Origin: Legionella qingyii
GTDB lineage: Bacteria > Pseudomonadota > Gammaproteobacteria > Legionellales > Legionellaceae
Direction: 5' to 3'
Assembly (NCBI RefSeq): GCF_003184185.1
Contig: NZ_QHJG01000029.1
Coordinates: 1-55,784, forward strand
DNA: 55,784 nt
The stretch's first letter is position 1. Each line of letters starts with the position of its first letter. Of the stretch, positions 1-55,784 are shown piece after piece. Under the pieces are notes generated by a model, which was not told the origin of the DNA, did not search any database, and saw nothing but the letters and a program-made list of their open reading frames with translations. Both the position numbers and the translations under genes were made by a program.

Positions 1-7
1 TCAACAA

Positions 8-46
8 GAGAGTCCTCACTATGGCTAAATTTTGTGAGGATCTCTC
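8..46. repeat. Imperfect hairpin at the window edge
   Basis: GAGAGTCCTCAC (8-19) pairs with GTGAGGATCTCTC (34-46), leaving one bulged base and a 14-base loop. No T-run follows on the plus strand. It may be the end of a gene left of the window or a structured repeat. The rest of 1-232 shows no open frame that I can support. Confidence 0.4.
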
Positions 47-232
47 AGGCTTTATGCGCGGGCTCTCTACAGAGACACACTAAAACGCACCTATTTTTAA
101 TGCGGTCTTTACTGGACTCCGAGCATAAAGCGGGGAATGTAGGCTAATGCAGCATAACCTGAACGAATCGGAACCCCGAGTTTATCATTCTCACTTCACC
201 CGGCATCCCAATTTTTTCCGCGCAGAAAAAAA

Positions 233-949
233 CTATTTTTCCAAAATTTCTTGCAAGAAATTGCTCATTGCTTGCCATGAACGTTGAGCGGCAACTGCAT
301 TGTAAATGGTTCCCAATTGCGTATCATGCGCCAATGGGTTAGTAAAAGCATGCTGTACATGTCCGTACATATGCATTTGCCAATCTACATTCGCATCAGT
401 CATCTCTTTGCAAAATGCCTGTGCTGTATCGGGTTGAACCATGGGGTCATCATAGCCATGTAAAGCTAAAATTTTAGCTTTAATCGGTTCGGATTTCAGA
501 TTTCCAGGTTTGTGCAGCAAACCATGAAAACTTACTACACCTTTGATGGATGCTCCAGAACGTGCTAACTCAAGAGCACACATACCGCCAAAACAAAACC
601 CAATAATTGCAACTTGCTTACTATCAACCTCAGACATAGAACTTACAGCAGTCAATCCAGCTTGAACACGACGTCGTAATAGGGCCTGATCAGAAATCAA
701 AGGAGTCATTAATGCCTGTTTTTCTTCTGTAGTAGAACCAAGCTTGCCTTGACCATACATATCTACAGCAAAACCAACATAGCCCATCTCTGCAAGTAAT
801 TTTGCCTTGTCGCATGCAAATTCATTACGACCAGACCAATCATGAACGACCAGTACAGCAGGACGCGGGGCCGCAAAAGATTTGTCATAAGCAACAAATC
901 CATGGAGTTCCTGTCCATCATCATGATAAATATAATTTGAAGTATGCAT
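233..949 (-). CDS. Dienelactone hydrolase family protein
   Basis: This 238-residue alpha/beta hydrolase is of the dienelactone hydrolase type. The nucleophile elbow GFCFGG puts a cysteine at residue 119, as in true dienelactone hydrolases. The acid is likely D168 in GYDDP, and H200 (QHAFTNP) completes the triad. The oxyanion segment VVHDWSGRN lies near residue 36. There is no signal peptide, so it is cytoplasmic. The family hydrolyses cyclic esters or lactones, but the substrate here cannot be read from sequence. It stands alone, with no operon partner within 380 bases on its 5' side. The ATG start fits the family length. Confidence 0.85.
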   Translation of the reverse strand: MHTSNYIYHDDGQELHGFVAYDKSFAAPRPAVLVVHDWSGRNEFACDKAKLLAEMGYVGFAVDMYGQGKLGSTTEEKQALMTPLISDQALLRRRVQAGLTAVSSMSEVDSKQVAIIGFCFGGMCALELARSGASIKGVVSFHGLLHKPGNLKSEPIKAKILALHGYDDPMVQPDTAQAFCKEMTDANVDWQMHMYGHVQHAFTNPLAHDTQLGTIYNAVAAQRSWQAMSNFLQEILEK

Positions 950-1187
950 CTCAAGCCCCCTGAAATAAACCCGAATTAACTTTTAGGAGCTCTAGTTTAT
1001 AAAATTGAGCTAAAGAGATAAAGTTATGAAATGCATTAAGTTCTACTGCTGCATATAACATCATTTGCATTTTCCACCCTTTTTTTTACCGTAAAACGTT
1101 TGCCAGGTTTAAACCAATTAAAGATAAAACGATCAAATACTCCATTGATAAAATGTTGTATTTTAGATGCTACACTTAAAATAAAAA

Positions 1188-1307
1188 GGACTTACGAAAA
1201 ACTCCAAGGTCGAGGCAAACAATGTTTTTAATGAGGGAGTTTAGATAGACTAAATGACCGAAGTAAAAACATTTTTTAACGAAGAGATTGGGGTTTTTCG
1301 TAAGTCC
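1188..1307. repeat. 120-bp inverted-repeat element, copy 1
   Basis: The element begins GGACTTACGAAAAA and ends with the exact reverse complement, TTTTTCGTAAGTCC. The inner parts are also largely self-complementary, around a centre TTTAG-ATAGA-CTAAA. A second copy of the same length at 42892-43011 differs at only a few positions. It encodes nothing evident. This fits a miniature inverted-repeat (non-autonomous) element. I see no target duplication that I could confirm. It fills much of the 380-base gap between the two hydrolase genes; the rest of that gap (950-1187) holds only a weak 45-codon minus-strand frame. Confidence 0.75.
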
Positions 1308-1333
1308 CGACAAACTCAGAAGGGGATATAATT

Positions 1334-2197
1334 ATGATAACTTCATCATTAATCCATGTACGAGATATTTTACATGCACAATTGTGTTATCAAGCGTTTA
1401 TTACTCCTATCTTTTTTCCTTTGGAAAAGGAATATAGAGATTTTGCCAAACTGGCTTGTGAGTTTATTGAGGGAAAGCGAACGGAAGTAATTCACCAAGA
1501 GTTCCCACGACACCATGTACTGCATCGTTTTGTAGCCCCAAAAAACTCAAATGGGAAAAAAATACTGATTACTCATGGATGGATATCACGTGCAGCCTAT
1601 ATGGCACGCATTATCCAGGCTCTATACCAGCAAGGTTATGAAGTATATGCTCTCGATTTTCCCGCACATGGAGAAGCAAAAGGATTACAACTCCCCTGGA
1701 CTGATGCGGTTGCTATTCTGAAGGATGCCATCAATCAACATGGACCATTCTATGCCGTCATTGGACATTCTTTCGGTGGCTCGATGTTACTCAATACCCT
1801 CAATATAGCGGGTCAACTTCCTGAATGGCAATTAAATCATAAACCTGAACGCGCAATTTTAATTGCATCACCAACACGAATGCGCAGTCCTGTTAATCAC
1901 ATTGCAAAAAAATTCAAACTAACTGGCCATGGGTATCTGCAGTTACGCCAGGTTATGAAGCAACAAGCACAATTTGATATTAAGCTAATACGGTTACACC
2001 ATTTCATTGCTCAATCCCCTGACATCTCTTTTTTATGCATTCATGGTGAGTTAGATAATACAATTAGCACTAAAGAATCAATTGTGTTTTGTGAAAAATA
2101 TCCAAACTCCAAGCTTTGCTTACTTCCCGATGCAAATCATGTAAGTGTTTTATTGGATGAACGAGTTGGACCATTGGTTTGTAATTTTTTGGAGTGA
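1334..2197 (+). CDS. Alpha/beta hydrolase
   Basis: A 287-residue alpha/beta-hydrolase-fold protein. The sequence shows the strand and oxyanion segment ITHGWISR near residue 77, the nucleophile elbow GHSFGG near residue 142, an acid candidate in HGELDNT and the catalytic histidine in DANHVSVL near the C-terminus. It resembles lysophospholipase and serine-hydrolase families, but the substrate is not evident. The start is supported by AGGGGAT shortly before the ATG. There is no signal peptide. A 120-bp inverted-repeat element lies directly upstream and a palindromic repeat directly downstream, so the gene seems to be transcribed alone. Confidence 0.8.
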   Translation: MITSSLIHVRDILHAQLCYQAFITPIFFPLEKEYRDFAKLACEFIEGKRTEVIHQEFPRHHVLHRFVAPKNSNGKKILITHGWISRAAYMARIIQALYQQGYEVYALDFPAHGEAKGLQLPWTDAVAILKDAINQHGPFYAVIGHSFGGSMLLNTLNIAGQLPEWQLNHKPERAILIASPTRMRSPVNHIAKKFKLTGHGYLQLRQVMKQQAQFDIKLIRLHHFIAQSPDISFLCIHGELDNTISTKESIVFCEKYPNSKLCLLPDANHVSVLLDERVGPLVCNFLE

Positions 2198-2201
2198 ACG
2201 G

Positions 2202-2272
2202 TAACCGGGGTGAAGCGAAGCCCGGTATTTCTATCATAGATTGCCCGGGTTCCGCCTCGCTTCACCCAGGCT
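2202..2272. repeat. Palindromic intergenic repeat (copy A)
   Basis: A left arm GGGGTGAAGCGAAGCCCGG and a right arm with CCCGGGTTCC...CGCTTCACCCAGGCT form an inverted repeat. The same arms recur at several places in this window, always between genes. Here it sits between two convergent genes, so it could also act as a bidirectional stem-loop terminator. Confidence 0.7.
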
Positions 2273-2338
2273 AGATGTTATGTGTTCGCGAGGATAGGTC
2301 AATCCCGAACGCAGTGAGGAAGCTCCAGAATTAAGGAA

Positions 2339-3196
2339 TTACTCACTTTCTATATATTGCCGCAGTTTTTTCATGGCATTTTTTTCAAGCTGACGAACCC
2401 GTTCAGCAGACACGCCGTATTTCTTAGCCAAATCGTGCAATGTTAGCTTTTCTTCAGCTAACCATCGTTGCTGTAAAATGTCTTGGCTGCGCTCGTCTAA
2501 CTGATCCAGAGCAAGCATCAGTCGTTCACGCCCATGATCGCCAGCATTTTCCTTTTCCAACAATATAGAAGGGTCGTCATTCGCGTTAAATAAATAACGC
2601 TCTGGTGCTGTATAAAACTCATCATGCTCATCCGCATCAGGAGCATCATAAGGTGTGTCCATCGCGTTCAGACGTTGTTCCATGACTAATACGTCTTCGC
2701 GGCTTACACCCAAATCATTTGCTACAGCATTCACCTCTTCATTACTCATCCAGCCTAAACGATTTTTCATTTGGCGAAGATTAAAAAATAATTTACGCTG
2801 TGCTTTGGTTGTTGCAATTTTCACGATACGCCAGTTGCGTAAAACAAACTCATGGATTTCTGCTTTTATCCAGTGCACGGCAAAGGAAACAAGACGAACA
2901 CCCATCTTGGGATCGAAGCGTTTGACCGCCTTCATCAAACCTATATTGCCTTCCTGAATTAAATCGTTCAGAGGTAAACCATATCCTAAATAACCACGAG
3001 CGACTCGAACAACATAACGTAAATGAGCAAGAACCAAAAGTCGTGCAGCTTCAAGATCCCCTTCAGTATGAAAACGCTCGGCATAAGCGATTTCTTCCTC
3101 TAAGGATAACATAGGAATTTGATTAACCCTGTGAATGTACGAATCAAGACTGCCCACAGGTAAATTCATTTCGGCAAGTTGCAAATATTGACTCAT
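2339..3196 (-). CDS. rpoH: RNA polymerase sigma factor RpoH (sigma-32)
   Basis: Heat-shock sigma factor directing RNA polymerase to chaperone and protease promoters. It has 285 residues (E. coli has 284). Visible are region 2 ([21 protein letters not shown]), the RpoH box QRKLFFNLR at residues 133-141, and region 4.2 with the helix-turn-helix [20 protein letters not shown] longer frame runs to 3268, but it would overlap ftsX; the ATG at 3196 has AAGGAAG a few bases upstream and gives the usual N-terminus MSQYL. It follows ftsY-ftsE-ftsX, the standard order. Translational control by mRNA structure is known for E. coli rpoH but I cannot show it here. Confidence 0.96.
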
Positions 3197-3251
3197 GCTT
3201 CTTCCTTTAAAAATTTCTCTGTAAAAACAAGATGTAAAATTAAAGAACAAC

Positions 3252-4181
3252 TCATAATTGTGGTTCAATGGAAGCCAATTGTCGTTTTACAGATAAACGC
3301 GCCCCCATCCATCCTAGTATAATTGCAAATAAAATAAGTAGCAAGATCTGTCGCATTGATAAGCCAGTTAACGGATAGTGCATTTGATAAGCAACGGCCA
3401 ACTGATTTACCGCAGCTCCCAAGCTAAAAATAAAAATATTCACCATAAAAATCGCAAAAACAGCACCTAGAGCACCATACCAAACCCCTGAGTATAAAAA
3501 AGGCCTGAGAATAAACGGATCTTTTGCTCCAATTAACTTTAAAACCTGAATTTCTTCTTGTCGGCTATGAAGGGCCAGGCGGAGTGTAGTACCCACAATC
3601 ATAATGACCGCCGTTGCTAGTAAGGCCAATAATGCATCTGCAAACTTGGCTGCAAAACCTAAAAGTGCATGCAAACGACTAATCCACTCCATATCAACCT
3701 TTGCATTTTCTACTTGCGCTATAGTTTTTAATTGCCGTGCTAATAAATCTAATTTTGCGGGCGAGTCGATAATCAAAGCAGGGACAACATCCACTACGGC
3801 AGGTAAAGGGTTTTCAGGAAGATAACGCATAATATCCTGCATCCCCTCTTGATGAATTAATTCAGACAACCCCTCCGCAGAAGTTTTTAAGGAAACTTGA
3901 GCCACGCCATCTGTTCCACGAACTTTTTGCAATACTAATTGCTGTTCTGTTTCTGATAACCCAGGTGTTAAATAGAGCGAAATGTGCCCTCCACGTTGCC
4001 AACTCGCGGTTAATTTGGCCAGGTTGTCAGAAAACACCCAAAAAAGAGCCGGCAAGGCTAAAGCAATAGCAATCACAAGGGAGGTCATCATGGTAGCCAA
4101 TGGTTTGCGGCATAATGAATTTAAACTGAGGATCGCTGCTTGCAGATGATAAGCGAGGATTGCTTGTGCTCGTTTTAACAC
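3252..4181 (-). CDS. ftsX: Cell division protein FtsX
   Basis: The membrane partner of FtsE in the divisome. The FtsEX complex couples ATP hydrolysis to activation of peptidoglycan amidases through their regulator. The 309-residue protein has an N-terminal cytoplasmic part, a first membrane segment near residues 28-50, a periplasmic domain containing the [10 protein letters not shown] strand, and three C-terminal membrane segments in the FtsX permease fold. Its start overlaps the end of ftsE by seven bases, indicating translational coupling. The window also encodes an AmiB-type amidase (26506-27948), a plausible downstream target in the same pathway. Confidence 0.95.
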
Positions 4182-4825
4182 ATTCGTCCTCCTTTAAGCA
4201 TGACAATACGATGTTTCATTCCTGCAATCAATGGCAAATCATGTGTGGCAATGAGTATACTGACACCCACTTGATTAAATTGCTCAAAAATAGTCATGAT
4301 TTCTGCTGACAGTTTGGGATCAAGATTTCCAGTAGGCTCATCAGCCAATAACAAGGCCGGCTTATGTACTACAGCGCGCGCAATTCCCACGCGTTGCTGT
4401 TCACCACCTGATAAATGGACAGGAAGCATTTTTTCCTTGCTTAATAGCCCCACCATATCCAAAGCTGCATGCACTCTTTTGGCAATCATAGGATAAGCCA
4501 TGCCTTGAATTTGCAAAGGCAAAGCTACATTATCAAATACGGTGCGATCATTAAGTAAATAGGGGGATTGGAACGTTATACCCAATTGGCTGCGATGTGC
4601 AGCAACATCGCGTTTTTTTAACTGGTTCAAACGCAAACCATTCACAGTTAGTTGACCGGAAGTGGGCCACTCTAAAAGAGCTATCAATTTAAGTAAAGTA
4701 CTTTTCCCCGCCCCCGAATGACCGGTAAGAAAAGCCATCTCTCCTTTTTGCAAAGAAAAATTTACCTGGCTTAACGCTTCAAATCCACCTGGATAGCGTT
4801 TAGTCACTTGGTCAAATGTGATCAT
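4175..4825 (-). CDS. ftsE: Cell division ATP-binding protein FtsE
   Basis: ABC-type ATPase of the FtsEX complex. It shows Walker A GHSGAGKST, the signature LSGGEQQRVGIARA, Walker B LLLADEPTGNLD and the switch histidine in IATHDL. An in-frame start exists at 4858, but MITFDQVTKRYPGG at 4825 matches the family N-terminus and gives 216 residues, close to the usual 222. This ATG lies inside the last codons of ftsY (overlap 4812-4825), and the 3' end overlaps ftsX, so ftsY-E-X is probably one coupled unit. Confidence 0.94.
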   Translation of the reverse strand: MITFDQVTKRYPGGFEALSQVNFSLQKGEMAFLTGHSGAGKSTLLKLIALLEWPTSGQLTVNGLRLNQLKKRDVAAHRSQLGITFQSPYLLNDRTVFDNVALPLQIQGMAYPMIAKRVHAALDMVGLLSKEKMLPVHLSGGEQQRVGIARAVVHKPALLLADEPTGNLDPKLSAEIMTIFEQFNQVGVSILIATHDLPLIAGMKHRIVMLKGGRMC

Positions 4826-5864
4826 TAAATAGTGCACCAACAAATTGCGCTGCATCAAAGGGTCGTAAATCCTCTATCCCTTCACCAATCCCTATGTAAC
4901 GAAAGGGTATTCCTAGTTCATTAGCAATAGCAAATAAAATTCCACCTTTAGCAGTACCATCTAATTTTGTCATGGTAATTCCGGTCAATCCAATTGCTTC
5001 ATTAAATTGTCGTGCTTGAACTAAAGCATTTTGCCCTATGCTTGCGTCCAATATCAACATTGTTTCATGAGGAGCCTCAGGACATAGTTTCTGCAATACA
5101 CGTTTTACCTTTTTCAATTCGTCCATTAAATTCCCTTGTGTATGCAACCTACCCGCAGTATCTGCGATTAAGACATCTATTTTGCGTGCTTTTGCCGCTT
5201 GCAGAGCATCAAAAATCACCGAAGCACTATCTGCTCCTGTATGTTGGGCAATCACTGGGATATCATTTCGCTCCCCCCAAACATGCAATTGCTCCACTGC
5301 GGCTGCTCTAAAAGTATCACCCGCAGCCAGCATAACCTTTTTGCCTTGCTGCTGAAATTGCTTTGCCAGTTTCCCTATGGTAGTCGTTTTACCTGCACCA
5401 TTCACGCCGACCATTAAGATAACAAAAGGAGAATGATCTGCGGTTTCTATAGTTAAGGGCTGATTGTTTTGACTCAAAATTGATTGTAAATGCGACTTCA
5501 ATGCGTCATAAACGGCATTACCATCAGATAACTGTTTACGAGCCAAGCTATCAGTCAACTGATTTAATACAGCTTGTGTTGTCTCCACACCCAAATCAGC
5601 ACTGACTAAAAGAGTTTCCAACTCATCCAATAAGTCTTGGCTAATTTCCTTTTTACCTAACAAAAGTCGGCCAAGCCCATCACCAAGTTGGTGACGGGTT
5701 TTACTTAATCCTTTCCTGAAACGTGCAAAAATCCCTTCCTTTATCGGCTCTTGTTCCTGCTCGGTCACCTCTATAGGAGTTTGACGCAACGAATCAGTTT
5801 CACCTTGCGAACGATCGGGCTCTGCAGGAGTCGAATTATGACTTTTTTTAAACCATTTAATCAT
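4812..5864 (-). CDS. ftsY: Signal recognition particle receptor FtsY
   Basis: SRP-family GTPase that receives ribosome-nascent-chain-SRP complexes at the inner membrane. The 350-residue protein has an acidic, Gln/Glu-rich N-terminal A region, then the N domain (FRKGLSKTRHQLGDGLGRLL) and the G domain with GVNGAGKTTTIGKLA, DTAGRLHTQ and TKLDGTAKGG. It is the first gene of the ftsYEX-rpoH cluster. The ATG start is 61 bases from the divergent peptidase gene, and the shared gap holds a possible promoter. Confidence 0.96.
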   Translation of the reverse strand: MIKWFKKSHNSTPAEPDRSQGETDSLRQTPIEVTEQEQEPIKEGIFARFRKGLSKTRHQLGDGLGRLLLGKKEISQDLLDELETLLVSADLGVETTQAVLNQLTDSLARKQLSDGNAVYDALKSHLQSILSQNNQPLTIETADHSPFVILMVGVNGAGKTTTIGKLAKQFQQQGKKVMLAAGDTFRAAAVEQLHVWGERNDIPVIAQHTGADSASVIFDALQAAKARKIDVLIADTAGRLHTQGNLMDELKKVKRVLQKLCPEAPHETMLILDASIGQNALVQARQFNEAIGLTGITMTKLDGTAKGGILFAIANELGIPFRYIGIGEGIEDLRPFDAAQFVGALFNDHI

Positions 5865-5892
5865 TTACTGTACAAATCCTGTAAAATATGGA

Positions 5893-5922
5893 ATTCTATC
5901 ATCTTTTTCACTTTGAGGTTAA
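5893..5922 (-). promoter_or_regulatory. Possible sigma-70 promoter for ftsY
   Basis: Read on the minus strand, TTAACC (5922-5917) and TAGAAT (5898-5893) are separated by 18 bases and lie just upstream of ftsY. The fit to the consensus is moderate; the -10 element is the better half. Confidence 0.35.
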
Positions 5923-5925
5923 GTT

Positions 5926-7248
5926 GTGCGCAAAATACTCTTTACTCTATTCATGTTACTATCTTGCCAGACCTTTAGCCAAGTTCAAGAGTTTACCTTG
6001 AATAATGGTTTAAAAATATTGGTTAAAGAAGATCACCGAGCGCCTATCGCCGTATCCATGATTTGGTACAACGTAGGATCCGCAGATGAGCCAGGTGGAA
6101 TCACAGGTGTATCTCATGCTATGGAACATATGATGTTTAAAGGTACTAAAAAATTTCCTTTAGGCGTCTTCTCTAAAACTATAGCATCAATTGGTGGCCA
6201 AGCGAATGCATTTACCAATAATGATTACACCGCTTTTTTTGAAAAAACAGATGCCTCAAAACTTGCCAGCAGTTTCGAGTTGGAAGCCGATCGCATGAAT
6301 CATTTACTTTTTGATTCCAATGAATTTGCTAAAGAAATTAAAGTAATCCAGGAAGAACGGCGTCTTCGTACTGATGATAATCCTCAAGCACTTGCCTTTG
6401 AACGTTTTCTGGCAACTGCTCATCTAAACGCTCCTTATCATCATCCGGTGATTGGTTGGATGAGTGACCTAAAAAACATGAAGGTTGAAGATCTACAAGA
6501 ATGGTATAAAAAATATTATGCGCCGAATAATGCAACGTTGGTTGTAGTAGGCGACGTTAATCCCGAAAAGGTTCGTATTTTGGCAGAACAATACTTCGGC
6601 GCCTTACCAAAATATCCAATTCCTGAGCGTAGATTGCAAAAAGAACCGCCTTCGTTAGGTCAAAAGATTGTTCGAATTCAAGCCCCGGCAAAACTACCCT
6701 TATTGATGATAGGTTATTCAGCGCCGAGCGTAAGCACGACAAAAGAACCCTATGAGCCTTATGCTTTGGAAATCATCGCAGGAATTTTGGATGCAGGTGA
6801 AAGCGCTCGTTTTTCTAAAAATCTGATTCGCGGCAAACACATTGCCACAGGTGCGGACACTTATTATAACCCATATACAAGATATCAAACTCAATTTATC
6901 ATATATGGTTCGCCCAGCCAAAACCATACCCTAGATGATTTGCAAAATGGGCTTTTTAGCGAATTAGATGATTTGAAGAACAATCCTGTTAGCGAGATAG
7001 AATTGCAACGAATTAAAAATCAAATCATTGCGCAAAAGACTTTTGAAAAGGATTCAATCTTCGGACAAGCCTCAGAATTGGGTCTTTTACAAACTATTGG
7101 GATCGGCTGGCAAAAAGCAGATGATTATACCAAAGCAATCAATGCGATTACGCCACAACAAGTACAACAAACGGCTCAACGTTATTTTCAAGAAAAGAAC
7201 ATGACAACGGCAATATTAGAACCTCAAACACAAAAGGTGACAGCATGA
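5926..7248 (+). CDS. Zinc protease, M16 (pitrilysin) family, catalytic member
   Basis: A 440-residue M16-family metallopeptidase. The inverted zinc motif HxxEH is present in SHAMEHMMF near residue 65, followed by a downstream glutamate region (FELEADRM). An N-terminal hydrophobic segment (ILFTLFMLLSCQTFS) reads as a signal peptide, placing the protein in the periplasm. The start is a GTG (5926) preceded by TGAGG; no better ATG exists. Its stop overlaps the start of the next M16 gene, which lacks the motif, so the two are likely to pair as active and inactive halves. The substrate is unknown. Confidence 0.88.
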   Translation: MRKILFTLFMLLSCQTFSQVQEFTLNNGLKILVKEDHRAPIAVSMIWYNVGSADEPGGITGVSHAMEHMMFKGTKKFPLGVFSKTIASIGGQANAFTNNDYTAFFEKTDASKLASSFELEADRMNHLLFDSNEFAKEIKVIQEERRLRTDDNPQALAFERFLATAHLNAPYHHPVIGWMSDLKNMKVEDLQEWYKKYYAPNNATLVVVGDVNPEKVRILAEQYFGALPKYPIPERRLQKEPPSLGQKIVRIQAPAKLPLLMIGYSAPSVSTTKEPYEPYALEIIAGILDAGESARFSKNLIRGKHIATGADTYYNPYTRYQTQFIIYGSPSQNHTLDDLQNGLFSELDDLKNNPVSEIELQRIKNQIIAQKTFEKDSIFGQASELGLLQTIGIGWQKADDYTKAINAITPQQVQQTAQRYFQEKNMTTAILEPQTQKVTA

Positions 7249-8549
7249 GAATTTTTAGCGCATGTATTGCGGCATTGCTGATTGCACTGCCACATACAAC
7301 AGCAGCAAATACGTTCAAAACAGAAAAATGGTTCACTAAAAATGGAGTTCGGGTTGTTTTTTACTCTGCCATGGAAGTGCCCATGCTTGATATCAGCTTA
7401 GCATTTGCTGCAGGGTCTGCATATGATGAAAATCAATTTGGATTAAGTGCCTTAACAAGCCGTGTAATGAACCAGGGTAATGCAGGTCAAGATGCAAACA
7501 AAATAGCTGAGTCTCTGGCAGATGTGGGTGCTCAATATGGAGCCGAGATCAACAGAGATATGGTGATATTTAGTCTAAGAACTCTAGTCGACCAAAAGGC
7601 ATTGCCCAAAGCAGTGAATACCTTTGCCCAAATCATTAATCACCCGGACTTTCCTGAACAAGCGTTTGCAAGAGAAAAAAAACAACTGCTAATGGCTATT
7701 GAACAACGTCAAGAGTCACCCGAAGAAGTAGCCAACCTGCATTTTTTCCAAGCTTTATATCAGCAACATCCCTATGCGCATCCTGTTAATGGTACGGCCG
7801 AGACTGTTAATGCCATTAATAAGAACCAGGTTATTGAATTTAATAAACGATATTATGTCGCAAAAAACGCTATTTTAGTTTTGGTAGGTGCAATTAATAG
7901 TGAGACGGCCCATCAGCTTGCCGATCAACTGACGCAAGAACTTCCCGAAGGACATTCAGCTCCCCCCATTCCCAAAGCCACCCAATTAGCTAAGGCAGAA
8001 ACAGTAAATATTCCTTTCCCCTCCTCCCAAACGGTGATACGGCTTGGCCAGATTGGTATTGATCATCATGCACCAAACTATTTCCCTCTCATTGTAGGAA
8101 ATTATATTTTAGGCGGTGGTGCTTTAGTGTCCCGACTCGCGATAGAAGTTAGAGAAAAACGAGGCTTGACCTATGGAATCGATAGTCAATTTGTTCCTAT
8201 GTCAGGAAAAGGGCCTTTTCTTATCAGTCTATCCACGAAAAATAAACAAACCAAAAACGCATTAGATATCATTCAAGATGTTTTGCGAACCTACATTAAT
8301 AAGGGACCAACTGATGAAGAAATGAATGCGGCAAAACAATACCTTACTGGAAGTTTCCCTCTTTCTTTATCAGGTAATCGCAGTATTGCAAATATTTTAT
8401 TGCGGATGACTTTTTATCATCTGCCAGAAGATTTTCTCGACACTTATACTGATCGTATTAATTCGGTAACCAGTGATCAAGTAAGACAAGCATTCCAGCA
8501 ACAAGTTAATCCCGATAAATTATTACTGCTTACGGTAGGCAAATCGTGA
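7245..8549 (+). CDS. M16-family peptidase-like protein lacking the zinc motif
   Basis: A 434-residue M16-fold protein with an N-terminal signal peptide (SACIAALLIALPHTTAA). In place of HxxEH it reads FGLSALTSRVMNQG, so it should not bind zinc or cleave. A conserved M16 C-terminal signature around REKRGLTYGIDSQF is retained. In two-gene M16 systems the inactive member forms the second half of the closed chamber with the active one. ATGA overlap with both neighbours (7245-7248 and 8546-8549) points to one coupled operon ending in rsmD. Confidence 0.87.
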   Translation: MRIFSACIAALLIALPHTTAANTFKTEKWFTKNGVRVVFYSAMEVPMLDISLAFAAGSAYDENQFGLSALTSRVMNQGNAGQDANKIAESLADVGAQYGAEINRDMVIFSLRTLVDQKALPKAVNTFAQIINHPDFPEQAFAREKKQLLMAIEQRQESPEEVANLHFFQALYQQHPYAHPVNGTAETVNAINKNQVIEFNKRYYVAKNAILVLVGAINSETAHQLADQLTQELPEGHSAPPIPKATQLAKAETVNIPFPSSQTVIRLGQIGIDHHAPNYFPLIVGNYILGGGALVSRLAIEVREKRGLTYGIDSQFVPMSGKGPFLISLSTKNKQTKNALDIIQDVLRTYINKGPTDEEMNAAKQYLTGSFPLSLSGNRSIANILLRMTFYHLPEDFLDTYTDRINSVTSDQVRQAFQQQVNPDKLLLLTVGKS

Positions 8550-9094
8550 AACAGGTTATTCGCATTATAGGCGGGTTATATCGAGGAAAAAAATTACATT
8601 TCCCAGATGTAGAGGGGTTACGCCCCACCCCGGATCGGGTGCGCGAGACTTTATTTAATTGGCTCATGCATGACATCAGAGATGCACGCTGCCTGGATGC
8701 GTTTGCAGGCAGTGGTGCCTTGGGTTTGGAAGCATTTTCCAGAGGAGCAGCACGAGTTGTTTTTCTTGAGCAATCGCCAAAAGCATATTCCAATTTACAG
8801 AAAATAATCACTGCGTTTAACAGTCCAACACTCAAATTACTGCAAACAGATGCATTGCAATATTTTCAGCGCAGCCAGGAAGAGTTTGATATCATTTTTC
8901 TGGATCCTCCTTTTGCTCAAAATTATCTCCCTCAGTGCCTTGCAGATATAACACAAGGCAATATTCTAAAACGAGGAGGTCTTATTTACTTGGAATCTCC
9001 GACTATTATCGACTTGGATGAAAAGCAGTGGCGTCAAATAAAACTTAAACACGCGGGACAAGTTGTATATGCATTATTTGAAAAATTAAATTAA
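8546..9094 (+). CDS. rsmD: 16S rRNA (guanine966-N2)-methyltransferase RsmD
   Basis: A class I SAM-dependent methyltransferase that modifies G966 of 16S rRNA. The sequence shows RIIGGLYRGKKL near the N-terminus, RPTPDRVRETLFNWL, the SAM-binding loop DAFAGSGALGLEA and the catalytic DPPF motif. Its length of 182 residues is near that of the family. The start is GTG at 8546, overlapping the previous stop by four bases. In many gammaproteobacteria rsmD sits beside ftsY, which matches this neighbourhood. Confidence 0.94.
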   Translation: MKQVIRIIGGLYRGKKLHFPDVEGLRPTPDRVRETLFNWLMHDIRDARCLDAFAGSGALGLEAFSRGAARVVFLEQSPKAYSNLQKIITAFNSPTLKLLQTDALQYFQRSQEEFDIIFLDPPFAQNYLPQCLADITQGNILKRGGLIYLESPTIIDLDEKQWRQIKLKHAGQVVYALFEKLN

Positions 9095-9252
9095 TCTTCA
9101 TATTTGCCATCTCTGTGCAGCGAAATAAAAGGCGATTCTATGCTATCAAATAACAAATTTTGCTTCGCTGCATCTAGGCTACGATATGATTAATAGCAAA
9201 AATTTTGCAAAATTATTTCCATTTAAATTCATACAATTCCTCATTTATAGGC

Positions 9253-9281
9253 TTGACAAGCAGCCTAGCTCCTGTTTCAAT
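9253..9281 (+). promoter_or_regulatory. Possible promoter for dotDCB
   Basis: TTGACA (9253-9258) is followed after 17 bases by TTCAAT (9276-9281), about 35 bases before the dotD start. The -35 element is a perfect match and the -10 is weak. The rest of the 9095-9315 gap shows nothing else that I recognise. Confidence 0.35.
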
Positions 9282-9315
9282 CAAACGAATATTTCCAGAC
9301 ATTAAAGAAGATTGA

Positions 9316-9807
9316 ATGAACAATAAGCTTCTCATGCTATTTATTGCCTCAGTCCTGCTTGTGGGTTGTAAACATGGTGGAGTACTCTTTAAAAAACCAC
9401 CGGTAAACAATCCTAGCGATGATGCTACAATTAAATTAGCAGAAGCAGCTGTATCTGTAAGCGATTCCATGCATGAAATGGCACGCGTCGAAAAAGTAAT
9501 TCTACCACCCCATAAAGACAACACGCTTACGATACCTAATGCATATAACTTACAAGCTAGAGCCAGTGTGGATTGGTCAGGACCTATTGAGGAGTTAACT
9601 GCCCGTATTGCCAAATCAGCCCATTTCAGGCTACGTGTTTTAGGAAAAGCCCCTTCAATTCCAGTTTTAATCAGTCTTAATATTAAAGATCAAAGTTTAG
9701 CTGAAATCCTGCGTGATATAGATTATCAAGCAGGTAGAAAAGCTGATATTCATGTTTATCCTAACAGTCAGGTTGTTGAATTACGCTATGCCAAAATTTA
9801 TTCCTAG
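9316..9807 (+). CDS. dotD: Dot/Icm type IVB secretion lipoprotein DotD
   Basis: Outer-membrane lipoprotein of the Dot/Icm core complex; with DotC it localises DotH to the outer membrane. The 163-residue product has a lipoprotein signal ending LLVGC, so the mature protein starts at a lipidated cysteine near residue 18. The C-terminal half (SVDWSGPIEELTARIAKSA onward) fits the secretin N0/DotD fold. It is the first gene of dotD-dotC-dotB, and its 3' end overlaps dotC by 20 bases. Confidence 0.95.
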   Translation: MNNKLLMLFIASVLLVGCKHGGVLFKKPPVNNPSDDATIKLAEAAVSVSDSMHEMARVEKVILPPHKDNTLTIPNAYNLQARASVDWSGPIEELTARIAKSAHFRLRVLGKAPSIPVLISLNIKDQSLAEILRDIDYQAGRKADIHVYPNSQVVELRYAKIYS

Positions 9808-10717
9808 CTTAATAGTTGTTGTATTATCGGCTTTGTTGCTTGCATGCCACTCTTCAAAAAATATGGGTGATACTGGCTCATTAGAAGGGCTACAAGCTAT
9901 GGCCAATGTGAATGTAAAGCAACGGAATAAAAAGCAAAACGGTAAAATTCGGCAGATGGCTTTGAAAGAAACTGCTTTAAGTCTCGGCGCGCAAGCAGGT
10001 TTAGCCTGGCGAGCAAAAGTCATTGATGAACATTTGATTAAGCAATCACGCAGGCTTGATGCTATTTATGATTTTAATTCCCTGATTCTGGAACACAATA
10101 TCTTACCTCCAGTGCTCTTGGAAGGTAGAAACACCCTCAATCTTGCTGATGCGCAAACCATCCGCATTTCTGACCGTACTTATAGAGTTGCAAAACAGGC
10201 ACATTTTGTTACCACCCCACCAACTTGGCGGCAATATTTATGGCTCGATTATGTTAAACCAGAATATCCTCACTATACGCTGTTGCCTAAAACTAAAGTA
10301 GAGAAAAAAATATGGTGTATCTATACAGCCAAAGGTTGGAAAAATGGTATTGATCAAGCCAATACCATTCTTGAAGAAAATATCGCTCGCATTAAAGAAG
10401 ATTTTGGCGGAATGATTCTTTATAGAAAATTATTAGCAATGAATATGGTAACTCCTCCTTATGTCTCTCATACAGACTTAGGAATCACAGGTGATGCCTC
10501 AGAAATTCATATTGATGATCGCGTATTAAGAATTACTGCATTACCAGCTCTGAATATAAACAGTGAACAATGGCGCGCTGCGGTTTCTAAGGATGAAAAT
10601 GCTTTAGAACAATTCAAAAACATGGAAAAATTGGCAAATCGTTCTAAAATTATAATAACGGATAAATCCTGGCAGCCGACAATCGCTCCAATTAACGATA
10701 ACAATAGAATTCACTGA
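9788..10717 (+). CDS. dotC: Dot/Icm type IVB secretion lipoprotein DotC
   Basis: Second outer-membrane lipoprotein of the Dot/Icm core. From the ATG at 9788 the protein begins MPKFIPSLIVVVLSALLLAC, a clean lipoprotein signal with lipobox LLAC; the longer frame from 9752 adds twelve residues that spoil it. The product is about 309 residues, similar to known DotC. The segment RDEALSLGAQAGLAWR-like (here ETALSLGAQAGLAWR) is family-typical. The start lies inside dotD and the dotB start follows nine bases after the stop, so the three genes are probably translated together. Confidence 0.95.
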   Translation: MPKFIPSLIVVVLSALLLACHSSKNMGDTGSLEGLQAMANVNVKQRNKKQNGKIRQMALKETALSLGAQAGLAWRAKVIDEHLIKQSRRLDAIYDFNSLILEHNILPPVLLEGRNTLNLADAQTIRISDRTYRVAKQAHFVTTPPTWRQYLWLDYVKPEYPHYTLLPKTKVEKKIWCIYTAKGWKNGIDQANTILEENIARIKEDFGGMILYRKLLAMNMVTPPYVSHTDLGITGDASEIHIDDRVLRITALPALNINSEQWRAAVSKDENALEQFKNMEKLANRSKIIITDKSWQPTIAPINDNNRIH

Positions 10718-10725
10718 TACGAAGT

Positions 10726-11856
10726 ATGAATAACAATTCTTATTTGATGCCCGATGAACCCACGCGTTTTACTCCACTGTTCATGGACAAAATGTTGGAG
10801 CACACAGAGCGTCTGAGTGCTTCCGATATTACAATCCAAACGGGTGAGCCTATTTATGCTGAAGTTTATGGAAAGCTATTACGAATTACCAATCGTCGTT
10901 TATCTAATACCGAACTGGGTGATTTAATAAATGCGATATATGGCCCCAACGCCACAACACAACTTCTTTCAGGTAAAGATATCGATACCCACTATGAATT
11001 TCGCCCTAATCGGGGTGTTCGATACCGATATCGGGTCAATGGAACAGCATGCCTTGTAGAGGGTCACGATGCAATCCAAATCACGTTAAGAACTATCCCG
11101 ACCACACCTCCCAGGCTTGAAACCATGAATCTGCCAGAGAATATCCTTCAAGCCATCGCGCCTCAGGAAGGTATTGTATTTATTACAGGAGCAACCGGCT
11201 CTGGTAAATCAACATTATTGGCATCTATTATTCGTGATTTGATAGAAACAGAAGATTCAAACCGTAAAGTACTGACCTATGAATCTCCAATTGAATTTGT
11301 CTATGATGAAATTGAAACCATATCTGCCGTAGTTAGCCAATCAGAAATTCCTCGGCATTTGCCGAGCTTTGCAGATGGAGTAAGAAACGCTTTGCGACGT
11401 AAACCGCGCTTAATCATGGTAGGTGAGTGTCGTGATGCGGAAACAATTAGTGCCGCATTAGAAGCAGCACTTACTGGACACCCCGTATATACAACCTTAC
11501 ATACTTCAGGCGTTGCCGAAACCATGCGTCGGCTTGTAACCTCATTTTCCGGTGAAGAGCGATTAGGAAGAACCATTGATATCCTAGAAACAATTAGATT
11601 GTGTATTTGGCAAAAACTTGTCCCTACCGTAGACGAAAAAAGGGTGGCATTAAGAGAATATCTTGTATTTGACGAAGAAGTCCGGGATATTTTACTTGAA
11701 AGTGACCCTAACGAGGTAACCTCTGCTACGCGTAAACTGGTACGGCAAAAGGGACAACTTATGACCTGGGATGCGAAAGCAAAATTCGAGCAAGGCATTA
11801 TCAGTGAACGAGTTTACAAATTAATTATTGCCGGTGCAAAGGAATATCAACAATAA
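10726..11856 (+). CDS. dotB: Dot/Icm secretion ATPase DotB
   Basis: Cytoplasmic hexameric ATPase of the PilT/VirB11 type that docks to the Dot/Icm channel and is needed for effector export. The 376-residue protein has Walker A GATGSGKST (residues 155-163), an Asp box near LTYESPIEF, Walker B LIMVGECRDAET and a His box TGHPVYTTLHT. It shares these features with PilT but the N-terminal MPDEPTRFTPLFMDKMLEH is DotB-specific. It ends the dotDCB operon. Confidence 0.97.
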   Translation: MNNNSYLMPDEPTRFTPLFMDKMLEHTERLSASDITIQTGEPIYAEVYGKLLRITNRRLSNTELGDLINAIYGPNATTQLLSGKDIDTHYEFRPNRGVRYRYRVNGTACLVEGHDAIQITLRTIPTTPPRLETMNLPENILQAIAPQEGIVFITGATGSGKSTLLASIIRDLIETEDSNRKVLTYESPIEFVYDEIETISAVVSQSEIPRHLPSFADGVRNALRRKPRLIMVGECRDAETISAALEAALTGHPVYTTLHTSGVAETMRRLVTSFSGEERLGRTIDILETIRLCIWQKLVPTVDEKRVALREYLVFDEEVRDILLESDPNEVTSATRKLVRQKGQLMTWDAKAKFEQGIISERVYKLIIAGAKEYQQ

Positions 11857-12120
11857 GCTGACCGAAGAATCTTTTTAGAAATTCGCTTTATCGATGCAAC
11901 ACTTGCTGGCATGGGTAAAGGAATTGGTAATTTGAAAACAGAGTTTTTTGTTGCTTATTTACATTCGATTCAACGAAACAAATACAATCTGAACAGCATA
12001 TTAGAGGCAGCAAACTTTGTCCGTAGCTCATTAAAAATAGGTCAAGAGTCGATTGAAATGTCGGAGTTTATCCGTAGAATTTCTGATCGTTCCGTTGAAA
12101 ATCATAAACCTGAAAAATAG
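11857..12120 (+). pseudogene. Remnant of an HMGL-like (DRE-TIM) aldolase
   Basis: The frame directly after the dotB stop is open from 11857 to the stop at 12118-12120 and encodes about 87 residues. It contains IDATLAGMGKGIGNLKTE followed by FFVAYL, which closely resembles the C-terminal glycine-rich segment of HMGL-like aldolases such as 4-hydroxy-2-oxovalerate aldolase. The TIM-barrel N-terminal part with the metal and catalytic residues is missing. An ATG at 11911 could start a 69-residue peptide but has no good ribosome site and falls in the middle of the motif. I therefore call it a decayed fragment. The aldolase assignment rests on motif memory, not a search. Confidence 0.5.
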
Positions 12121-12202
12121 CTATGTGAATTTAATTGATTATTGGGAATCCCTCACTGCGTTCGCAGTTCGAGGAATTGGAGATATCCTGGGACAAGTCA
12201 CT

Positions 12203-12262
12203 AGCCGTAATCTGGGCAGCTATTTCACGAAAAACCCAGGCTACACTTCTTTTCACCCAGGC
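12203..12262. repeat. Degenerate palindromic repeat (copy B)
   Basis: AGCCGTAATCTGGG...CCCAGGCTACA...TTCACCCAGG keeps the outer arm words of the family seen at 44811-44880, but the stem is badly eroded. The preceding 12121-12200 contains TCACTGCGTTCG, also found reversed near 2310, and no gene that I can support. Confidence 0.4.
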
Positions 12263-12296
12263 AAGTATAATGCTAATTCATAGGATCAGCTTTTAG

Positions 12297-13646
12297 TTAA
12301 GGCTTATTCATATTGATTGACTGTTGAGATTCTTCTGCAACCGCAGCGCTCAATCTATCAGAAGATTTACTATTAGTTTTTTCCAAATACCCTTTGGCTA
12401 GAGCTTTTAAATCTTGATTTTCAGGATCGTTCTCTAAAGCTTTTTCTAGTTGCTGAATTTTTTTATCTCTCATGTCACTGGTAAAATCTTTATAGCGTTG
12501 TTTTACTTCATCACGTACTTCTTGATTCACATGCTCAAAACCGCCTTTGCGATTTGCTTCTTGACATAGAAGTATTCCATGAATATTAGCGCGCGTATTT
12601 GCTATAGTACAATTATCATATTTTTGTGGTTTTTGATCGATAGTACATACAGGATCTTTGCCTTGAGTGACCTGCTTAATTGACTCCATAATTTGTGCAT
12701 GGGATTTTCCATTATCATGACCGCTCATCACATTGTTTATAAAATCTGGAGTAATATTTTTATTATCTATTTCATAAATTTGTGTCCCATACTTTCCTGC
12801 AGCACCTACCCCTCGGTTGGTAAATACTAAATATGTTTTATCAGGATTTCCTTCGACTGGCATAAAAGCAAGTCCCATGGCGTGTCCTTTACAATTAATA
12901 GGGACGCTAGTTACATCTCCTGTTTGTATTCGTTTACAAAGCGCATCTCCTGCTTCTGGACTTCCTTCAGGGGTACTGTGTTGAAAATTAGCGGTTTTAT
13001 TTGCAAAAGCAAAGGCATCTGAAATTTGCTTGAAGTCCTCTTTTGCGGGTTCTTTACTACCGCTCTGGCTATATTCCTTTACAGTATCCGTCATCAATTG
13101 ATATGTAGGTCCTACATGAGCGCGTTGAGAAGAAATACCATCTTGGCTGGTCATTACTATACCCAATACAAGACCAAATTCTTTAACTGGGTGTAACTTA
13201 TCCGGAGCTGAAGGAGTATAGGCTTCGGGAGGGGTAATTATCTGTTGTTGAAGCGCCTCTTGCCCGCGTTTACTGTTTATAGCAATATCATATTCCTCTA
13301 TTGCCTGAGCATCATAATCGGCACCAGAATCGAGTAAAGCTCTTGCTACGGAGAAATCCTGATCTTGCAGCGCTTGCACTAGTGGTTTCTGCCCACGTGC
13401 ATTTTTTGCATTATTTAAAGCCGTAGGAAGATCTTGATAGCCACAATCCTTCGCAAGTTCTGTTAATGGGGTTTTCAGGTCAAATTGCTGTTCCAGGATT
13501 GATGCACGTCTATTTTGCAAAAAAATAAACAGTTCCTGCATGAATCGTTCTTCATCCATTTTTGCTTGTTGCACAATCTTAAGTTTCTCTTGAGCCAGAT
13601 CAGAATGACTCATTATAGTACTCTGAGGAGCAGATAATTCGACCAT
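12297..13646 (-). CDS. Candidate Dot/Icm effector with ankyrin-like and cysteine-protease-like parts
   Basis: I do not recognise this 449-residue protein by name. It has no signal peptide or membrane segment. Residues 86-113 (KPLVQALQDQDFSVARALLD then SGADYDAQ) look like one ankyrin-type helix pair. The C-terminal half has a pattern seen in papain-fold enzymes: H255 in CKGHAMGLAF, a TNRGVG turn at 276-281, and C346 in QKYDNCTIAN with Gln338 and Gln341 upstream; the His-before-Cys order would mean a permuted fold. The C-terminus is a charged coiled coil followed by a Ser/Glu-rich tail (AVAEESQQSINMNKP), as in many Dot/Icm substrates. It lies 120 bases downstream of dotA on the same strand. The start at 13646 lacks a clear ribosome site; the ATG at codon 12 is an alternative. 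Confidence 0.6.
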   Translation of the reverse strand: MVELSAPQSTIMSHSDLAQEKLKIVQQAKMDEERFMQELFIFLQNRRASILEQQFDLKTPLTELAKDCGYQDLPTALNNAKNARGQKPLVQALQDQDFSVARALLDSGADYDAQAIEEYDIAINSKRGQEALQQQIITPPEAYTPSAPDKLHPVKEFGLVLGIVMTSQDGISSQRAHVGPTYQLMTDTVKEYSQSGSKEPAKEDFKQISDAFAFANKTANFQHSTPEGSPEAGDALCKRIQTGDVTSVPINCKGHAMGLAFMPVEGNPDKTYLVFTNRGVGAAGKYGTQIYEIDNKNITPDFINNVMSGHDNGKSHAQIMESIKQVTQGKDPVCTIDQKPQKYDNCTIANTRANIHGILLCQEANRKGGFEHVNQEVRDEVKQRYKDFTSDMRDKKIQQLEKALENDPENQDLKALAKGYLEKTNSKSSDRLSAAVAEESQQSINMNKP

Positions 13647-13766
13647 AATAAATACAATTTTAAGTGTTTATTTTATGCACAATAATAACATGCTGGATAA
13701 TATTTTCCATCTAAAATGACCATCAAATTTTCATCCCTGAAAAAAGATGCTCATCTTCATCAACCG

Positions 13767-16700
13767 CTACTTGACTATTGGCATATCGGAGTCACCCAAA
13801 TCGGAGTTCTTGGAGCCCTGCTGCTTAGACTTTTTTTTATCTTTTCCCCCATCACCTTCGTCATCAGGACTACTTGGAGTAGAATTACCTTCAGCAGAAA
13901 CACCGCCACCGCCGCCACCTTTGCCAAGAAGGCCCTTCGCCATGCCAACACCTTTCACACCATATCCACCCAAAGTCTTATCGATTTGACCTTGTGCAGT
14001 CTGGGTTTCTTTACCTGCTTCCTGGGTCTTGCCTTTTACTTCCTCGCCCCATTGCGCTGCTTCTGCGCCTATTCCTTCAGGAGTACCCCCAATCCAACGT
14101 AAGACCTTATCCGGTAAATAGGTTATCAGAGTGAAGGATTTTTGTATGATCGTCAGATACAAGGTGGTATAAGTCAATATCGAGAAAAAGAATGCATAAA
14201 TTCCAGCCCAATCGGTATAACTCACGCCCCCAATTCCAGAACCTGAAGAAGATGGAGAAGATCCAAGGAGTCCTTCAATAAGGACAGAGTTGTCAGTGTG
14301 TTGCTGTTGCATGAATGACACTGCTTGATCGTATCCCGCATTTAAAATCCAGACACCCACATAAGAAAGTGCAATAGCAGTAATATAACCAATAATCATC
14401 ATGGAAGGTCTTAGGAAGACATTCAACAGAATCATGATTGCTGCCTCACCTTTACCAAAGGCATCGTGTCCTTCGGGATGAATCACTCCCAATGCGACAA
14501 TCGGTGCAGCAACCATCGCTTCTATAACTGCAATCAACCACCCTAAAGCACTAAAAGTAAAAATCACATAGGGCAACAATGGAATGTAATAAGCTGTAGT
14601 AAAACCAACACTGACCATTACGCCGACCCAAGCAATTACAAGCGGCATTGCTAAAGACATCATGGCAAAAATAAAGATACCAAATATCGGAATAATTGCA
14701 CTGGAGATTGCCATATTTAACAGCATCATCCACAAATTACCGGCAAAATTAATGTAATAATTTCCCATATTTGCTAAAGCAACAATTGGATTTACTCCAG
14801 GTTCAGCAAGAATCTTCACTCCTTGTTGAAAAATATTTGCCATTCCCTGCAATGGAATCATTAAAAACGCTAAGACCACCTGATTTATAATCTGGCCAAA
14901 TATATCCAGAAACAGATTATATATAGTCACTAAAATAATGTTATAAAATATATTTCCAAGAATTTGTCCCAAACAAATTGAAAAGAACGGTTTGACTTCA
15001 CCACAAGAAAAATTTTGCCGCTGCAAGCGATACAAATCTGTATTAATCGCGAAATTGATTGAATTGGCAAAAGTGAGTGGCTGGACTCCGGGTTGACCAG
15101 GCGTTTGCATCATTAATGCATTGTTTATATACCCATAAACTGTAGACGAGGGAGTACTTCCCACTGCAGTCATGTTGGACGACAAAGAAGGTTTTTTAGG
15201 TGGAGATGTATCAGTAATTAACGCCTGAATCTGTTGTACTTTTTGAAGTCCATCACTATTTTCACCCAACCAAGTACATAACGTACTAAAATCTTTGTCT
15301 TTCATATTTCCTGGACCACAGCTAATGGATTTTCCATCGCTGCCTACAACAAACGGACTCGCCATCACTGTAGGGTCAAAAGAACTTGAATCCAGTCCTG
15401 TCTTTGAGTCAACTTGTCCTGCATTCTCTATTGAAGACGTTCCCTGAATTTGTACAAGATTAAAGAAATACGCACCAGCCATTATCCATCCCTGCGTCGT
15501 TGCCTTATTGATAAAATCAGTAGATTTACTTTCATCTGATGATTGAGAAATAAGACGGGCCAGATTAACCGTAGGCATCATAATACCGTTATAATCATTA
15601 ATCGCATTGATTATTTCGGCACCATTAAACAAGACTCCACCAACTGATGAACCTTGCACAGGTCCCCAAATCACACACTTATCTTGCGATGACGTACTGC
15701 TGTTATAACTTGTACAAACGGTTCCATTTTCTTTATAAGGAACACCAAATTGCTGCAAGGCAACATCAGAATAAGGAGTCATATTGGTATTCATAGTCGG
15801 AGACAGCTGAGGATCATTACCCACCATCGTTCGTGCTACTGAAGTCAGATCCATATACATTTGCTGCACAGCAATCCCGCGCGACAATTGCGTCGCTGCA
15901 ACTTCTGCTGGAGTCAGCGTGTTATTTCCAACTTTGACATTGTTTCCTGCAGTAGGTTTCGCTGAAAATTGTGTACTACCAAAATTAGAGTTCAGGGAAC
16001 TAATATTGTTCCAGGAGATGGTGCCACAAATCCCATTCAAAAAACTATAAGGTGAGCTGGAGTCAAAATTGGGCATGCTCACAGTCCATGAAGGATTCTT
16101 TGGAGCCGCATTTTGCACAGCAACCGCATTGACCGAACTTAAAAAATCAGGGACTACGGTAGAGCAATATTTCTGCATCAAGCCACCCGGTTCAGCAGAG
16201 TTACATGCTCCCGAATTTTTGGATTGAGCATTAAGAAGATCTTGTCGTGTATTTTCCAATTGTCTCTGTAAGCCCAGCATACATACTTGGCCAGCAAGCA
16301 TATTTACCGCACCCGTAGCAATACCTGCGATTCCAGAGGTGCTCGAATTCTCAGTCAATGAGGCCGTAGGATTTATCTGTTGAGCCTGAATAATAACACC
16401 GCCGCGATTCAAATAACTTAATGCAGCACCCCATATTTTATCTGCTGCGCCAACTCCTTGCACAACGATCCACATGACTAAAATTTGCATTAAGCAATAG
16501 CCAGATGTTTTGGGAATTAATAACGCTAAACCTATAACACAACGGATTGGAATCCAAATAGAAGACCATTTTTGACCCAGCATCTGACCTTCATGAGCTG
16601 TATTCATGGTAGCCACTATTAGGGTGTACATAATGACACACCCTCCTAATGCCAACACCGCAGCATTTAATACTGCAAACATACTTCCCATGATTTGGCT

Positions 16701-16856
16701 GCCGGTACCGCTTAAAACTCCATCTACAACACCAAATAAATTACCAAGAAATACAACAGAATAATCGCTAGCAGGAGGGGCAAAACTCAAAGAACCATCC
16801 GCTAAAACCAGACCAGGACAAACAAGGAGAATCAGCGTTACTAACAACTTATTCAT
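13767..16856 (-). CDS. dotA: Dot/Icm type IVB secretion protein DotA
   Basis: Large polytopic inner-membrane protein of the Dot/Icm system, known in L. pneumophila also to be released. The ATG at 16856 gives MNKLLVTLILLVCPGLVLA, a cleavable signal peptide, and a 1029-residue protein (L. pneumophila DotA has 1048). The frame from 16892 would put twelve charged residues ahead of that signal. Hydrophobic segments follow near residues 50-90 and 100-130, a long Ser/Asn-rich periplasmic region covers about 150-600, then more membrane segments to about 950. The C-terminus is Gly/Ser/Lys-rich and likely cytoplasmic. Its start overlaps icmV by eight bases. Confidence 0.96.
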   Translation of the reverse strand: MNKLLVTLILLVCPGLVLADGSLSFAPPASDYSVVFLGNLFGVVDGVLSGTGSQIMGSMFAVLNAAVLALGGCVIMYTLIVATMNTAHEGQMLGQKWSSIWIPIRCVIGLALLIPKTSGYCLMQILVMWIVVQGVGAADKIWGAALSYLNRGGVIIQAQQINPTASLTENSSTSGIAGIATGAVNMLAGQVCMLGLQRQLENTRQDLLNAQSKNSGACNSAEPGGLMQKYCSTVVPDFLSSVNAVAVQNAAPKNPSWTVSMPNFDSSSPYSFLNGICGTISWNNISSLNSNFGSTQFSAKPTAGNNVKVGNNTLTPAEVAATQLSRGIAVQQMYMDLTSVARTMVGNDPQLSPTMNTNMTPYSDVALQQFGVPYKENGTVCTSYNSSTSSQDKCVIWGPVQGSSVGGVLFNGAEIINAINDYNGIMMPTVNLARLISQSSDESKSTDFINKATTQGWIMAGAYFFNLVQIQGTSSIENAGQVDSKTGLDSSSFDPTVMASPFVVGSDGKSISCGPGNMKDKDFSTLCTWLGENSDGLQKVQQIQALITDTSPPKKPSLSSNMTAVGSTPSSTVYGYINNALMMQTPGQPGVQPLTFANSINFAINTDLYRLQRQNFSCGEVKPFFSICLGQILGNIFYNIILVTIYNLFLDIFGQIINQVVLAFLMIPLQGMANIFQQGVKILAEPGVNPIVALANMGNYYINFAGNLWMMLLNMAISSAIIPIFGIFIFAMMSLAMPLVIAWVGVMVSVGFTTAYYIPLLPYVIFTFSALGWLIAVIEAMVAAPIVALGVIHPEGHDAFGKGEAAIMILLNVFLRPSMMIIGYITAIALSYVGVWILNAGYDQAVSFMQQQHTDNSVLIEGLLGSSPSSSGSGIGGVSYTDWAGIYAFFFSILTYTTLYLTIIQKSFTLITYLPDKVLRWIGGTPEGIGAEAAQWGEEVKGKTQEAGKETQTAQGQIDKTLGGYGVKGVGMAKGLLGKGGGGGGVSAEGNSTPSSPDDEGDGGKDKKKSKQQGSKNSDLGDSDMPIVK

Positions 16857-17301
16857 TTCTTTCTCCCAACAACCCCTTTCTATACCATTCATTAAAGGTG
16901 CACCCTAACTTACGATTTTTTATTTGATAGTACCAAAAGTGGTAACGAAAGGCTAAAACCAACGCAATCAAAGTAACAATGAGGCTTACAAAAAACGATT
17001 TTATCGAACCATAAAAAAGCTGAAATCCAGCATATCCCAAAATCAAAAGAGCGGTTAATAGCATAATAATACTCAACCGAAATAAAGATTTTTGTTTGAT
17101 AAGTAAACTCTCATCAGTCAGATTCAGGAGTTTAACTGCATCGTTGAATGACTCAGCCTCACCTTTTTTCTGTGGTACAAATAAACGCCTAAAACCGTTT
17201 ACCAAATATAAAGTAAAGGCCTTCATTCGATCCCAATCAAACCACCTACGAACATTAATGATTCTTCTGAGCAGATTACCAATTCTCGACTGCTTTTTCA
17301 T
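16849..17301 (-). CDS. icmV: Dot/Icm type IVB secretion protein IcmV
   Basis: Small inner-membrane Dot/Icm protein of 150 residues. A basic N-terminus (KKQSRIGNLLRRIINVRRW) is followed by two hydrophobic segments at about residues 79-98 and 103-122, then a basic tail. It is cotranscribed with dotA: the sequence AATGAATAA carries both the dotA ATG and the icmV stop. It is divergent from icmW across a 97-base shared promoter. Genetic work in L. pneumophila shows that icmV is needed for intracellular growth; its molecular role is unclear. Confidence 0.95.
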   Translation of the reverse strand: MKKQSRIGNLLRRIINVRRWFDWDRMKAFTLYLVNGFRRLFVPQKKGEAESFNDAVKLLNLTDESLLIKQKSLFRLSIIMLLTALLILGYAGFQLFYGSIKSFFVSLIVTLIALVLAFRYHFWYYQIKNRKLGCTFNEWYRKGLLGERNE

Positions 17302-17398
17302 ATTTTTTACTTCTTTCTTTTATCTTTCATAATATACTATAGTAGTAAGTGATGATTTCGTCCATCCGCTAAAAATACAGTAAAGAAAGAGTAAAAGT
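17302..17398. promoter_or_regulatory. Divergent icmV/icmW promoter region
   Basis: The 97-base gap carries TATACT at 17333-17338 (plus strand), the -10-like word reported for icm/dot promoters, 61 bases before icmW. Next to each start codon is the same purine-rich word in opposite orientation: GTAAAGAAAGAGTAAA (17380-17395) before icmW and, on the minus strand, GATAAAAGAAAGAAGTAAAA (17324-17305) before icmV. The icmW copy has GTAAA-N6-GTAAA, one base longer than the CpxR consensus GTAAA-N5-GTAAA. The words also contain ribosome-site-like AAGAAAGAG. Confidence 0.6.
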
Positions 17399-17854
17399 AT
17401 GCCTGATCTTAGTCATGAAGCGTCCGCTCAATATTGGTTTGAATATATCGATCCTATGATTTATAGGGTGATTACCTTTATGGAAAGTGTAGAAGATTGG
17501 ACTCTGGATGGAAATCCAGAGTTTGAACGAGCCATGGAGCAATTAGGCAAAGAACTTGATGACATAGAAAAGATAGATATGAGTCTCTTATCGGAAGAAG
17601 ATAAATTTATTCGTATTGTAGGGAATATCAAATCGGGTCGAGGGCTGCGTCTGCTGCAAGCAATCGATACCGTGCATCCAGGCAGTGCTTCACGTGTTTT
17701 GATTCATGCCGAAGAAACAAGCACCGGAAGCCATGATCCCGCAGGGGTTTTTCTCAAAAGAAACATCGTGTTTGAACGTTTAAGGTTGTTGTCGCGAGTT
17801 TTTTGTCAGTACCGTCTAAAACTTGTATTACGTGCACTTGAAGGGGAAGAATAA
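17399..17854 (+). CDS. icmW: Dot/Icm effector chaperone IcmW
   Basis: Acidic cytoplasmic chaperone that pairs with IcmS and delivers a subset of effectors to the DotL coupling complex. The 151-residue product starts MPDLSHEASAQYWFEY, and the segments SGRGLRLLQAIDTVHPGSAS and LRLLSRVFCQYRLKLVLRAL are hallmark IcmW sequence. No signal peptide or membrane segment is present. The icmX start codon follows immediately after its stop, so the two are one operon. Confidence 0.98.
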   Translation: MPDLSHEASAQYWFEYIDPMIYRVITFMESVEDWTLDGNPEFERAMEQLGKELDDIEKIDMSLLSEEDKFIRIVGNIKSGRGLRLLQAIDTVHPGSASRVLIHAEETSTGSHDPAGVFLKRNIVFERLRLLSRVFCQYRLKLVLRALEGEE

Positions 17855-19303
17855 ATGAAATTAGTGTCGAAACTTGTATTGCTTAATCTGCTTTGTTTTA
17901 CGGTGTTTCCTGCCATAGCAGATGAGGCAACCGATTCATATAATCAGCAACAAACAGCTACTAATATGCAAAAATTAGTAGAATACTTCAAAAATCTTGG
18001 TGATTATTTAGGTTACAATGTAATGCAAGAACCTACGCAAGGCAATCAAAACTACTCAATAAGCTATTCGCTCATCAATTTAACAACCTCACAACTCGCT
18101 CAAGCCTATCAGTTTTACACTTTATTAGGTTCTATTCCAGTAAATACGTTTACTGCAAGTGGCAATGCAGGGGGAGGTGGAGGAACAAATACAGGAAATG
18201 CAGGCAACCCCTATGCTCAGTTTCTGCCTAGTGAAAGCACTGCCACATCAACTCTTAACCCTAGTGCATCAATCCTTAACCCCCTGGCAAATAATGCTTT
18301 TCCCAGTTACAGTTCAACTTCATCTTCCGGACAAGTTAGTGTAACTGAGTTAATAGACCAAAAAACCTATCAACAAGATCCAGTAAGTCAAGCGGTATTA
18401 AATATTTTGGGAACTCCTGACTATACGTACTGTATGGATTATAAGAATGCACAAATTTTTGATGGAAAGTGCTCCTTCCTCTATGAAACCCTGGTACCCA
18501 CGAACGTGGTAGGAGAAATTCCCGATGCGACTACTTTTTTCAGCCCCAATTACCTCCAACAATTCTTAAACCATCTTAATAGTAATGCTTTAACTGGACC
18601 ATTAATGTATTCAAGTCAAGACCTTGGAAGTACTCAGGCCACCAGTAATGTAGCAAAAAATGGCTTAACTGCACAAAATCAAGAACAACTTGCAGCGAAT
18701 TTCATTCGTTACGTTACAGGAGGCGTAATTCCCATTGCATTACCCAAATGGAAAGATTATGACACGTTATACGGTAGGACCCTTCTTAAATCGACTACCG
18801 GCACCCCCTCAACCCCACAAATGCAAGCAACGCAAACACTTGCTAAATATCTTGCAAGCCTACGCACCTATGCAGCGCAAAACTCTGTAGGAATAAGCAA
18901 CCTTTATTACATCATGTCAAAAAGAATGCCTCAAACTCCGCCTAATCAGCAGAGCGGGAGCCCAACGAGCCAAGCACTGAATGAATTTAATATGGCAACA
19001 TGGAGATTATATAATACTACCAGTGCAGGCAGTACTGATACAGCTGGAACTGGTACTGGTGGGGCTGGTGGGACCACTGGTACGGGTGGTACAGAAACGA
19101 AAAATACCGCATGGATCAATAGCCTGAATAACGCACCACCGGCTGTAGTAGAAAAAGAAATTGCCATACTGCTTGCCGAGATCAATTATCAGCTTTATTT
19201 AGATCGTCAAATCCATGAGCGCTTATTAATGACTAACAGCATCTTGTTATTACAAAGTGTTCGTACAGGTGCCCCCTCAACTGATTTTACTGCAGCACAA
19301 TAA
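17855..19303 (+). CDS. icmX: Dot/Icm protein IcmX
   Basis: Periplasmic Dot/Icm protein, partly secreted by L. pneumophila, needed for pore formation. The 482-residue product has a Sec signal (LVLLNLLCFTVFPAIA before DEATDS). Two low-complexity Gly/Thr/Asn/Ser-rich stretches, near residues 105-120 and 390-412 (for example GTGTGGAGGTTGTGG), interrupt the conserved parts and may explain its being slightly longer than the L. pneumophila protein. The conserved C-terminal helix includes KEIAILLAEINYQLYLDRQ. It starts directly after icmW. Confidence 0.95.
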   Translation: MKLVSKLVLLNLLCFTVFPAIADEATDSYNQQQTATNMQKLVEYFKNLGDYLGYNVMQEPTQGNQNYSISYSLINLTTSQLAQAYQFYTLLGSIPVNTFTASGNAGGGGGTNTGNAGNPYAQFLPSESTATSTLNPSASILNPLANNAFPSYSSTSSSGQVSVTELIDQKTYQQDPVSQAVLNILGTPDYTYCMDYKNAQIFDGKCSFLYETLVPTNVVGEIPDATTFFSPNYLQQFLNHLNSNALTGPLMYSSQDLGSTQATSNVAKNGLTAQNQEQLAANFIRYVTGGVIPIALPKWKDYDTLYGRTLLKSTTGTPSTPQMQATQTLAKYLASLRTYAAQNSVGISNLYYIMSKRMPQTPPNQQSGSPTSQALNEFNMATWRLYNTTSAGSTDTAGTGTGGAGGTTGTGGTETKNTAWINSLNNAPPAVVEKEIAILLAEINYQLYLDRQIHERLLMTNSILLLQSVRTGAPSTDFTAAQ

Positions 19304-19317
19304 CCGTCGTTAAATTT

Positions 19318-19345
19318 CGGGGTGAAAGAAACACCTTTCATCCCG
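19318..19345 (+). terminator. Stem-loop after icmX
   Basis: CGGGGTGAAAG and CTTTCATCCCG pair over eleven positions with one G-T, around a six-base loop, fifteen bases after the icmX stop. No T-run follows, so it could be an RNA-stabilising hairpin rather than an intrinsic terminator. Confidence 0.5.
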
Positions 19346-19678
19346 ACCACAAACTCTTGGTAGCTTAATCACTACATCATAAAGTTCACCATAATTTTCA
19401 GACTAGATTTTTATAAATAAGCTACCATCAAATCATTTTTAAAAAACATGGTGCAAAAAATGATGCATATGATATGATTTCACTCACATTGAAACCTCTA
19501 GTTTTTAAGAAAACTTAAGGCTTGATATTTTCTAAACTCAAGTAAAAACGTCTTGTTTTTCAATGATTAAGACCGACACATGGAACACATGTACATAATT
19601 AAGTTCAGAAAATCACGATGTATCTCGCCTATATGAAATATCAAATCTTAACAAATTAACCTTAATCAACGAGCCAAT
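19346..19678. other. AT-rich gap before the P-type ATPase
   Basis: About 330 bases with no supportable gene. It must hold the promoter of the ATPase gene, but I find no convincing -35/-10 pair, operator or repeat. Confidence 0.4.
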
Positions 19679-22243
19679 ATGTCCAAATTTAAAACCTATA
19701 CTTTTTATGTCGACGGAATGACCTGTATCAGCTGTAGTAAAACTCTTGAGAACTACTTAAAAGAAAAACTCGAGGGCAGATTCAAAGGGTTCCATGTAGA
19801 TGTCACCACACCTGATCCTAAAAGGGCAATAATTACTCTAGAGGAAGATCAAGAACATGATGACCCATATGAAGTATGGACCGAAGTAAAAGGCTATATC
19901 GATGAACTATTTAGTTGTAGAGAATTTGGATATCGACCAATAAATGAAGAACCCAGCGAAGAGGCTCAAGTAAAAAATCAGCAACCCAATAATTTGGAGA
20001 AAGCCAAAAGCTTTTTTACATCGCATTGGTTTCTTGGTGGGGTTGGGTGTGTATCAGGGCTTGTCGTGCTCATCATTTGCCTCGCAACGAGTGGGCTTCC
20101 ATTAGCAGTGATGGGTTCACTTGCTGTTTTTAGTACTTTATTAACTTTAATCTTAGGCGCAAATTCCTATTACGACGCCTGGATCAAACTAACCAAGGCT
20201 AAAACGTTAACTATGGATAGCTTATTTGCGCTCAGTACCGCCTCCATATTAGTCGTATCCTTTGCCTCGCTATTTGTCCCCTGGCTTCCCATGATGTTTG
20301 AAGCCGGTTTGCTTATTTATGGTTTTAGACATATAGGAATTGCCATAGAAGAAACCATTAAAGAAAAAATTGGTACAGCAAAATTCCAGGACAGAGCCCC
20401 AAAATCAGTGAGAAAAAAAGCTAATCAAGATTTTGATGAAATTAAAATAGATAAGATCAATGTAAATGATGTAATTATTGTATATCCGGGTGAAATTATT
20501 CCTCTTGATGGCATTTGCGAGGATGAAAGCCTTATTTACAAGACAATTGACACAGGAGCAATCCTACCACAATATTTTCCTCCGCATACTGAAGTACTCG
20601 CCGGCATGCGCCTAGCCGACAATGAAAAACCGTTAGCAATACGTGTTACGAAAATACAAAGCGAATCGTACTTGGCTCGACTCGACAAAGCAATAGAAAT
20701 ATCCGCATTGGAAAAAGCACCTATTGAAATAAAAACAGGGCAATTACTCACGTATTTTATCCCAGCCGTAATTGCACTGGCAGCGGCTTCTGGCGTAATT
20801 ATTGGAGTTTTTTTTCCTGCAGCCGTGGCAATTCAATGTGCTGTGTCTGTTTTAGTAAGTGCATGTCCTTGTACTTTAGGGTTGATTACGCCTCTAGCAG
20901 TAAAAACTGGGATGCATAAAGCAGCAGAGCATGGGGTACAATTTAAAAGTGCCAAAATACTACAGCAAGCAGAACAAATAGACACCGTAATTTTTGATTT
21001 GAATGGTACCCTGACTACTGGAGTCCCTAGTGTAAGAGAACTGTATTTGTTTGAAGAAAGTAACCTTTCAGAAATAGAATTTCTTTCCTATTGTGCTGCC
21101 CTTGAAAAGGAATCAAGTCATCCTATAGGGAAGGCCATTTATTCTTTTGCAAATCAAGTCGAGATTAAAAACGTTGAAGCAAATTTGTTGGATCATACTC
21201 ATCATTCTGGAATTTCTGGGATGATAAAAAATAAAGACTATGTCATTGGCAGCATGACTGTAATGAAGGAAAAAGGAATTGAAATCCCACTCAATTTCAA
21301 GCACCCCAACTTACAAGCAGGTGATCAAATAGTCTATGTAGCACGTAATAAAGTGGCAATAGGATTTCTGGTCATAACAGATCCCCTGCGGGATGATGCG
21401 TACTGCACTATTAGAGCATTAAAAGCAATAGGAAAAAAAATCTGTTTATGCACTGGAGCAGATGAAGAAACGGCTCATCGTTATGCTCAAGCACTGGGCA
21501 TTGAAACAGTTTACGCCAACTGTGTTGCAAGCTCTCTTAAAAGAAACGAAAATCATCTATCAAAAACATCCCATATTAAAGCCCTAAGACGCAAAGGTCA
21601 TAAGGTAGCCATGATAGGAGATGCTGGGAATGATACTCCTGCAATTACAGCCAGCGACTTAGGTATCGCGGTGGTTTCCGATGGTAGTGATATCTTAACC
21701 CAACAAGCAGCCGGTATTGTAATTCATAATGGAGCATTATTATCTATCGCCTCGGCTTTTGCTGTCTCCAAACAAACCGTGTCCAATATAAATCAAAATC
21801 TGGTGATGAGCCTGATTTACAATCTTGGATCAATCCTGGTTTCAGGAGGATTATTGGTTGCTATAGGATTAACTCTTAATCCTGTCGTCGGTGTTGCATT
21901 AATGATCTTCCAAGCGTGCATGATTTTAATGAATGTTTATCGCTTTAAACAACAACCACTGGAACATTTACAACAAGAGAAAAAACAATATCAGGAAGCA
22001 AGTTCTCCGAGAGAGTCCTCTCATGCAAAAATGAACAAATACAAATCTGAAAATTCAAAAGACTGTCTTTGTGACCAAGAGCCAACCCATGTTAAACCTG
22101 CAAATGCGCCAGCCCCCTCCTTTTGGAGTTATTGCATGCCTAATGGGTCTTCAACTAAAGAAGAGGAGGAAGAGCTTCTTTTACTTAGGAATATTAAGAA
22201 TGAATCTATTATGAATAGTGCAAACTGTTCCTTTAAGTACTAA
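19679..22243 (+). CDS. P1B-type (heavy-metal) ATPase with altered catalytic motifs
   Basis: An 854-residue P-type ATPase of the metal-transport class. An N-terminal HMA domain carries MTCISC (Cys16, Cys19); membrane segments follow near 118-165 and 185-215, and the transmembrane metal motif CPC is at 396-398. The HP motif (HP at 481-482) is intact. Several invariant motifs are changed: the actuator TGE reads TGA (292-294), DKTGT reads DLNGT (440-444), the TGD region reads CTGADEE, and GDGxND reads GDAGND (647-652). The aspartate acceptor D440 remains. A long hydrophilic tail (about 760-854) adds extra cysteines and an acidic cluster. It is downstream of icmX, separated by a hairpin. The usual role would be Cu+ or similar export; loss of the TGE glutamate suggests an altered or regulatory role. 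Confidence 0.85.
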   Translation: MSKFKTYTFYVDGMTCISCSKTLENYLKEKLEGRFKGFHVDVTTPDPKRAIITLEEDQEHDDPYEVWTEVKGYIDELFSCREFGYRPINEEPSEEAQVKNQQPNNLEKAKSFFTSHWFLGGVGCVSGLVVLIICLATSGLPLAVMGSLAVFSTLLTLILGANSYYDAWIKLTKAKTLTMDSLFALSTASILVVSFASLFVPWLPMMFEAGLLIYGFRHIGIAIEETIKEKIGTAKFQDRAPKSVRKKANQDFDEIKIDKINVNDVIIVYPGEIIPLDGICEDESLIYKTIDTGAILPQYFPPHTEVLAGMRLADNEKPLAIRVTKIQSESYLARLDKAIEISALEKAPIEIKTGQLLTYFIPAVIALAAASGVIIGVFFPAAVAIQCAVSVLVSACPCTLGLITPLAVKTGMHKAAEHGVQFKSAKILQQAEQIDTVIFDLNGTLTTGVPSVRELYLFEESNLSEIEFLSYCAALEKESSHPIGKAIYSFANQVEIKNVEANLLDHTHHSGISGMIKNKDYVIGSMTVMKEKGIEIPLNFKHPNLQAGDQIVYVARNKVAIGFLVITDPLRDDAYCTIRALKAIGKKICLCTGADEETAHRYAQALGIETVYANCVASSLKRNENHLSKTSHIKALRRKGHKVAMIGDAGNDTPAITASDLGIAVVSDGSDILTQQAAGIVIHNGALLSIASAFAVSKQTVSNINQNLVMSLIYNLGSILVSGGLLVAIGLTLNPVVGVALMIFQACMILMNVYRFKQQPLEHLQQEKKQYQEASSPRESSHAKMNKYKSENSKDCLCDQEPTHVKPANAPAPSFWSYCMPNGSSTKEEEEELLLLRNIKNESIMNSANCSFKY

Positions 22244-22442
22244 ATCAGAGTCCAGATTTACCCACGTGAGAATCGCTCACGAGAATATTGCCATCCTAAA
22301 CGCAGAGAGGGGACTCAGTAACTGTTTTGACATTAGAATAAAAATACAATGTTCAAAGCAGGAGCTCCCTCGTCGTAAATTCCTTTGGCATAGGCGTTAA
22401 GTTTTGCCGCGCGGCATGCAGACAACAAGAAAGTCAGCTCAA

Positions 22443-23477
22443 TTAGTCTGTTGATTTATATCCATCTAAAATAATTGATAGCTTCTCCATCACCTCATCG
22501 ACAGGAATCAGTTGCATGGGTTCGTCACCATGCACATGCAGCCCCCAAACATCTTCGATGCGTTTACTACCTAAAATTTTTTCTGCCGCTTCAGGATAAT
22601 GATTCACAACCAAATGTTGAAAAAGATAAGGCCCCGAAATAAGGGGGTTAGTCACCGCATGTAATGCAATAACTGGAGTATTTACAGCAGTAGCCATATG
22701 TGAAGGCCCTGTATCAGGACAAAGAACAACTGTTGCTTTACTGATAAGCGCCAATAATTGCTTGGGTTTCGTTTTGCCAACGAGATTAATTGCAGGAATA
22801 ACTTGGGTAATTTGGTCCGCCAAGTGCTTATCAAAATCAATTGGCCCACCTGTTATGATCACCTGTACATTCCATTTTTCCCTAGCCCTTCGCAACACGT
22901 CAATATAACGAGCCACAGGCCAACTTCGTTCCGGTTTACTTGCAGCGGGATTAACCACCAAAATCGGACCTTGCTTTGGTAAATGTTGTTCTGCCCATTC
23001 ATAATCTGCAGAAGTAATAGGTAAATCCCAGCGAATAACCCGCTCCTTTATTCCTAAAGATTGAGCAAACTTCAAGAACCCATCTAAGGTGTGCTCTAAA
23101 CCTGGTGTTATTCGTTCATTTACAAATAAGCCATGAGCATCATTCGCTCGATGCTCATCATAGCCAATTTTTCGTTTCGCTTTGATAAAAGGATAGAGTA
23201 AATTCGTCCTTAGACTCGCTTGCGGGGCTAATAATACATCAAAGGTACGTCCTTTCATTTGCTTTTTAAAGCGCCAATAATCTGCAATATTGTTCGGTTT
23301 ATCAATTAAAATAAATTCTACTCCATCCATCCCCTCTACCAAATCAAAAGCAGGTTTGGAAATAATCCAAGTCAACTTTGCTTGCGGTAGATTCGCTTGC
23401 AAGGTTCTAATGAGTGGCACCGCCATTAGAACATCGCCTAGTGCAGATAATCGTACAATACAAATGGATTTAATCAT
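22443..23477 (-). CDS. Glycosyltransferase family 9 (heptosyltransferase-like)
   Basis: A GT-B-fold sugar transferase of the heptosyltransferase family, likely acting on lipopolysaccharide at the cytoplasmic face of the inner membrane. The N-terminus IVRLSALGDVLMAVPLIRTL and the C-terminal nucleotide-sugar site (CPDTGPSHMATA) are clear. The ATG at 23477 gives 344 residues; the longer frame to 23501 adds eight residues overlapping the upstream zinc-finger gene. As chosen, the start overlaps that gene by eight bases. Which sugar and acceptor are used cannot be told from sequence. Confidence 0.87.
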   Translation of the reverse strand: MIKSICIVRLSALGDVLMAVPLIRTLQANLPQAKLTWIISKPAFDLVEGMDGVEFILIDKPNNIADYWRFKKQMKGRTFDVLLAPQASLRTNLLYPFIKAKRKIGYDEHRANDAHGLFVNERITPGLEHTLDGFLKFAQSLGIKERVIRWDLPITSADYEWAEQHLPKQGPILVVNPAASKPERSWPVARYIDVLRRAREKWNVQVIITGGPIDFDKHLADQITQVIPAINLVGKTKPKQLLALISKATVVLCPDTGPSHMATAVNTPVIALHAVTNPLISGPYLFQHLVVNHYPEAAEKILGSKRIEDVWGLHVHGDEPMQLIPVDEVMEKLSIILDGYKSTD

Positions 23478-23664
23478 TCTGTAAAACAAACCGGGAACCA
23501 CAATAAGGGCAAACCTCTACGCCAGTTTTTTCAATTGGCAAATAAACCTTTGGATGAGCGTTCCATAATATCATATCTTTTGTCGGACAGCTCAGAGGTA
23601 ATTCATTACGATGCACTACGTAATTTTTTTTCGTACTTGCTGGTTCTTTTTTAGCTTTTAACAT
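23470..23664 (-). CDS. Zinc-finger domain protein (zf-CHCC type)
   Basis: A 64-residue protein with the CHCC zinc-finger pattern: C30 (LSCPTKD), a histidine in NAHPKVYL, and the pair CPYCG near residues 52-55. The domain is also found in the NDUFS6 subunit of respiratory complex I, and in bacteria it is commonly a small stand-alone gene. Its stop overlaps the start of the glycosyltransferase gene, and it lies 16 bases downstream of miaA, suggesting a miaA-zf-GT9 unit. The function is not established. Confidence 0.75.
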   Translation of the reverse strand: MLKAKKEPASTKKNYVVHRNELPLSCPTKDMILWNAHPKVYLPIEKTGVEVCPYCGSRFVLQND

Positions 23665-23680
23665 AATGTTCCTTTAACTC

Positions 23681-24619
23681 TTATTTGGTAAGATTATCTA
23701 ATATTTCCCCGATTTTCGCTATAATCTCATCGCGAAAAGCCTCATTTTGTGGATCATAAAAAAAAGCATCTCCCCAATGCCTAAGCCAAGTTAATTGGCG
23801 TTTCGCTAATTGCCGGGTAGCAGCAATACCTTTATCACGCATGATGGAGTAATCGTAATCGCCTTGAAGAAATTCAAGAGCTTGTCGATACCCTACACAA
23901 CGCATTGCAGGTAAATTCATGGTTAAATGCCATTTTTGCTTTAACTGCTTTACTTCCTCAATAAAGCCTTCGGCTAACATATGATCAAAGCGTTGTGCAA
24001 TACGTTCATGCAGCCACGCCCTTTGCTCTGGAAAGAGAATAAAATTTACAAAATGATGTTCTGGCTTTTCCTTATCCTGCTCAAGAAAAGCAGATAAGGT
24101 TTTACCTGTCACATAATATACTTCCAGTGCACGTTGAATTCGTTGTGCATCATGCGCATGGATTCGTGCAGCAGATTCAGAATCAATGCCTACTAACTTC
24201 TGATGGAGAACAGGCCAACCATATAAAGCGGCTTCATCTTCCAATTGCTGGCGTATAACCGGATTAGCTTCGGGTAAAGTTGATAGGCCCTTTTGTAATG
24301 CATTAAAATACATCATAGTCCCCCCTACAAGTAAAGGGATTTTGCCTCGCTTGTCAATCTCATCACATAAAGCTAAAGCATCAGCACAAAATTGAGCAGC
24401 AGAATAAGACTCAATGGGATCTTTAATATCAATTAAATGATGTGGTGCAATTCGTAACTCTTGGGGTGTGGGTTTGGCTGTTCCGATATTCATATCCCGA
24501 TAGATCATTGCAGAATCGACACTAATAAGTTCAAAAGGATATCGTGTAACTAATTCACAAGCTAAAGCCGTTTTGCCGGAGGCAGTCGGTCCCATCAAAC
24601 AAAAAACTAATTTACCCAT
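23681..24619 (-). CDS. miaA: tRNA dimethylallyltransferase MiaA
   Basis: Transfers a dimethylallyl group to N6 of A37 in tRNAs that read codons starting with U. It has the P-loop GPTASGKTALA at the N-terminus, SVDSAMIYRDMNIGTAKP, and LVGGTMMYFNALQKGLS, plus the C-terminal RQLAKRQLTWLRHW. Its length of 312 residues is typical. It lies downstream of mutL on the same strand, as in many gammaproteobacteria, although a 250-base gap with a repeat separates them. Confidence 0.96.
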   Translation of the reverse strand: MGKLVFCLMGPTASGKTALACELVTRYPFELISVDSAMIYRDMNIGTAKPTPQELRIAPHHLIDIKDPIESYSAAQFCADALALCDEIDKRGKIPLLVGGTMMYFNALQKGLSTLPEANPVIRQQLEDEAALYGWPVLHQKLVGIDSESAARIHAHDAQRIQRALEVYYVTGKTLSAFLEQDKEKPEHHFVNFILFPEQRAWLHERIAQRFDHMLAEGFIEEVKQLKQKWHLTMNLPAMRCVGYRQALEFLQGDYDYSIMRDKGIAATRQLAKRQLTWLRHWGDAFFYDPQNEAFRDEIIAKIGEILDNLTK

Positions 24620-24793
24620 TCATTATCTCAATAAAAAGCAAGCGGTGGTCATATTATTAAATATGAGGAATCTCCTTACCCACTCCAGGGAGAGGGTGAG
24701 TGTTCTTTATCGTGTCATGCCCCTAATCATACCTACATCCTCCCTAACGGACTCCTTCTCTCTTATGGGCGGCTTTGTTGAAAACAATCGTAT

Positions 24794-24819
24794 GTCATTC
24801 CCGCGACGGCGGGAATCCC
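24794..24819. repeat. Short palindromic repeat (ATTCCCGC type)
   Basis: GTCATTCCCGCGACGGCGGGAATCCC forms a perfect eight-base stem (ATTCCCGC/GCGGGAAT) with a tiny loop. The same word is a widespread intergenic repeat in proteobacteria. It lies just downstream of mutL and may end its transcript. A second stock repeat word, CCACTCCAGGGAGAGGGTGAG, sits nearby at about 24680-24700. Confidence 0.6.
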
Positions 24820-24868
24820 TCCATAAAATAGGCACAATGCGATTTCTTTAATTTAATTACGCCTCAAA

Positions 24869-26515
24869 CTATGCATCTACAATTTTTTTACAATCTTCAT
24901 TTGTTAATACTTTAAATAATCCTGACCGCTGATTGTTCTCTCTATAAATATTCAGCAACAGTTCATTTAATTCCATTTTTTCCTCAACACTTAAAAGTCT
25001 GGGATCAAATATTTGCGCTCGATTCATCAAATCAAGCAATACATTCTGATTAATTACATCACAAGCAGCAACAGAGTCCAAGAATAACCGTAAATCTAAA
25101 TAGGGCATACAAAGTGGTATGCTACGAATGAGTACTTCATTAGCTCCCGTCCACTCAAGATTTATACCTAACGGCTTGAGGCCCTCTACTAACTCCATAG
25201 TTCTACTTTGGTGCTTTTTCGGAAAAGAATAACGAATTGGTACTAATAAAGGTCTACTTGCGAAAGGGAAGCACAACTGAGGTATTTGTTCCTGCATTCG
25301 ACACTGGTACAAAGTCACAATATCAACAACATAAGGTAGTTGATTTATGAATACTAAAATGTATCTGCTATTTAAAATGACCCAAGATAACTCTGTTTCA
25401 AAATTATAAATGCTTTTACTTGGCGTCGCCAATTTGGGATAAGGTTCATAAATCATTTGAGTTTGATTTTGATGCTGCTGTTCGCTTAAAACATATGACA
25501 CTTCTTCACTTGTTTCTTTTTTAGACTTCAATGCCGCTGTCAATTGTGAGGTAAAAAAATCAAACACTAAACGTGGCTGCTGAAAGCGGACTTCGTGCTT
25601 GGTGGGATGCACATTTACATCGACCTCTTCATGATTGATCATTAGATACAATACGCATGCAGGAAAGCGACCAGGATATAATAAACCATCATACGCTTGC
25701 TTTAGCGCCTGGTGAATTAGCTTGTCTTTTACCATCCGCTGATTAATATAAACCCACAATCGATCATTCTGACTGCGCTGAAAATTAGAGTTACTTATCC
25801 AGCCGCAGAGTTTCATGGCCCCATGTTCCACATCAAGATAAATTGATTCTTTAACAAAAGCACTGCCAAATATACGGCTTATGCGTGTTAAACGGGTTTG
25901 TTCATTGGTTGCAGCTGGAAGCGCTAAAACCTGTTTTCCATTATGTTTTAGCGTAAGCGCAATGCCTGGAGCACTTAAAGCAAAGCGTTTTACCGTGGTT
26001 TCTATCGCTTGAAACTCCACTTTTTCGCTTTTTAAAAATCGTTTTCGTACAGGTGCATTAAAGAATAGATCAACAACATCCACCGTAGTTCCTACACTAC
26101 GAGCACAGGGAGTAATAGATCGCTCGACACCATGTATTCGTAGCATTGCTGCTGCCTCTTGGTGTTCAGGTCTTGAACTGATTGTGACTTTTGCTATAGA
26201 GGCAATACTGGCTAATGCTTCACCACGAAATCCCATACTATCAATTGAATATAAGTCATCAAGGGTGCTGATTTTGCTGGTCGCATGTGCAGCAATTGCC
26301 AATGGCAAATCTTCTGCCACAATACCCATTCCATTATCGCTGATCTTGATTTGATTGAGACCACCATAGCCTATTTCGATGGTAATCGCATCTGCGCCTG
26401 CATCAAAAGAATTTTCCAGTAACTCTTTTACTACTGACGCAGGTCGCTCTATTACTTCTCCCGCAGCAATTTGATTTGCTATGAGCGGCGGTAATTGTTG
26501 AATTCTTATGCCCAT
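24869..26515 (-). CDS. mutL: DNA mismatch repair protein MutL
   Basis: GHKL-type ATPase that links mismatch recognition by MutS to strand removal. N-terminal motifs are complete: ELLENSFDAGA (residues 31-41), ISDNGMGI and SMGFRGEALASI; the MutL signature also covers this last region. The linker is short and the C-terminal dimerisation domain begins near residue 375. The position of the endonuclease motif DQHAAHER seen in many MutL proteins is occupied by VVDIVTLYQ (about 397-405), so this MutL probably lacks intrinsic nuclease activity. At 548 residues it is somewhat short. Its start overlaps the end of amiB by ten bases. Confidence 0.94.
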   Translation of the reverse strand: MGIRIQQLPPLIANQIAAGEVIERPASVVKELLENSFDAGADAITIEIGYGGLNQIKISDNGMGIVAEDLPLAIAAHATSKISTLDDLYSIDSMGFRGEALASIASIAKVTISSRPEHQEAAAMLRIHGVERSITPCARSVGTTVDVVDLFFNAPVRKRFLKSEKVEFQAIETTVKRFALSAPGIALTLKHNGKQVLALPAATNEQTRLTRISRIFGSAFVKESIYLDVEHGAMKLCGWISNSNFQRSQNDRLWVYINQRMVKDKLIHQALKQAYDGLLYPGRFPACVLYLMINHEEVDVNVHPTKHEVRFQQPRLVFDFFTSQLTAALKSKKETSEEVSYVLSEQQHQNQTQMIYEPYPKLATPSKSIYNFETELSWVILNSRYILVFINQLPYVVDIVTLYQCRMQEQIPQLCFPFASRPLLVPIRYSFPKKHQSRTMELVEGLKPLGINLEWTGANEVLIRSIPLCMPYLDLRLFLDSVAACDVINQNVLLDLMNRAQIFDPRLLSVEEKMELNELLLNIYRENNQRSGLFKVLTNEDCKKIVDA

Positions 26516-27948
26516 GCTGGAGGAATCACCAGTTTTTGCCCCGGCTTAAGTCGAGTGATTCCACGCAAATGATTCGTAGATTGTAGGGCTGCCACTGAAA
26601 CATGATAACGCGCAGCAATAGCAGGTAAGGTTTCTCCAGCGCGAACCAAATGGACATTATTCGTCGTCATGGCTTCAATGCGTGATCCGTGAGGAGGATT
26701 TTCCCAGAAATATCCTTTAATGCCCTGAAAAATTGCCTGGCTCAAACGAGTTTGATACGCTGGATTAGTTAAATTACGTTCCTCAATAGGATTTGAAATA
26801 AATCCTGTTTCTACTAGAATCGAAGGAATATCCGCAGATTTCAAAACGACAAACCCCGCCTGCTCCACTTTATTATTATGTAAATTAGTGAAATTACCGA
26901 GCTGATTTAAGACACGCCCTCCCATTTGCAAACCGGAATTAATCGTTGCAGTTTGTGATAAATCAATGAGAACGGAACGCACTACACCATTTCGGTCATC
27001 CAAATCTCCTAGATTCACCCCTCCTAATTCTGAATAGTTCTCCTTTTCTGCAAGCCAACGTGCTGCTTCACTGGTAGCACCTCGTTGCGATAAAGCAAAT
27101 ACCGAGGCGCCATTTGAGTGAGGATTATTAAATGCGTCCGCATGAATCGCAACAAATACATCGCCATTATATTTTCTGGCAATGTCCAGACGTTGGCGCA
27201 GACCCACATAATAATCTCCAGAACGGGTTAGCACAGCGCGCATACCTGGTTGCCTATCTATTAATTGTTTGAGTTTCAAAGTAATTGCTAATACGACGTC
27301 CTTTTCTCGACTGTTGCGTGGGCCTCTAGCTCCTGGATCCTTACCTCCATGTCCTGCATCCAAAACAACAATAACATCACGCAGTTTAGAAGGCCTAGCA
27401 CTTACCTTAATTGGCTGTCGGTTTGCTAAAATAGGTCGTGTTAGCTGCTTTGTTTCAATTTTTACAGGTAATTTTGCCTGTTGTATTTTCTGTGTTGTGT
27501 ATGTTTTCGCTGCTACAGACAATCCTTTTTGAGGAGCGCTTGCAGCAATTGGCGCAACAAGATGACCACTATGTAATAAATCAACGCGTACGCCTCCAAA
27601 CGCGCCATTGGGTTTCCATGGAGAAGATCTTAGTTGTACTTTTTGATTAACTTCAAAAACAAGCCTCAAGGTTCTAGGCTCAGAATGCCCGCTACGAACT
27701 TGTCTGACTAATCCATTGATTAAACCCAATTGGTTTAAATCTACAGCCAATTGGGTCTCTTTTAAGTCCAATACAACTCGCTCAGGATTATTTAACGAGA
27801 ATACTTTGTGGGTGAATGGACCATTAATTGTTAGAAAAAGTGAAGTTTGATTTCCTTGTTGTTTTAAAACAATTGATTTCAGTTGGGCACCAAATGTTGT
27901 TACTGAGCAGAGAAACAGTACCACAAAAAACCATAAGCGAAATATCAT
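26506..27948 (-). CDS. amiB: N-acetylmuramoyl-L-alanine amidase AmiB
   Basis: Periplasmic zinc amidase that splits septal peptidoglycan during cell separation. The 480-residue protein has a signal peptide (VVLFLCSVTTFG), an AMIN domain (about 20-130) that binds peptidoglycan, a linker, an Amidase_3 catalytic domain with LDAGHGGKDPGARG and VETGFISNPIEE (zinc ligands and catalytic glutamate), and a C-terminal LysM domain (about 430-477). This three-domain layout is typical of AmiB/AmiC. The gene overlaps tsaE upstream (ATGA) and mutL downstream. Confidence 0.94.
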   Translation of the reverse strand: MIFRLWFFVVLFLCSVTTFGAQLKSIVLKQQGNQTSLFLTINGPFTHKVFSLNNPERVVLDLKETQLAVDLNQLGLINGLVRQVRSGHSEPRTLRLVFEVNQKVQLRSSPWKPNGAFGGVRVDLLHSGHLVAPIAASAPQKGLSVAAKTYTTQKIQQAKLPVKIETKQLTRPILANRQPIKVSARPSKLRDVIVVLDAGHGGKDPGARGPRNSREKDVVLAITLKLKQLIDRQPGMRAVLTRSGDYYVGLRQRLDIARKYNGDVFVAIHADAFNNPHSNGASVFALSQRGATSEAARWLAEKENYSELGGVNLGDLDDRNGVVRSVLIDLSQTATINSGLQMGGRVLNQLGNFTNLHNNKVEQAGFVVLKSADIPSILVETGFISNPIEERNLTNPAYQTRLSQAIFQGIKGYFWENPPHGSRIEAMTTNNVHLVRAGETLPAIAARYHVSVAALQSTNHLRGITRLKPGQKLVIPPAWA

Positions 27949-28433
27949 ATTTCACCTGCAAGACGCGCTAAAATTCTTTTCCCAGCTGTGCTCAATGCCA
28001 TAATTTGCATTTCACGTCCAGCCCCCTTAATAGCTAACTTAAAACGAATATCGACTTGTGGCAATGCTCCTCCTGCATTTTCAGCCCATTCAATACAACA
28101 AATACTCTCTTGGGTAAAATAATCTCGAAATCCAAGATATTCCAACTCTTCCTCATGATGTATGCGATACAGATCAAAATGATGTATGGTTAGATGATTA
28201 CATAGATAACTTTCTACTAGAGAAAAAGTTGGGCTTTTAATTGTAGATTGAACGCCCATATGTCTCAACATAGCGCGAATGATAGTTGTTTTTCCTGCCC
28301 CAAGATCACCACTAAAAGTCATGATTAGAGAAGGACAAAGACAAGAAGCCAGTTGAGAGGCAAAATGTTCACTCGCCGTTTCATCAGGTAAATCCAGTGT
28401 TATAACGGCATCTAATTTATTATTTGTCATCAT
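27945..28433 (-). CDS. tsaE: tRNA t6A biosynthesis ATPase TsaE
   Basis: ATPase partner of TsaB and TsaD in making threonylcarbamoyl-adenosine at position 37 of tRNAs. The P-loop GDLGAGKTTIIRAML is near residue 42, followed by TIKSPTFSLVESY and HFDLYRIHHEEELEYLGF, both family hallmarks, and CIEWAENA near residue 113. At 162 residues it is of normal size. ATGA overlaps join it to the NAD(P)HX repair gene upstream and amiB downstream, giving the widely conserved nnr-tsaE-amiB-mutL order. Confidence 0.96.
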   Translation of the reverse strand: MMTNNKLDAVITLDLPDETASEHFASQLASCLCPSLIMTFSGDLGAGKTTIIRAMLRHMGVQSTIKSPTFSLVESYLCNHLTIHHFDLYRIHHEEELEYLGFRDYFTQESICCIEWAENAGGALPQVDIRFKLAIKGAGREMQIMALSTAGKRILARLAGEI

Positions 28434-29914
28434 TCAGGATAATTCAATACATGAGGTAAAACATCAAATAAATCACTGGCCAATAAACCAGCCCCCCCTA
28501 ATTTTTTTGCTACTCGATCTCCCGCAACCGCATGGGCCCACACACCGCATTGTGCGGCTTCAGATAAAGAATATCCTTGAGCACAAAGACCAGCAATAAT
28601 ACCGCTTAATACATCGCCCATACCAGCACTCGCCATGGCCGGATTACCTCGAGGACAAACAGAGGTATCTTTGTCTGCTGTTTGAATCACAGTACCAGCC
28701 CCTTTTAATACAACGACCCCGCCATATTGTTTCTGGATGTTTGCCGCTGCCTGGTATCTATCCTTCTGAATCAAATCAGTAGAGCAAGAAAGTAAGCAAG
28801 CCGCTTCGCCTGGATGTGGTGTTAAAATCCAATTATCATCCAGTTGTGGGTTCTCAGCTAACAATCTTAACGCCGATGCATCAATTACCATAGGCAATTG
28901 TGATGTAATTGCAGTTAAAAAAAGGTTAGTAGCCCACTCACTTTCCCCTAGACCTGGACCAATAATGCAGACTGTGGCCTGAGCCAAGAGTGGTTTTAAA
29001 TCTTGGGCAGTTTCAACACCACATACCATAGCTTCGGGGATTAATGATAAAGCACCCTTGGCATGTTCCGGCCACGTTGCAACTGTTACTGCACCAGCAC
29101 CAGTTCGCATTACTGCTTTTGCAGCCAGACTAATAGCTCCAGGCATTCCAGGCCCTCCACCAATTACTAAAACATGGCCATAATTTCCCTTATGCGAATT
29201 CTTTTTACGTTTAGCAATGGGTAAAGGTAAGGTATCCCAACTTAAAAGGCGAGCAGCTGGAATCAATTGAGACACACACGAATCAAGTTGTAAAGAGCAA
29301 CTATGAATTTCACCACAATAATCCGGCCCATCGGCAGTATACATGCCTTTTTTTTGAGCAATAAAGGTTAAAGTCGTGTTGGCTTTAACACAAAAGTTTT
29401 CTATCTTTCCTGTATCTGCATTAAGGCCTGAGGGTATATCCAAAGACACAACAGGTAGACCACTTGCATTGATCTGATTAATTGCTGATGCAATAACCCC
29501 ATGCACAGGCCCAGTCAAACCAATCCCTAAAAGAGCGTCAACAATTAATTCGACTTCGCTGTCTAATGGTTCATCTGCAGCTTGACACTCAACTCCTGCA
29601 TTTATAGCCATTAACGCCGCATGTTGCGCGGCAAAAGGTAGATCAATCACTGCCTTACATTGATAAATCGTGACTAATAAACCCTGTTCATGCGCTAATC
29701 TGGCAACAACATATCCATCGCCAGCATTGTTTCCAGCACCGCAATAGATAGCAATATGTCGCACATTCGGATAAAGCTTTGCTATATGAAAAAATGCCTC
29801 TGCACCTGCGCGGGACATGAGTGTATTTTCATCTAATTGATATAAAGAGGTAGCTTGTTGCTCGCACGCTCTAATTTGCTCACAACGATAAAGGGCATTT
29901 GCTGGCATGATCAT
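28430..29914 (-). CDS. nnr: Bifunctional NAD(P)H-hydrate epimerase / ADP-dependent NAD(P)H-hydrate dehydratase
   Basis: Repairs hydrated NADH and NADPH. The N-terminal epimerase half contains YCGAGNNAGDGYVVARLA and the C-terminal kinase-like half contains LTPHPGEAACLL, VVLKGAGTVI and NPAMASAGMGDVLSGIIAGL. The longest frame begins with a GTG at 29944, but the ATG at 29914 has GGAG seven bases upstream and gives a 494-residue protein. It heads the nnr-tsaE-amiB-mutL chain with start/stop overlaps. Confidence 0.93.
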   Translation of the reverse strand: MIMPANALYRCEQIRACEQQATSLYQLDENTLMSRAGAEAFFHIAKLYPNVRHIAIYCGAGNNAGDGYVVARLAHEQGLLVTIYQCKAVIDLPFAAQHAALMAINAGVECQAADEPLDSEVELIVDALLGIGLTGPVHGVIASAINQINASGLPVVSLDIPSGLNADTGKIENFCVKANTTLTFIAQKKGMYTADGPDYCGEIHSCSLQLDSCVSQLIPAARLLSWDTLPLPIAKRKKNSHKGNYGHVLVIGGGPGMPGAISLAAKAVMRTGAGAVTVATWPEHAKGALSLIPEAMVCGVETAQDLKPLLAQATVCIIGPGLGESEWATNLFLTAITSQLPMVIDASALRLLAENPQLDDNWILTPHPGEAACLLSCSTDLIQKDRYQAAANIQKQYGGVVVLKGAGTVIQTADKDTSVCPRGNPAMASAGMGDVLSGIIAGLCAQGYSLSEAAQCGVWAHAVAGDRVAKKLGGAGLLASDLFDVLPHVLNYPE

Positions 29915-29969
29915 CTTGTGCTCCAAATCTACTATTTCGAACACGTTCTTAGTAGTCTAGTGTAGTATC

Positions 29970-30075
29970 GTAGTCTTGATGAAGCACAGCGAAACCCGGG
30001 GATTTGCTGGATGTAAATAAAACCGCTTTACCTAGGTTTCGCTACACTTCACCCAGGCTAAAAAGCCCAGGCTAC
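29970..30075. repeat. Palindromic intergenic repeat (copy C)
   Basis: GATGAAGCACAGCGAAACCCGGGG pairs loosely with a right arm containing GGTTTCGCTACACTTCACCCAGGCT, followed by a second partial end AAAAAGCCCAGGCTACG. It lies between nnr and the end of sspB. Confidence 0.6.
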
Positions 30076-30081
30076 GTCCAT

Positions 30082-30495
30082 TTACTTAACTAATTTTAAT
30101 GAAGGTTTACTTTTAGAAACAGTTGAGCCATCCGATTCAGCGCCAGAAGTCCCAGAAGATGCTGGAGGCGGTTCTTCTTCATCTTCAACAGCAAAAGCAA
30201 TGCCTCTACCATTTTCTTTAGCGTAGATTTCTAATACTGCTCCTGGTGGAACAAAAATTTGTTCTGTTTTTCCTGAAAAACGTGCAGTAAAGATGATTCG
30301 ATCGTTTTCTAATAAAAGACCGCGAGTTGCTGCTGGAGAAATATTTAACACGATACGATCATGATTCACATGCTCTCTTGGAACCTGGACTCCCGTATAT
30401 TCAGCATTAACCATGATATAAGGGGTTAATTCGTTATCTACTATCCAATCGTAGGCAGCGCGAATTAGATAGGGTTTGTTTGATGTCATTGTCAT
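30082..30495 (-). CDS. sspB: ClpXP protease specificity-enhancing factor SspB
   Basis: Adaptor that delivers ssrA-tagged and other proteins to ClpXP. The 137-residue protein begins with the SspB fold (KPYLIRAAYDWIVDNELTPYI, then HVNHDRIVLNISPAATRGLL) and ends in a flexible Pro/Ser-rich linker with a short basic tail (KPSLKLVK) that docks onto ClpX, a known SspB feature. It follows sspA after four bases on the same strand, the standard order. Confidence 0.95.
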   Translation of the reverse strand: MTMTSNKPYLIRAAYDWIVDNELTPYIMVNAEYTGVQVPREHVNHDRIVLNISPAATRGLLLENDRIIFTARFSGKTEQIFVPPGAVLEIYAKENGRGIAFAVEDEEEPPPASSGTSGAESDGSTVSKSKPSLKLVK

Positions 30496-30499
30496 ATAA

Positions 30500-31120
30500 T
30501 TATGCCGCTCTTAGTTGTCGCTCCGCGTCAGTCAAACTTGTTTGAAACGATTCACGTTTGAACAAGCGCTGCATGTAAGCAATTATTCCTTTAAATTCCG
30601 GTGCAATTTCAATTCCCAATCGAGGCAAACGCCACAATAAAGGTGCCAATGCACAATCCAACAAAGAAAACTCATCACTCAAAAAATAAGATTTATCTGC
30701 AAATACAGGGTCAAGAGCAGTTAAACTTTCAAATAAATTTGCTCTGGCCTGATCCGCATTATCATCTCTTAAAATTCGGTTCATTAAATAATACCAATCA
30801 TGTTCTATCCTGTGCATCATTTTTCTTGTTTCAGCACGAGCTACAGGATAAACAGGCAATAATGGTGGATGAGGAAATCGCTCATCTAAATATTCCATGA
30901 TAATACGTGGCTCATAAAGCACAAGTTCTCTATCAATTAAAGTAGGAACCGTTCCATATGGATTAACTGATAACAGATCAGCGCTGGGTTCAGCCTGCTT
31001 AGCAGCAAGAATTTCTACATTTACCCCTTTTTCAGCCAACACAATTCGAACCTGATGGCTGTAAACATCGTCTGTATCAGAAAATAAAGACATTATAGTG
31101 CGCTTTGCAACAATTGCCAT
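30500..31120 (-). CDS. sspA: Stringent starvation protein A, SspA
   Basis: RNA polymerase-associated regulator with a glutathione-S-transferase fold but no known transferase activity. The N-terminal thioredoxin-like half (SLFSDTDDVYSHQVRIVLAEKG, PYGTVPTLIDRELVLYEPRII) and the all-helical C-terminal half are complete. The ATG at 31120 has AGGAG seven bases upstream and is preferred to the TTG at 31126, giving 206 residues. It lies downstream of petC, the common petABC-sspAB arrangement. Confidence 0.95.
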   Translation of the reverse strand: MAIVAKRTIMSLFSDTDDVYSHQVRIVLAEKGVNVEILAAKQAEPSADLLSVNPYGTVPTLIDRELVLYEPRIIMEYLDERFPHPPLLPVYPVARAETRKMMHRIEHDWYYLMNRILRDDNADQARANLFESLTALDPVFADKSYFLSDEFSLLDCALAPLLWRLPRLGIEIAPEFKGIIAYMQRLFKRESFQTSLTDAERQLRAA

Positions 31121-31207
31121 GAGCAACTCCTATTTAATTCAACCTATAACAAAGGTAAGTACACACACACAAAAACGCGCATTTTACCACATTTTTACCT
31201 TTTTGGG

Positions 31208-31888
31208 TTACTTTACACCGACTTTTCGCCAATAAATTGTTTTTAAACCCAACGCGGCGATAAATAAAATCAATAAAAAACCAACTACAAAAAAACCTAA
31301 ATAGTGACGCAGTGACTGTACTGGTTCACTAACATAGGCAAGAAAAGTCACCAAATCCTGTAAATTAGTATCAAATTGTCCACCGGATAAATCATGATTC
31401 AATGTTTCTAAAATATTGGGCATGGCAACATCAGGAACAAGATGATTATTTGTACCAAATTGTCGAGAGTCATCCTTATAAAAACCATTTAGATAACTAT
31501 AGAGCCATTTCGTCCCTTTCTCTCTAGCAATCAAAGATAAATCTGGTGGTACTATCCCAAACCATTGTTTTGCATCTTCTGGAGGCAAGGCGATACGAAT
31601 TGGATCATTAATCGTTGCTTGGGTAAAAATCAGATTATTTTTTAATAAATCTTGATTTATTTGACCATCAAATCCTATTAACCCTAACCCCTTGGCCATA
31701 TGATTATAGCGTAAATATTTTAAAGAGTGACAACCAGAACAATAATTCATAAATAGTCTAGCACCTCTTTGTAAGCTAGCCTGGTCTTGGACATCGATTT
31801 TTAGAGGATAGGTCCATCCGACCGGATTTAAAGCGACGCATCCAAACCATACAGCCAAGTAAAAAACAACTCCTTGCATCCGCATCAT
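31208..31888 (-). CDS. petC: Ubiquinol-cytochrome c reductase, cytochrome c1
   Basis: Haem subunit of the bc1 complex, passing electrons from the Rieske centre to soluble cytochrome c. It has a signal peptide, the haem motif CSGCH (NYCSGCHSLKYLRYNHMA), a likely axial methionine in the VAMPNIL segment, and a C-terminal membrane anchor (FFVVGFLLILFIAAL). It is 226 residues long. Its start overlaps the end of petB by four bases. Confidence 0.95.
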   Translation of the reverse strand: MMRMQGVVFYLAVWFGCVALNPVGWTYPLKIDVQDQASLQRGARLFMNYCSGCHSLKYLRYNHMAKGLGLIGFDGQINQDLLKNNLIFTQATINDPIRIALPPEDAKQWFGIVPPDLSLIAREKGTKWLYSYLNGFYKDDSRQFGTNNHLVPDVAMPNILETLNHDLSGGQFDTNLQDLVTFLAYVSEPVQSLRHYLGFFVVGFLLILFIAALGLKTIYWRKVGVK

Positions 31889-33099
31889 TGCCCTCCCAGG
31901 CGAGAAGGTACCGGGCGTGGTGCTTCAAAACGAGTATAAAAAGGCATTAATACAAAATATGCAAAATAAAATACTGTACTGACACGGGCCAAAAACAAAC
32001 GCATGGGAGTTACAGGAATTGTTCCTAAATAACCCAATAGCAAAAACGCAGTGACACCGAAAAACAACATAATCCTTGAGCAATTTCCTTTATAACGCAT
32101 TGAGCGAACCGGACTGCGATCAAGCCAAGGTAAAAGGAACAGGAGTAATAAAGCAGATCCCATACAGATAATTCCTAATAATTTATCCGGTACCGCCCGC
32201 AACATGGCATAAAATGGCGACATATACCACATGGGGGCAATATGATCTGGGGTAATTAACGGATTTGCGGGTACAAAATTATTATGTTCTAAAAAATACC
32301 CCCCCATTTCAGGGGCAAAAAATACAACCGCAAAAAATAAACTAAGAAAAGCAAGCACCATGACTAAGTCTTTAACAATGTAGTATGGGTGAAATGGAAT
32401 TCCATCTAAAGGCTTGCCTTGTGCATCTAATTTATTTTTGATCTCAATTCCTTCTGGATTATTAGAGCCGACCTTATGTAAGGCAACAACATGCAAGAAC
32501 ACCAAGAAAACGAGTAAGAATGGAATGGCAATTACATGTAGTGCAAAGAAACGTTGTAGCGTAGCATTACCCACTGAGTAATCTCCTCTGAGCCAAACAA
32601 CAAGGCTTTCACCAATATATGGAATAGCACTAAGCAATGAGGTGATTACTTCTGCTCCCCAATAGGACATTTGTCCCCAAGGCAATAAATAACCAAAAAA
32701 TGCACCAGCCAAAAGTAAAATATATAAACACATTCCCAAAAGCCAAATCAACTCACGTGGTTTTTGATATGAGCCATAAAGTAAGCCACGGAACATATGT
32801 AAATAAATAACAATAAAAAAAGCAGATGCGCCAGTTGAATGCATATAACGCAGTAACCAGCCAAAATTTACATCGCGCATTATGTATTCTAAAGATGCAA
32901 AAGCCTGCTCAGCGCTTGGAGTATAAAACATGGTAAGCCACAAACCAGTAATCAATTGATTGATTAAAACGACAAGCGCTAGTGAACCAAAGAAGTACAA
33001 AAAATTTAAATTCTTAGGAAGATAATAGGCACTGAAATAATTTTTCCAGGTGCTCATCAAAGGAAAACGCTCATCGAGCCATTTGAGGAGTCTATTCAT
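31885..33099 (-). CDS. petB: Ubiquinol-cytochrome c reductase, cytochrome b
   Basis: Membrane subunit carrying two b-type haems and the quinol sites of the bc1 complex. The 404-residue protein has eight or so membrane segments, the haem-ligand histidines in YMHSTGASAFFIVIYLHMFR and RFFALHVIAIPFLLVFLVF, and the Qo-site motif PEWY-like region here reading ITPDHIAPMWYMSPFYAM, with W rather than E preceding Y. That is a variation on the usual PEW(Y/F) motif. The start gives a normal N-terminus. An intergenic palindrome separates it from petA. Confidence 0.95.
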   Translation of the reverse strand: MNRLLKWLDERFPLMSTWKNYFSAYYLPKNLNFLYFFGSLALVVLINQLITGLWLTMFYTPSAEQAFASLEYIMRDVNFGWLLRYMHSTGASAFFIVIYLHMFRGLLYGSYQKPRELIWLLGMCLYILLLAGAFFGYLLPWGQMSYWGAEVITSLLSAIPYIGESLVVWLRGDYSVGNATLQRFFALHVIAIPFLLVFLVFLHVVALHKVGSNNPEGIEIKNKLDAQGKPLDGIPFHPYYIVKDLVMVLAFLSLFFAVVFFAPEMGGYFLEHNNFVPANPLITPDHIAPMWYMSPFYAMLRAVPDKLLGIICMGSALLLLFLLPWLDRSPVRSMRYKGNCSRIMLFFGVTAFLLLGYLGTIPVTPMRLFLARVSTVFYFAYFVLMPFYTRFEAPRPVPSRLGGQ

Positions 33100-33134
33100 T
33101 TAATCAAGCCTTATCTGTTATCAATCGTACATTT

Positions 33135-33213
33135 TAGCCTAGGTGCAGCGAAGCGAAACCCGGGGAAACCCTATTGTTTATTATCCCGGGTTTCACTTCG
33201 CTGCACCCGGATT
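33135..33213. repeat. Palindromic intergenic repeat (copy D), within the petAB gap
   Basis: TAGCCTAGGTGCAGCGAAGC then GAAACCCGGGG on the left, and CCCGGGTTTCACTTCGCTGC then ACCCGGATTA on the right, make a strong stem. It lies inside the pet operon, where an RNA hairpin could set the ratio of petA to petBC. Confidence 0.75.
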
Positions 33214-33235
33214 ACAGATTATGTAGGCATAGAAT

Positions 33236-33853
33236 TTATGCCTTGTCCTCGCCAATAACAAGAGTATGCTGATCGATAAAATAATATGGTGGTACTTCCA
33301 TATTAATTGGCGCAGGGACATCTTTAAAAACCCTGCCAGAAAGATCAAAAGCAGAACCATGACAAGGGCAGAAAAAACCACCTGGCCAGTCAGGCCCTAA
33401 ATCACCTAGATTGGGTTTGTATTTTGGAGAACAACCCAGGTGCGTACAAATCCCTATAAGAACCAAGTATTCTGGATTAATTGAACGAAACTCATTTTTT
33501 GCATAGGAAGGCTGCTGCCTCGTCACAGAATTGGGATCACGCAATCTTGAAGAATCTATAGTCAAACGCTGCAACATTTCTTTGGTTCGTCTAATTATCC
33601 ATACTGGTTTTCCACGCCATTCAACAACCGCCTGCTCCCCAGGCTCGAGTTTACTTAAATCGACGTGTACAGGCGCACTTTCAGCTTGAGCTTTAGCGCT
33701 AGGTAACCAAGAAGCAACAAAGGGAGTTAAAGCACATAAAGCACCTATGCCTCCTAATACACATGTTGTAGTTAACAAAAATTGGCGACGACCTTCATCT
33801 ACAAGATCGTTTTTCTCTTGCTCGCGATCAGGATCAGTATTTTCATTCACCAT
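33236..33853 (-). CDS. petA: Ubiquinol-cytochrome c reductase, Rieske iron-sulfur subunit
   Basis: Rieske 2Fe-2S subunit of the bc1 complex. It has a twin-arginine-type N-terminus (EGRRQFLLTTTCVLGG) that also forms the membrane anchor, and the cluster motifs CTHLGC and CPCHGS in the C-terminal domain. It is 205 residues long and is the first gene of petABC. Palindromic repeats flank it on both sides. Confidence 0.95.
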   Translation of the reverse strand: MVNENTDPDREQEKNDLVDEGRRQFLLTTTCVLGGIGALCALTPFVASWLPSAKAQAESAPVHVDLSKLEPGEQAVVEWRGKPVWIIRRTKEMLQRLTIDSSRLRDPNSVTRQQPSYAKNEFRSINPEYLVLIGICTHLGCSPKYKPNLGDLGPDWPGGFFCPCHGSAFDLSGRVFKDVPAPINMEVPPYYFIDQHTLVIGEDKA

Positions 33854-33875
33854 ATCATTTGCTTATGTAATGTTA

Positions 33876-33955
33876 TAGCCTGGATGTAACAAAGCGGAAC
33901 CCGGGGTCGCAAGGCAGTATGGATTCCCCGGGCTCCGCTGGCTGCACCTAGGTTA
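33876..33955. repeat. Palindromic intergenic repeat (copy E), upstream of petA
   Basis: TAGCCTGGATGTAACAAAGCGGAACCCGGGG on the left, shown in two parts TAGCCTGGATGTAACAAAGC and GGAACCCGGGG, pairs with CCCCGGGCTCCGC then TGGCTGCACCTAGGTTA on the right. It lies between the rpsI terminator and petA. Confidence 0.7.
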
Positions 33956-33984
33956 CAAACTACTCCTACCCCAAACATGCAAAA

Positions 33985-34009
33985 TAAAAAACCCCGCAAA
34001 AGCGGGGTT
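33985..34009 (-). terminator. Intrinsic terminator after rpsI
   Basis: On the minus strand, AACCCCGC-TTTT-GCGGGGTT is followed by TTTTTA. The stem is perfect over eight pairs and it lies 17 bases past the rpsI stop: a textbook Rho-independent terminator. Confidence 0.9.
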
Positions 34010-34026
34010 CGTTAACCAATAAACGA

Positions 34027-34458
34027 TTAACGTTTTGAGTATTGAGTTGCACGACGTGCTTTGTGCAAGCCCACTTTCTTTCTTTCAACACGACGTGAAT
34101 CACGAGTTAATAAACCACGTGCACGTAATCTTCTACGAACAGAATTTGGACTAGGCTCAGCATCTTCTGCTAATCCTGCTTCATCGTACGCAACTAATGC
34201 TCTTGCAATACCTAAACGTACAGCACCTGCCTGGCCAGAAACTCCACCGCCAGATACTGTAATGTAAGCATCAAATTTATCAACAAGGTCAACGGTTTCT
34301 AGTGGCTGCATCACAACCATGCAAGAAGTTTCACGGCAGAAATATTCCTGTAAAGTACGGCCATTTACTTTGATCTCGCCTTTACCTGGACGTAAAAACA
34401 CACGAGCTGTTGAACTTTTTCTACGGCCTGTGCCGTAGTATTGCTTCACTTCAGCCAT
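34027..34458 (-). CDS. rpsI: Small ribosomal subunit protein uS9
   Basis: Ribosomal protein whose C-terminal tail (ATQYSKR) reaches the P site. [21 protein letters not shown] at the N-terminus and [20 protein letters not shown] at the end are standard. It is 143 residues, about a dozen longer than E. coli S9. The extra residues are [15 protein letters not shown] after ALVAYD. The normally conserved GRETARMVVRQPLE reads [14 protein letters not shown] here, losing two arginines. It follows rplM after five bases, the conserved rplM-rpsI operon. Confidence 0.95.
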
Positions 34459-34463
34459 AATAC

Positions 34464-34898
34464 TTATTCCTCAATATCAAGTTGCTTGGGTTGCTGTGCA
34501 GTATGTGGATGCTCGTTGCCTGCATATACTTTTAGCTTACGATACATCTCTCTACCTAAAGGATTTTTTGGTAACATGCCTTTAACAGCAAGTTCGATAA
34601 TTCTAACAGGATTTCTAGCCTGTAATTTTTCGAAACTATCTGATTTTATTCCACCAGGATATCCGGTATGACGATAGTACATCTTGTTGGTAAATTTACG
34701 GCCGGTCACAATAACCTTTTCCGCATTAGTCACTACGATGTAATCGCCAGTATCAACATGGGGGGTATACTCAGCTTTATGCTTGCCACGTAAACGACGA
34801 GCAATCTCACTTGCTAAGCGACCCAAAACTTTGTCGCTGGCATCAACCACTAACCAGTCACGTTTGACTTCATGGCTTTTGGCACTAAATGTCTTCAT
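34464..34898 (-). CDS. rplM: Large ribosomal subunit protein uL13
   Basis: Early-assembly 50S protein. The family N-terminus [20 protein letters not shown] starts at the ATG at 34898, which has GGAG upstream; the longer frame to 34940 adds fourteen residues not found in the family. The product is 144 residues (E. coli 142). [21 protein letters not shown] and [18 protein letters not shown] are typical. It is the first gene of rplM-rpsI. Confidence 0.96.
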
Positions 34899-35209
34899 TA
34901 AATGAACTCCGAACCGCCTAAATTGGTAATCTTCTATCATGGACGGGCGATTTTAACCAAAACAGAAACATCCTACAAGTAAAAAAGGATAAAAATTTAT
35001 ATACAATTATTAAATCCGCATAAATATAACAAATTTCAAACAAGAATCACAATAATTTTTTGTTCTATTGTGTAGTCTGGGCGAAGTAAAACGGCACTGC
35101 CAGTAAATTAATAGTAGTTCGATAATGCAAAACCTGAGAAATTCAAGCATTTCATAATTTTAATTTTGGGTTCTGCTTCACTACATCCAGGCTACACTTG
35201 ATATATTGT
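34899..35209. other. Gap between the ferredoxin gene and rplM, with a degenerate repeat
   Basis: This 311-base stretch must contain the rplM promoter, but none is clear to me. At about 35074-35196 are eroded arms of the intergenic palindrome: TAGTCTGGGCGAAGTAAAAC on the left and GCTTCACTACATCCAGGCTA on the right. No gene is supportable. Confidence 0.45.
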
Positions 35210-35527
35210 TCATTCCCGGTCAATTAATAACTGCTCGACAATATTGCCAGAAATTAAATGCTTTTCAATGATTTCATCAATATCAGCAAAAGACGCATAA
35301 GTGTACCACACGCCTTCAGGGTAAATTACAATACATGGGCCAGAACTGCAACGCCCGAGACAACCTGATTTACTTACACGAACTTTACCTGGACCATGCA
35401 TTTCCAGTTCCAGAAGTCGTGATTTCATATAATCAAAATAAGGCTCACCACCAGCATTGGCGCAGCATTGTTTGCCTGCCGCCTTTTGATTGGTGCAGAT
35501 GAGAACATGTTTATTGTAATAAGCCAA
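35210..35527 (-). CDS. Thioredoxin-like [2Fe-2S] ferredoxin
   Basis: A 105-residue thioredoxin-fold ferredoxin. Four cysteines in the usual arrangement hold the cluster: C11 (LICTNQ), C22 (KQCC) and CLGRCSSGPC near residues 56-65. The segment VRVSKSGCLGRCSSGPCIVI is characteristic. Such small ferredoxins are electron carriers of unclear partner. It begins four bases past the ihfA stop, so it is likely to be cotranscribed with ihfA. Confidence 0.88.
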   Translation of the reverse strand: MAYYNKHVLICTNQKAAGKQCCANAGGEPYFDYMKSRLLELEMHGPGKVRVSKSGCLGRCSSGPCIVIYPEGVWYTYASFADIDEIIEKHLISGNIVEQLLIDRE

Positions 35528-35531
35528 TGGA

Positions 35532-35825
35532 CTACTTTCCTATAGATTCAATTTTTGTTTTTAACTTTAAACCGGGTTTAAAGGTTACAACTCTCCTGGC
35601 TACAACCGGAATTTCCTCTCCGGTTTTGGGGTTCCTACCGGGCCTTTGTGGCTTATCCCTTAGTGTAAAATTACCAAATCCTGATAATTTTACGTGATAC
35701 CCATGCTCAAGAGCATGCCGCAACTCTTCAAAAAAATTCTCGACCATTTCCTTTGATGCAGGTTTGGACAGATTTAATTCATCACACAGGGTTTCTGCCA
35801 TTATTGCTTTGCTTAGTGCATTCAC
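35532..35825 (-). CDS. ihfA: Integration host factor subunit alpha
   Basis: DNA-bending nucleoid protein that forms a heterodimer with IhfB. The 97-residue product has the HU/IHF signature [21 protein letters not shown] with the intercalating proline, after a helical dimerisation region. It follows pheT by two bases, the classic pheST-ihfA arrangement. In Legionella IHF affects developmental and virulence gene expression; nothing here shows its own regulation. Confidence 0.96.
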
Positions 35826-35827
35826 GA

Positions 35828-38209
35828 TTATTCCCTCAATATGATTGAAAATTTATTTTCTAACATGTTGATTATAGCACTAATTAAAGAGTTTATCTCT
35901 GTATCGACTAAAGTACGATTTTCATCTTGTAACGTCATAGCAACGGCAAGGCTTTTTTTTCCTTGAGGAATCCCTTCCCCTGTGTACACATCAAATACAT
36001 CAAAAGATTTTAACCAGCTTTCTTTTATGGTTTCTCGGACCGCTGATTCAATCAGCATGACGCTGATGTCCGCATCGACCAAGAATGACAAATCACGACG
36101 AATTTGCGGGTATTTTGAAATGGTTTTATAGCGTGGCGCTTCATGGCCAATTAATGCCGCTAAATTGATTTCAAAGAGCAAAACATCCTCTTGTAAATCT
36201 AATGCATCTGCCAAACGTGGGTGTAACATCCCCATCCATCCGGCGAATACCCCATCGATATTGATTTGAGCTGATTGTCCAGGATGTAATGCATCATGCA
36301 CAGCAGCTACGAATTCGACTTGTTTTAATTTAAGTGACGCAAATAAAGATTGAAGATCACCTTTTAAATCAAAAAAATCAAAAACCCGAGTAGGCTCACT
36401 CCAATTGACACTACCTTGTTCTCCCATCAACAAGCCTGCAATACAAGGACGCTCTACAAGTTGTTCCTTGTTCAAATCAAAAACGACACCTATTTCGAAA
36501 AATTTAACTGCATTTTGCTGGCGGTGAACATTATAAATCATTGATGCAATCAATCCTGGCCACATCCCGGCACGCATTTGTGATAATTCCGAAGAAATTG
36601 GATTAAGCAATTGCATAAATTCTTTGTGTGGATAAAGTTCACGTTGTAATTCAGGATCAACAAAACTGTAACTTATCGTTTCATGATACCCTCTGTTACT
36701 GAACCAGTGTGAAAGCTTCGCTGCTATTTCTTCATTACCACATGTTGTTCCTGCCTGCACTAATGTTGTGGTAGGTTGAGCATGCAAATTATCATATCCA
36801 TAAAGACGGATGATTTCTTCAACTAAATCGACATCATGTTGAATATCAAAACGATGAGAAGGAATAGTGACATCAAGAAAATTATGGTGCTCTTTTCCTA
36901 CTACGACACCAAGCCCTTCTAATAATGTTTTCATCTCTTGCAGTGAAATACTAAGCCCAGTTAATTTTTTCACTTTATCGGTATCAAAAGTAAAGTTCAC
37001 CGTTTCTGGTAAATATTTGTTATCATCAGCTTCAATAACTGGCCCTACTTCTCCACCTGCAATTTCTAAAATTAATGCTGTAGCTCGTTCAAGAGCTTTC
37101 ATTTGCAAGCATGGATCGACGCCGCGTTCATAACGTTGAGATGAATCACTGAACAAACCAAATTTTCTTGCTACTCCGGCAATAACAATCGGATTAAAAT
37201 AGGCACTTTCTAAGAATACGTTTTGGGTATGTGCTTGTACCGAACTTGCTTCTCCACCCATGATACCAGCCATTGCCAAAGGTTTCTCTTTGTCTGCAAT
37301 AACCAATACTTTTTCATTTAATGTTAATTCTTGACCATCAAGCAACGTTAACTGTTCTTGACTATTACTAAAGCGTACATTTATTTCACCTTTGATTGTT
37401 GCTAAATCAAAAGCATGCATAGGCTGGCCTAATTCAATCATTACATAATTCATAACATCCACAATCGGATGCAAAGTACGAATACCGCTGCGACGTAAGC
37501 GCTCACTCATCCATAAAGGGGTAGTTGCTTTAGGATTTATATTACGAATTACTCGACCACAGTATCGCGGACAAGCCTCAGGACTTTTTAACTGTATTGG
37601 TAATACATCATCGATACTGGGCGTCAGTTCAGGAATTGATTTTTCTAATAAGGGCAATTTGTTTAACACGGCTACTTCGCGAGCGATACCTAAAACGCTA
37701 AAACAATCAGCTCGGTTGGGAGTTAAATCTATATCAAAAATATGATCATCCAGAGTCAAATATTCGCACAGATCCATACCCACAGGCGCATCACTTTCCA
37801 ATTCCATGATGCCTTCAGATTGCTCTGCCATACCTAGCTCGGTGACCGAACAGAGCATACCTTGAGATAATTCGCCACGCAATTTGGATTCTTTGATATT
37901 AAAACCTCCCGGCAGGCGTGCACCAATCATAGCCAAAGCTACTTTTAATCCAGCTCTTACATTGGAAGCACCGCAAACAATTTGCAGCGGTTTATCCATG
38001 TTTGCATTGACTTCACAAACAGTTAATTTATCTGCATTGGGATGAGGTTTGGTACTAAGAACTTCAGCAACGATTACATGAGTAAACTCTCCTGCTACTG
38101 GACTCACCGCATCTACTTCCAGGCCAGCCATAGTCAGTTGACTTGCTAATTCTTGTTCAGTTAATGAGTAATTTACCCATTCACGTAACCATAATTTACT
38201 TAATTTCAT
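35828..38209 (-). CDS. pheT: Phenylalanyl-tRNA synthetase beta subunit
   Basis: Beta chain of the alpha2-beta2 PheRS. The 793-residue protein has the N-terminal tRNA-binding OB domain ([23 protein letters not shown]), B3/B4 editing domain, B5 domain (TNFTF... region, here [16 protein letters not shown]), and a C-terminal ferredoxin-like anticodon-binding domain ([18 protein letters not shown]). It follows pheS after about 100 bases and ends just before ihfA. Confidence 0.97.
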
Positions 38210-38313
38210 TTATAGTCCTTACCACCTGATTAAACTTTTTATTAGGTTCGCAGAGCTTCACTCGGATACCGAACCATAATACTGAAAACAACAGATCAAC
38301 AGTGCAAAATATC

Positions 38314-39327
38314 TTAAAATTGATTTAAAAAAGTAAGATCATTTTCAAACATCATCCGTAAGTCATCTATTCCATAATACAACATTGCTAATCTATCCAA
38401 CCCCATGCCAAACGCCCAACCTTGATATTCATCAGGGGAAATATTCACGGCCTTAAGTACATTAGGATGCACCATGCCACAGCCTAAAACCTCAAGCCAT
38501 CCAGTAAACTTACAAGAACGACATCCTTTACCACTGCATTGGGTACATTCAATATCAACTTCTGCAGATGGCTCAGTGAACGGGAAATAGGAGGGTCTAA
38601 ACCGCAATGCCAATTTTCGACCGAAGAAATCTGCGAATAAATCTTGGAGCAAGCCTTTTAAACTGGCTAAAGTAGCCTGCTTGTCAATTAACAACCCCTC
38701 AACTTGATGGAACATAGGTGTATGGGTTAAATCTGAATCGCAACGATAGACACGCCCTGGAGCAATTAAACGAAAAGGAGGTTTACGTTGTTCCATAGCA
38801 CGAATTTGTACTGGAGACGTATGCGTTCTCAATAAACGACCATCACCAAAATAAAAGGTATCATGCATTGCACGTGCTGGATGATGTCCAGGAATATTCA
38901 ACGCTTCGAAATTATAAAATTCAGTTTCTATTTCCGGGCCGTCAACAATGTCAAAACCCATACGACTAAAAAACTCATTAATTCTATGTTTTACTTGAGT
39001 TACAGGGTGCAATGAACCACCCTCTTTCTTCCGTCCTGGAAGAGTCACATCAATACGTTCTGCTGAAAGTTTTTCTAGTAATTGCTTTTCTTTGAGTTCA
39101 AGCATTTTTGTTTCAATCAATGCACTGATTTCACGTTTTGCCTGATTTACTAATTGACCTACTTTAGGTTTGTCTTCGGCGGATAAGTGAGCAAGTCCTT
39201 TTAAAATTTCAGTCAGCTTGCCCTTCTTGCCTAGAAAATCAACGCGAATTGATTCTAATTCAGATACATCTTGTGCATTGTTAATTGCTTCAGAAGCCTG
39301 CTCTTGTATGGTGATGATATCCTGCAT
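38314..39327 (-). CDS. pheS: Phenylalanyl-tRNA synthetase alpha subunit
   Basis: Catalytic chain of PheRS, charging tRNA-Phe. Class II motifs are present: [20 protein letters not shown], the motif 2 region [10 protein letters not shown] and the C-terminal [16 protein letters not shown]. The ATG at 39327 gives 337 residues with the usual N-terminus [10 protein letters not shown]; a GTG twelve bases earlier is less likely. A stem-loop with T-run and a small open frame lie directly upstream, suggesting attenuation as for E. coli pheST. Confidence 0.96.
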
Positions 39328-39329
39328 AA

Positions 39330-39380
39330 TTATACCCACAAGTAAAAAGGAGGCCGCAGCCTCCTTAAAATAAATTTCAT
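39330..39380 (-). promoter_or_regulatory. Possible leader reading frame before pheS
   Basis: On the minus strand a 16-codon frame, ATG to TAA, encodes [16 protein letters not shown]. It spans the terminator hairpin and stops two bases before the pheS ATG. It holds two Phe codons (TTT), one just before and one just after the stem. E. coli pheST is controlled by a Phe-rich leader peptide (pheM), so a similar role is possible. The ribosome site is weak, so translation is uncertain. Confidence 0.35.
39344..39366 (-). terminator. Stem-loop with T-run before pheS (attenuator or rplT terminator)
   Basis: On the minus strand AAGGAGGC-TGCG-GCCTCCTT is followed by TTT, a perfect eight-pair stem ending 17 bases before pheS. 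As it lies between rplT and pheS in the conserved operon, it either ends the infC-rpmI-rplT transcript or attenuates pheST. Confidence 0.8.
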
Positions 39381-39409
39381 CTTTAAGCTAGTGTTCTTAA
39401 ACTAACGTG

Positions 39410-39441
39410 TAGCCTGGCTGCAAGTTAGTGGAACCGGGCTA
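39410..39441. repeat. Short palindromic repeat fragment (copy G)
   Basis: TAGCCTGGCTGCAAGTTAGT and GGAACCGGGCTA are remnants of the intergenic palindrome family, in the rplT-pheS gap. Confidence 0.45.
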
Positions 39442-39467
39442 CAATAATTATCGATACTTTATAAAGA

Positions 39468-39827
39468 TTATTTTGCTAATGCAGCTTTAGCTTGTTCAGC
39501 AATTGCAGCAAAAGCTATTTTGTCATGAACAGCTAGATCAGCCAATACTTTTCTATCCAGATCAATTGATGCTTTTTTCAACCCATCAATTAAACGGCTG
39601 TATGATAATCCGCACTCACGAGCTTGTGCATTAATACGCGTAATCCACAATGCACGAAATTGACGTTTTTTCTGACGTCGATCGCGATAAGCATATTGAC
39701 CCGCTTTGATTACTGCTTGTTTTGCCATGCGGTAGGTTCGGCTACGGGCTCCGTAATAACCTTTTGCTTGGTCTAAAACTTTCTTGTGACGCGCTTTCGC
39801 TGTCACACCACGTTTAACTCTTGGCAT
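39468..39827 (-). CDS. rplT: Large ribosomal subunit protein bL20
   Basis: 23S rRNA-binding assembly protein of 119 residues, very basic. [20 protein letters not shown] and [20 protein letters not shown] are family hallmarks. It lies 14 bases downstream of rpmI. In E. coli L20 represses rpmI-rplT translation; nothing in this sequence lets me confirm that here. Confidence 0.97.
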
Positions 39828-39841
39828 TCTTCATTCCCCCC

Positions 39842-40042
39842 TTAACTACCGTGCAACATGCGTTCTGCCAAACGTGCATCGCATGGCTTTAAAGTACCAG
39901 CCTCTACACGCAAATGACGCTTTGCCTTAGTAGACTTTTTGGTGAGGATATGGTTTCTATAAGCGCCACGACGTTTAATCGCGCCACTTGCTGTCTTACG
40001 GAAGCGTTTAGACGCTCCGCGATGTGACTTTAACTTCGGCAT
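39842..40042 (-). CDS. rpmI: Large ribosomal subunit protein bL35
   Basis: A 66-residue basic 50S protein. [20 protein letters not shown] and the end region RMLHGS match bL35. It lies between infC and rplT, the conserved order. Confidence 0.96.
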
Positions 40043-40069
40043 AACAATGTACTCCGCATTTGATTTCAG

Positions 40070-40606
40070 CTACTTGGTTTTTTTGGGTGATAAAACCATC
40101 AGTAATTGTCTTCCTTCGCGTTTTGCTTGCTGTTCTACAACAGCAAATTCAGCGGTATCTTGCTGTAAACGCTCAAGAATCTTCATACCCAGTTCTTGAT
40201 GAGCCATTTCACGACCACGAAAACGCAGCGTAATTTTGACTTTATCACCATGATTTAGGAAACGGATCAGGTTGCGTAGCTTGACCTGATAATCCCCATC
40301 TTCCGTCGTAGGACGGAATTTCAATTCTTTGACCTGAATTTGCTTTTGCTTTTTCTTTGCTTCAGCTTGTTTTTTACTCAGTTCAAAGAGAAACTTGCCA
40401 TAATCCATGATCCGGCATACTGGAGGTTTGGCTGTAGGCGATATTTCAACCAGATCCAAGCCACCTTCTTCCGCTGCACGCAGGGCTTCACGTGTTGAGA
40501 CAATTCCTGCCTGATTACCATCGACATCAATTAAGCGTACCTCAGGTACATTGATCTGTTCATTAATTCGTGCGCGATCATTTTCACGCTTAGTTGGTGC
40601 ACTAAT
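40070..40606 (-). CDS. infC: Translation initiation factor IF-3, with an ATT start codon
   Basis: Binds the 30S subunit and checks start-codon pairing. No ATG, GTG or suitable TTG begins the full protein. The frame runs on upstream to an ATT at 40606, preceded by AGGGGGG seven bases away and by an in-frame TAA two codons upstream, so the limits are firm. From ATT the protein reads (M)[19 protein letters not shown], then [11 protein letters not shown], and has 178 residues (E. coli 180). A non-standard AUU start is the known device by which IF-3 represses its own synthesis. The TTG internal start at 40459 would remove the N-terminal domain. Confidence 0.96.
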
Positions 40607-40626
40607 GGTTTAACCCCCCCTGCTTG

Positions 40627-42546
40627 TTAATTAGGAATTGATCCTTTCCGAGCAATTTCTTGCGCCAAGGTATCACAAATTGTATCTATTGTCATCACAC
40701 CCAAGTCTGTTCCTTCGCGAGAACGCACTGCGACTTGGTTTGATTCAACTTCTTTATCCCCTATCACTAAGAGATAAGGTACTTTTTGTAAAGTATGTTC
40801 ACGAATTTTAAAGCCAATTTTCTCATTTCTCAAGTCATAGTTGGCCCGAATACCTCTTTTTTGCAAAATTTGAGTTACCTTTTGGGCATACTCATTCTGT
40901 TTTTCACTAATTGTGAGCACAATCGCTTGTACAGGGGACAACCATAAGGGAAACTTCCCTGCGTAATGTTCTATCAAAATCCCCATAAAACGCTCAAAAG
41001 AGCCTAAAATTGCACGATGCAACATAACAGGAATTTGTTTGCTACCATCTTCAGCAACATATGAAGCATCCAAACGACCCGGCATCGAAAAATCAACTTG
41101 TATGGTTCCACACTGCCAAATTCTGCCTAAACAATCAGCCAAAGAGCACTCAATTTTAGGTCCATAGAAAGCACCTTCACCTGGCGCATCAACCCATTCT
41201 ATATTGCGATCTTTCATTGCTTGTTTTAAAGCAGCCTCTGCTTTATCCCATACATCATCACTACCAACTCGTTTTTCAGGACGTAATGCCAATCGATATT
41301 TAATTTCTTTAAAACCAAAATCAGCATATACGGATTGAACCAATTCGAGCATCATCGCTACTTCTGATTGGATTTGATCTTCAGTACAAAAGATATGAGC
41401 ATCGTCTTGAACCATATTACGGACACGCATCAAACCATGCAATGCACCAGAGGGTTCACAACGATGACAATTACCAAACTCAGACAATCTTAATGGCAAA
41501 TCTCTATAACTTTTTAAACCTTGATTGAATACTTGCACATGGCATGGGCAATTCATAGGCTTAACAGCATAGTGACGATTTTCAGTTTCGGTAACGAACA
41601 TTTCATCTCTAAAATTAGCCCAATGACCTGATTTTTCCCAAAGAATCCTATCAACTAATTGAGGGGTCTTAATTTCTTGATAACCAAAATCAACCAGACG
41701 ATGACGCATATAGCGTTCAAGCTCTTGATAAATTGTCCAACCTTTGGGATGCCAAAATACCATTCCAGGAGCAATATCCTGGAAATGGAATAACTCTAAG
41801 CTCTTGCCTAATTTACGATGATCGCGTTTTTCAGCTTCCTCAAGACGGAATAAATAGTCGGTTAAGGATTTTTTATCAGCCCAGGCAGTACCATAAATGC
41901 GTTGCAACATTTCGTTATTGGAGTCACCACGCCAGTAAGCACCTGCTAATTTAGTCAGCTTAAATGCCTTTAAAAATCCCGTGGAAGGAACATGAGGACC
42001 ACGGCAAAGATCTTCAAAATCGCCTTGCTTGTACAAAGACAACACTTCATCTTTAGGAATATCAGCAATAATCTTGGCTTTGTATTCCTCGCCAATACCC
42101 TTGAAATATTTAATTGCCTCGTCACGGGGTAACTCTCTACGTGTTACGGGGTAATTCGCTTTGGCTAATTCCATCATTTTCGCTTCGATTGACTCTAAAT
42201 CTTCTGGCGTAAAAGGTCTTTGAAAGGCGAAGTCATAATAAAAGCCATCTTCGATAACAGGGCCTATAGTCACCTGCGCTGTTGGAAAAAGACTTTTAAC
42301 TGCTTGCGCTAATAAGTGCGCTGTAGAGTGGCGAATCACTTCAAGGCTTTCATCTTGTTTTTCTGTAAGGATGACTAATGCACAATCATTCTCAATAAGG
42401 AAAGAAGTATCGACTAAGCGATCATTGATGCGGCCTGCTATAGCCGCTTTAGCTAACCCAGGACTTATGCTATGAGCTACATCATAAACAGTTAAAGGCG
42501 CTTCAAAATGTTTTATACTTCCATCCGGCAATTTAATGTTTGGCAT
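40627..42546 (-). CDS. thrS: Threonyl-tRNA synthetase
   Basis: Class II synthetase charging tRNA-Thr. The 639-residue protein has the N-terminal TGS domain ([20 protein letters not shown]), an editing domain with [11 protein letters not shown] and the [10 protein letters not shown] zinc/editing motif, the catalytic core ([30 protein letters not shown]) and the C-terminal anticodon domain. The ATG at 42546 fits the family; a GTG 18 bases earlier is less likely. It leads into infC after 20 bases. Confidence 0.97.
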
Positions 42547-42572
42547 AATTTTATCCGTAAGCACTTCTTTTC

Positions 42573-42598
42573 AAAAAAAAACCCTGCATGGCAGGGCT
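42573..42598 (-). terminator. Terminator between tRNA-Val and thrS
   Basis: On the minus strand AGCCCTGC-CAT-GCAGGGTT is followed by a run of seven or more T. The stem has seven good pairs and one G-U. It lies 80 bases past tRNA-Val and 26 bases before thrS, so it may end the tRNA transcript or, if thrS is read from upstream, act as an attenuator. Confidence 0.8.
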
Positions 42599-42677
42599 TA
42601 AACCTTAATTTAAAAGGAGTCAATCTTAAGCATCATCCCAAATGAAAGCGGGGCTCCTGGAATACGATTTAGTTGCA

Positions 42678-42752
42678 TGGTAGGCACGAGTGGGATCGAA
42701 CCACCGACCACCACCATGTCAAGGTGGTGCTCTACCACTGAGCTACGTGCCT
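42678..42752 (-). tRNA. tRNA-Val (anticodon GAC)
   Basis: The 75-base cloverleaf has acceptor arms AGGCACG/CGTGCCT, D-arm GCTC...GAGC, an anticodon stem CCACC/GGTGG with loop TTGACAT (anticodon GAC), T-arm GGTGG-TTCGATC-CCACT and an encoded ACCA end. The T-stem closes with one G-U. It reads GUC valine codons. Confidence 0.97.
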
Positions 42753-42891
42753 ATAAAACGACCTGCATACCCAATGTGGGGAAGTATATAATAAGGTTAT
42801 ATTACAAAGCAATCATTTACCTAGAAAAAACGGATGAATCTATCGTGATCGAGTTAAAATTGCACAATGGCCTTTCCAAGCTACATTTTCA

Positions 42892-43011
42892 GGACTTACG
42901 AAAAATCTCAAGGTCGAGGCAAAAAATGTTTTTAATGAGGGAGTTTAGATAGACTAAATGACCGAATTAAAAACATTTTTTAACAAAGAGATTGGGGTTT
43001 TTCGTAAGTCC
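42892..43011. repeat. 120-bp inverted-repeat element, copy 2
   Basis: Same length and same perfect 14-base ends (GGACTTACGAAAAA / TTTTTCGTAAGTCC) as the copy at 1188-1307, with only a handful of internal differences. It lies in the gap between tRNA-Val and the XRE regulator. The gap from 42753 to 43299 holds no other gene that I can support. Confidence 0.75.
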
Positions 43012-43299
43012 TGATTTTATTTTTAAGAGAATGACAGTTTACGTCCATATAAAGGCACTTGTAAGTATGTTGTAAGCCCCTGTTTGATATTTTTAAAGGG
43101 TCATAGATAGGCTCAAATGGAGGGGAACCATTCAAGCCATGATATTGCGAGGTAAACTGCTACGAGTCATACCACTTTTTCTCGATTGGACTATACTGTG
43201 ATATTTGTTCCATCGTACATCACTGTTCCTTTTGGGGCTGATAACCTTTCCATAGGTTTCTCTGGCATTATACTTCGTTTGCCATTTTTGTCAACAATC

Positions 43300-43325
43300 G
43301 GTTTCCATTAGAAACCAATGGTTTC
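43300..43325 (+). promoter_or_regulatory. Three alternating half-sites, likely operator of the XRE regulator
   Basis: GGTTTC-N5-GAAACC-N3-GGTTTC makes two overlapping palindromes (43300-43316 and 43311-43325). Further GTTTC words follow at 43347-43356, inside the spacer of the promoter at 43341-43369. Such spacing before a helix-turn-helix gene suggests autoregulation. Confidence 0.6.
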
Positions 43326-43340
43326 GCATATTATAATATT

Positions 43341-43369
43341 TTGCATGTTTCGTTTCTATTGATTATAAT
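43341..43369 (+). promoter_or_regulatory. Promoter for the XRE regulator
   Basis: TTGCAT (43341-43346), a 17-base spacer, and TATAAT (43364-43369), 33 bases before the ATG. The spacer holds GTTTCGTTTC, resembling the upstream half-sites, so repressor bound there would block polymerase. Confidence 0.6.
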
Positions 43370-43401
43370 TTATTTACTCTTAAATTGGAGCTCTATACAC
43401 C

Positions 43402-43887
43402 ATGGAAAAAATCAACCTGGCAAAGCAGTTCGCTGATCGCCTGCGTGATGCCATGATCGCGGCAGGATTTAATTCACAACGATCTACTTCGGGAGTTTGC
43501 ATTCATAAATTGTCGGAAATTACCGGCTATTCGTTACAAATATGCCGCAAGTATCTTCGCGGCGAAGCCATTCCTGATCCTGTTAAACTGATAGAAATCG
43601 CAGCGAAACTTCATGTTTCACCAGGGTGGTTGTTATTTGGCGGCTCTCATAATGACCAAGGAATTGCCCAAGAAAAAGTATGCATTAGTAAAAATTTACT
43701 TCACTATATTTTTACTAAAGCTTCCTGTCTTTATAATGAAATGCTTCCAGAACAAGAAATACCCAATTTTTTAATTGAATTAATCAATGATGTCAGCCTA
43801 ATTAATGCAGACGAAGAACAGTCTAAAAAAATTATTGATCTAGCTTTGGCTTCGCTCAAACATTTTAGTCATTCACACCAAACATAA
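43402..43887 (+). CDS. XRE-type helix-turn-helix regulator
   Basis: A 161-residue DNA-binding protein. Residues about 33-78 form a lambda-repressor-type helix-turn-helix (IHKLSEITGYSLQICRKYLR, then GEAIPDPVKLIEIAAKLHVS); the motif PGWLLFGG that ends it is common in phage-like repressors. The C-terminal half (90-161) is helical and not recognised; there is no protease-type (S24) domain. GGAG precedes the ATG by eight bases. The gene stands alone next to a tRNA and a mobile repeat, which hints at a mobile origin, but no phage genes follow. The upstream operator suggests that it controls itself. Confidence 0.8.
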   Translation: MEKINLAKQFADRLRDAMIAAGFNSQRSTSGVCIHKLSEITGYSLQICRKYLRGEAIPDPVKLIEIAAKLHVSPGWLLFGGSHNDQGIAQEKVCISKNLLHYIFTKASCLYNEMLPEQEIPNFLIELINDVSLINADEEQSKKIIDLALASLKHFSHSHQT

Positions 43888-44151
43888 TAAAACGGCTCTT
43901 TATAAGAGAGTCAGAAAGACATAATGACCGTCATCGGCAATTCATGTTTAAAGATAGGGTAATTTAACAATTAATAACCATTCGAACCTGACTCATCAAG
44001 CCTTTGGCAGCGGCATCTTTATTTATTGATATAGAGCCAAAAATCAAAATTTGTTTGATAATACACATTTTGCAAAAGAACTCCTTTCTATATATTTCGC
44101 CATTTGGCCCAATAGTGATATCATTGCATTTTAAAAACACACTGAGTTTAT

Positions 44152-44787
44152 ATGTTACTCCATTGTCTTTTCATCATTGGTATTTGTGTTGAAGCAATCA
44201 CTGGCGCCTTAGCGGCTGGTCGTAAAAAAATGGATTTCTTTGGAGTTATGTTGATTGCAAGCATTGCTGCATTAGGTGGTGGCACTGTACGAGATGCCCT
44301 ATTTAACACGTACCCTCTAACTTGGGTTATTCATCCTGAATATTTATTATACACATCAGTATGTGCATTCCTGACTATATTTATTGCACATTCATTGATT
44401 CGAATCATGAAAATATTTTTAATCCTCGACGCATTGGGATTGTCTACATTTGTGATTATTGGTACTCAAAAAGTACTCAACCATGGTTTATCACCCAGCA
44501 TTGCCGTCATTAGTGGCATGATTACCGGTATTTGTGGTGGTATGTTACGTGATATTCTATGCAACGACATTCCTTTGGTATTAAGAAAAGAACTTTACGC
44601 AGTAATTGCTTTGGCAGGTGCGGTACTGTTTACCACCCTTCACTATTTTGAGATTTCAGAAAATCTCAATGTGATTATTACACTAATCAGTATTTTTAGT
44701 GCTCGACTTATAGCCATTTTTTTCCACATTGAAATACCGATATTTGACTATTCAGAAAGTATCAAAAAACGGAAGCGAAAATCGTAG
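44152..44787 (+). CDS. TRIC/YadS-type membrane channel (UPF0126)
   Basis: A 211-residue inner-membrane protein with about seven hydrophobic segments. It has the duplicated glycine motifs of the trimeric intracellular cation channel family: AALGGGTVRDALF near residue 40 and GICGGMLRDILCND near residue 125. Bacterial members are thought to conduct K+ or transport small solutes; the exact role is unclear. It is followed by a palindromic repeat. Confidence 0.88.
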   Translation: MLLHCLFIIGICVEAITGALAAGRKKMDFFGVMLIASIAALGGGTVRDALFNTYPLTWVIHPEYLLYTSVCAFLTIFIAHSLIRIMKIFLILDALGLSTFVIIGTQKVLNHGLSPSIAVISGMITGICGGMLRDILCNDIPLVLRKELYAVIALAGAVLFTTLHYFEISENLNVIITLISIFSARLIAIFFHIEIPIFDYSESIKKRKRKS

Positions 44788-44810
44788 GACAAACAGAACT
44801 GTAGAAATAT

Positions 44811-44880
44811 AGCCTGGGTGAGGCGAAATGAGGGAAAAACCGTTAGCAAAACCCGGGTTCCGCTTCGCTTCACCCAGGCT
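44811..44880. repeat. Palindromic intergenic repeat (copy H)
   Basis: The clearest member of the family here: AGCCTGGGTGAGGCGAAAT on the left, and ACCCGGGTTCCGCTTCGCT then TCACCCAGGCT on the right. The ends AGCCTGGGTGA/TCACCCAGGCT are perfectly complementary. It lies between two convergent genes and could terminate both. Confidence 0.75.
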
Positions 44881-44891
44881 AAAAATCACTC

Positions 44892-45383
44892 TTAGACTTC
44901 TTTAACTTCGATAATACTCACTTCTTCATCGGGTACATCAGCGTGTCCCATACGTTGCCCAGTTTTTACTTTAGCAATCGCATCTACAACGTCCATACCC
45001 TCAACTACCTCACCAAATACACAATATCCATATCCTTGCATATGATCACCACTGTAGTTCAAAAATGCATTATCAGCGACATTAATAAAAAATTGCGCTG
45101 TTGCAGAATGTGGATCCATAGTTCTTGCCATTGCAATAGAACCTCGTTTATTGGGCTTAGCGTTCTTAGCTTCGTTTTTAATAGGCTCACGAGTTGATTT
45201 TTGTTTCATCTCTGAGTCAAGTCCACCACCTTGAATCATAAAGCCTGCGATAACACGATGGAAAATTGTATTATTATAAAAACCGCTGCGCACATAATTA
45301 AGAAAATTTTCTGCTGTAGCTGGAGTATTTTCTGTATCTAACTGTAGATGAATATCACCTTTAGATGTGCTAATTACAACCAT
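44892..45383 (-). CDS. ppiB: Cyclophilin-type peptidyl-prolyl cis-trans isomerase
   Basis: Cytoplasmic prolyl isomerase of 163 residues without a signal peptide. The active-site segments are present: [14 protein letters not shown] with the catalytic arginine, and [16 protein letters not shown]. It lies beside tgt on the same strand, separated by 110 bases. Its start has AGGAGATATTA upstream. Confidence 0.94.
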
Positions 45384-45493
45384 TAATATCTCCTGTCATT
45401 TTTTAAATAAATTGATGAATCTTAGTATAGGTAAAAAGACTATGCTTTTTACAGGATATTATTCGTAATATGACTTAAATGCATGAGTGCCTT

Positions 45494-46654
45494 TTAATTC
45501 ACACGTTCGTTAATTATTAACTCACGCATTTTATCACAAACATCATGCATTACATGAACATTATGAATGCTTGCCAATGCTGTAAATAAATTTGCTTTTT
45601 GTTTTGTTAACTGATGTAGATAAGAACGTGAATAGTTACGGCAAGTGTAACATGTACACTGTGCCATAATCGGCGACATATCATTAGCAAAGCATGATTT
45701 TTTTATTTGAATGCGTTCATTCTCATACTCACTGGCAAAACGCAACCAATTGCCTTCTCGAATCAATTCACCGCAATATAAAGATCCATGTCGCGCATTA
45801 CGCGTCGGAGCAACACAATCGAACATATCAATTCCTTCAGCGACTACATCCAAAAGGTCCTGAGGTGACATTCCAACACCCATGGTATATCTTGGTTTAT
45901 TTTCGGGTAAGTAATCGCGCACCCAGCGTATAACTTCCACCGTAGTTTTCATATCAAAGCCAATAGTTTCACCACCTATTGCAATCCCTTCGGTATCCAT
46001 TGAAGAGACAAAATCCGCACTTTCACGACGTAAATCTTTAAAAGTTCCGCCTTGAATAATGCCAAAAAGCGCTTGCTCATAACCATAGCGTGAATTGGGA
46101 TATTGTTGATGATAATGTATGGATTGGTTTAACCAACGATGAGTACGCGTCATGATATGACTGACCTCATCTTTAGTACAACTATCCGGCGTGCACTGAT
46201 CAAAGGCCATAATAATATCCGCACCAATAATCTTTTGGGTTTCTAAGGACATTTCCGGCGTCATATGAATTAGCCGCTGACTCCCAGGCAATCGAAAATG
46301 CGCGCCATCCTCATCAATCGTACAAATTTCTTTATTCTTGGATAAACTAAAAACCTGAAAGCCGCCACTATCCGTTAACATCGGTCCATGCCACCCCATA
46401 AAAGGATGCATTCCTCCCGCTTTTTCGATGACCTCCATACCTGGGGCACATAACATATGATAGGTATTACCCCCTAAAATGATTTGACTGTGTGCGTCAT
46501 GCAATTCAGCGGGAGTCATATTGTTTACACCAGCACGCGTACCAACTGGCATAAAAACTGGTGTTATAAATTCACCGTGAGCTGTAGTAACACGCGTCAC
46601 TCGCGCTTGAGTAGATGAGTGTTTATGCAACACATCGCAAGAAAAGGTTTTCAT
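45494..46654 (-). CDS. tgt: tRNA-guanine transglycosylase
   Basis: Exchanges guanine for preQ1 at the wobble position of tRNAs with GUN anticodons, in queuosine synthesis. The 386-residue protein has the active-site MLTDSGGFQVFSLSKNKEI, the nucleophile aspartate in EGIDMFDCVAPTRNARHG, and the zinc site CTCYTCRNYSRSYLHQL. The fit to the family is complete. No other queuosine gene is in view. Confidence 0.96.
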   Translation of the reverse strand: MKTFSCDVLHKHSSTQARVTRVTTAHGEFITPVFMPVGTRAGVNNMTPAELHDAHSQIILGGNTYHMLCAPGMEVIEKAGGMHPFMGWHGPMLTDSGGFQVFSLSKNKEICTIDEDGAHFRLPGSQRLIHMTPEMSLETQKIIGADIIMAFDQCTPDSCTKDEVSHIMTRTHRWLNQSIHYHQQYPNSRYGYEQALFGIIQGGTFKDLRRESADFVSSMDTEGIAIGGETIGFDMKTTVEVIRWVRDYLPENKPRYTMGVGMSPQDLLDVVAEGIDMFDCVAPTRNARHGSLYCGELIREGNWLRFASEYENERIQIKKSCFANDMSPIMAQCTCYTCRNYSRSYLHQLTKQKANLFTALASIHNVHVMHDVCDKMRELIINERVN

Positions 46655-46949
46655 CGGTTAGAAATAATTCAAAAATGCCGATAATAGCTAAGTCAAACTC
46701 AGATTACCAGCATTAGCCCTGTTAATAATTAATCAATAGACTACTTTCGCAATGCACACAGGTGAGTAAAAGTCGGGGAGAAATGGAGCAAAAATCAGTG
46801 TGTACACGCGAAATGCATGAGAATCAGAGCACCGAATCAACAGAGCAATTTGCCACTCCAGTAGAGTTTCGAAAGAAGTCTAATCTATGATATCATGCGC
46901 AAAACCTATGGAAGCATGGCCCTATTAATCCAAATTCTAAAAAGGATAT

Positions 46950-48038
46950 ATGTATATGCCCAGTTCAAATTCAAATTTATTCATGATCGATATAGAAAGT
47001 AATGAACTTTCAGACATTGAACGGGAAATCATAAAACATCCTCTGGTAGGTTCCGTGATTCTTTTCACTCGTAACTTCTCAAGTCCACAGCAGTTAGAAC
47101 ATTTAATTTGTGAAATTCGCGAAATCAATCCTAATATTTTTATAGCAACCGATCATGAAGGTGGTTTTGTGCAACGTTTTATGCGCCATGGATTTCGTGC
47201 TTTGCCTGCTCCTCGCGTTTATGGCGATACCTATGATCTTAACCCGGAAGTCGGCATCAGACTTGCAAGACAATACGGCGAAATTATGGCCAAAGACCTA
47301 TTAACTTGTGGTGTGGATTTAAGTCTTGCCCCAGTCCTTGACCTACATGATAAAAATCTTATTATTGCACGTTTAGATCGTGCTTTTCACCATAATCCTG
47401 ATGTGATTGTCACTTTAGCTGGTGCTTTTATTGAAGGGATGAATGCGGCTGGTATGCCAGCTGTTGCCAAGCATTTTCCAGGACACGGTTCGGTCAGTGG
47501 GGATTCACATAGCACAATGCCGGTTTCTCTTGCCTCGATGGATGAGTTGAAAACCAAAGATTTAAAACCATTTATCGAGCTAATCGATAAAGGACTGCTT
47601 AGCGCAGTCATGCCCGCGCATGTAACTTATAAGGCAGTTGATGCAAATAAGCCTGCTGGCTTTTCAACCATTTGGTTGCAAGAGATATTACGCCATGAAT
47701 TAGATTTTACAGGTTTGGTTTTAAGCGATTGCTTGAGCATGACCGGTGCCGATATAGGCAATTTAATGACCCGAACAGAAGAAGCCCTTAAAGCAGGTTG
47801 TGATATGTTGATCGTCTGCCACCAACCACGGCAAGTATTGTTGGAGTTATTGCAAAAAATTACTTTAGCTCAATCACCCGAATCAGCCGCTCGTATCGCT
47901 CACTTTAAAAATCAGATGCTTCGCTTCGCACATCCGGAAACAAATCAACCCAAGTCTTATTTATCCTCGATAGTGCCAGAATGCGCTCCAGCTACTGTTA
48001 GCAAAAATCTGCAATTCAATACTTCAAAAACAATTTAA
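46950..48038 (+). CDS. nagZ: Beta-N-acetylhexosaminidase NagZ
   Basis: Glycoside hydrolase family 3 enzyme that frees GlcNAc from muropeptides during cell-wall recycling in the cytoplasm. The 362-residue protein has VAKHFPGHGSVSGDSHSTMP with the catalytic Asp/His dyad and FTGLVLSDCLSMTGAD with the nucleophile aspartate. No signal peptide is present. AAGGA precedes the ATG; the second ATG at 46956 has better spacing and is an equal candidate. Confidence 0.94.
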   Translation: MYMPSSNSNLFMIDIESNELSDIEREIIKHPLVGSVILFTRNFSSPQQLEHLICEIREINPNIFIATDHEGGFVQRFMRHGFRALPAPRVYGDTYDLNPEVGIRLARQYGEIMAKDLLTCGVDLSLAPVLDLHDKNLIIARLDRAFHHNPDVIVTLAGAFIEGMNAAGMPAVAKHFPGHGSVSGDSHSTMPVSLASMDELKTKDLKPFIELIDKGLLSAVMPAHVTYKAVDANKPAGFSTIWLQEILRHELDFTGLVLSDCLSMTGADIGNLMTRTEEALKAGCDMLIVCHQPRQVLLELLQKITLAQSPESAARIAHFKNQMLRFAHPETNQPKSYLSSIVPECAPATVSKNLQFNTSKTI

Positions 48039-48052
48039 CAAAATGCTCATAT

Positions 48053-48137
48053 AGCCTGGATGCAGCGCAGCGAAACACAGGTTTTAGGACATAAACAAAC
48101 CGCTCAATCCTGGGTTCTATTTTGCGGCACCCAGGCT
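48053..48137. repeat. Palindromic intergenic repeat (copy I)
   Basis: AGCCTGGATGCAGCGCAGCG on the left and GGTTCTATTTTGCGGCACC then CAGGCT on the right. It lies between convergent nagZ and dsbB. Confidence 0.65.
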
Positions 48138-48150
48138 ACAAAGCACGAGC

Positions 48151-48660
48151 TTAAAAATTATCTTCGTGAAGCGCTCTTCGTCGGGTATGCCAAAATAAAA
48201 AACATCCCATTAGTACCATGAATGAAAAGTATAGAGCACACCATCCTGGCATTGATATTCCCAGCATCTGCCAACTTACCTCAGCACAATCGCCGCTACC
48301 CCAAAATAGAGTTTTTACTACAGTTTGCCAGGGAAAATAACGGATTAAAACATCGAGACCAGGCATACACGCAGGCGCCTCGCCCGCAGGTAAAGACTGT
48401 AACCATAATTGGCGTAAAGCAAAAAATAAACCGGCACACGCAATAAGACTTTGTAGAAAACTAATAATATGCGCCTTTTTTAAGGTTTGAAAGCTCAATC
48501 CCATAACGGCCAACAACAAAAAGACACAGATGCGCTGCATGATGCATAAAGGGCAAGGAATAAGACCAACAACGTATTGAAAGTAAAAAGATGCAAATAA
48601 TACAAACACGGTCAGTGTTGCATTGAGCGTTTGAATTCTTCGATAAGTAAGCTTTCTCAT
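48151..48660 (-). CDS. dsbB: Disulfide bond formation protein DsbB
   Basis: Inner-membrane quinone-linked oxidase that reoxidises DsbA. The 169-residue protein has four membrane segments, the first periplasmic pair CPLC ([15 protein letters not shown]) and the second pair in ACMPGLDVL and GSGDCAEV, the expected four active cysteines. Its start overlaps the cytochrome gene upstream by four bases. Confidence 0.92.
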
Positions 48661-49064
48661 GATTTTGGCAACATATAAGATATAGCTGCTTTAAGATCAT
48701 CATCACTGCATTTAATACACGTTCCTTTTACAGGCATAGCATTTAAACCTTTTATTGAAGAAGCAAGTAAATCATTTAATTCTCTCTTGACTAAACGCGG
48801 TTTCCAATCCTGTTCATTTCTGAATTTTGGTGCTCCCGCGAGACCGTCTCGATGACAAACAATACAATATTGCTGGTACGTGTCTTGTCCGGGTTCTTTT
48901 GTCGCTACATTACTAATTGCCTTATTATCTGTCTGAGCCTGACCTTGTACAGTGACCTTTCCTACAGGTTGAATTCTTAATTGAATTTCTCGTTGTTGCG
49001 ATTCTTCACTTGCATACACCACAAATGAAAAACAAAACAATGATATTAAAAACTGCAACCTCAT
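48657..49064 (-). CDS. Cytochrome c5-like protein
   Basis: A periplasmic class I cytochrome c. From the ATG at 49064 (GAGGTG upstream) the 135-residue protein has a signal peptide ([15 protein letters not shown]), one haem site CIVCH, and the c5-type end [19 protein letters not shown] with the axial methionine and a disulfide pair. The longer frame to 49079 puts five residues ahead of the signal. It is coupled to dsbB by an ATGA overlap; it may carry electrons from the quinone pool or bc1 to an oxidase. Confidence 0.9.
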
Positions 49065-49217
49065 GCCGATACACCTCATGATAATAATTTAGGATAATAC
49101 CTAGAAGTGAATTTTTTTTCCAGCAGGATCAAAATCAAATAAGTGGAAAATCATCTTGTATCCAGGAAACAATCTTCAAACTATAATGGATCGTTAAAAA
49201 AACTAAGGAGCAAAAAC

Positions 49218-49700
49218 ATGGTCCAAGCAATTCCTGAAGGCTTTCATACCGTAACGCCAGCCTTTACTTTTAAAGATTGTGCGAAAGCAATTGAGTTTTA
49301 TAAACAAGCATTTAATGCTAAAACACTACATATTTTCCCTTCCTTGGATGGAAAAGGCATTATGCATGCTCACATTCAAATTGGTAACTCGATTATTATG
49401 ATGGGTGATGAAATGGAAGGAGAGGGTTGCTCCAAAAGTGCTGAAACGCTTGGAAAATCACCAATCACACTTTTTGTATATGTTCCTGACGTAGACTCCT
49501 TTTTTCAACACGCTGTAAATGCTGGAGGTCAAATAACAATGCCTGTAGCGGACATGTTTTGGGGGGATCGTGCCGGGTTAATTAAAGATCCTTTTGGCTA
49601 CTCGTGGATGATTGCCACACATACCAAAGATCTAACCGATGAAGAAATCAGGAACAATGCAGCAGAGGCATTCGCCTCTATGGAAAAAAATAAGCTATAA
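49218..49700 (+). CDS. VOC-superfamily (PhnB-like) protein
   Basis: A 160-residue glyoxalase/bleomycin-resistance-fold protein. The order FHTVTPAFTFKDCAKAIEFY, KQAFNAKTL, HAHIQIGNSIIMMGDEM and GLIKDPFGYSWMIATH matches the PhnB group of small VOC proteins. The ATG at 49218 has AAGGAG upstream; the longer frame from 49143 adds 25 unlikely residues. The substrate is unknown. It lies nine bases before the dipeptidase gene, so the two may be cotranscribed. Confidence 0.85.
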   Translation: MVQAIPEGFHTVTPAFTFKDCAKAIEFYKQAFNAKTLHIFPSLDGKGIMHAHIQIGNSIIMMGDEMEGEGCSKSAETLGKSPITLFVYVPDVDSFFQHAVNAGGQITMPVADMFWGDRAGLIKDPFGYSWMIATHTKDLTDEEIRNNAAEAFASMEKNKL

Positions 49701-49709
49701 GGATTTGAA

Positions 49710-50402
49710 ATGTCAGACTACACCATACAAGACTCTATTTTGCTCATTGCCGATCCTAAGATAGTTGCCATTCCGGTGATTGATAATCACGACCCGATGA
49801 TTGATTTAATGAATCATCCTGAGATTAGCTATGGTCCGTCTCCAGAAATACCGAATAATACTGATTACACCAAAATGCGAAAAGCGGTTTATGAAAAACT
49901 AAACCAAGCCCAATCCTTGTTACCTAAAGGATTACGTTTTTGCTTGTATGAAAGCTACCGTAGTCTGGCATTACAAAAATTGCTTTTTGATACACGTTAT
50001 GGAAAAGTTAAAAATAAACATCCCGAATGGTCATCAGAGCAGATTTTTACTGAAACAACACGACTGGTCTCCCCCGTCATCAACCTGGATGGTTCACCCA
50101 ATATTCCACCTCACTCGACAGGCGCTGCAATTGATGTCTATTTAATCAATGAACAAGGAGAGGCCATTGACATGGGAATTCATCCTAAAGATTGGATGGA
50201 GGATTTAGACGGTTCTCTGTCATTAACTGCTTCAGAAATTATTACTCACGAAGCAAAACAAAATCGAAAAATCATGTGCCATGTCTTAGACACTGTAGGT
50301 TTCGTCAATTATCGCAATGAATATTGGCATTGGTCGTATGGAGATCGTTATTGGGCCTACTATAAACAACAACCTTATGCCTTTTACGATAATTATAAAT
50401 AA
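49710..50402 (+). CDS. D-alanyl-D-alanine dipeptidase (VanX/DdpX family)
   Basis: A 230-residue M15D-family zinc peptidase. The zinc ligands fit H135 and D142 (HSTGAAIDVYL) and H207 (NEYWHWSYG), with E204 as the general base; the segment YESYRSLALQ is also typical. No signal peptide is visible, so it is cytoplasmic, where family members recycle D-Ala-D-Ala. AAGGA precedes the start. Confidence 0.88.
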   Translation: MSDYTIQDSILLIADPKIVAIPVIDNHDPMIDLMNHPEISYGPSPEIPNNTDYTKMRKAVYEKLNQAQSLLPKGLRFCLYESYRSLALQKLLFDTRYGKVKNKHPEWSSEQIFTETTRLVSPVINLDGSPNIPPHSTGAAIDVYLINEQGEAIDMGIHPKDWMEDLDGSLSLTASEIITHEAKQNRKIMCHVLDTVGFVNYRNEYWHWSYGDRYWAYYKQQPYAFYDNYK

Positions 50403-50529
50403 TCTAATTTTTATAACCCAGGCAAAGAGCGGCCACATTGTAACGCCATTCGACAACTATCGGAAAATTAGGTTATATTTCAATGGTATTGATTGATTAT
50501 GGATGTTTAAAATAAGGAAAGGAAAGGAT

Positions 50530-51084
50530 ATGACAAATACAAATGAAATTTACACCCCAAGCACGTTAAGACGAAATTGGGGTTGGCTTTTGGGATTAGG
50601 AATATTACTTGTTTTTCTAGGTTGTGTAGGCTTGAGCATGGTCATCGGGTTGACCTTAGTTAGCATGTATTTTTTTGCTGCCTTATTAATTATTTCTGCG
50701 ATATCCCATTTTATTGATATTTTCAAACATCGAGACTGGAAAGGTATCTTCTGGCAAACAATAATTGCAGTTTTATACCTAATCGGAGCTGGTGTTGTTC
50801 TTTATGATCCCTTTTTAGCATCTACTTTAATTACTGCACTCTTAGCTGGCGTGCTCATTGTTATTGGCATCACACGAATAATTCTTGCCTTTTCTTTAAA
50901 AGACAGCAAAGGATGGGGTTGGTTATTATTTGCAGGAATTATTGCTATTATTCTTGGTGTGTTAATCATCATGCAATGGCCAATTAGCGGCTTATGGGTT
51001 ATAGGAATGTTCATTGCTATTGATATGATTGTAAATGGATGGACTTACATTTTTATCGCTCTTTCTGTACGTGCATCTGTGTAA
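50530..51084 (+). CDS. HdeD-like membrane protein (DUF308)
   Basis: A 184-residue protein with about six membrane segments in pairs, the pattern of the HdeD family associated in E. coli with acid resistance. Repeated glycine-rich helices such as AALLIISAISHFIDIFKHRD and LLAGVLIVIGITRIILAFSL are typical. The ATG at 50530 with GGAAAGG upstream is preferred over 50503. The function in this organism is not established. Confidence 0.85.
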   Translation: MTNTNEIYTPSTLRRNWGWLLGLGILLVFLGCVGLSMVIGLTLVSMYFFAALLIISAISHFIDIFKHRDWKGIFWQTIIAVLYLIGAGVVLYDPFLASTLITALLAGVLIVIGITRIILAFSLKDSKGWGWLLFAGIIAIILGVLIIMQWPISGLWVIGMFIAIDMIVNGWTYIFIALSVRASV

Positions 51085-51128
51085 TGAACATAGTATGATA
51101 CTGCATGCTCTTCAAAATGCGGTATCAT

Positions 51129-52058
51129 ATGTACTCAAGAACCCTACGCATAGCAACCCGCCAAAGCCCTTTGGCTTTGTGGCAAGCCAATCATGTTCGA
51201 GATTTATTGTTAAATAAATGGCCGAATCTGCAGATTGAACTATTACCTATGAGCACATCTGGAGATAAGTTCCTCAAGGATAAGCTTCTCACTGTTGGCG
51301 GCAAGGGTTTATTTGTCAAAGAGCTCGAAGAAGCTTTGCTGGACAAAAGAGCTGATTTTGCTGTTCACTCTTCAAAAGATATGCCCGCGGAATTTCCTGA
51401 AGGCCTCGGTTTGGCTGCGATCTGCAAAAGAGACAATCCATTTGATGTCTTTGTCAGTTACCAACATACCGATTTACAAACACTCCCCCCACAAGCTATT
51501 GTTGGAACCTCAAGTCTTAGGCGGCAATCTCAATTATTGGCGTACAGGCCGGATTTAAATGTTAAGTCCTTACGAGGAAATATCAATACTCGACTTGAGA
51601 AACTGAAAGCAGGAGAATTTCAAGCAATTATCCTTGCTGCTGCGGGTCTTGAGCGTATGGGATTTACCGATCTAATAACAGAACAATTATCTGCTCAAAT
51701 CATGCTTCCTGCGTGTGGTCAAGGCGCTCTAGCAATCGAATGCAGAAGTGACGATCATGAAATGCAAGCACTGCTTGCCGAACTTAATGATCCAGTATCC
51801 TCTATTTGTGTACATGCAGAGCGAAAGGTCAATGCCCTCTTGGGTGGTAATTGTCATGTTCCTTTGGCAGTTTTTTGTGTCCCGATAGCAAGCAATCAAC
51901 TTTCCTTACAAGCAAAAGTTCTAACTCTTGATGGTTCGCAAATCATTAAGAGCGAGCAAATAGGCCTCTTGGATCAGGCAACACACTTGGCTGAACTTTG
52001 CGCCCAAACGTTGTTAGCTCAAGGAGCCGCAAACATTCTGGCATCAGTACCAAAATGA
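51129..52058 (+). CDS. hemC: Porphobilinogen deaminase (hydroxymethylbilane synthase)
   Basis: Polymerises four porphobilinogens into hydroxymethylbilane. The ATG at 51129 gives 309 residues with the usual start TLRIATRQSPLALWQA. Clear motifs are FAVHSSKDMPAEFPEGLGL, GTSSLRRQSQLL, RGNINTRLEKL and GGNCHVPLA, the last carrying the cysteine that binds the dipyrromethane cofactor. No strong ribosome site is seen. It starts the hemC-D-X-Y cluster. Confidence 0.95.
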   Translation: MYSRTLRIATRQSPLALWQANHVRDLLLNKWPNLQIELLPMSTSGDKFLKDKLLTVGGKGLFVKELEEALLDKRADFAVHSSKDMPAEFPEGLGLAAICKRDNPFDVFVSYQHTDLQTLPPQAIVGTSSLRRQSQLLAYRPDLNVKSLRGNINTRLEKLKAGEFQAIILAAAGLERMGFTDLITEQLSAQIMLPACGQGALAIECRSDDHEMQALLAELNDPVSSICVHAERKVNALLGGNCHVPLAVFCVPIASNQLSLQAKVLTLDGSQIIKSEQIGLLDQATHLAELCAQTLLAQGAANILASVPK

Positions 52059-52813
52059 ACAGCTCCCTACTCGGTTTACGCATTTTAAATACTCGCCCAC
52101 AAGAGCAGGCACAGCCGCTGAGTCAAAGCATTCGCGACGCGGGAGGCGTCGTAATTGAACTACCCACTCTAGAGATCCAAGCAACCGATAGTAACTGGAT
52201 CAATTTATTGCCTGATTTAAAAAAAGTAGACCAAGCCATTTTCATTAGCGCCAATGCCGTTCATTATTGTTTTACTCAATTAAACAGTCAAAATATTAAA
52301 TGGCCATCTTCAATTCAAGTCATTGCAATCGGTCAAGGTAGTGCTGCAGCACTCCAAAAATTTGGCATACAAGTCAACGCAATCCCCGATATACCTGATA
52401 GTGAACATTTATTGGCATTAAAAACATTACAACAACCAGCCAAACAAAACGTACTACTATTTAAGGGCGAGGGAGGCAGGCCACTTATTGAGGAGCAATT
52501 AATAGAAAGAGGAGCGAACCTGATTATTCTTAAGGTATATAAAAGGGTGATCCCTAAAATTAGCTGCAATTTGATTGAGTCGATATGGCGCAATGATTTA
52601 GTGGACATTATACTGTTAACAAGCGAACAGTCTCTGCATAACCTTTTTAAACTGTTTGATAAAGAGGCCCAGGAATGGCTCCGTAATAAAAAATGGCTCA
52701 TGATCAGCGAGCGCCTGGCTCAAGTAGCTTCATCGATGAATATAAAAAATATCAGAGTTTGTAACCCTAATCGGGTGATGAATACATTGTTTGATTACGT
52801 GAAAAAGGATTAA
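52055..52813 (+). CDS. hemD: Uroporphyrinogen-III synthase
   Basis: Closes hydroxymethylbilane to uroporphyrinogen III. The family is poorly conserved, but LRILNTRPQEQAQPLSQSI, AIFISANAVHYCF and VIAIGQGSAAALQKFG are recognisable, and position after hemC is decisive. The ATG at 52055 overlaps the hemC stop (ATGA) and gives 252 residues; the longer frame from 51998 lies inside hemC. Confidence 0.93.
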   Translation: MNSSLLGLRILNTRPQEQAQPLSQSIRDAGGVVIELPTLEIQATDSNWINLLPDLKKVDQAIFISANAVHYCFTQLNSQNIKWPSSIQVIAIGQGSAAALQKFGIQVNAIPDIPDSEHLLALKTLQQPAKQNVLLFKGEGGRPLIEEQLIERGANLIILKVYKRVIPKISCNLIESIWRNDLVDIILLTSEQSLHNLFKLFDKEAQEWLRNKKWLMISERLAQVASSMNIKNIRVCNPNRVMNTLFDYVKKD

Positions 52814-52816
52814 CTT

Positions 52817-53944
52817 ATGGCAAACGGCAACGAAGATCAAATACAAAAAGTAAAAACAACACTCAGTACTGCTCAAAATGAAAAGACAAAACCTCAAAAT
52901 AATTCTACTGGGTGTAAAAATAAATACCTGATATCTACCATTGCCTTTATATTTGCATTAGGAGGATTAGGTGTTGCTGCCTATACTCTTTCCAAGAACA
53001 ATCAATTGCAAAATCAATTAAGCAAGGCGCAAAATACTTTCTCCACCCAGCTACAACAATTGGAGCAAAGTCAAGACCAAGTCCAAGAACAAATCAATGT
53101 AAGAGCAAATAAGGCCGAAGAAACACAAACACAATTACAAGCCAAATTTGAAAATTTAAATAAGCAAATCCAAAATGCAATGCAGCAAAAGTTCTATCAA
53201 AATCAGGATTGGCTTCTCCTCAAGGCACGTTATTATCTTGAGTTAGCACAGATCAATGCACATTGGAGCAACGAAATTGACTCAACAATAGCATTGTTGG
53301 AGCAGGCTGATCAGCTCTTAAATCAATTAAACGACCCTAAAATTTTGAATATCCGCCAAGCAATAGCTAAAGATATAGCACAAATTCAAGCTCTACCCTC
53401 TGTCGATATTGCTGGATTGCTTAGTCAATTGGATGCAGCGCAAAACAGCATTAACGATTTGAGCATCCCATTACCGGTAAGTGGAAATACACCACCGAAA
53501 GAAAAGACAACAGTCCCAGCAAATGACTCTTCTACATGGAAAATTCGTTTACAAAGCAGTATGAATGTGCTGGAAAAGCTTGTTGTAATTCGACGACATG
53601 ATCAAGGGATTGAACCACTGATGTCTCCTTTATTTGAAGCCTTAGTTAAAGAAAAGCTCCGCCTCAATTTCCAGGAAGCGCAATGGGCTGTTCTTAATAA
53701 TGAGCCTTTTGTTTATCAACTGGTTCTAAATCAAGCGATTAGTAGTCTTAAAACAAATTTTAATGAAAACAAGCCAAGCACTGCCACTTTAATCAGAAAG
53801 CTGACTGAGTTACAGCAAACGAATATCACTCGAAAAAGACCAGCGATGGGTTCTGCGCTCCCCATGCTCAATGAATTGATTGAAACTAAAAAGACTCCAG
53901 GGACTCAATCTTTAAATCATGAACAAGGAGGAAATCAACCATGA
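52817..53944 (+). CDS. hemX: HemX-like membrane protein
   Basis: A 375-residue protein of the HemX family, which is often mis-annotated as a uroporphyrinogen methyltransferase but lacks that domain. It has a short cytoplasmic N-terminus, one membrane segment (YLISTIAFIFALGGLGVAAY), then a Gln-rich coiled coil in the periplasm and a helical C-terminal domain. It follows hemD after three bases and overlaps hemY by four. Its role in haem synthesis is unclear. Confidence 0.9.
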   Translation: MANGNEDQIQKVKTTLSTAQNEKTKPQNNSTGCKNKYLISTIAFIFALGGLGVAAYTLSKNNQLQNQLSKAQNTFSTQLQQLEQSQDQVQEQINVRANKAEETQTQLQAKFENLNKQIQNAMQQKFYQNQDWLLLKARYYLELAQINAHWSNEIDSTIALLEQADQLLNQLNDPKILNIRQAIAKDIAQIQALPSVDIAGLLSQLDAAQNSINDLSIPLPVSGNTPPKEKTTVPANDSSTWKIRLQSSMNVLEKLVVIRRHDQGIEPLMSPLFEALVKEKLRLNFQEAQWAVLNNEPFVYQLVLNQAISSLKTNFNENKPSTATLIRKLTELQQTNITRKRPAMGSALPMLNELIETKKTPGTQSLNHEQGGNQP

Positions 53945-55005
53945 TGCGTATTATCTTGGCCTTCTTGATCTTACTCGGCTCCGTAGCTTTAGGAATTCAA
54001 CTCAATAAAGACCCTGGCTATGTATTAATTGCAATCAACCAATGGACCATTGAAACTACGGTCTGGGTAGCTGTCTTTGGTATCATTATTTTATTCATTG
54101 CCATGTATCTTGTTTTGCGCTTATGTCAGAAAATTTCTCATACCCCAAGTACATTAACGCAATGGCATTCGAAACGGCTTGCTCAAAAAGCACAGGCAAT
54201 TACTCGAAAAGGATTAATTGAATACAGTGAAGGATATTGGTTAAAAGCCAAAAATCATTTGATTCAAGCCTTGCCGAATACGGACACACCTTTACTTAAT
54301 TATTTAACAGCAGCTCGCGCCGCCCAAAAAATGGGAGACAATCAATTACGCGATGATTATCTGCGTGAAGCACAACAATCGATGCCTGAGGCTAAAATTG
54401 CCGTTGAACTAACCCAAGCAGAATTGCAACTAGCCAATCATCAATGGGAGCAAGCTCTGGCAACACTCAAGCATTTACATGATATAGCCCCTCGTCATCC
54501 TTATGTTTTAAAGCTCATAATGCAACTTTATCAAGAAGTAAAGGACTGGCCTCAGCTCATTCATATTTTGCCTGACTTAAAAAAATATCAGGTTGTTAAT
54601 CCACAAGAATTTGAATTATTACAGTACAATGCTTATTTACAGCGGCTTATTGACCTTGTTAGGCAAAATCAACACGAGGCAGTGAATACGTTCTTCCATT
54701 CATTACCCAAAGCTTTAGCTAATGAGCCCAATATCATAGCAGAATATGTTCGATTCTTATTAAAAAATGCTGATTATACTACCGCAAGCGACCTATTACG
54801 TCGTACACTGCGCAAAGACCTCAGTCCCCAATTGATCGGGCTCTATAGCCTATTACCAATAGATGAAAAACAACTGGCTTTTGCTGAAGGATTACTGAAA
54901 AAAAATGCTCATTCAGCGGCACTTTATTTATGCTTGGGACAAATCTGCATGAAACGAAATTATGGGGAAAAGCCAAATATTATCTTGAAAAATCAAACGA
55001 GATAG
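53941..55005 (+). CDS. hemY: HemY, frameshifted near the 3' end
   Basis: TPR-containing membrane protein of the hem cluster, not a protoporphyrinogen oxidase. Two N-terminal membrane segments (IILAFLILLGSVALGIQL and VWVAVFGIIILFIAMYLVL) are followed by helical TPR-like repeats. In this reading the last 15 residues (NYGEKPNIILKNQTR) do not look like TPR sequence, and the true continuation lies in another frame. A missing A in CGAAATTA (about 54955-54960) would explain it. Without it the protein would have about 393 residues. The indel is next to a short A-run, so sequencing error is possible. Confidence 0.9.
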   Translation: MMRIILAFLILLGSVALGIQLNKDPGYVLIAINQWTIETTVWVAVFGIIILFIAMYLVLRLCQKISHTPSTLTQWHSKRLAQKAQAITRKGLIEYSEGYWLKAKNHLIQALPNTDTPLLNYLTAARAAQKMGDNQLRDDYLREAQQSMPEAKIAVELTQAELQLANHQWEQALATLKHLHDIAPRHPYVLKLIMQLYQEVKDWPQLIHILPDLKKYQVVNPQEFELLQYNAYLQRLIDLVRQNQHEAVNTFFHSLPKALANEPNIIAEYVRFLLKNADYTTASDLLRRTLRKDLSPQLIGLYSLLPIDEKQLAFAEGLLKKNAHSAALYLCLGQICMKRNYGEKPNIILKNQTR

Positions 55006-55121
55006 AGCCTACCGCTTTAGCCTATGAAACTCAAGGGCAGTTACATGAAAAGCTTGGCGAAGAAGCGCTTGCTTGTAGAAGCTATAAGCAAGGCTTAGCA
55101 TTAACAACAAAAGAAATTTAA
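54960..55121 (+). pseudogene. Out-of-frame C-terminal tail of hemY
   Basis: In the other frame from 54960, LWGKAKYYLEKSNEIEPTAL and AYETQGQLHEKLGEEAL read as a last TPR unit, ending KGLALTTKEI-like (here QGLALTTKEI) at 55119, stop to 55121. This tail continues hemY if one base is added upstream. Confidence 0.75.
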
Positions 55122-55164
55122 ACCTATGTTTAGAAATGGAACTGCTTCTCCACCATAAATAAGA

Positions 55165-55185
55165 AGAAGGCTGATTAGGCCTTCT
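55165..55185 (+). terminator. Possible terminator after the hem cluster
   Basis: AGAAGGC-TGATTAG-GCCTTCT, a seven-pair stem 43 bases past the hemY tail. Only a weak T-run follows (CACCTTTG). Confidence 0.45.
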
Positions 55186-55235
55186 CACCTTTGATGCCAG
55201 ATTTAAGCTAAAGTTCTAACACAAACTATTGTGAC

Positions 55236-55784
55236 TTAGATCAGTGTCTGATTTAGTTCGACGCCACCTATACCTATATCTGTATATGTTCCTTGTAATG
55301 ATAGAGTCGCATCTGTTTGGCCTGAAATTATAGCAGTTGAACTATCTACTGTTGCAGTTGAACTATCTACTATTGCAGTTGAGCTATCTACTATTGCAGT
55401 CGAACTATCCACTGCGGTCACAGTTAAACTATCTGCTACTGTCATAGTTGAGCTATCTATTGTTGTAATAGTTGAACTGCTATCAGCAGCTGCCACACTT
55501 AAAACACTTTGTGCACTTACATCTAAAATACTATCTTGTGGAGTTAAGTCAATTGTGGGAACAAGTGCAGCGGAATCAAGAGAACTCCCAGTTAAAGCAC
55601 CTTGCAATGCGGGATCAGTTGCATATGCATAGTTTGTATCTCCTACAGTTTCAACAATACGATCAAGGCTCACCACTCCGGGACCTGACTCACCCCCTGC
55701 ATAAGCGAGTGAACCATCTAACGCTGTCGTAGTTGAACTATCTAACACTGCCGTTGTACCATCTAACAATGCGGTTGAACCATC
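55236..55784 (-). CDS. C-terminal part of a Ser/Thr/Asp-rich repetitive protein (cut by the window)
   Basis: The minus-strand frame is open from the window edge to a stop at 55236, about 182 residues, so the true start is outside. The edge sequence is built of short repeats such as DGSTALL, DGTTAVL and DSSTTTALDGS, and the C-terminal part has four exact-length copies of a 7-residue unit (VDSSTAI-like). Between them a less repetitive part (GPGVVSLDRIVETVGDTNYA) occurs. It has no cysteine. Such protein is usually an exported surface or effector repeat protein, but I cannot name it. A TTG at 55769 is only a chance start. Confidence 0.7.
   Translation of the reverse strand, partial: DGSTALLDGTTAVLDSSTTTALDGSLAYAGGESGPGVVSLDRIVETVGDTNYAYATDPALQGALTGSSLDSAALVPTIDLTPQDSILDVSAQSVLSVAAADSSSTITTIDSSTMTVADSLTVTAVDSSTAIVDSSTAIVDSSTATVDSSTAIISGQTDATLSLQGTYTDIGIGGVELNQTLI
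55330..55413 (-). repeat. Four tandem 21-bp coding repeats
   Basis: Units at 55330-55350, 55351-55371, 55372-55392 and 55393-55413 share GCAGTTGAACTATCTACT-like sequence and encode the heptad V-D-S-S-T-A-I or near variants. Being an exact multiple of three, unit gain or loss would keep the frame. Confidence 0.85.

What the first reader, a model, noticed from the sequence alone, without database searches (positions are those of the whole stretch)
19679..22243. P1B ATPase with broken catalytic motifs next to icmX
Seen directly: TGE is TGA, DKTGT is DLNGT, GDGxND is GDAGND, while CPC, HP and the HMA CISC pair are kept. Established knowledge: the TGE glutamate drives dephosphorylation and the DKTGT lysine and GDGxND help bind ATP. 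The frame is long and intact with no stops, so the gene is not decaying. This suggests selection for a non-pumping or slow-cycling metal-sensing role, perhaps tied to infection.
Basis: partly seen in the sequence, partly recalled or inferred. Interest (0 to 1): 0.75.

Follow-up and report, generated by a model that had tools for sequence, protein, structure and literature searches.

The report
Metal pump with rewritten engine
This Legionella gene encodes a copper-pump-like membrane protein whose energy-using residues have been replaced by other, fixed residues in its sampled relatives while its metal site is intact, which suggests a metal transporter that no longer runs the textbook pump cycle.

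Summary
In detail: 19679-22243 (+) is an intact 854-residue P1B-like ATPase with TGA, DLNGT and GDAGND. It is not a lesion. Of the 120 listed family sequences (this one included), 120 keep the phospho-Asp, 0 keep the DKTGT Lys (Leu in 117) and 3 keep the TGE Glu; CPC, Tyr, Asn and Met metal ligands are 120 of 120. GDAGND keeps its catalytic D, N and D, so it is not broken.

The icmX address is secondary: 21 of 50 fetched loci sit beside a SPOR-domain gene instead, and in three of four deep relatives icmX is followed directly by the glycosyltransferase. Of 45 genus genomes, 33 carry this gene (A) and the other 12 a different P1B-type ATPase with DKTGT (C), none both; C is near icmX in 9 of 12.

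A His-rich paralogue (B) shares the changes and has a Zur-type box in 38 of 40 genomes, pointing to zinc shortage, not efflux.

Best reading: metal uptake or hand-over with a non-canonical cycle. A link to infection is not supported; non-pumping is plausible but unproven.

The parts
19679..22243 (+). A-type P1B-derived ATPase-like protein, 854 aa (by position and similarity the relative of L. pneumophila pacS)
   Evidence: pacS assignment inferred from the passages and locus order
19724..19735 (+). N-terminal CxxC (C16, C19), invariant in the 43-row alignment
20024..20086 (+). first predicted membrane helix (MA), residues 116-136
   Evidence: AlphaFold2 model
20552..20560 (+). TGA in place of TGE (residues 292-294)
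20864..20872 (+). CPC of the intramembrane metal site (residues 396-398)
   Evidence: 120 of 120
20996..21010 (+). DLNGT in place of DKTGT (residues 440-444); Asp invariant
21119..21124 (+). HP of the nucleotide-binding domain (residues 481-482); the Glu five before the His is also kept
21452..21460 (+). motif II TGA in place of TGD (residues 592-594)
21617..21634 (+). GDAGND (residues 647-652); catalytic D, N, D kept
21818..21823 (+). TM5 Tyr-Asn metal ligands (residues 714-715)
   Evidence: 120 of 120
21902..21916 (+). TM6 MxxQA (residues 742-746): Met kept; Gln where CopA has Ser720, Ala where CopA has Ser721
21956..22240 (+). long C-terminal tail (about residues 760-854), low confidence in the model from residue 789
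17855..19303 (+). icmX, upstream neighbour
   Evidence: NF038225
22443..23501 (-). glycosyltransferase family 9 gene, downstream neighbour that directly follows icmX in three of four deep relatives examined

Best explanation
The protein is derived from a copper-type P1B ATPase and belongs to a Legionellales family in which residues specific to the P-type pump cycle (TGE Glu, DKTGT Lys and Thr, TGD Asp) were replaced, probably once near the family's root, and have stayed replaced. Kept are the metal path (CxxC, CPC, Tyr, Asn, Met, the E189 and E205 equivalents), the HAD phosphate core (Asp, Thr/Ser, Lys, Asp) and nucleotide-contacting Glu, His and Gly. Proposed working: a soft metal, most likely Cu(I), is taken by the CxxC domain and the CPC site; nucleotide binding, or at most slow Asp phosphorylation, sets the gate instead of driving a power stroke; the net effect is metal uptake or hand-over, not efflux. 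Shown: sequence states, predicted fold, family-wide conservation, context, the either/or pattern with a DKTGT-bearing P1B-type ATPase, a Zur-type box at the paralogue. Inferred: metal identity, nucleotide gating, direction, a single origin, and lack of a canonical cycle.
Against: No biochemistry. The direction argument comes from paralogue B, not from this gene: none of 49 A or deep upstream regions, the window included, has a Zur-type box with 3 or fewer mismatches. ZIP transporters occur in 45 of 45 genus genomes, so zinc uptake does not need B. The alternative C has DKTGT in 11 of 11 copies read and may simply pump, which would fit an active-pump role for A too. Three of 120 sequences keep a Glu at the TGE position and one keeps the TGD Asp. 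Fisher values ignore shared ancestry. The structure is a prediction whose TGA loop (290-295) has pLDDT under 50.
Confidence: 0.45

Rival explanations
1. Still an ATP-driven pump: it runs a slow or rewired phosphoenzyme cycle with other family-specific residues (nearly fixed His at the first GxG Gly, Arg in DPLR) doing the work of the lost ones.
For: Phospho-Asp 120 of 120, motif II Thr/Ser 120 of 120, motif III Lys 120 of 120, motif IV first Asp 120 of 120, N-domain Glu 120 of 120, and His at the first GxG Gly in 112 of 120. It alternates at one locus with an ATPase that has DKTGT.
Against: Loss of the TGE Glu, DKTGT Lys and TGD Asp together is expected to cripple phosphorylation and dephosphorylation (established knowledge of P-type ATPases; mutant data recalled, not read here).
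Confidence: 0.25
2. A metal and nucleotide sensor: a pseudo-pump that reports metal load to another protein.
For: Metal and nucleotide contact residues kept while cycle residues are lost; long C-terminal tail, median 86 residues in A against 4.5 in the canonical set.
Against: No single neighbour gene is shared by the A, deep and B contexts; the either/or pattern with a DKTGT-bearing P1B-type ATPase suggests a transport-like job; the intramembrane ligands CPC, Tyr, Asn and Met are all kept, more than a sensor would need.
Confidence: 0.17
3. A Dot/Icm effector carried to the host membrane.
For: icmX neighbourhood; acidic patch near the C terminus of this copy.
Against: Acidic patch (5 or more acidic residues in 8, within the last 30) in 2 of 33 A proteins; deep relatives are not next to icmX; 8 genus genomes with B but without A keep icmX.
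Confidence: 0.04
4. The HAD domain now works as a free phosphatase or phosphotransferase and the membrane part is an anchor.
For: DLNGT resembles general HAD motif I (recalled) more than DKTGT; HAD motifs I to IV kept.
Against: Asn, not Asp, at the acid/base position in 106 of 120; invariant intramembrane metal ligands.
Confidence: 0.07

Closest known systems
CopA-type P1B Cu(I) ATPases (LpCopA 3rfu, AfCopA 7r0g)
   Same: Predicted fold, CPC, TM5 Tyr-Asn, TM6 Met, E189 and E205 equivalents, phospho-Asp, N-domain Glu and His
   Different: TGE, DKTGT, TGD and MxxSS not kept; first GxG Gly is His; D337 equivalent is Gly here; long C-terminal tail
HmtA of Pseudomonas aeruginosa (PMC8456098, passages read)
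   Same: P-type metal protein reported to be under Zur control, as inferred here for paralogue B
   Different: HmtA's sequence was not compared here; the window gene itself has no Zur-type box
L. pneumophila pacS (PMC3364954, PMC3661481, PMC12308824; passages)
   Same: Reported beside lphB, a gene adjacent to Dot/Icm components; called a putative copper or cation transporter; the probable orthologue P0021 is 53% identical
   Different: The passages read do not mention altered catalytic motifs; the rest of these papers was not read
C-type ATPase of the icmX slot (L180-L200)
   Same: Same slot in 9 of 12 genus genomes that carry it, CPC, N-terminal Cys motif; sister group on one tree, support 0.987
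   Different: DKTGT in 11 of 11 copies read, TGE in 9 of 11 and GDxxNDxP in 10 of 11 by pattern; 928-985 aa; about 25% identical over about 410 residues; very long branch, so the placement is uncertain

Membership tests
P1B-1 Cu(I) ATPase | P1B fold with A, P and N domains | tested here: met
   (predicted model)
P1B-1 Cu(I) ATPase | CPC in TM4 and Tyr-Asn in TM5 | tested here: met
   120 of 120
P1B-1 Cu(I) ATPase | MxxSS in TM6 | tested here: not met
   MxxQA here; Gln in 120 of 120 at the Ser720 position
P1B-1 Cu(I) ATPase | DKTGT phosphorylation motif | tested here: not met
   DLNGT; Asp kept
P1B-1 Cu(I) ATPase | TGE dephosphorylation motif | tested here: not met
   TGA
P1B-1 Cu(I) ATPase | NCBIfam curated cut-offs | tested here: not met
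   TIGR01525 346.1 against 346.25; TIGR01511 302.5 against 397. TIGR01494 (general P-type) is met, 153.2 against 62.3
P1B-1 Cu(I) ATPase | Metal-stimulated ATP hydrolysis and efflux | not testable with these tools
   needs bench work
HAD superfamily | Motifs I to IV (Asp, Thr/Ser, Lys, Asp) | tested here: met
   Pfam PF00702
Dot/Icm effector | Conserved acidic C-terminal signal (recalled as frequent, not universal) | tested here: not met
   2 of 33 A proteins
Dot/Icm effector | Dot/Icm-dependent export | not testable with these tools
   needs bench work
Zur-controlled importer (HmtA-like), for this gene | Zur-type box upstream | tested here: not met
   best match in the upstream 400 bases has 5 mismatches
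Zur-controlled importer (HmtA-like), for paralogue B | Zur-type box at the gene | tested here: met
   38 of 40 genomes at up to 1 mismatch, the other two at 2
Zur-controlled importer (HmtA-like), for paralogue B | Metal import | not testable with these tools
   needs bench work

The most novel reading that the evidence does not exclude
A whole lineage of P-type ATPases has given up the phosphoenzyme cycle and turned the pump scaffold into nucleotide-gated metal importers, in two flavours: a Cu-type one at the icmX slot, interchangeable with a P1B-type ATPase that keeps DKTGT, and a His-rich Zur-controlled one for zinc that may share the work of ZnuABC, whose ZnuA was found in 0 of 45 genus genomes.
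Probability: 0.18. Interest if true: 0.86.

Novelty: new variant of a known kind. Interest (0 to 1): 0.62.

Why it matters
P-type ATPases are defined by their phosphoenzyme cycle. A family that keeps the metal path and HAD core but has lost the DKTGT Lys in 120 of 120 listed sequences and the TGE Glu in 117 of 120 is a natural test of which residues the fold can do without. The either/or pattern with a DKTGT-bearing P1B-type ATPase, and a paralogue at a Zur-type box, make function and direction testable. Sources name these proteins heavy-metal-translocating or Cu2+-exporting ATPases, which may be misleading.

Tried and rejected
Recent lesion or pseudogene: rejected, the changes are shared by the family and the frame is under purifying selection. 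One MAG (L024, fetched again as L113 from G015) has the gene in two frames; left as it is and counted as A present.

Dot/Icm effector through an acidic C-terminal patch: not conserved. Zur control of this gene: no box. B as the only zinc importer: ZnuA was found in 0 of 45 (control rings in 11 of 14), but ZIP in 45 of 45.

Zur-type box caveats: the consensus was drawn from the B loci themselves, then compared with a recalled Zur consensus and with the P. aeruginosa site GCGTTATAGTATATCAT quoted in PMC8456098. One search gave 48 forward matches in 45 genomes against 25 for the reversed control; by my own reading there are 52 distinct places, 38 of them at B, the other 14 not examined except L153-L155. 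In three loci (L101, L123, L129) the gap between B and the Zur-like gene is 1.5 to 2.0 kb. In three genomes (G016, G023, G026) zur lies elsewhere with no box in the 3.4 kb fetched around it, and the box falls on the first codons of the longest B frame, so those three are ambiguous.

A stretch like ATGATATGATTTCAC upstream of many A genes (window 19469) was first taken for an operator. The pattern was taken from these same sequences; it is within 2 mismatches in 11 of 24 A upstream regions and may be a -10 element; not pursued. Plasmid collection: no match. Viral contigs, with P0021 as query: no relative.

Papers: 'lpg2691' and 'lpg2690' gave no paper, nor did icmX with P-type ATPase and Legionella, nor P-type ATPase with pseudo-ATPase; P-type ATPase, DKTGT, catalytically inactive, pseudoenzyme, at least three of four, gave two papers. 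Searches were seen as listings with abstract starts. PMC3661481, PMC12308824, PMC3364954, PMC8456098 and PMC4179477 were read by passages; one search found none of its terms in PMC9433437. No paper was read whole.

Limits: one search lists the best 120 of 636 hits, the window's own protein among them; one search counts on those 120. The names argS, folB, hemE and lphB for neighbours come from recall of similarity, not from a family call; SPOR was called for one protein. Of the 50 loci, 24 are near icmX, 21 have the SPOR-gene neighbour and 5 have neither (L025, L031, L040, L041, L044). Order-wide, the A family was sought at E <= 1e-118 and C at 1e-60, so distant relatives may be missed. Thirteen genomes have both a family hit and C; in all 13 the hit was read as B-type (8 in the genus; 5). 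The figure of 79 A-or-deep genomes, and the order-wide Fisher value 2.6e-22 that rests on it, is 92 less these 13; outside the genus few of the remaining hits were read (nine loci of eight genomes, L207-L215, of which six are deep-type and three B-type from genomes that also have another family hit), so 79 is an upper figure. C is near icmX in 9 of 12 genus genomes, within about 2.1 kb; in G039 and G033 no icmX lay in the 14-15 kb fetched, and G032 is a 3.9 kb contig whose C frame was not read. By pattern the TGE was not found in C of G030 and G033, nor GDxxNDxP in G033, so these copies may not be fully canonical. dN/dS used only pairs of 75-98.5% identity with pS under 0.65; the canonical set had one such pair (0.068), lower than A. 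The labels call a protein canonical if it has DKTGT, so the tree's groups are partly set by that. The clade A+B+deep has support 0.80 without C and 0.952 with C; inner branches differ between the two trees. One search used 108 unique proteins of 141 plus the 3rfu piece; L024, L036, L049, L050 and L113 gave no usable frame.

Full report
Observation. The ORF at 19679-22243 (+) is intact and 854 aa long. It is P1B-like: TIGR01525 scores 346.1 against a cut-off of 346.25. GDAGND retains the catalytic D, N and D and so is varied rather than broken. Two more changes exist: TGD to TGA in motif II and MxxSS to MxxQA in TM6.

Not a lesion. The best 120 of 636 hits (the window's own protein is one of them) were aligned and read at 34 positions. 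Phospho-Asp 120 of 120; DKTGT Lys replaced in 120 of 120 (Leu 117, Ile 2, Cys 1); Thr replaced by Asn 106, His 10, Arg 3, Ser 1; TGE Glu kept in 3, Ala 63, Ser 43, others 11; TGD Asp kept in 1. CPC, TM5 Tyr-Asn, TM6 Met and TM6 Gln are each 120 of 120. Motif III Lys 120, motif IV first Asp and Asn 120 each. N-domain Glu 120, His 118. So residues special to the pump cycle changed together and stayed changed, while the metal path, the HAD core and most nucleotide contacts stayed. dN/dS is 0.174 against L001 and has a median of 0.143 over 27 A pairs; the single canonical pair gave 0.068.

Where the family lives. A scan of genome contigs gave 50 loci. In 24 of 50 the gene is near icmX; in 21 a SPOR-domain gene is close by (Pfam SPOR for one), often with genes that I read as argS, folB and hemE (recalled, no family call); 5 have neither. 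In three of four deep relatives examined icmX is followed directly by the glycosyltransferase gene. The window's arrangement therefore looks like a later relocation. Profile searches found A or B in 41 of 45 genus genomes at E <= 1e-100, the family in 92 of 143 order genomes at E <= 1e-118, and 13 of 369 class genomes with a hit, nine of which carry DKTGT and four of which are family members.

Paralogue B. Of 45 genus genomes 40 carry B and 33 carry A, one of the 33 in two frames (counted by score). B was read in 39 loci. It shares the cycle changes (39 of 39 Ser at the TGE Glu; 38 of 39 Leu and 39 of 39 Asn in DKTGT) but lacks the N-terminal CxxC (0 of 39), has a His-rich N-terminus (median 22 His in the richest 60 residues), has Glu in TM6 where A has Gln (39 of 39), and has Thr where A has Met near the entry (34 of 39). 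B is divergent from a Fur-family gene closest to Zur in 36 of 39 loci. A palindrome of the Zur type lies upstream of B at up to 2 mismatches in those 36 of 36, and at B in 38 of 40 genomes at up to 1 mismatch. None of 49 A or deep upstream regions has it at 3 or fewer. A Zur-repressed gene is expected to be made when zinc is short (established knowledge), which argues against efflux. HmtA is a published Zur-controlled P-type importer (PMC8456098, passages).

An either/or slot. Where A is absent from the genus, another P1B-type ATPase (C) is present: 33 A, 12 C, none with both, none with neither, of 45 (Fisher 3.5e-11). C was read in 11 of the 12 genomes: 928-985 aa, DKTGT in 11 of 11, TGE in 9 of 11 and GDxxNDxP in 10 of 11 by pattern. 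In 9 of 12 it is within about 2.1 kb of icmX. On a tree of IcmV, IcmW and IcmX with 24 A, 8 C and 4 outgroup loci, C falls in three separate places among A genomes. Order-wide 45 of 143 genomes have C; 13 of these also have a family hit, and all 13 hits are B-type, so no genome was seen with both C and an A or deep type (limits under Tried and rejected). C comes out as sister of the whole family on one tree (0.987) on a very long branch. The simplest reading is that A and C do the same metal job by different means.

Literature. L. pneumophila pacS lies beside lphB, a gene adjacent to Dot/Icm components; it is called a putative copper or cation transporter, and an intergenic change near it recurred in a published macrophage evolution experiment (PMC3364954, PMC3661481, PMC12308824; passages only). 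That P0021 is pacS is inferred from position. TGE is described as assisting hydrolysis of the phosphoenzyme in PMC4179477 (passages).

Mechanism and likelihood. A metal uptake or hand-over protein with a non-canonical, nucleotide-gated cycle 0.45; a slow rewired pump 0.25; a sensor 0.17; a HAD enzyme 0.07; an effector 0.04. Shown: sequence, conservation, predicted fold, context, either/or pattern, Zur-type box at B. Inferred: metal, direction, gating, lack of turnover.

Novelty. It is derived from, and may work like, a P1B-1 transporter, but it fails the DKTGT, TGE and MxxSS tests and so is not filed as a member. New variant of a known kind.

Noticed in passing
L091 1731-5067 and B loci L092-L131: His-rich paralogue B divergent from a Zur-like gene with a Zur-type palindrome upstream of B; the one place where the box recurs across the genus (38 of 52 places).
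   Followed up: yes
L180 3365-6268, L181-L200: A different P1B-type ATPase with DKTGT (928-985 aa in 11 genomes read) takes the icmX slot in 9 of the 12 genus genomes that lack the window gene; never found together with it in 45 genomes.
   Followed up: yes
45 genus genomes: ZnuA (PF01297) found in 0 of 45 genomes, ZIP (PF02535) in 45 of 45.
   Followed up: partly
window 19469-19483: ATGATATGATTTCAC, recurring upstream of A genes at varied distance; promoter element or operator.
   Followed up: partly
L153, L154 (G010), also G028 and G036: Two extra Zur-type boxes about 3.1 kb apart in each of three genomes; the genes there were not identified.
   Followed up: no
L113 (G015), same as L024: The A gene lies in two frames in one MAG.
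   Followed up: no
window 9752-11856: Genes with T4SS_TraI and type II/IV secretion ATPase domains upstream of dotA.
   Followed up: no
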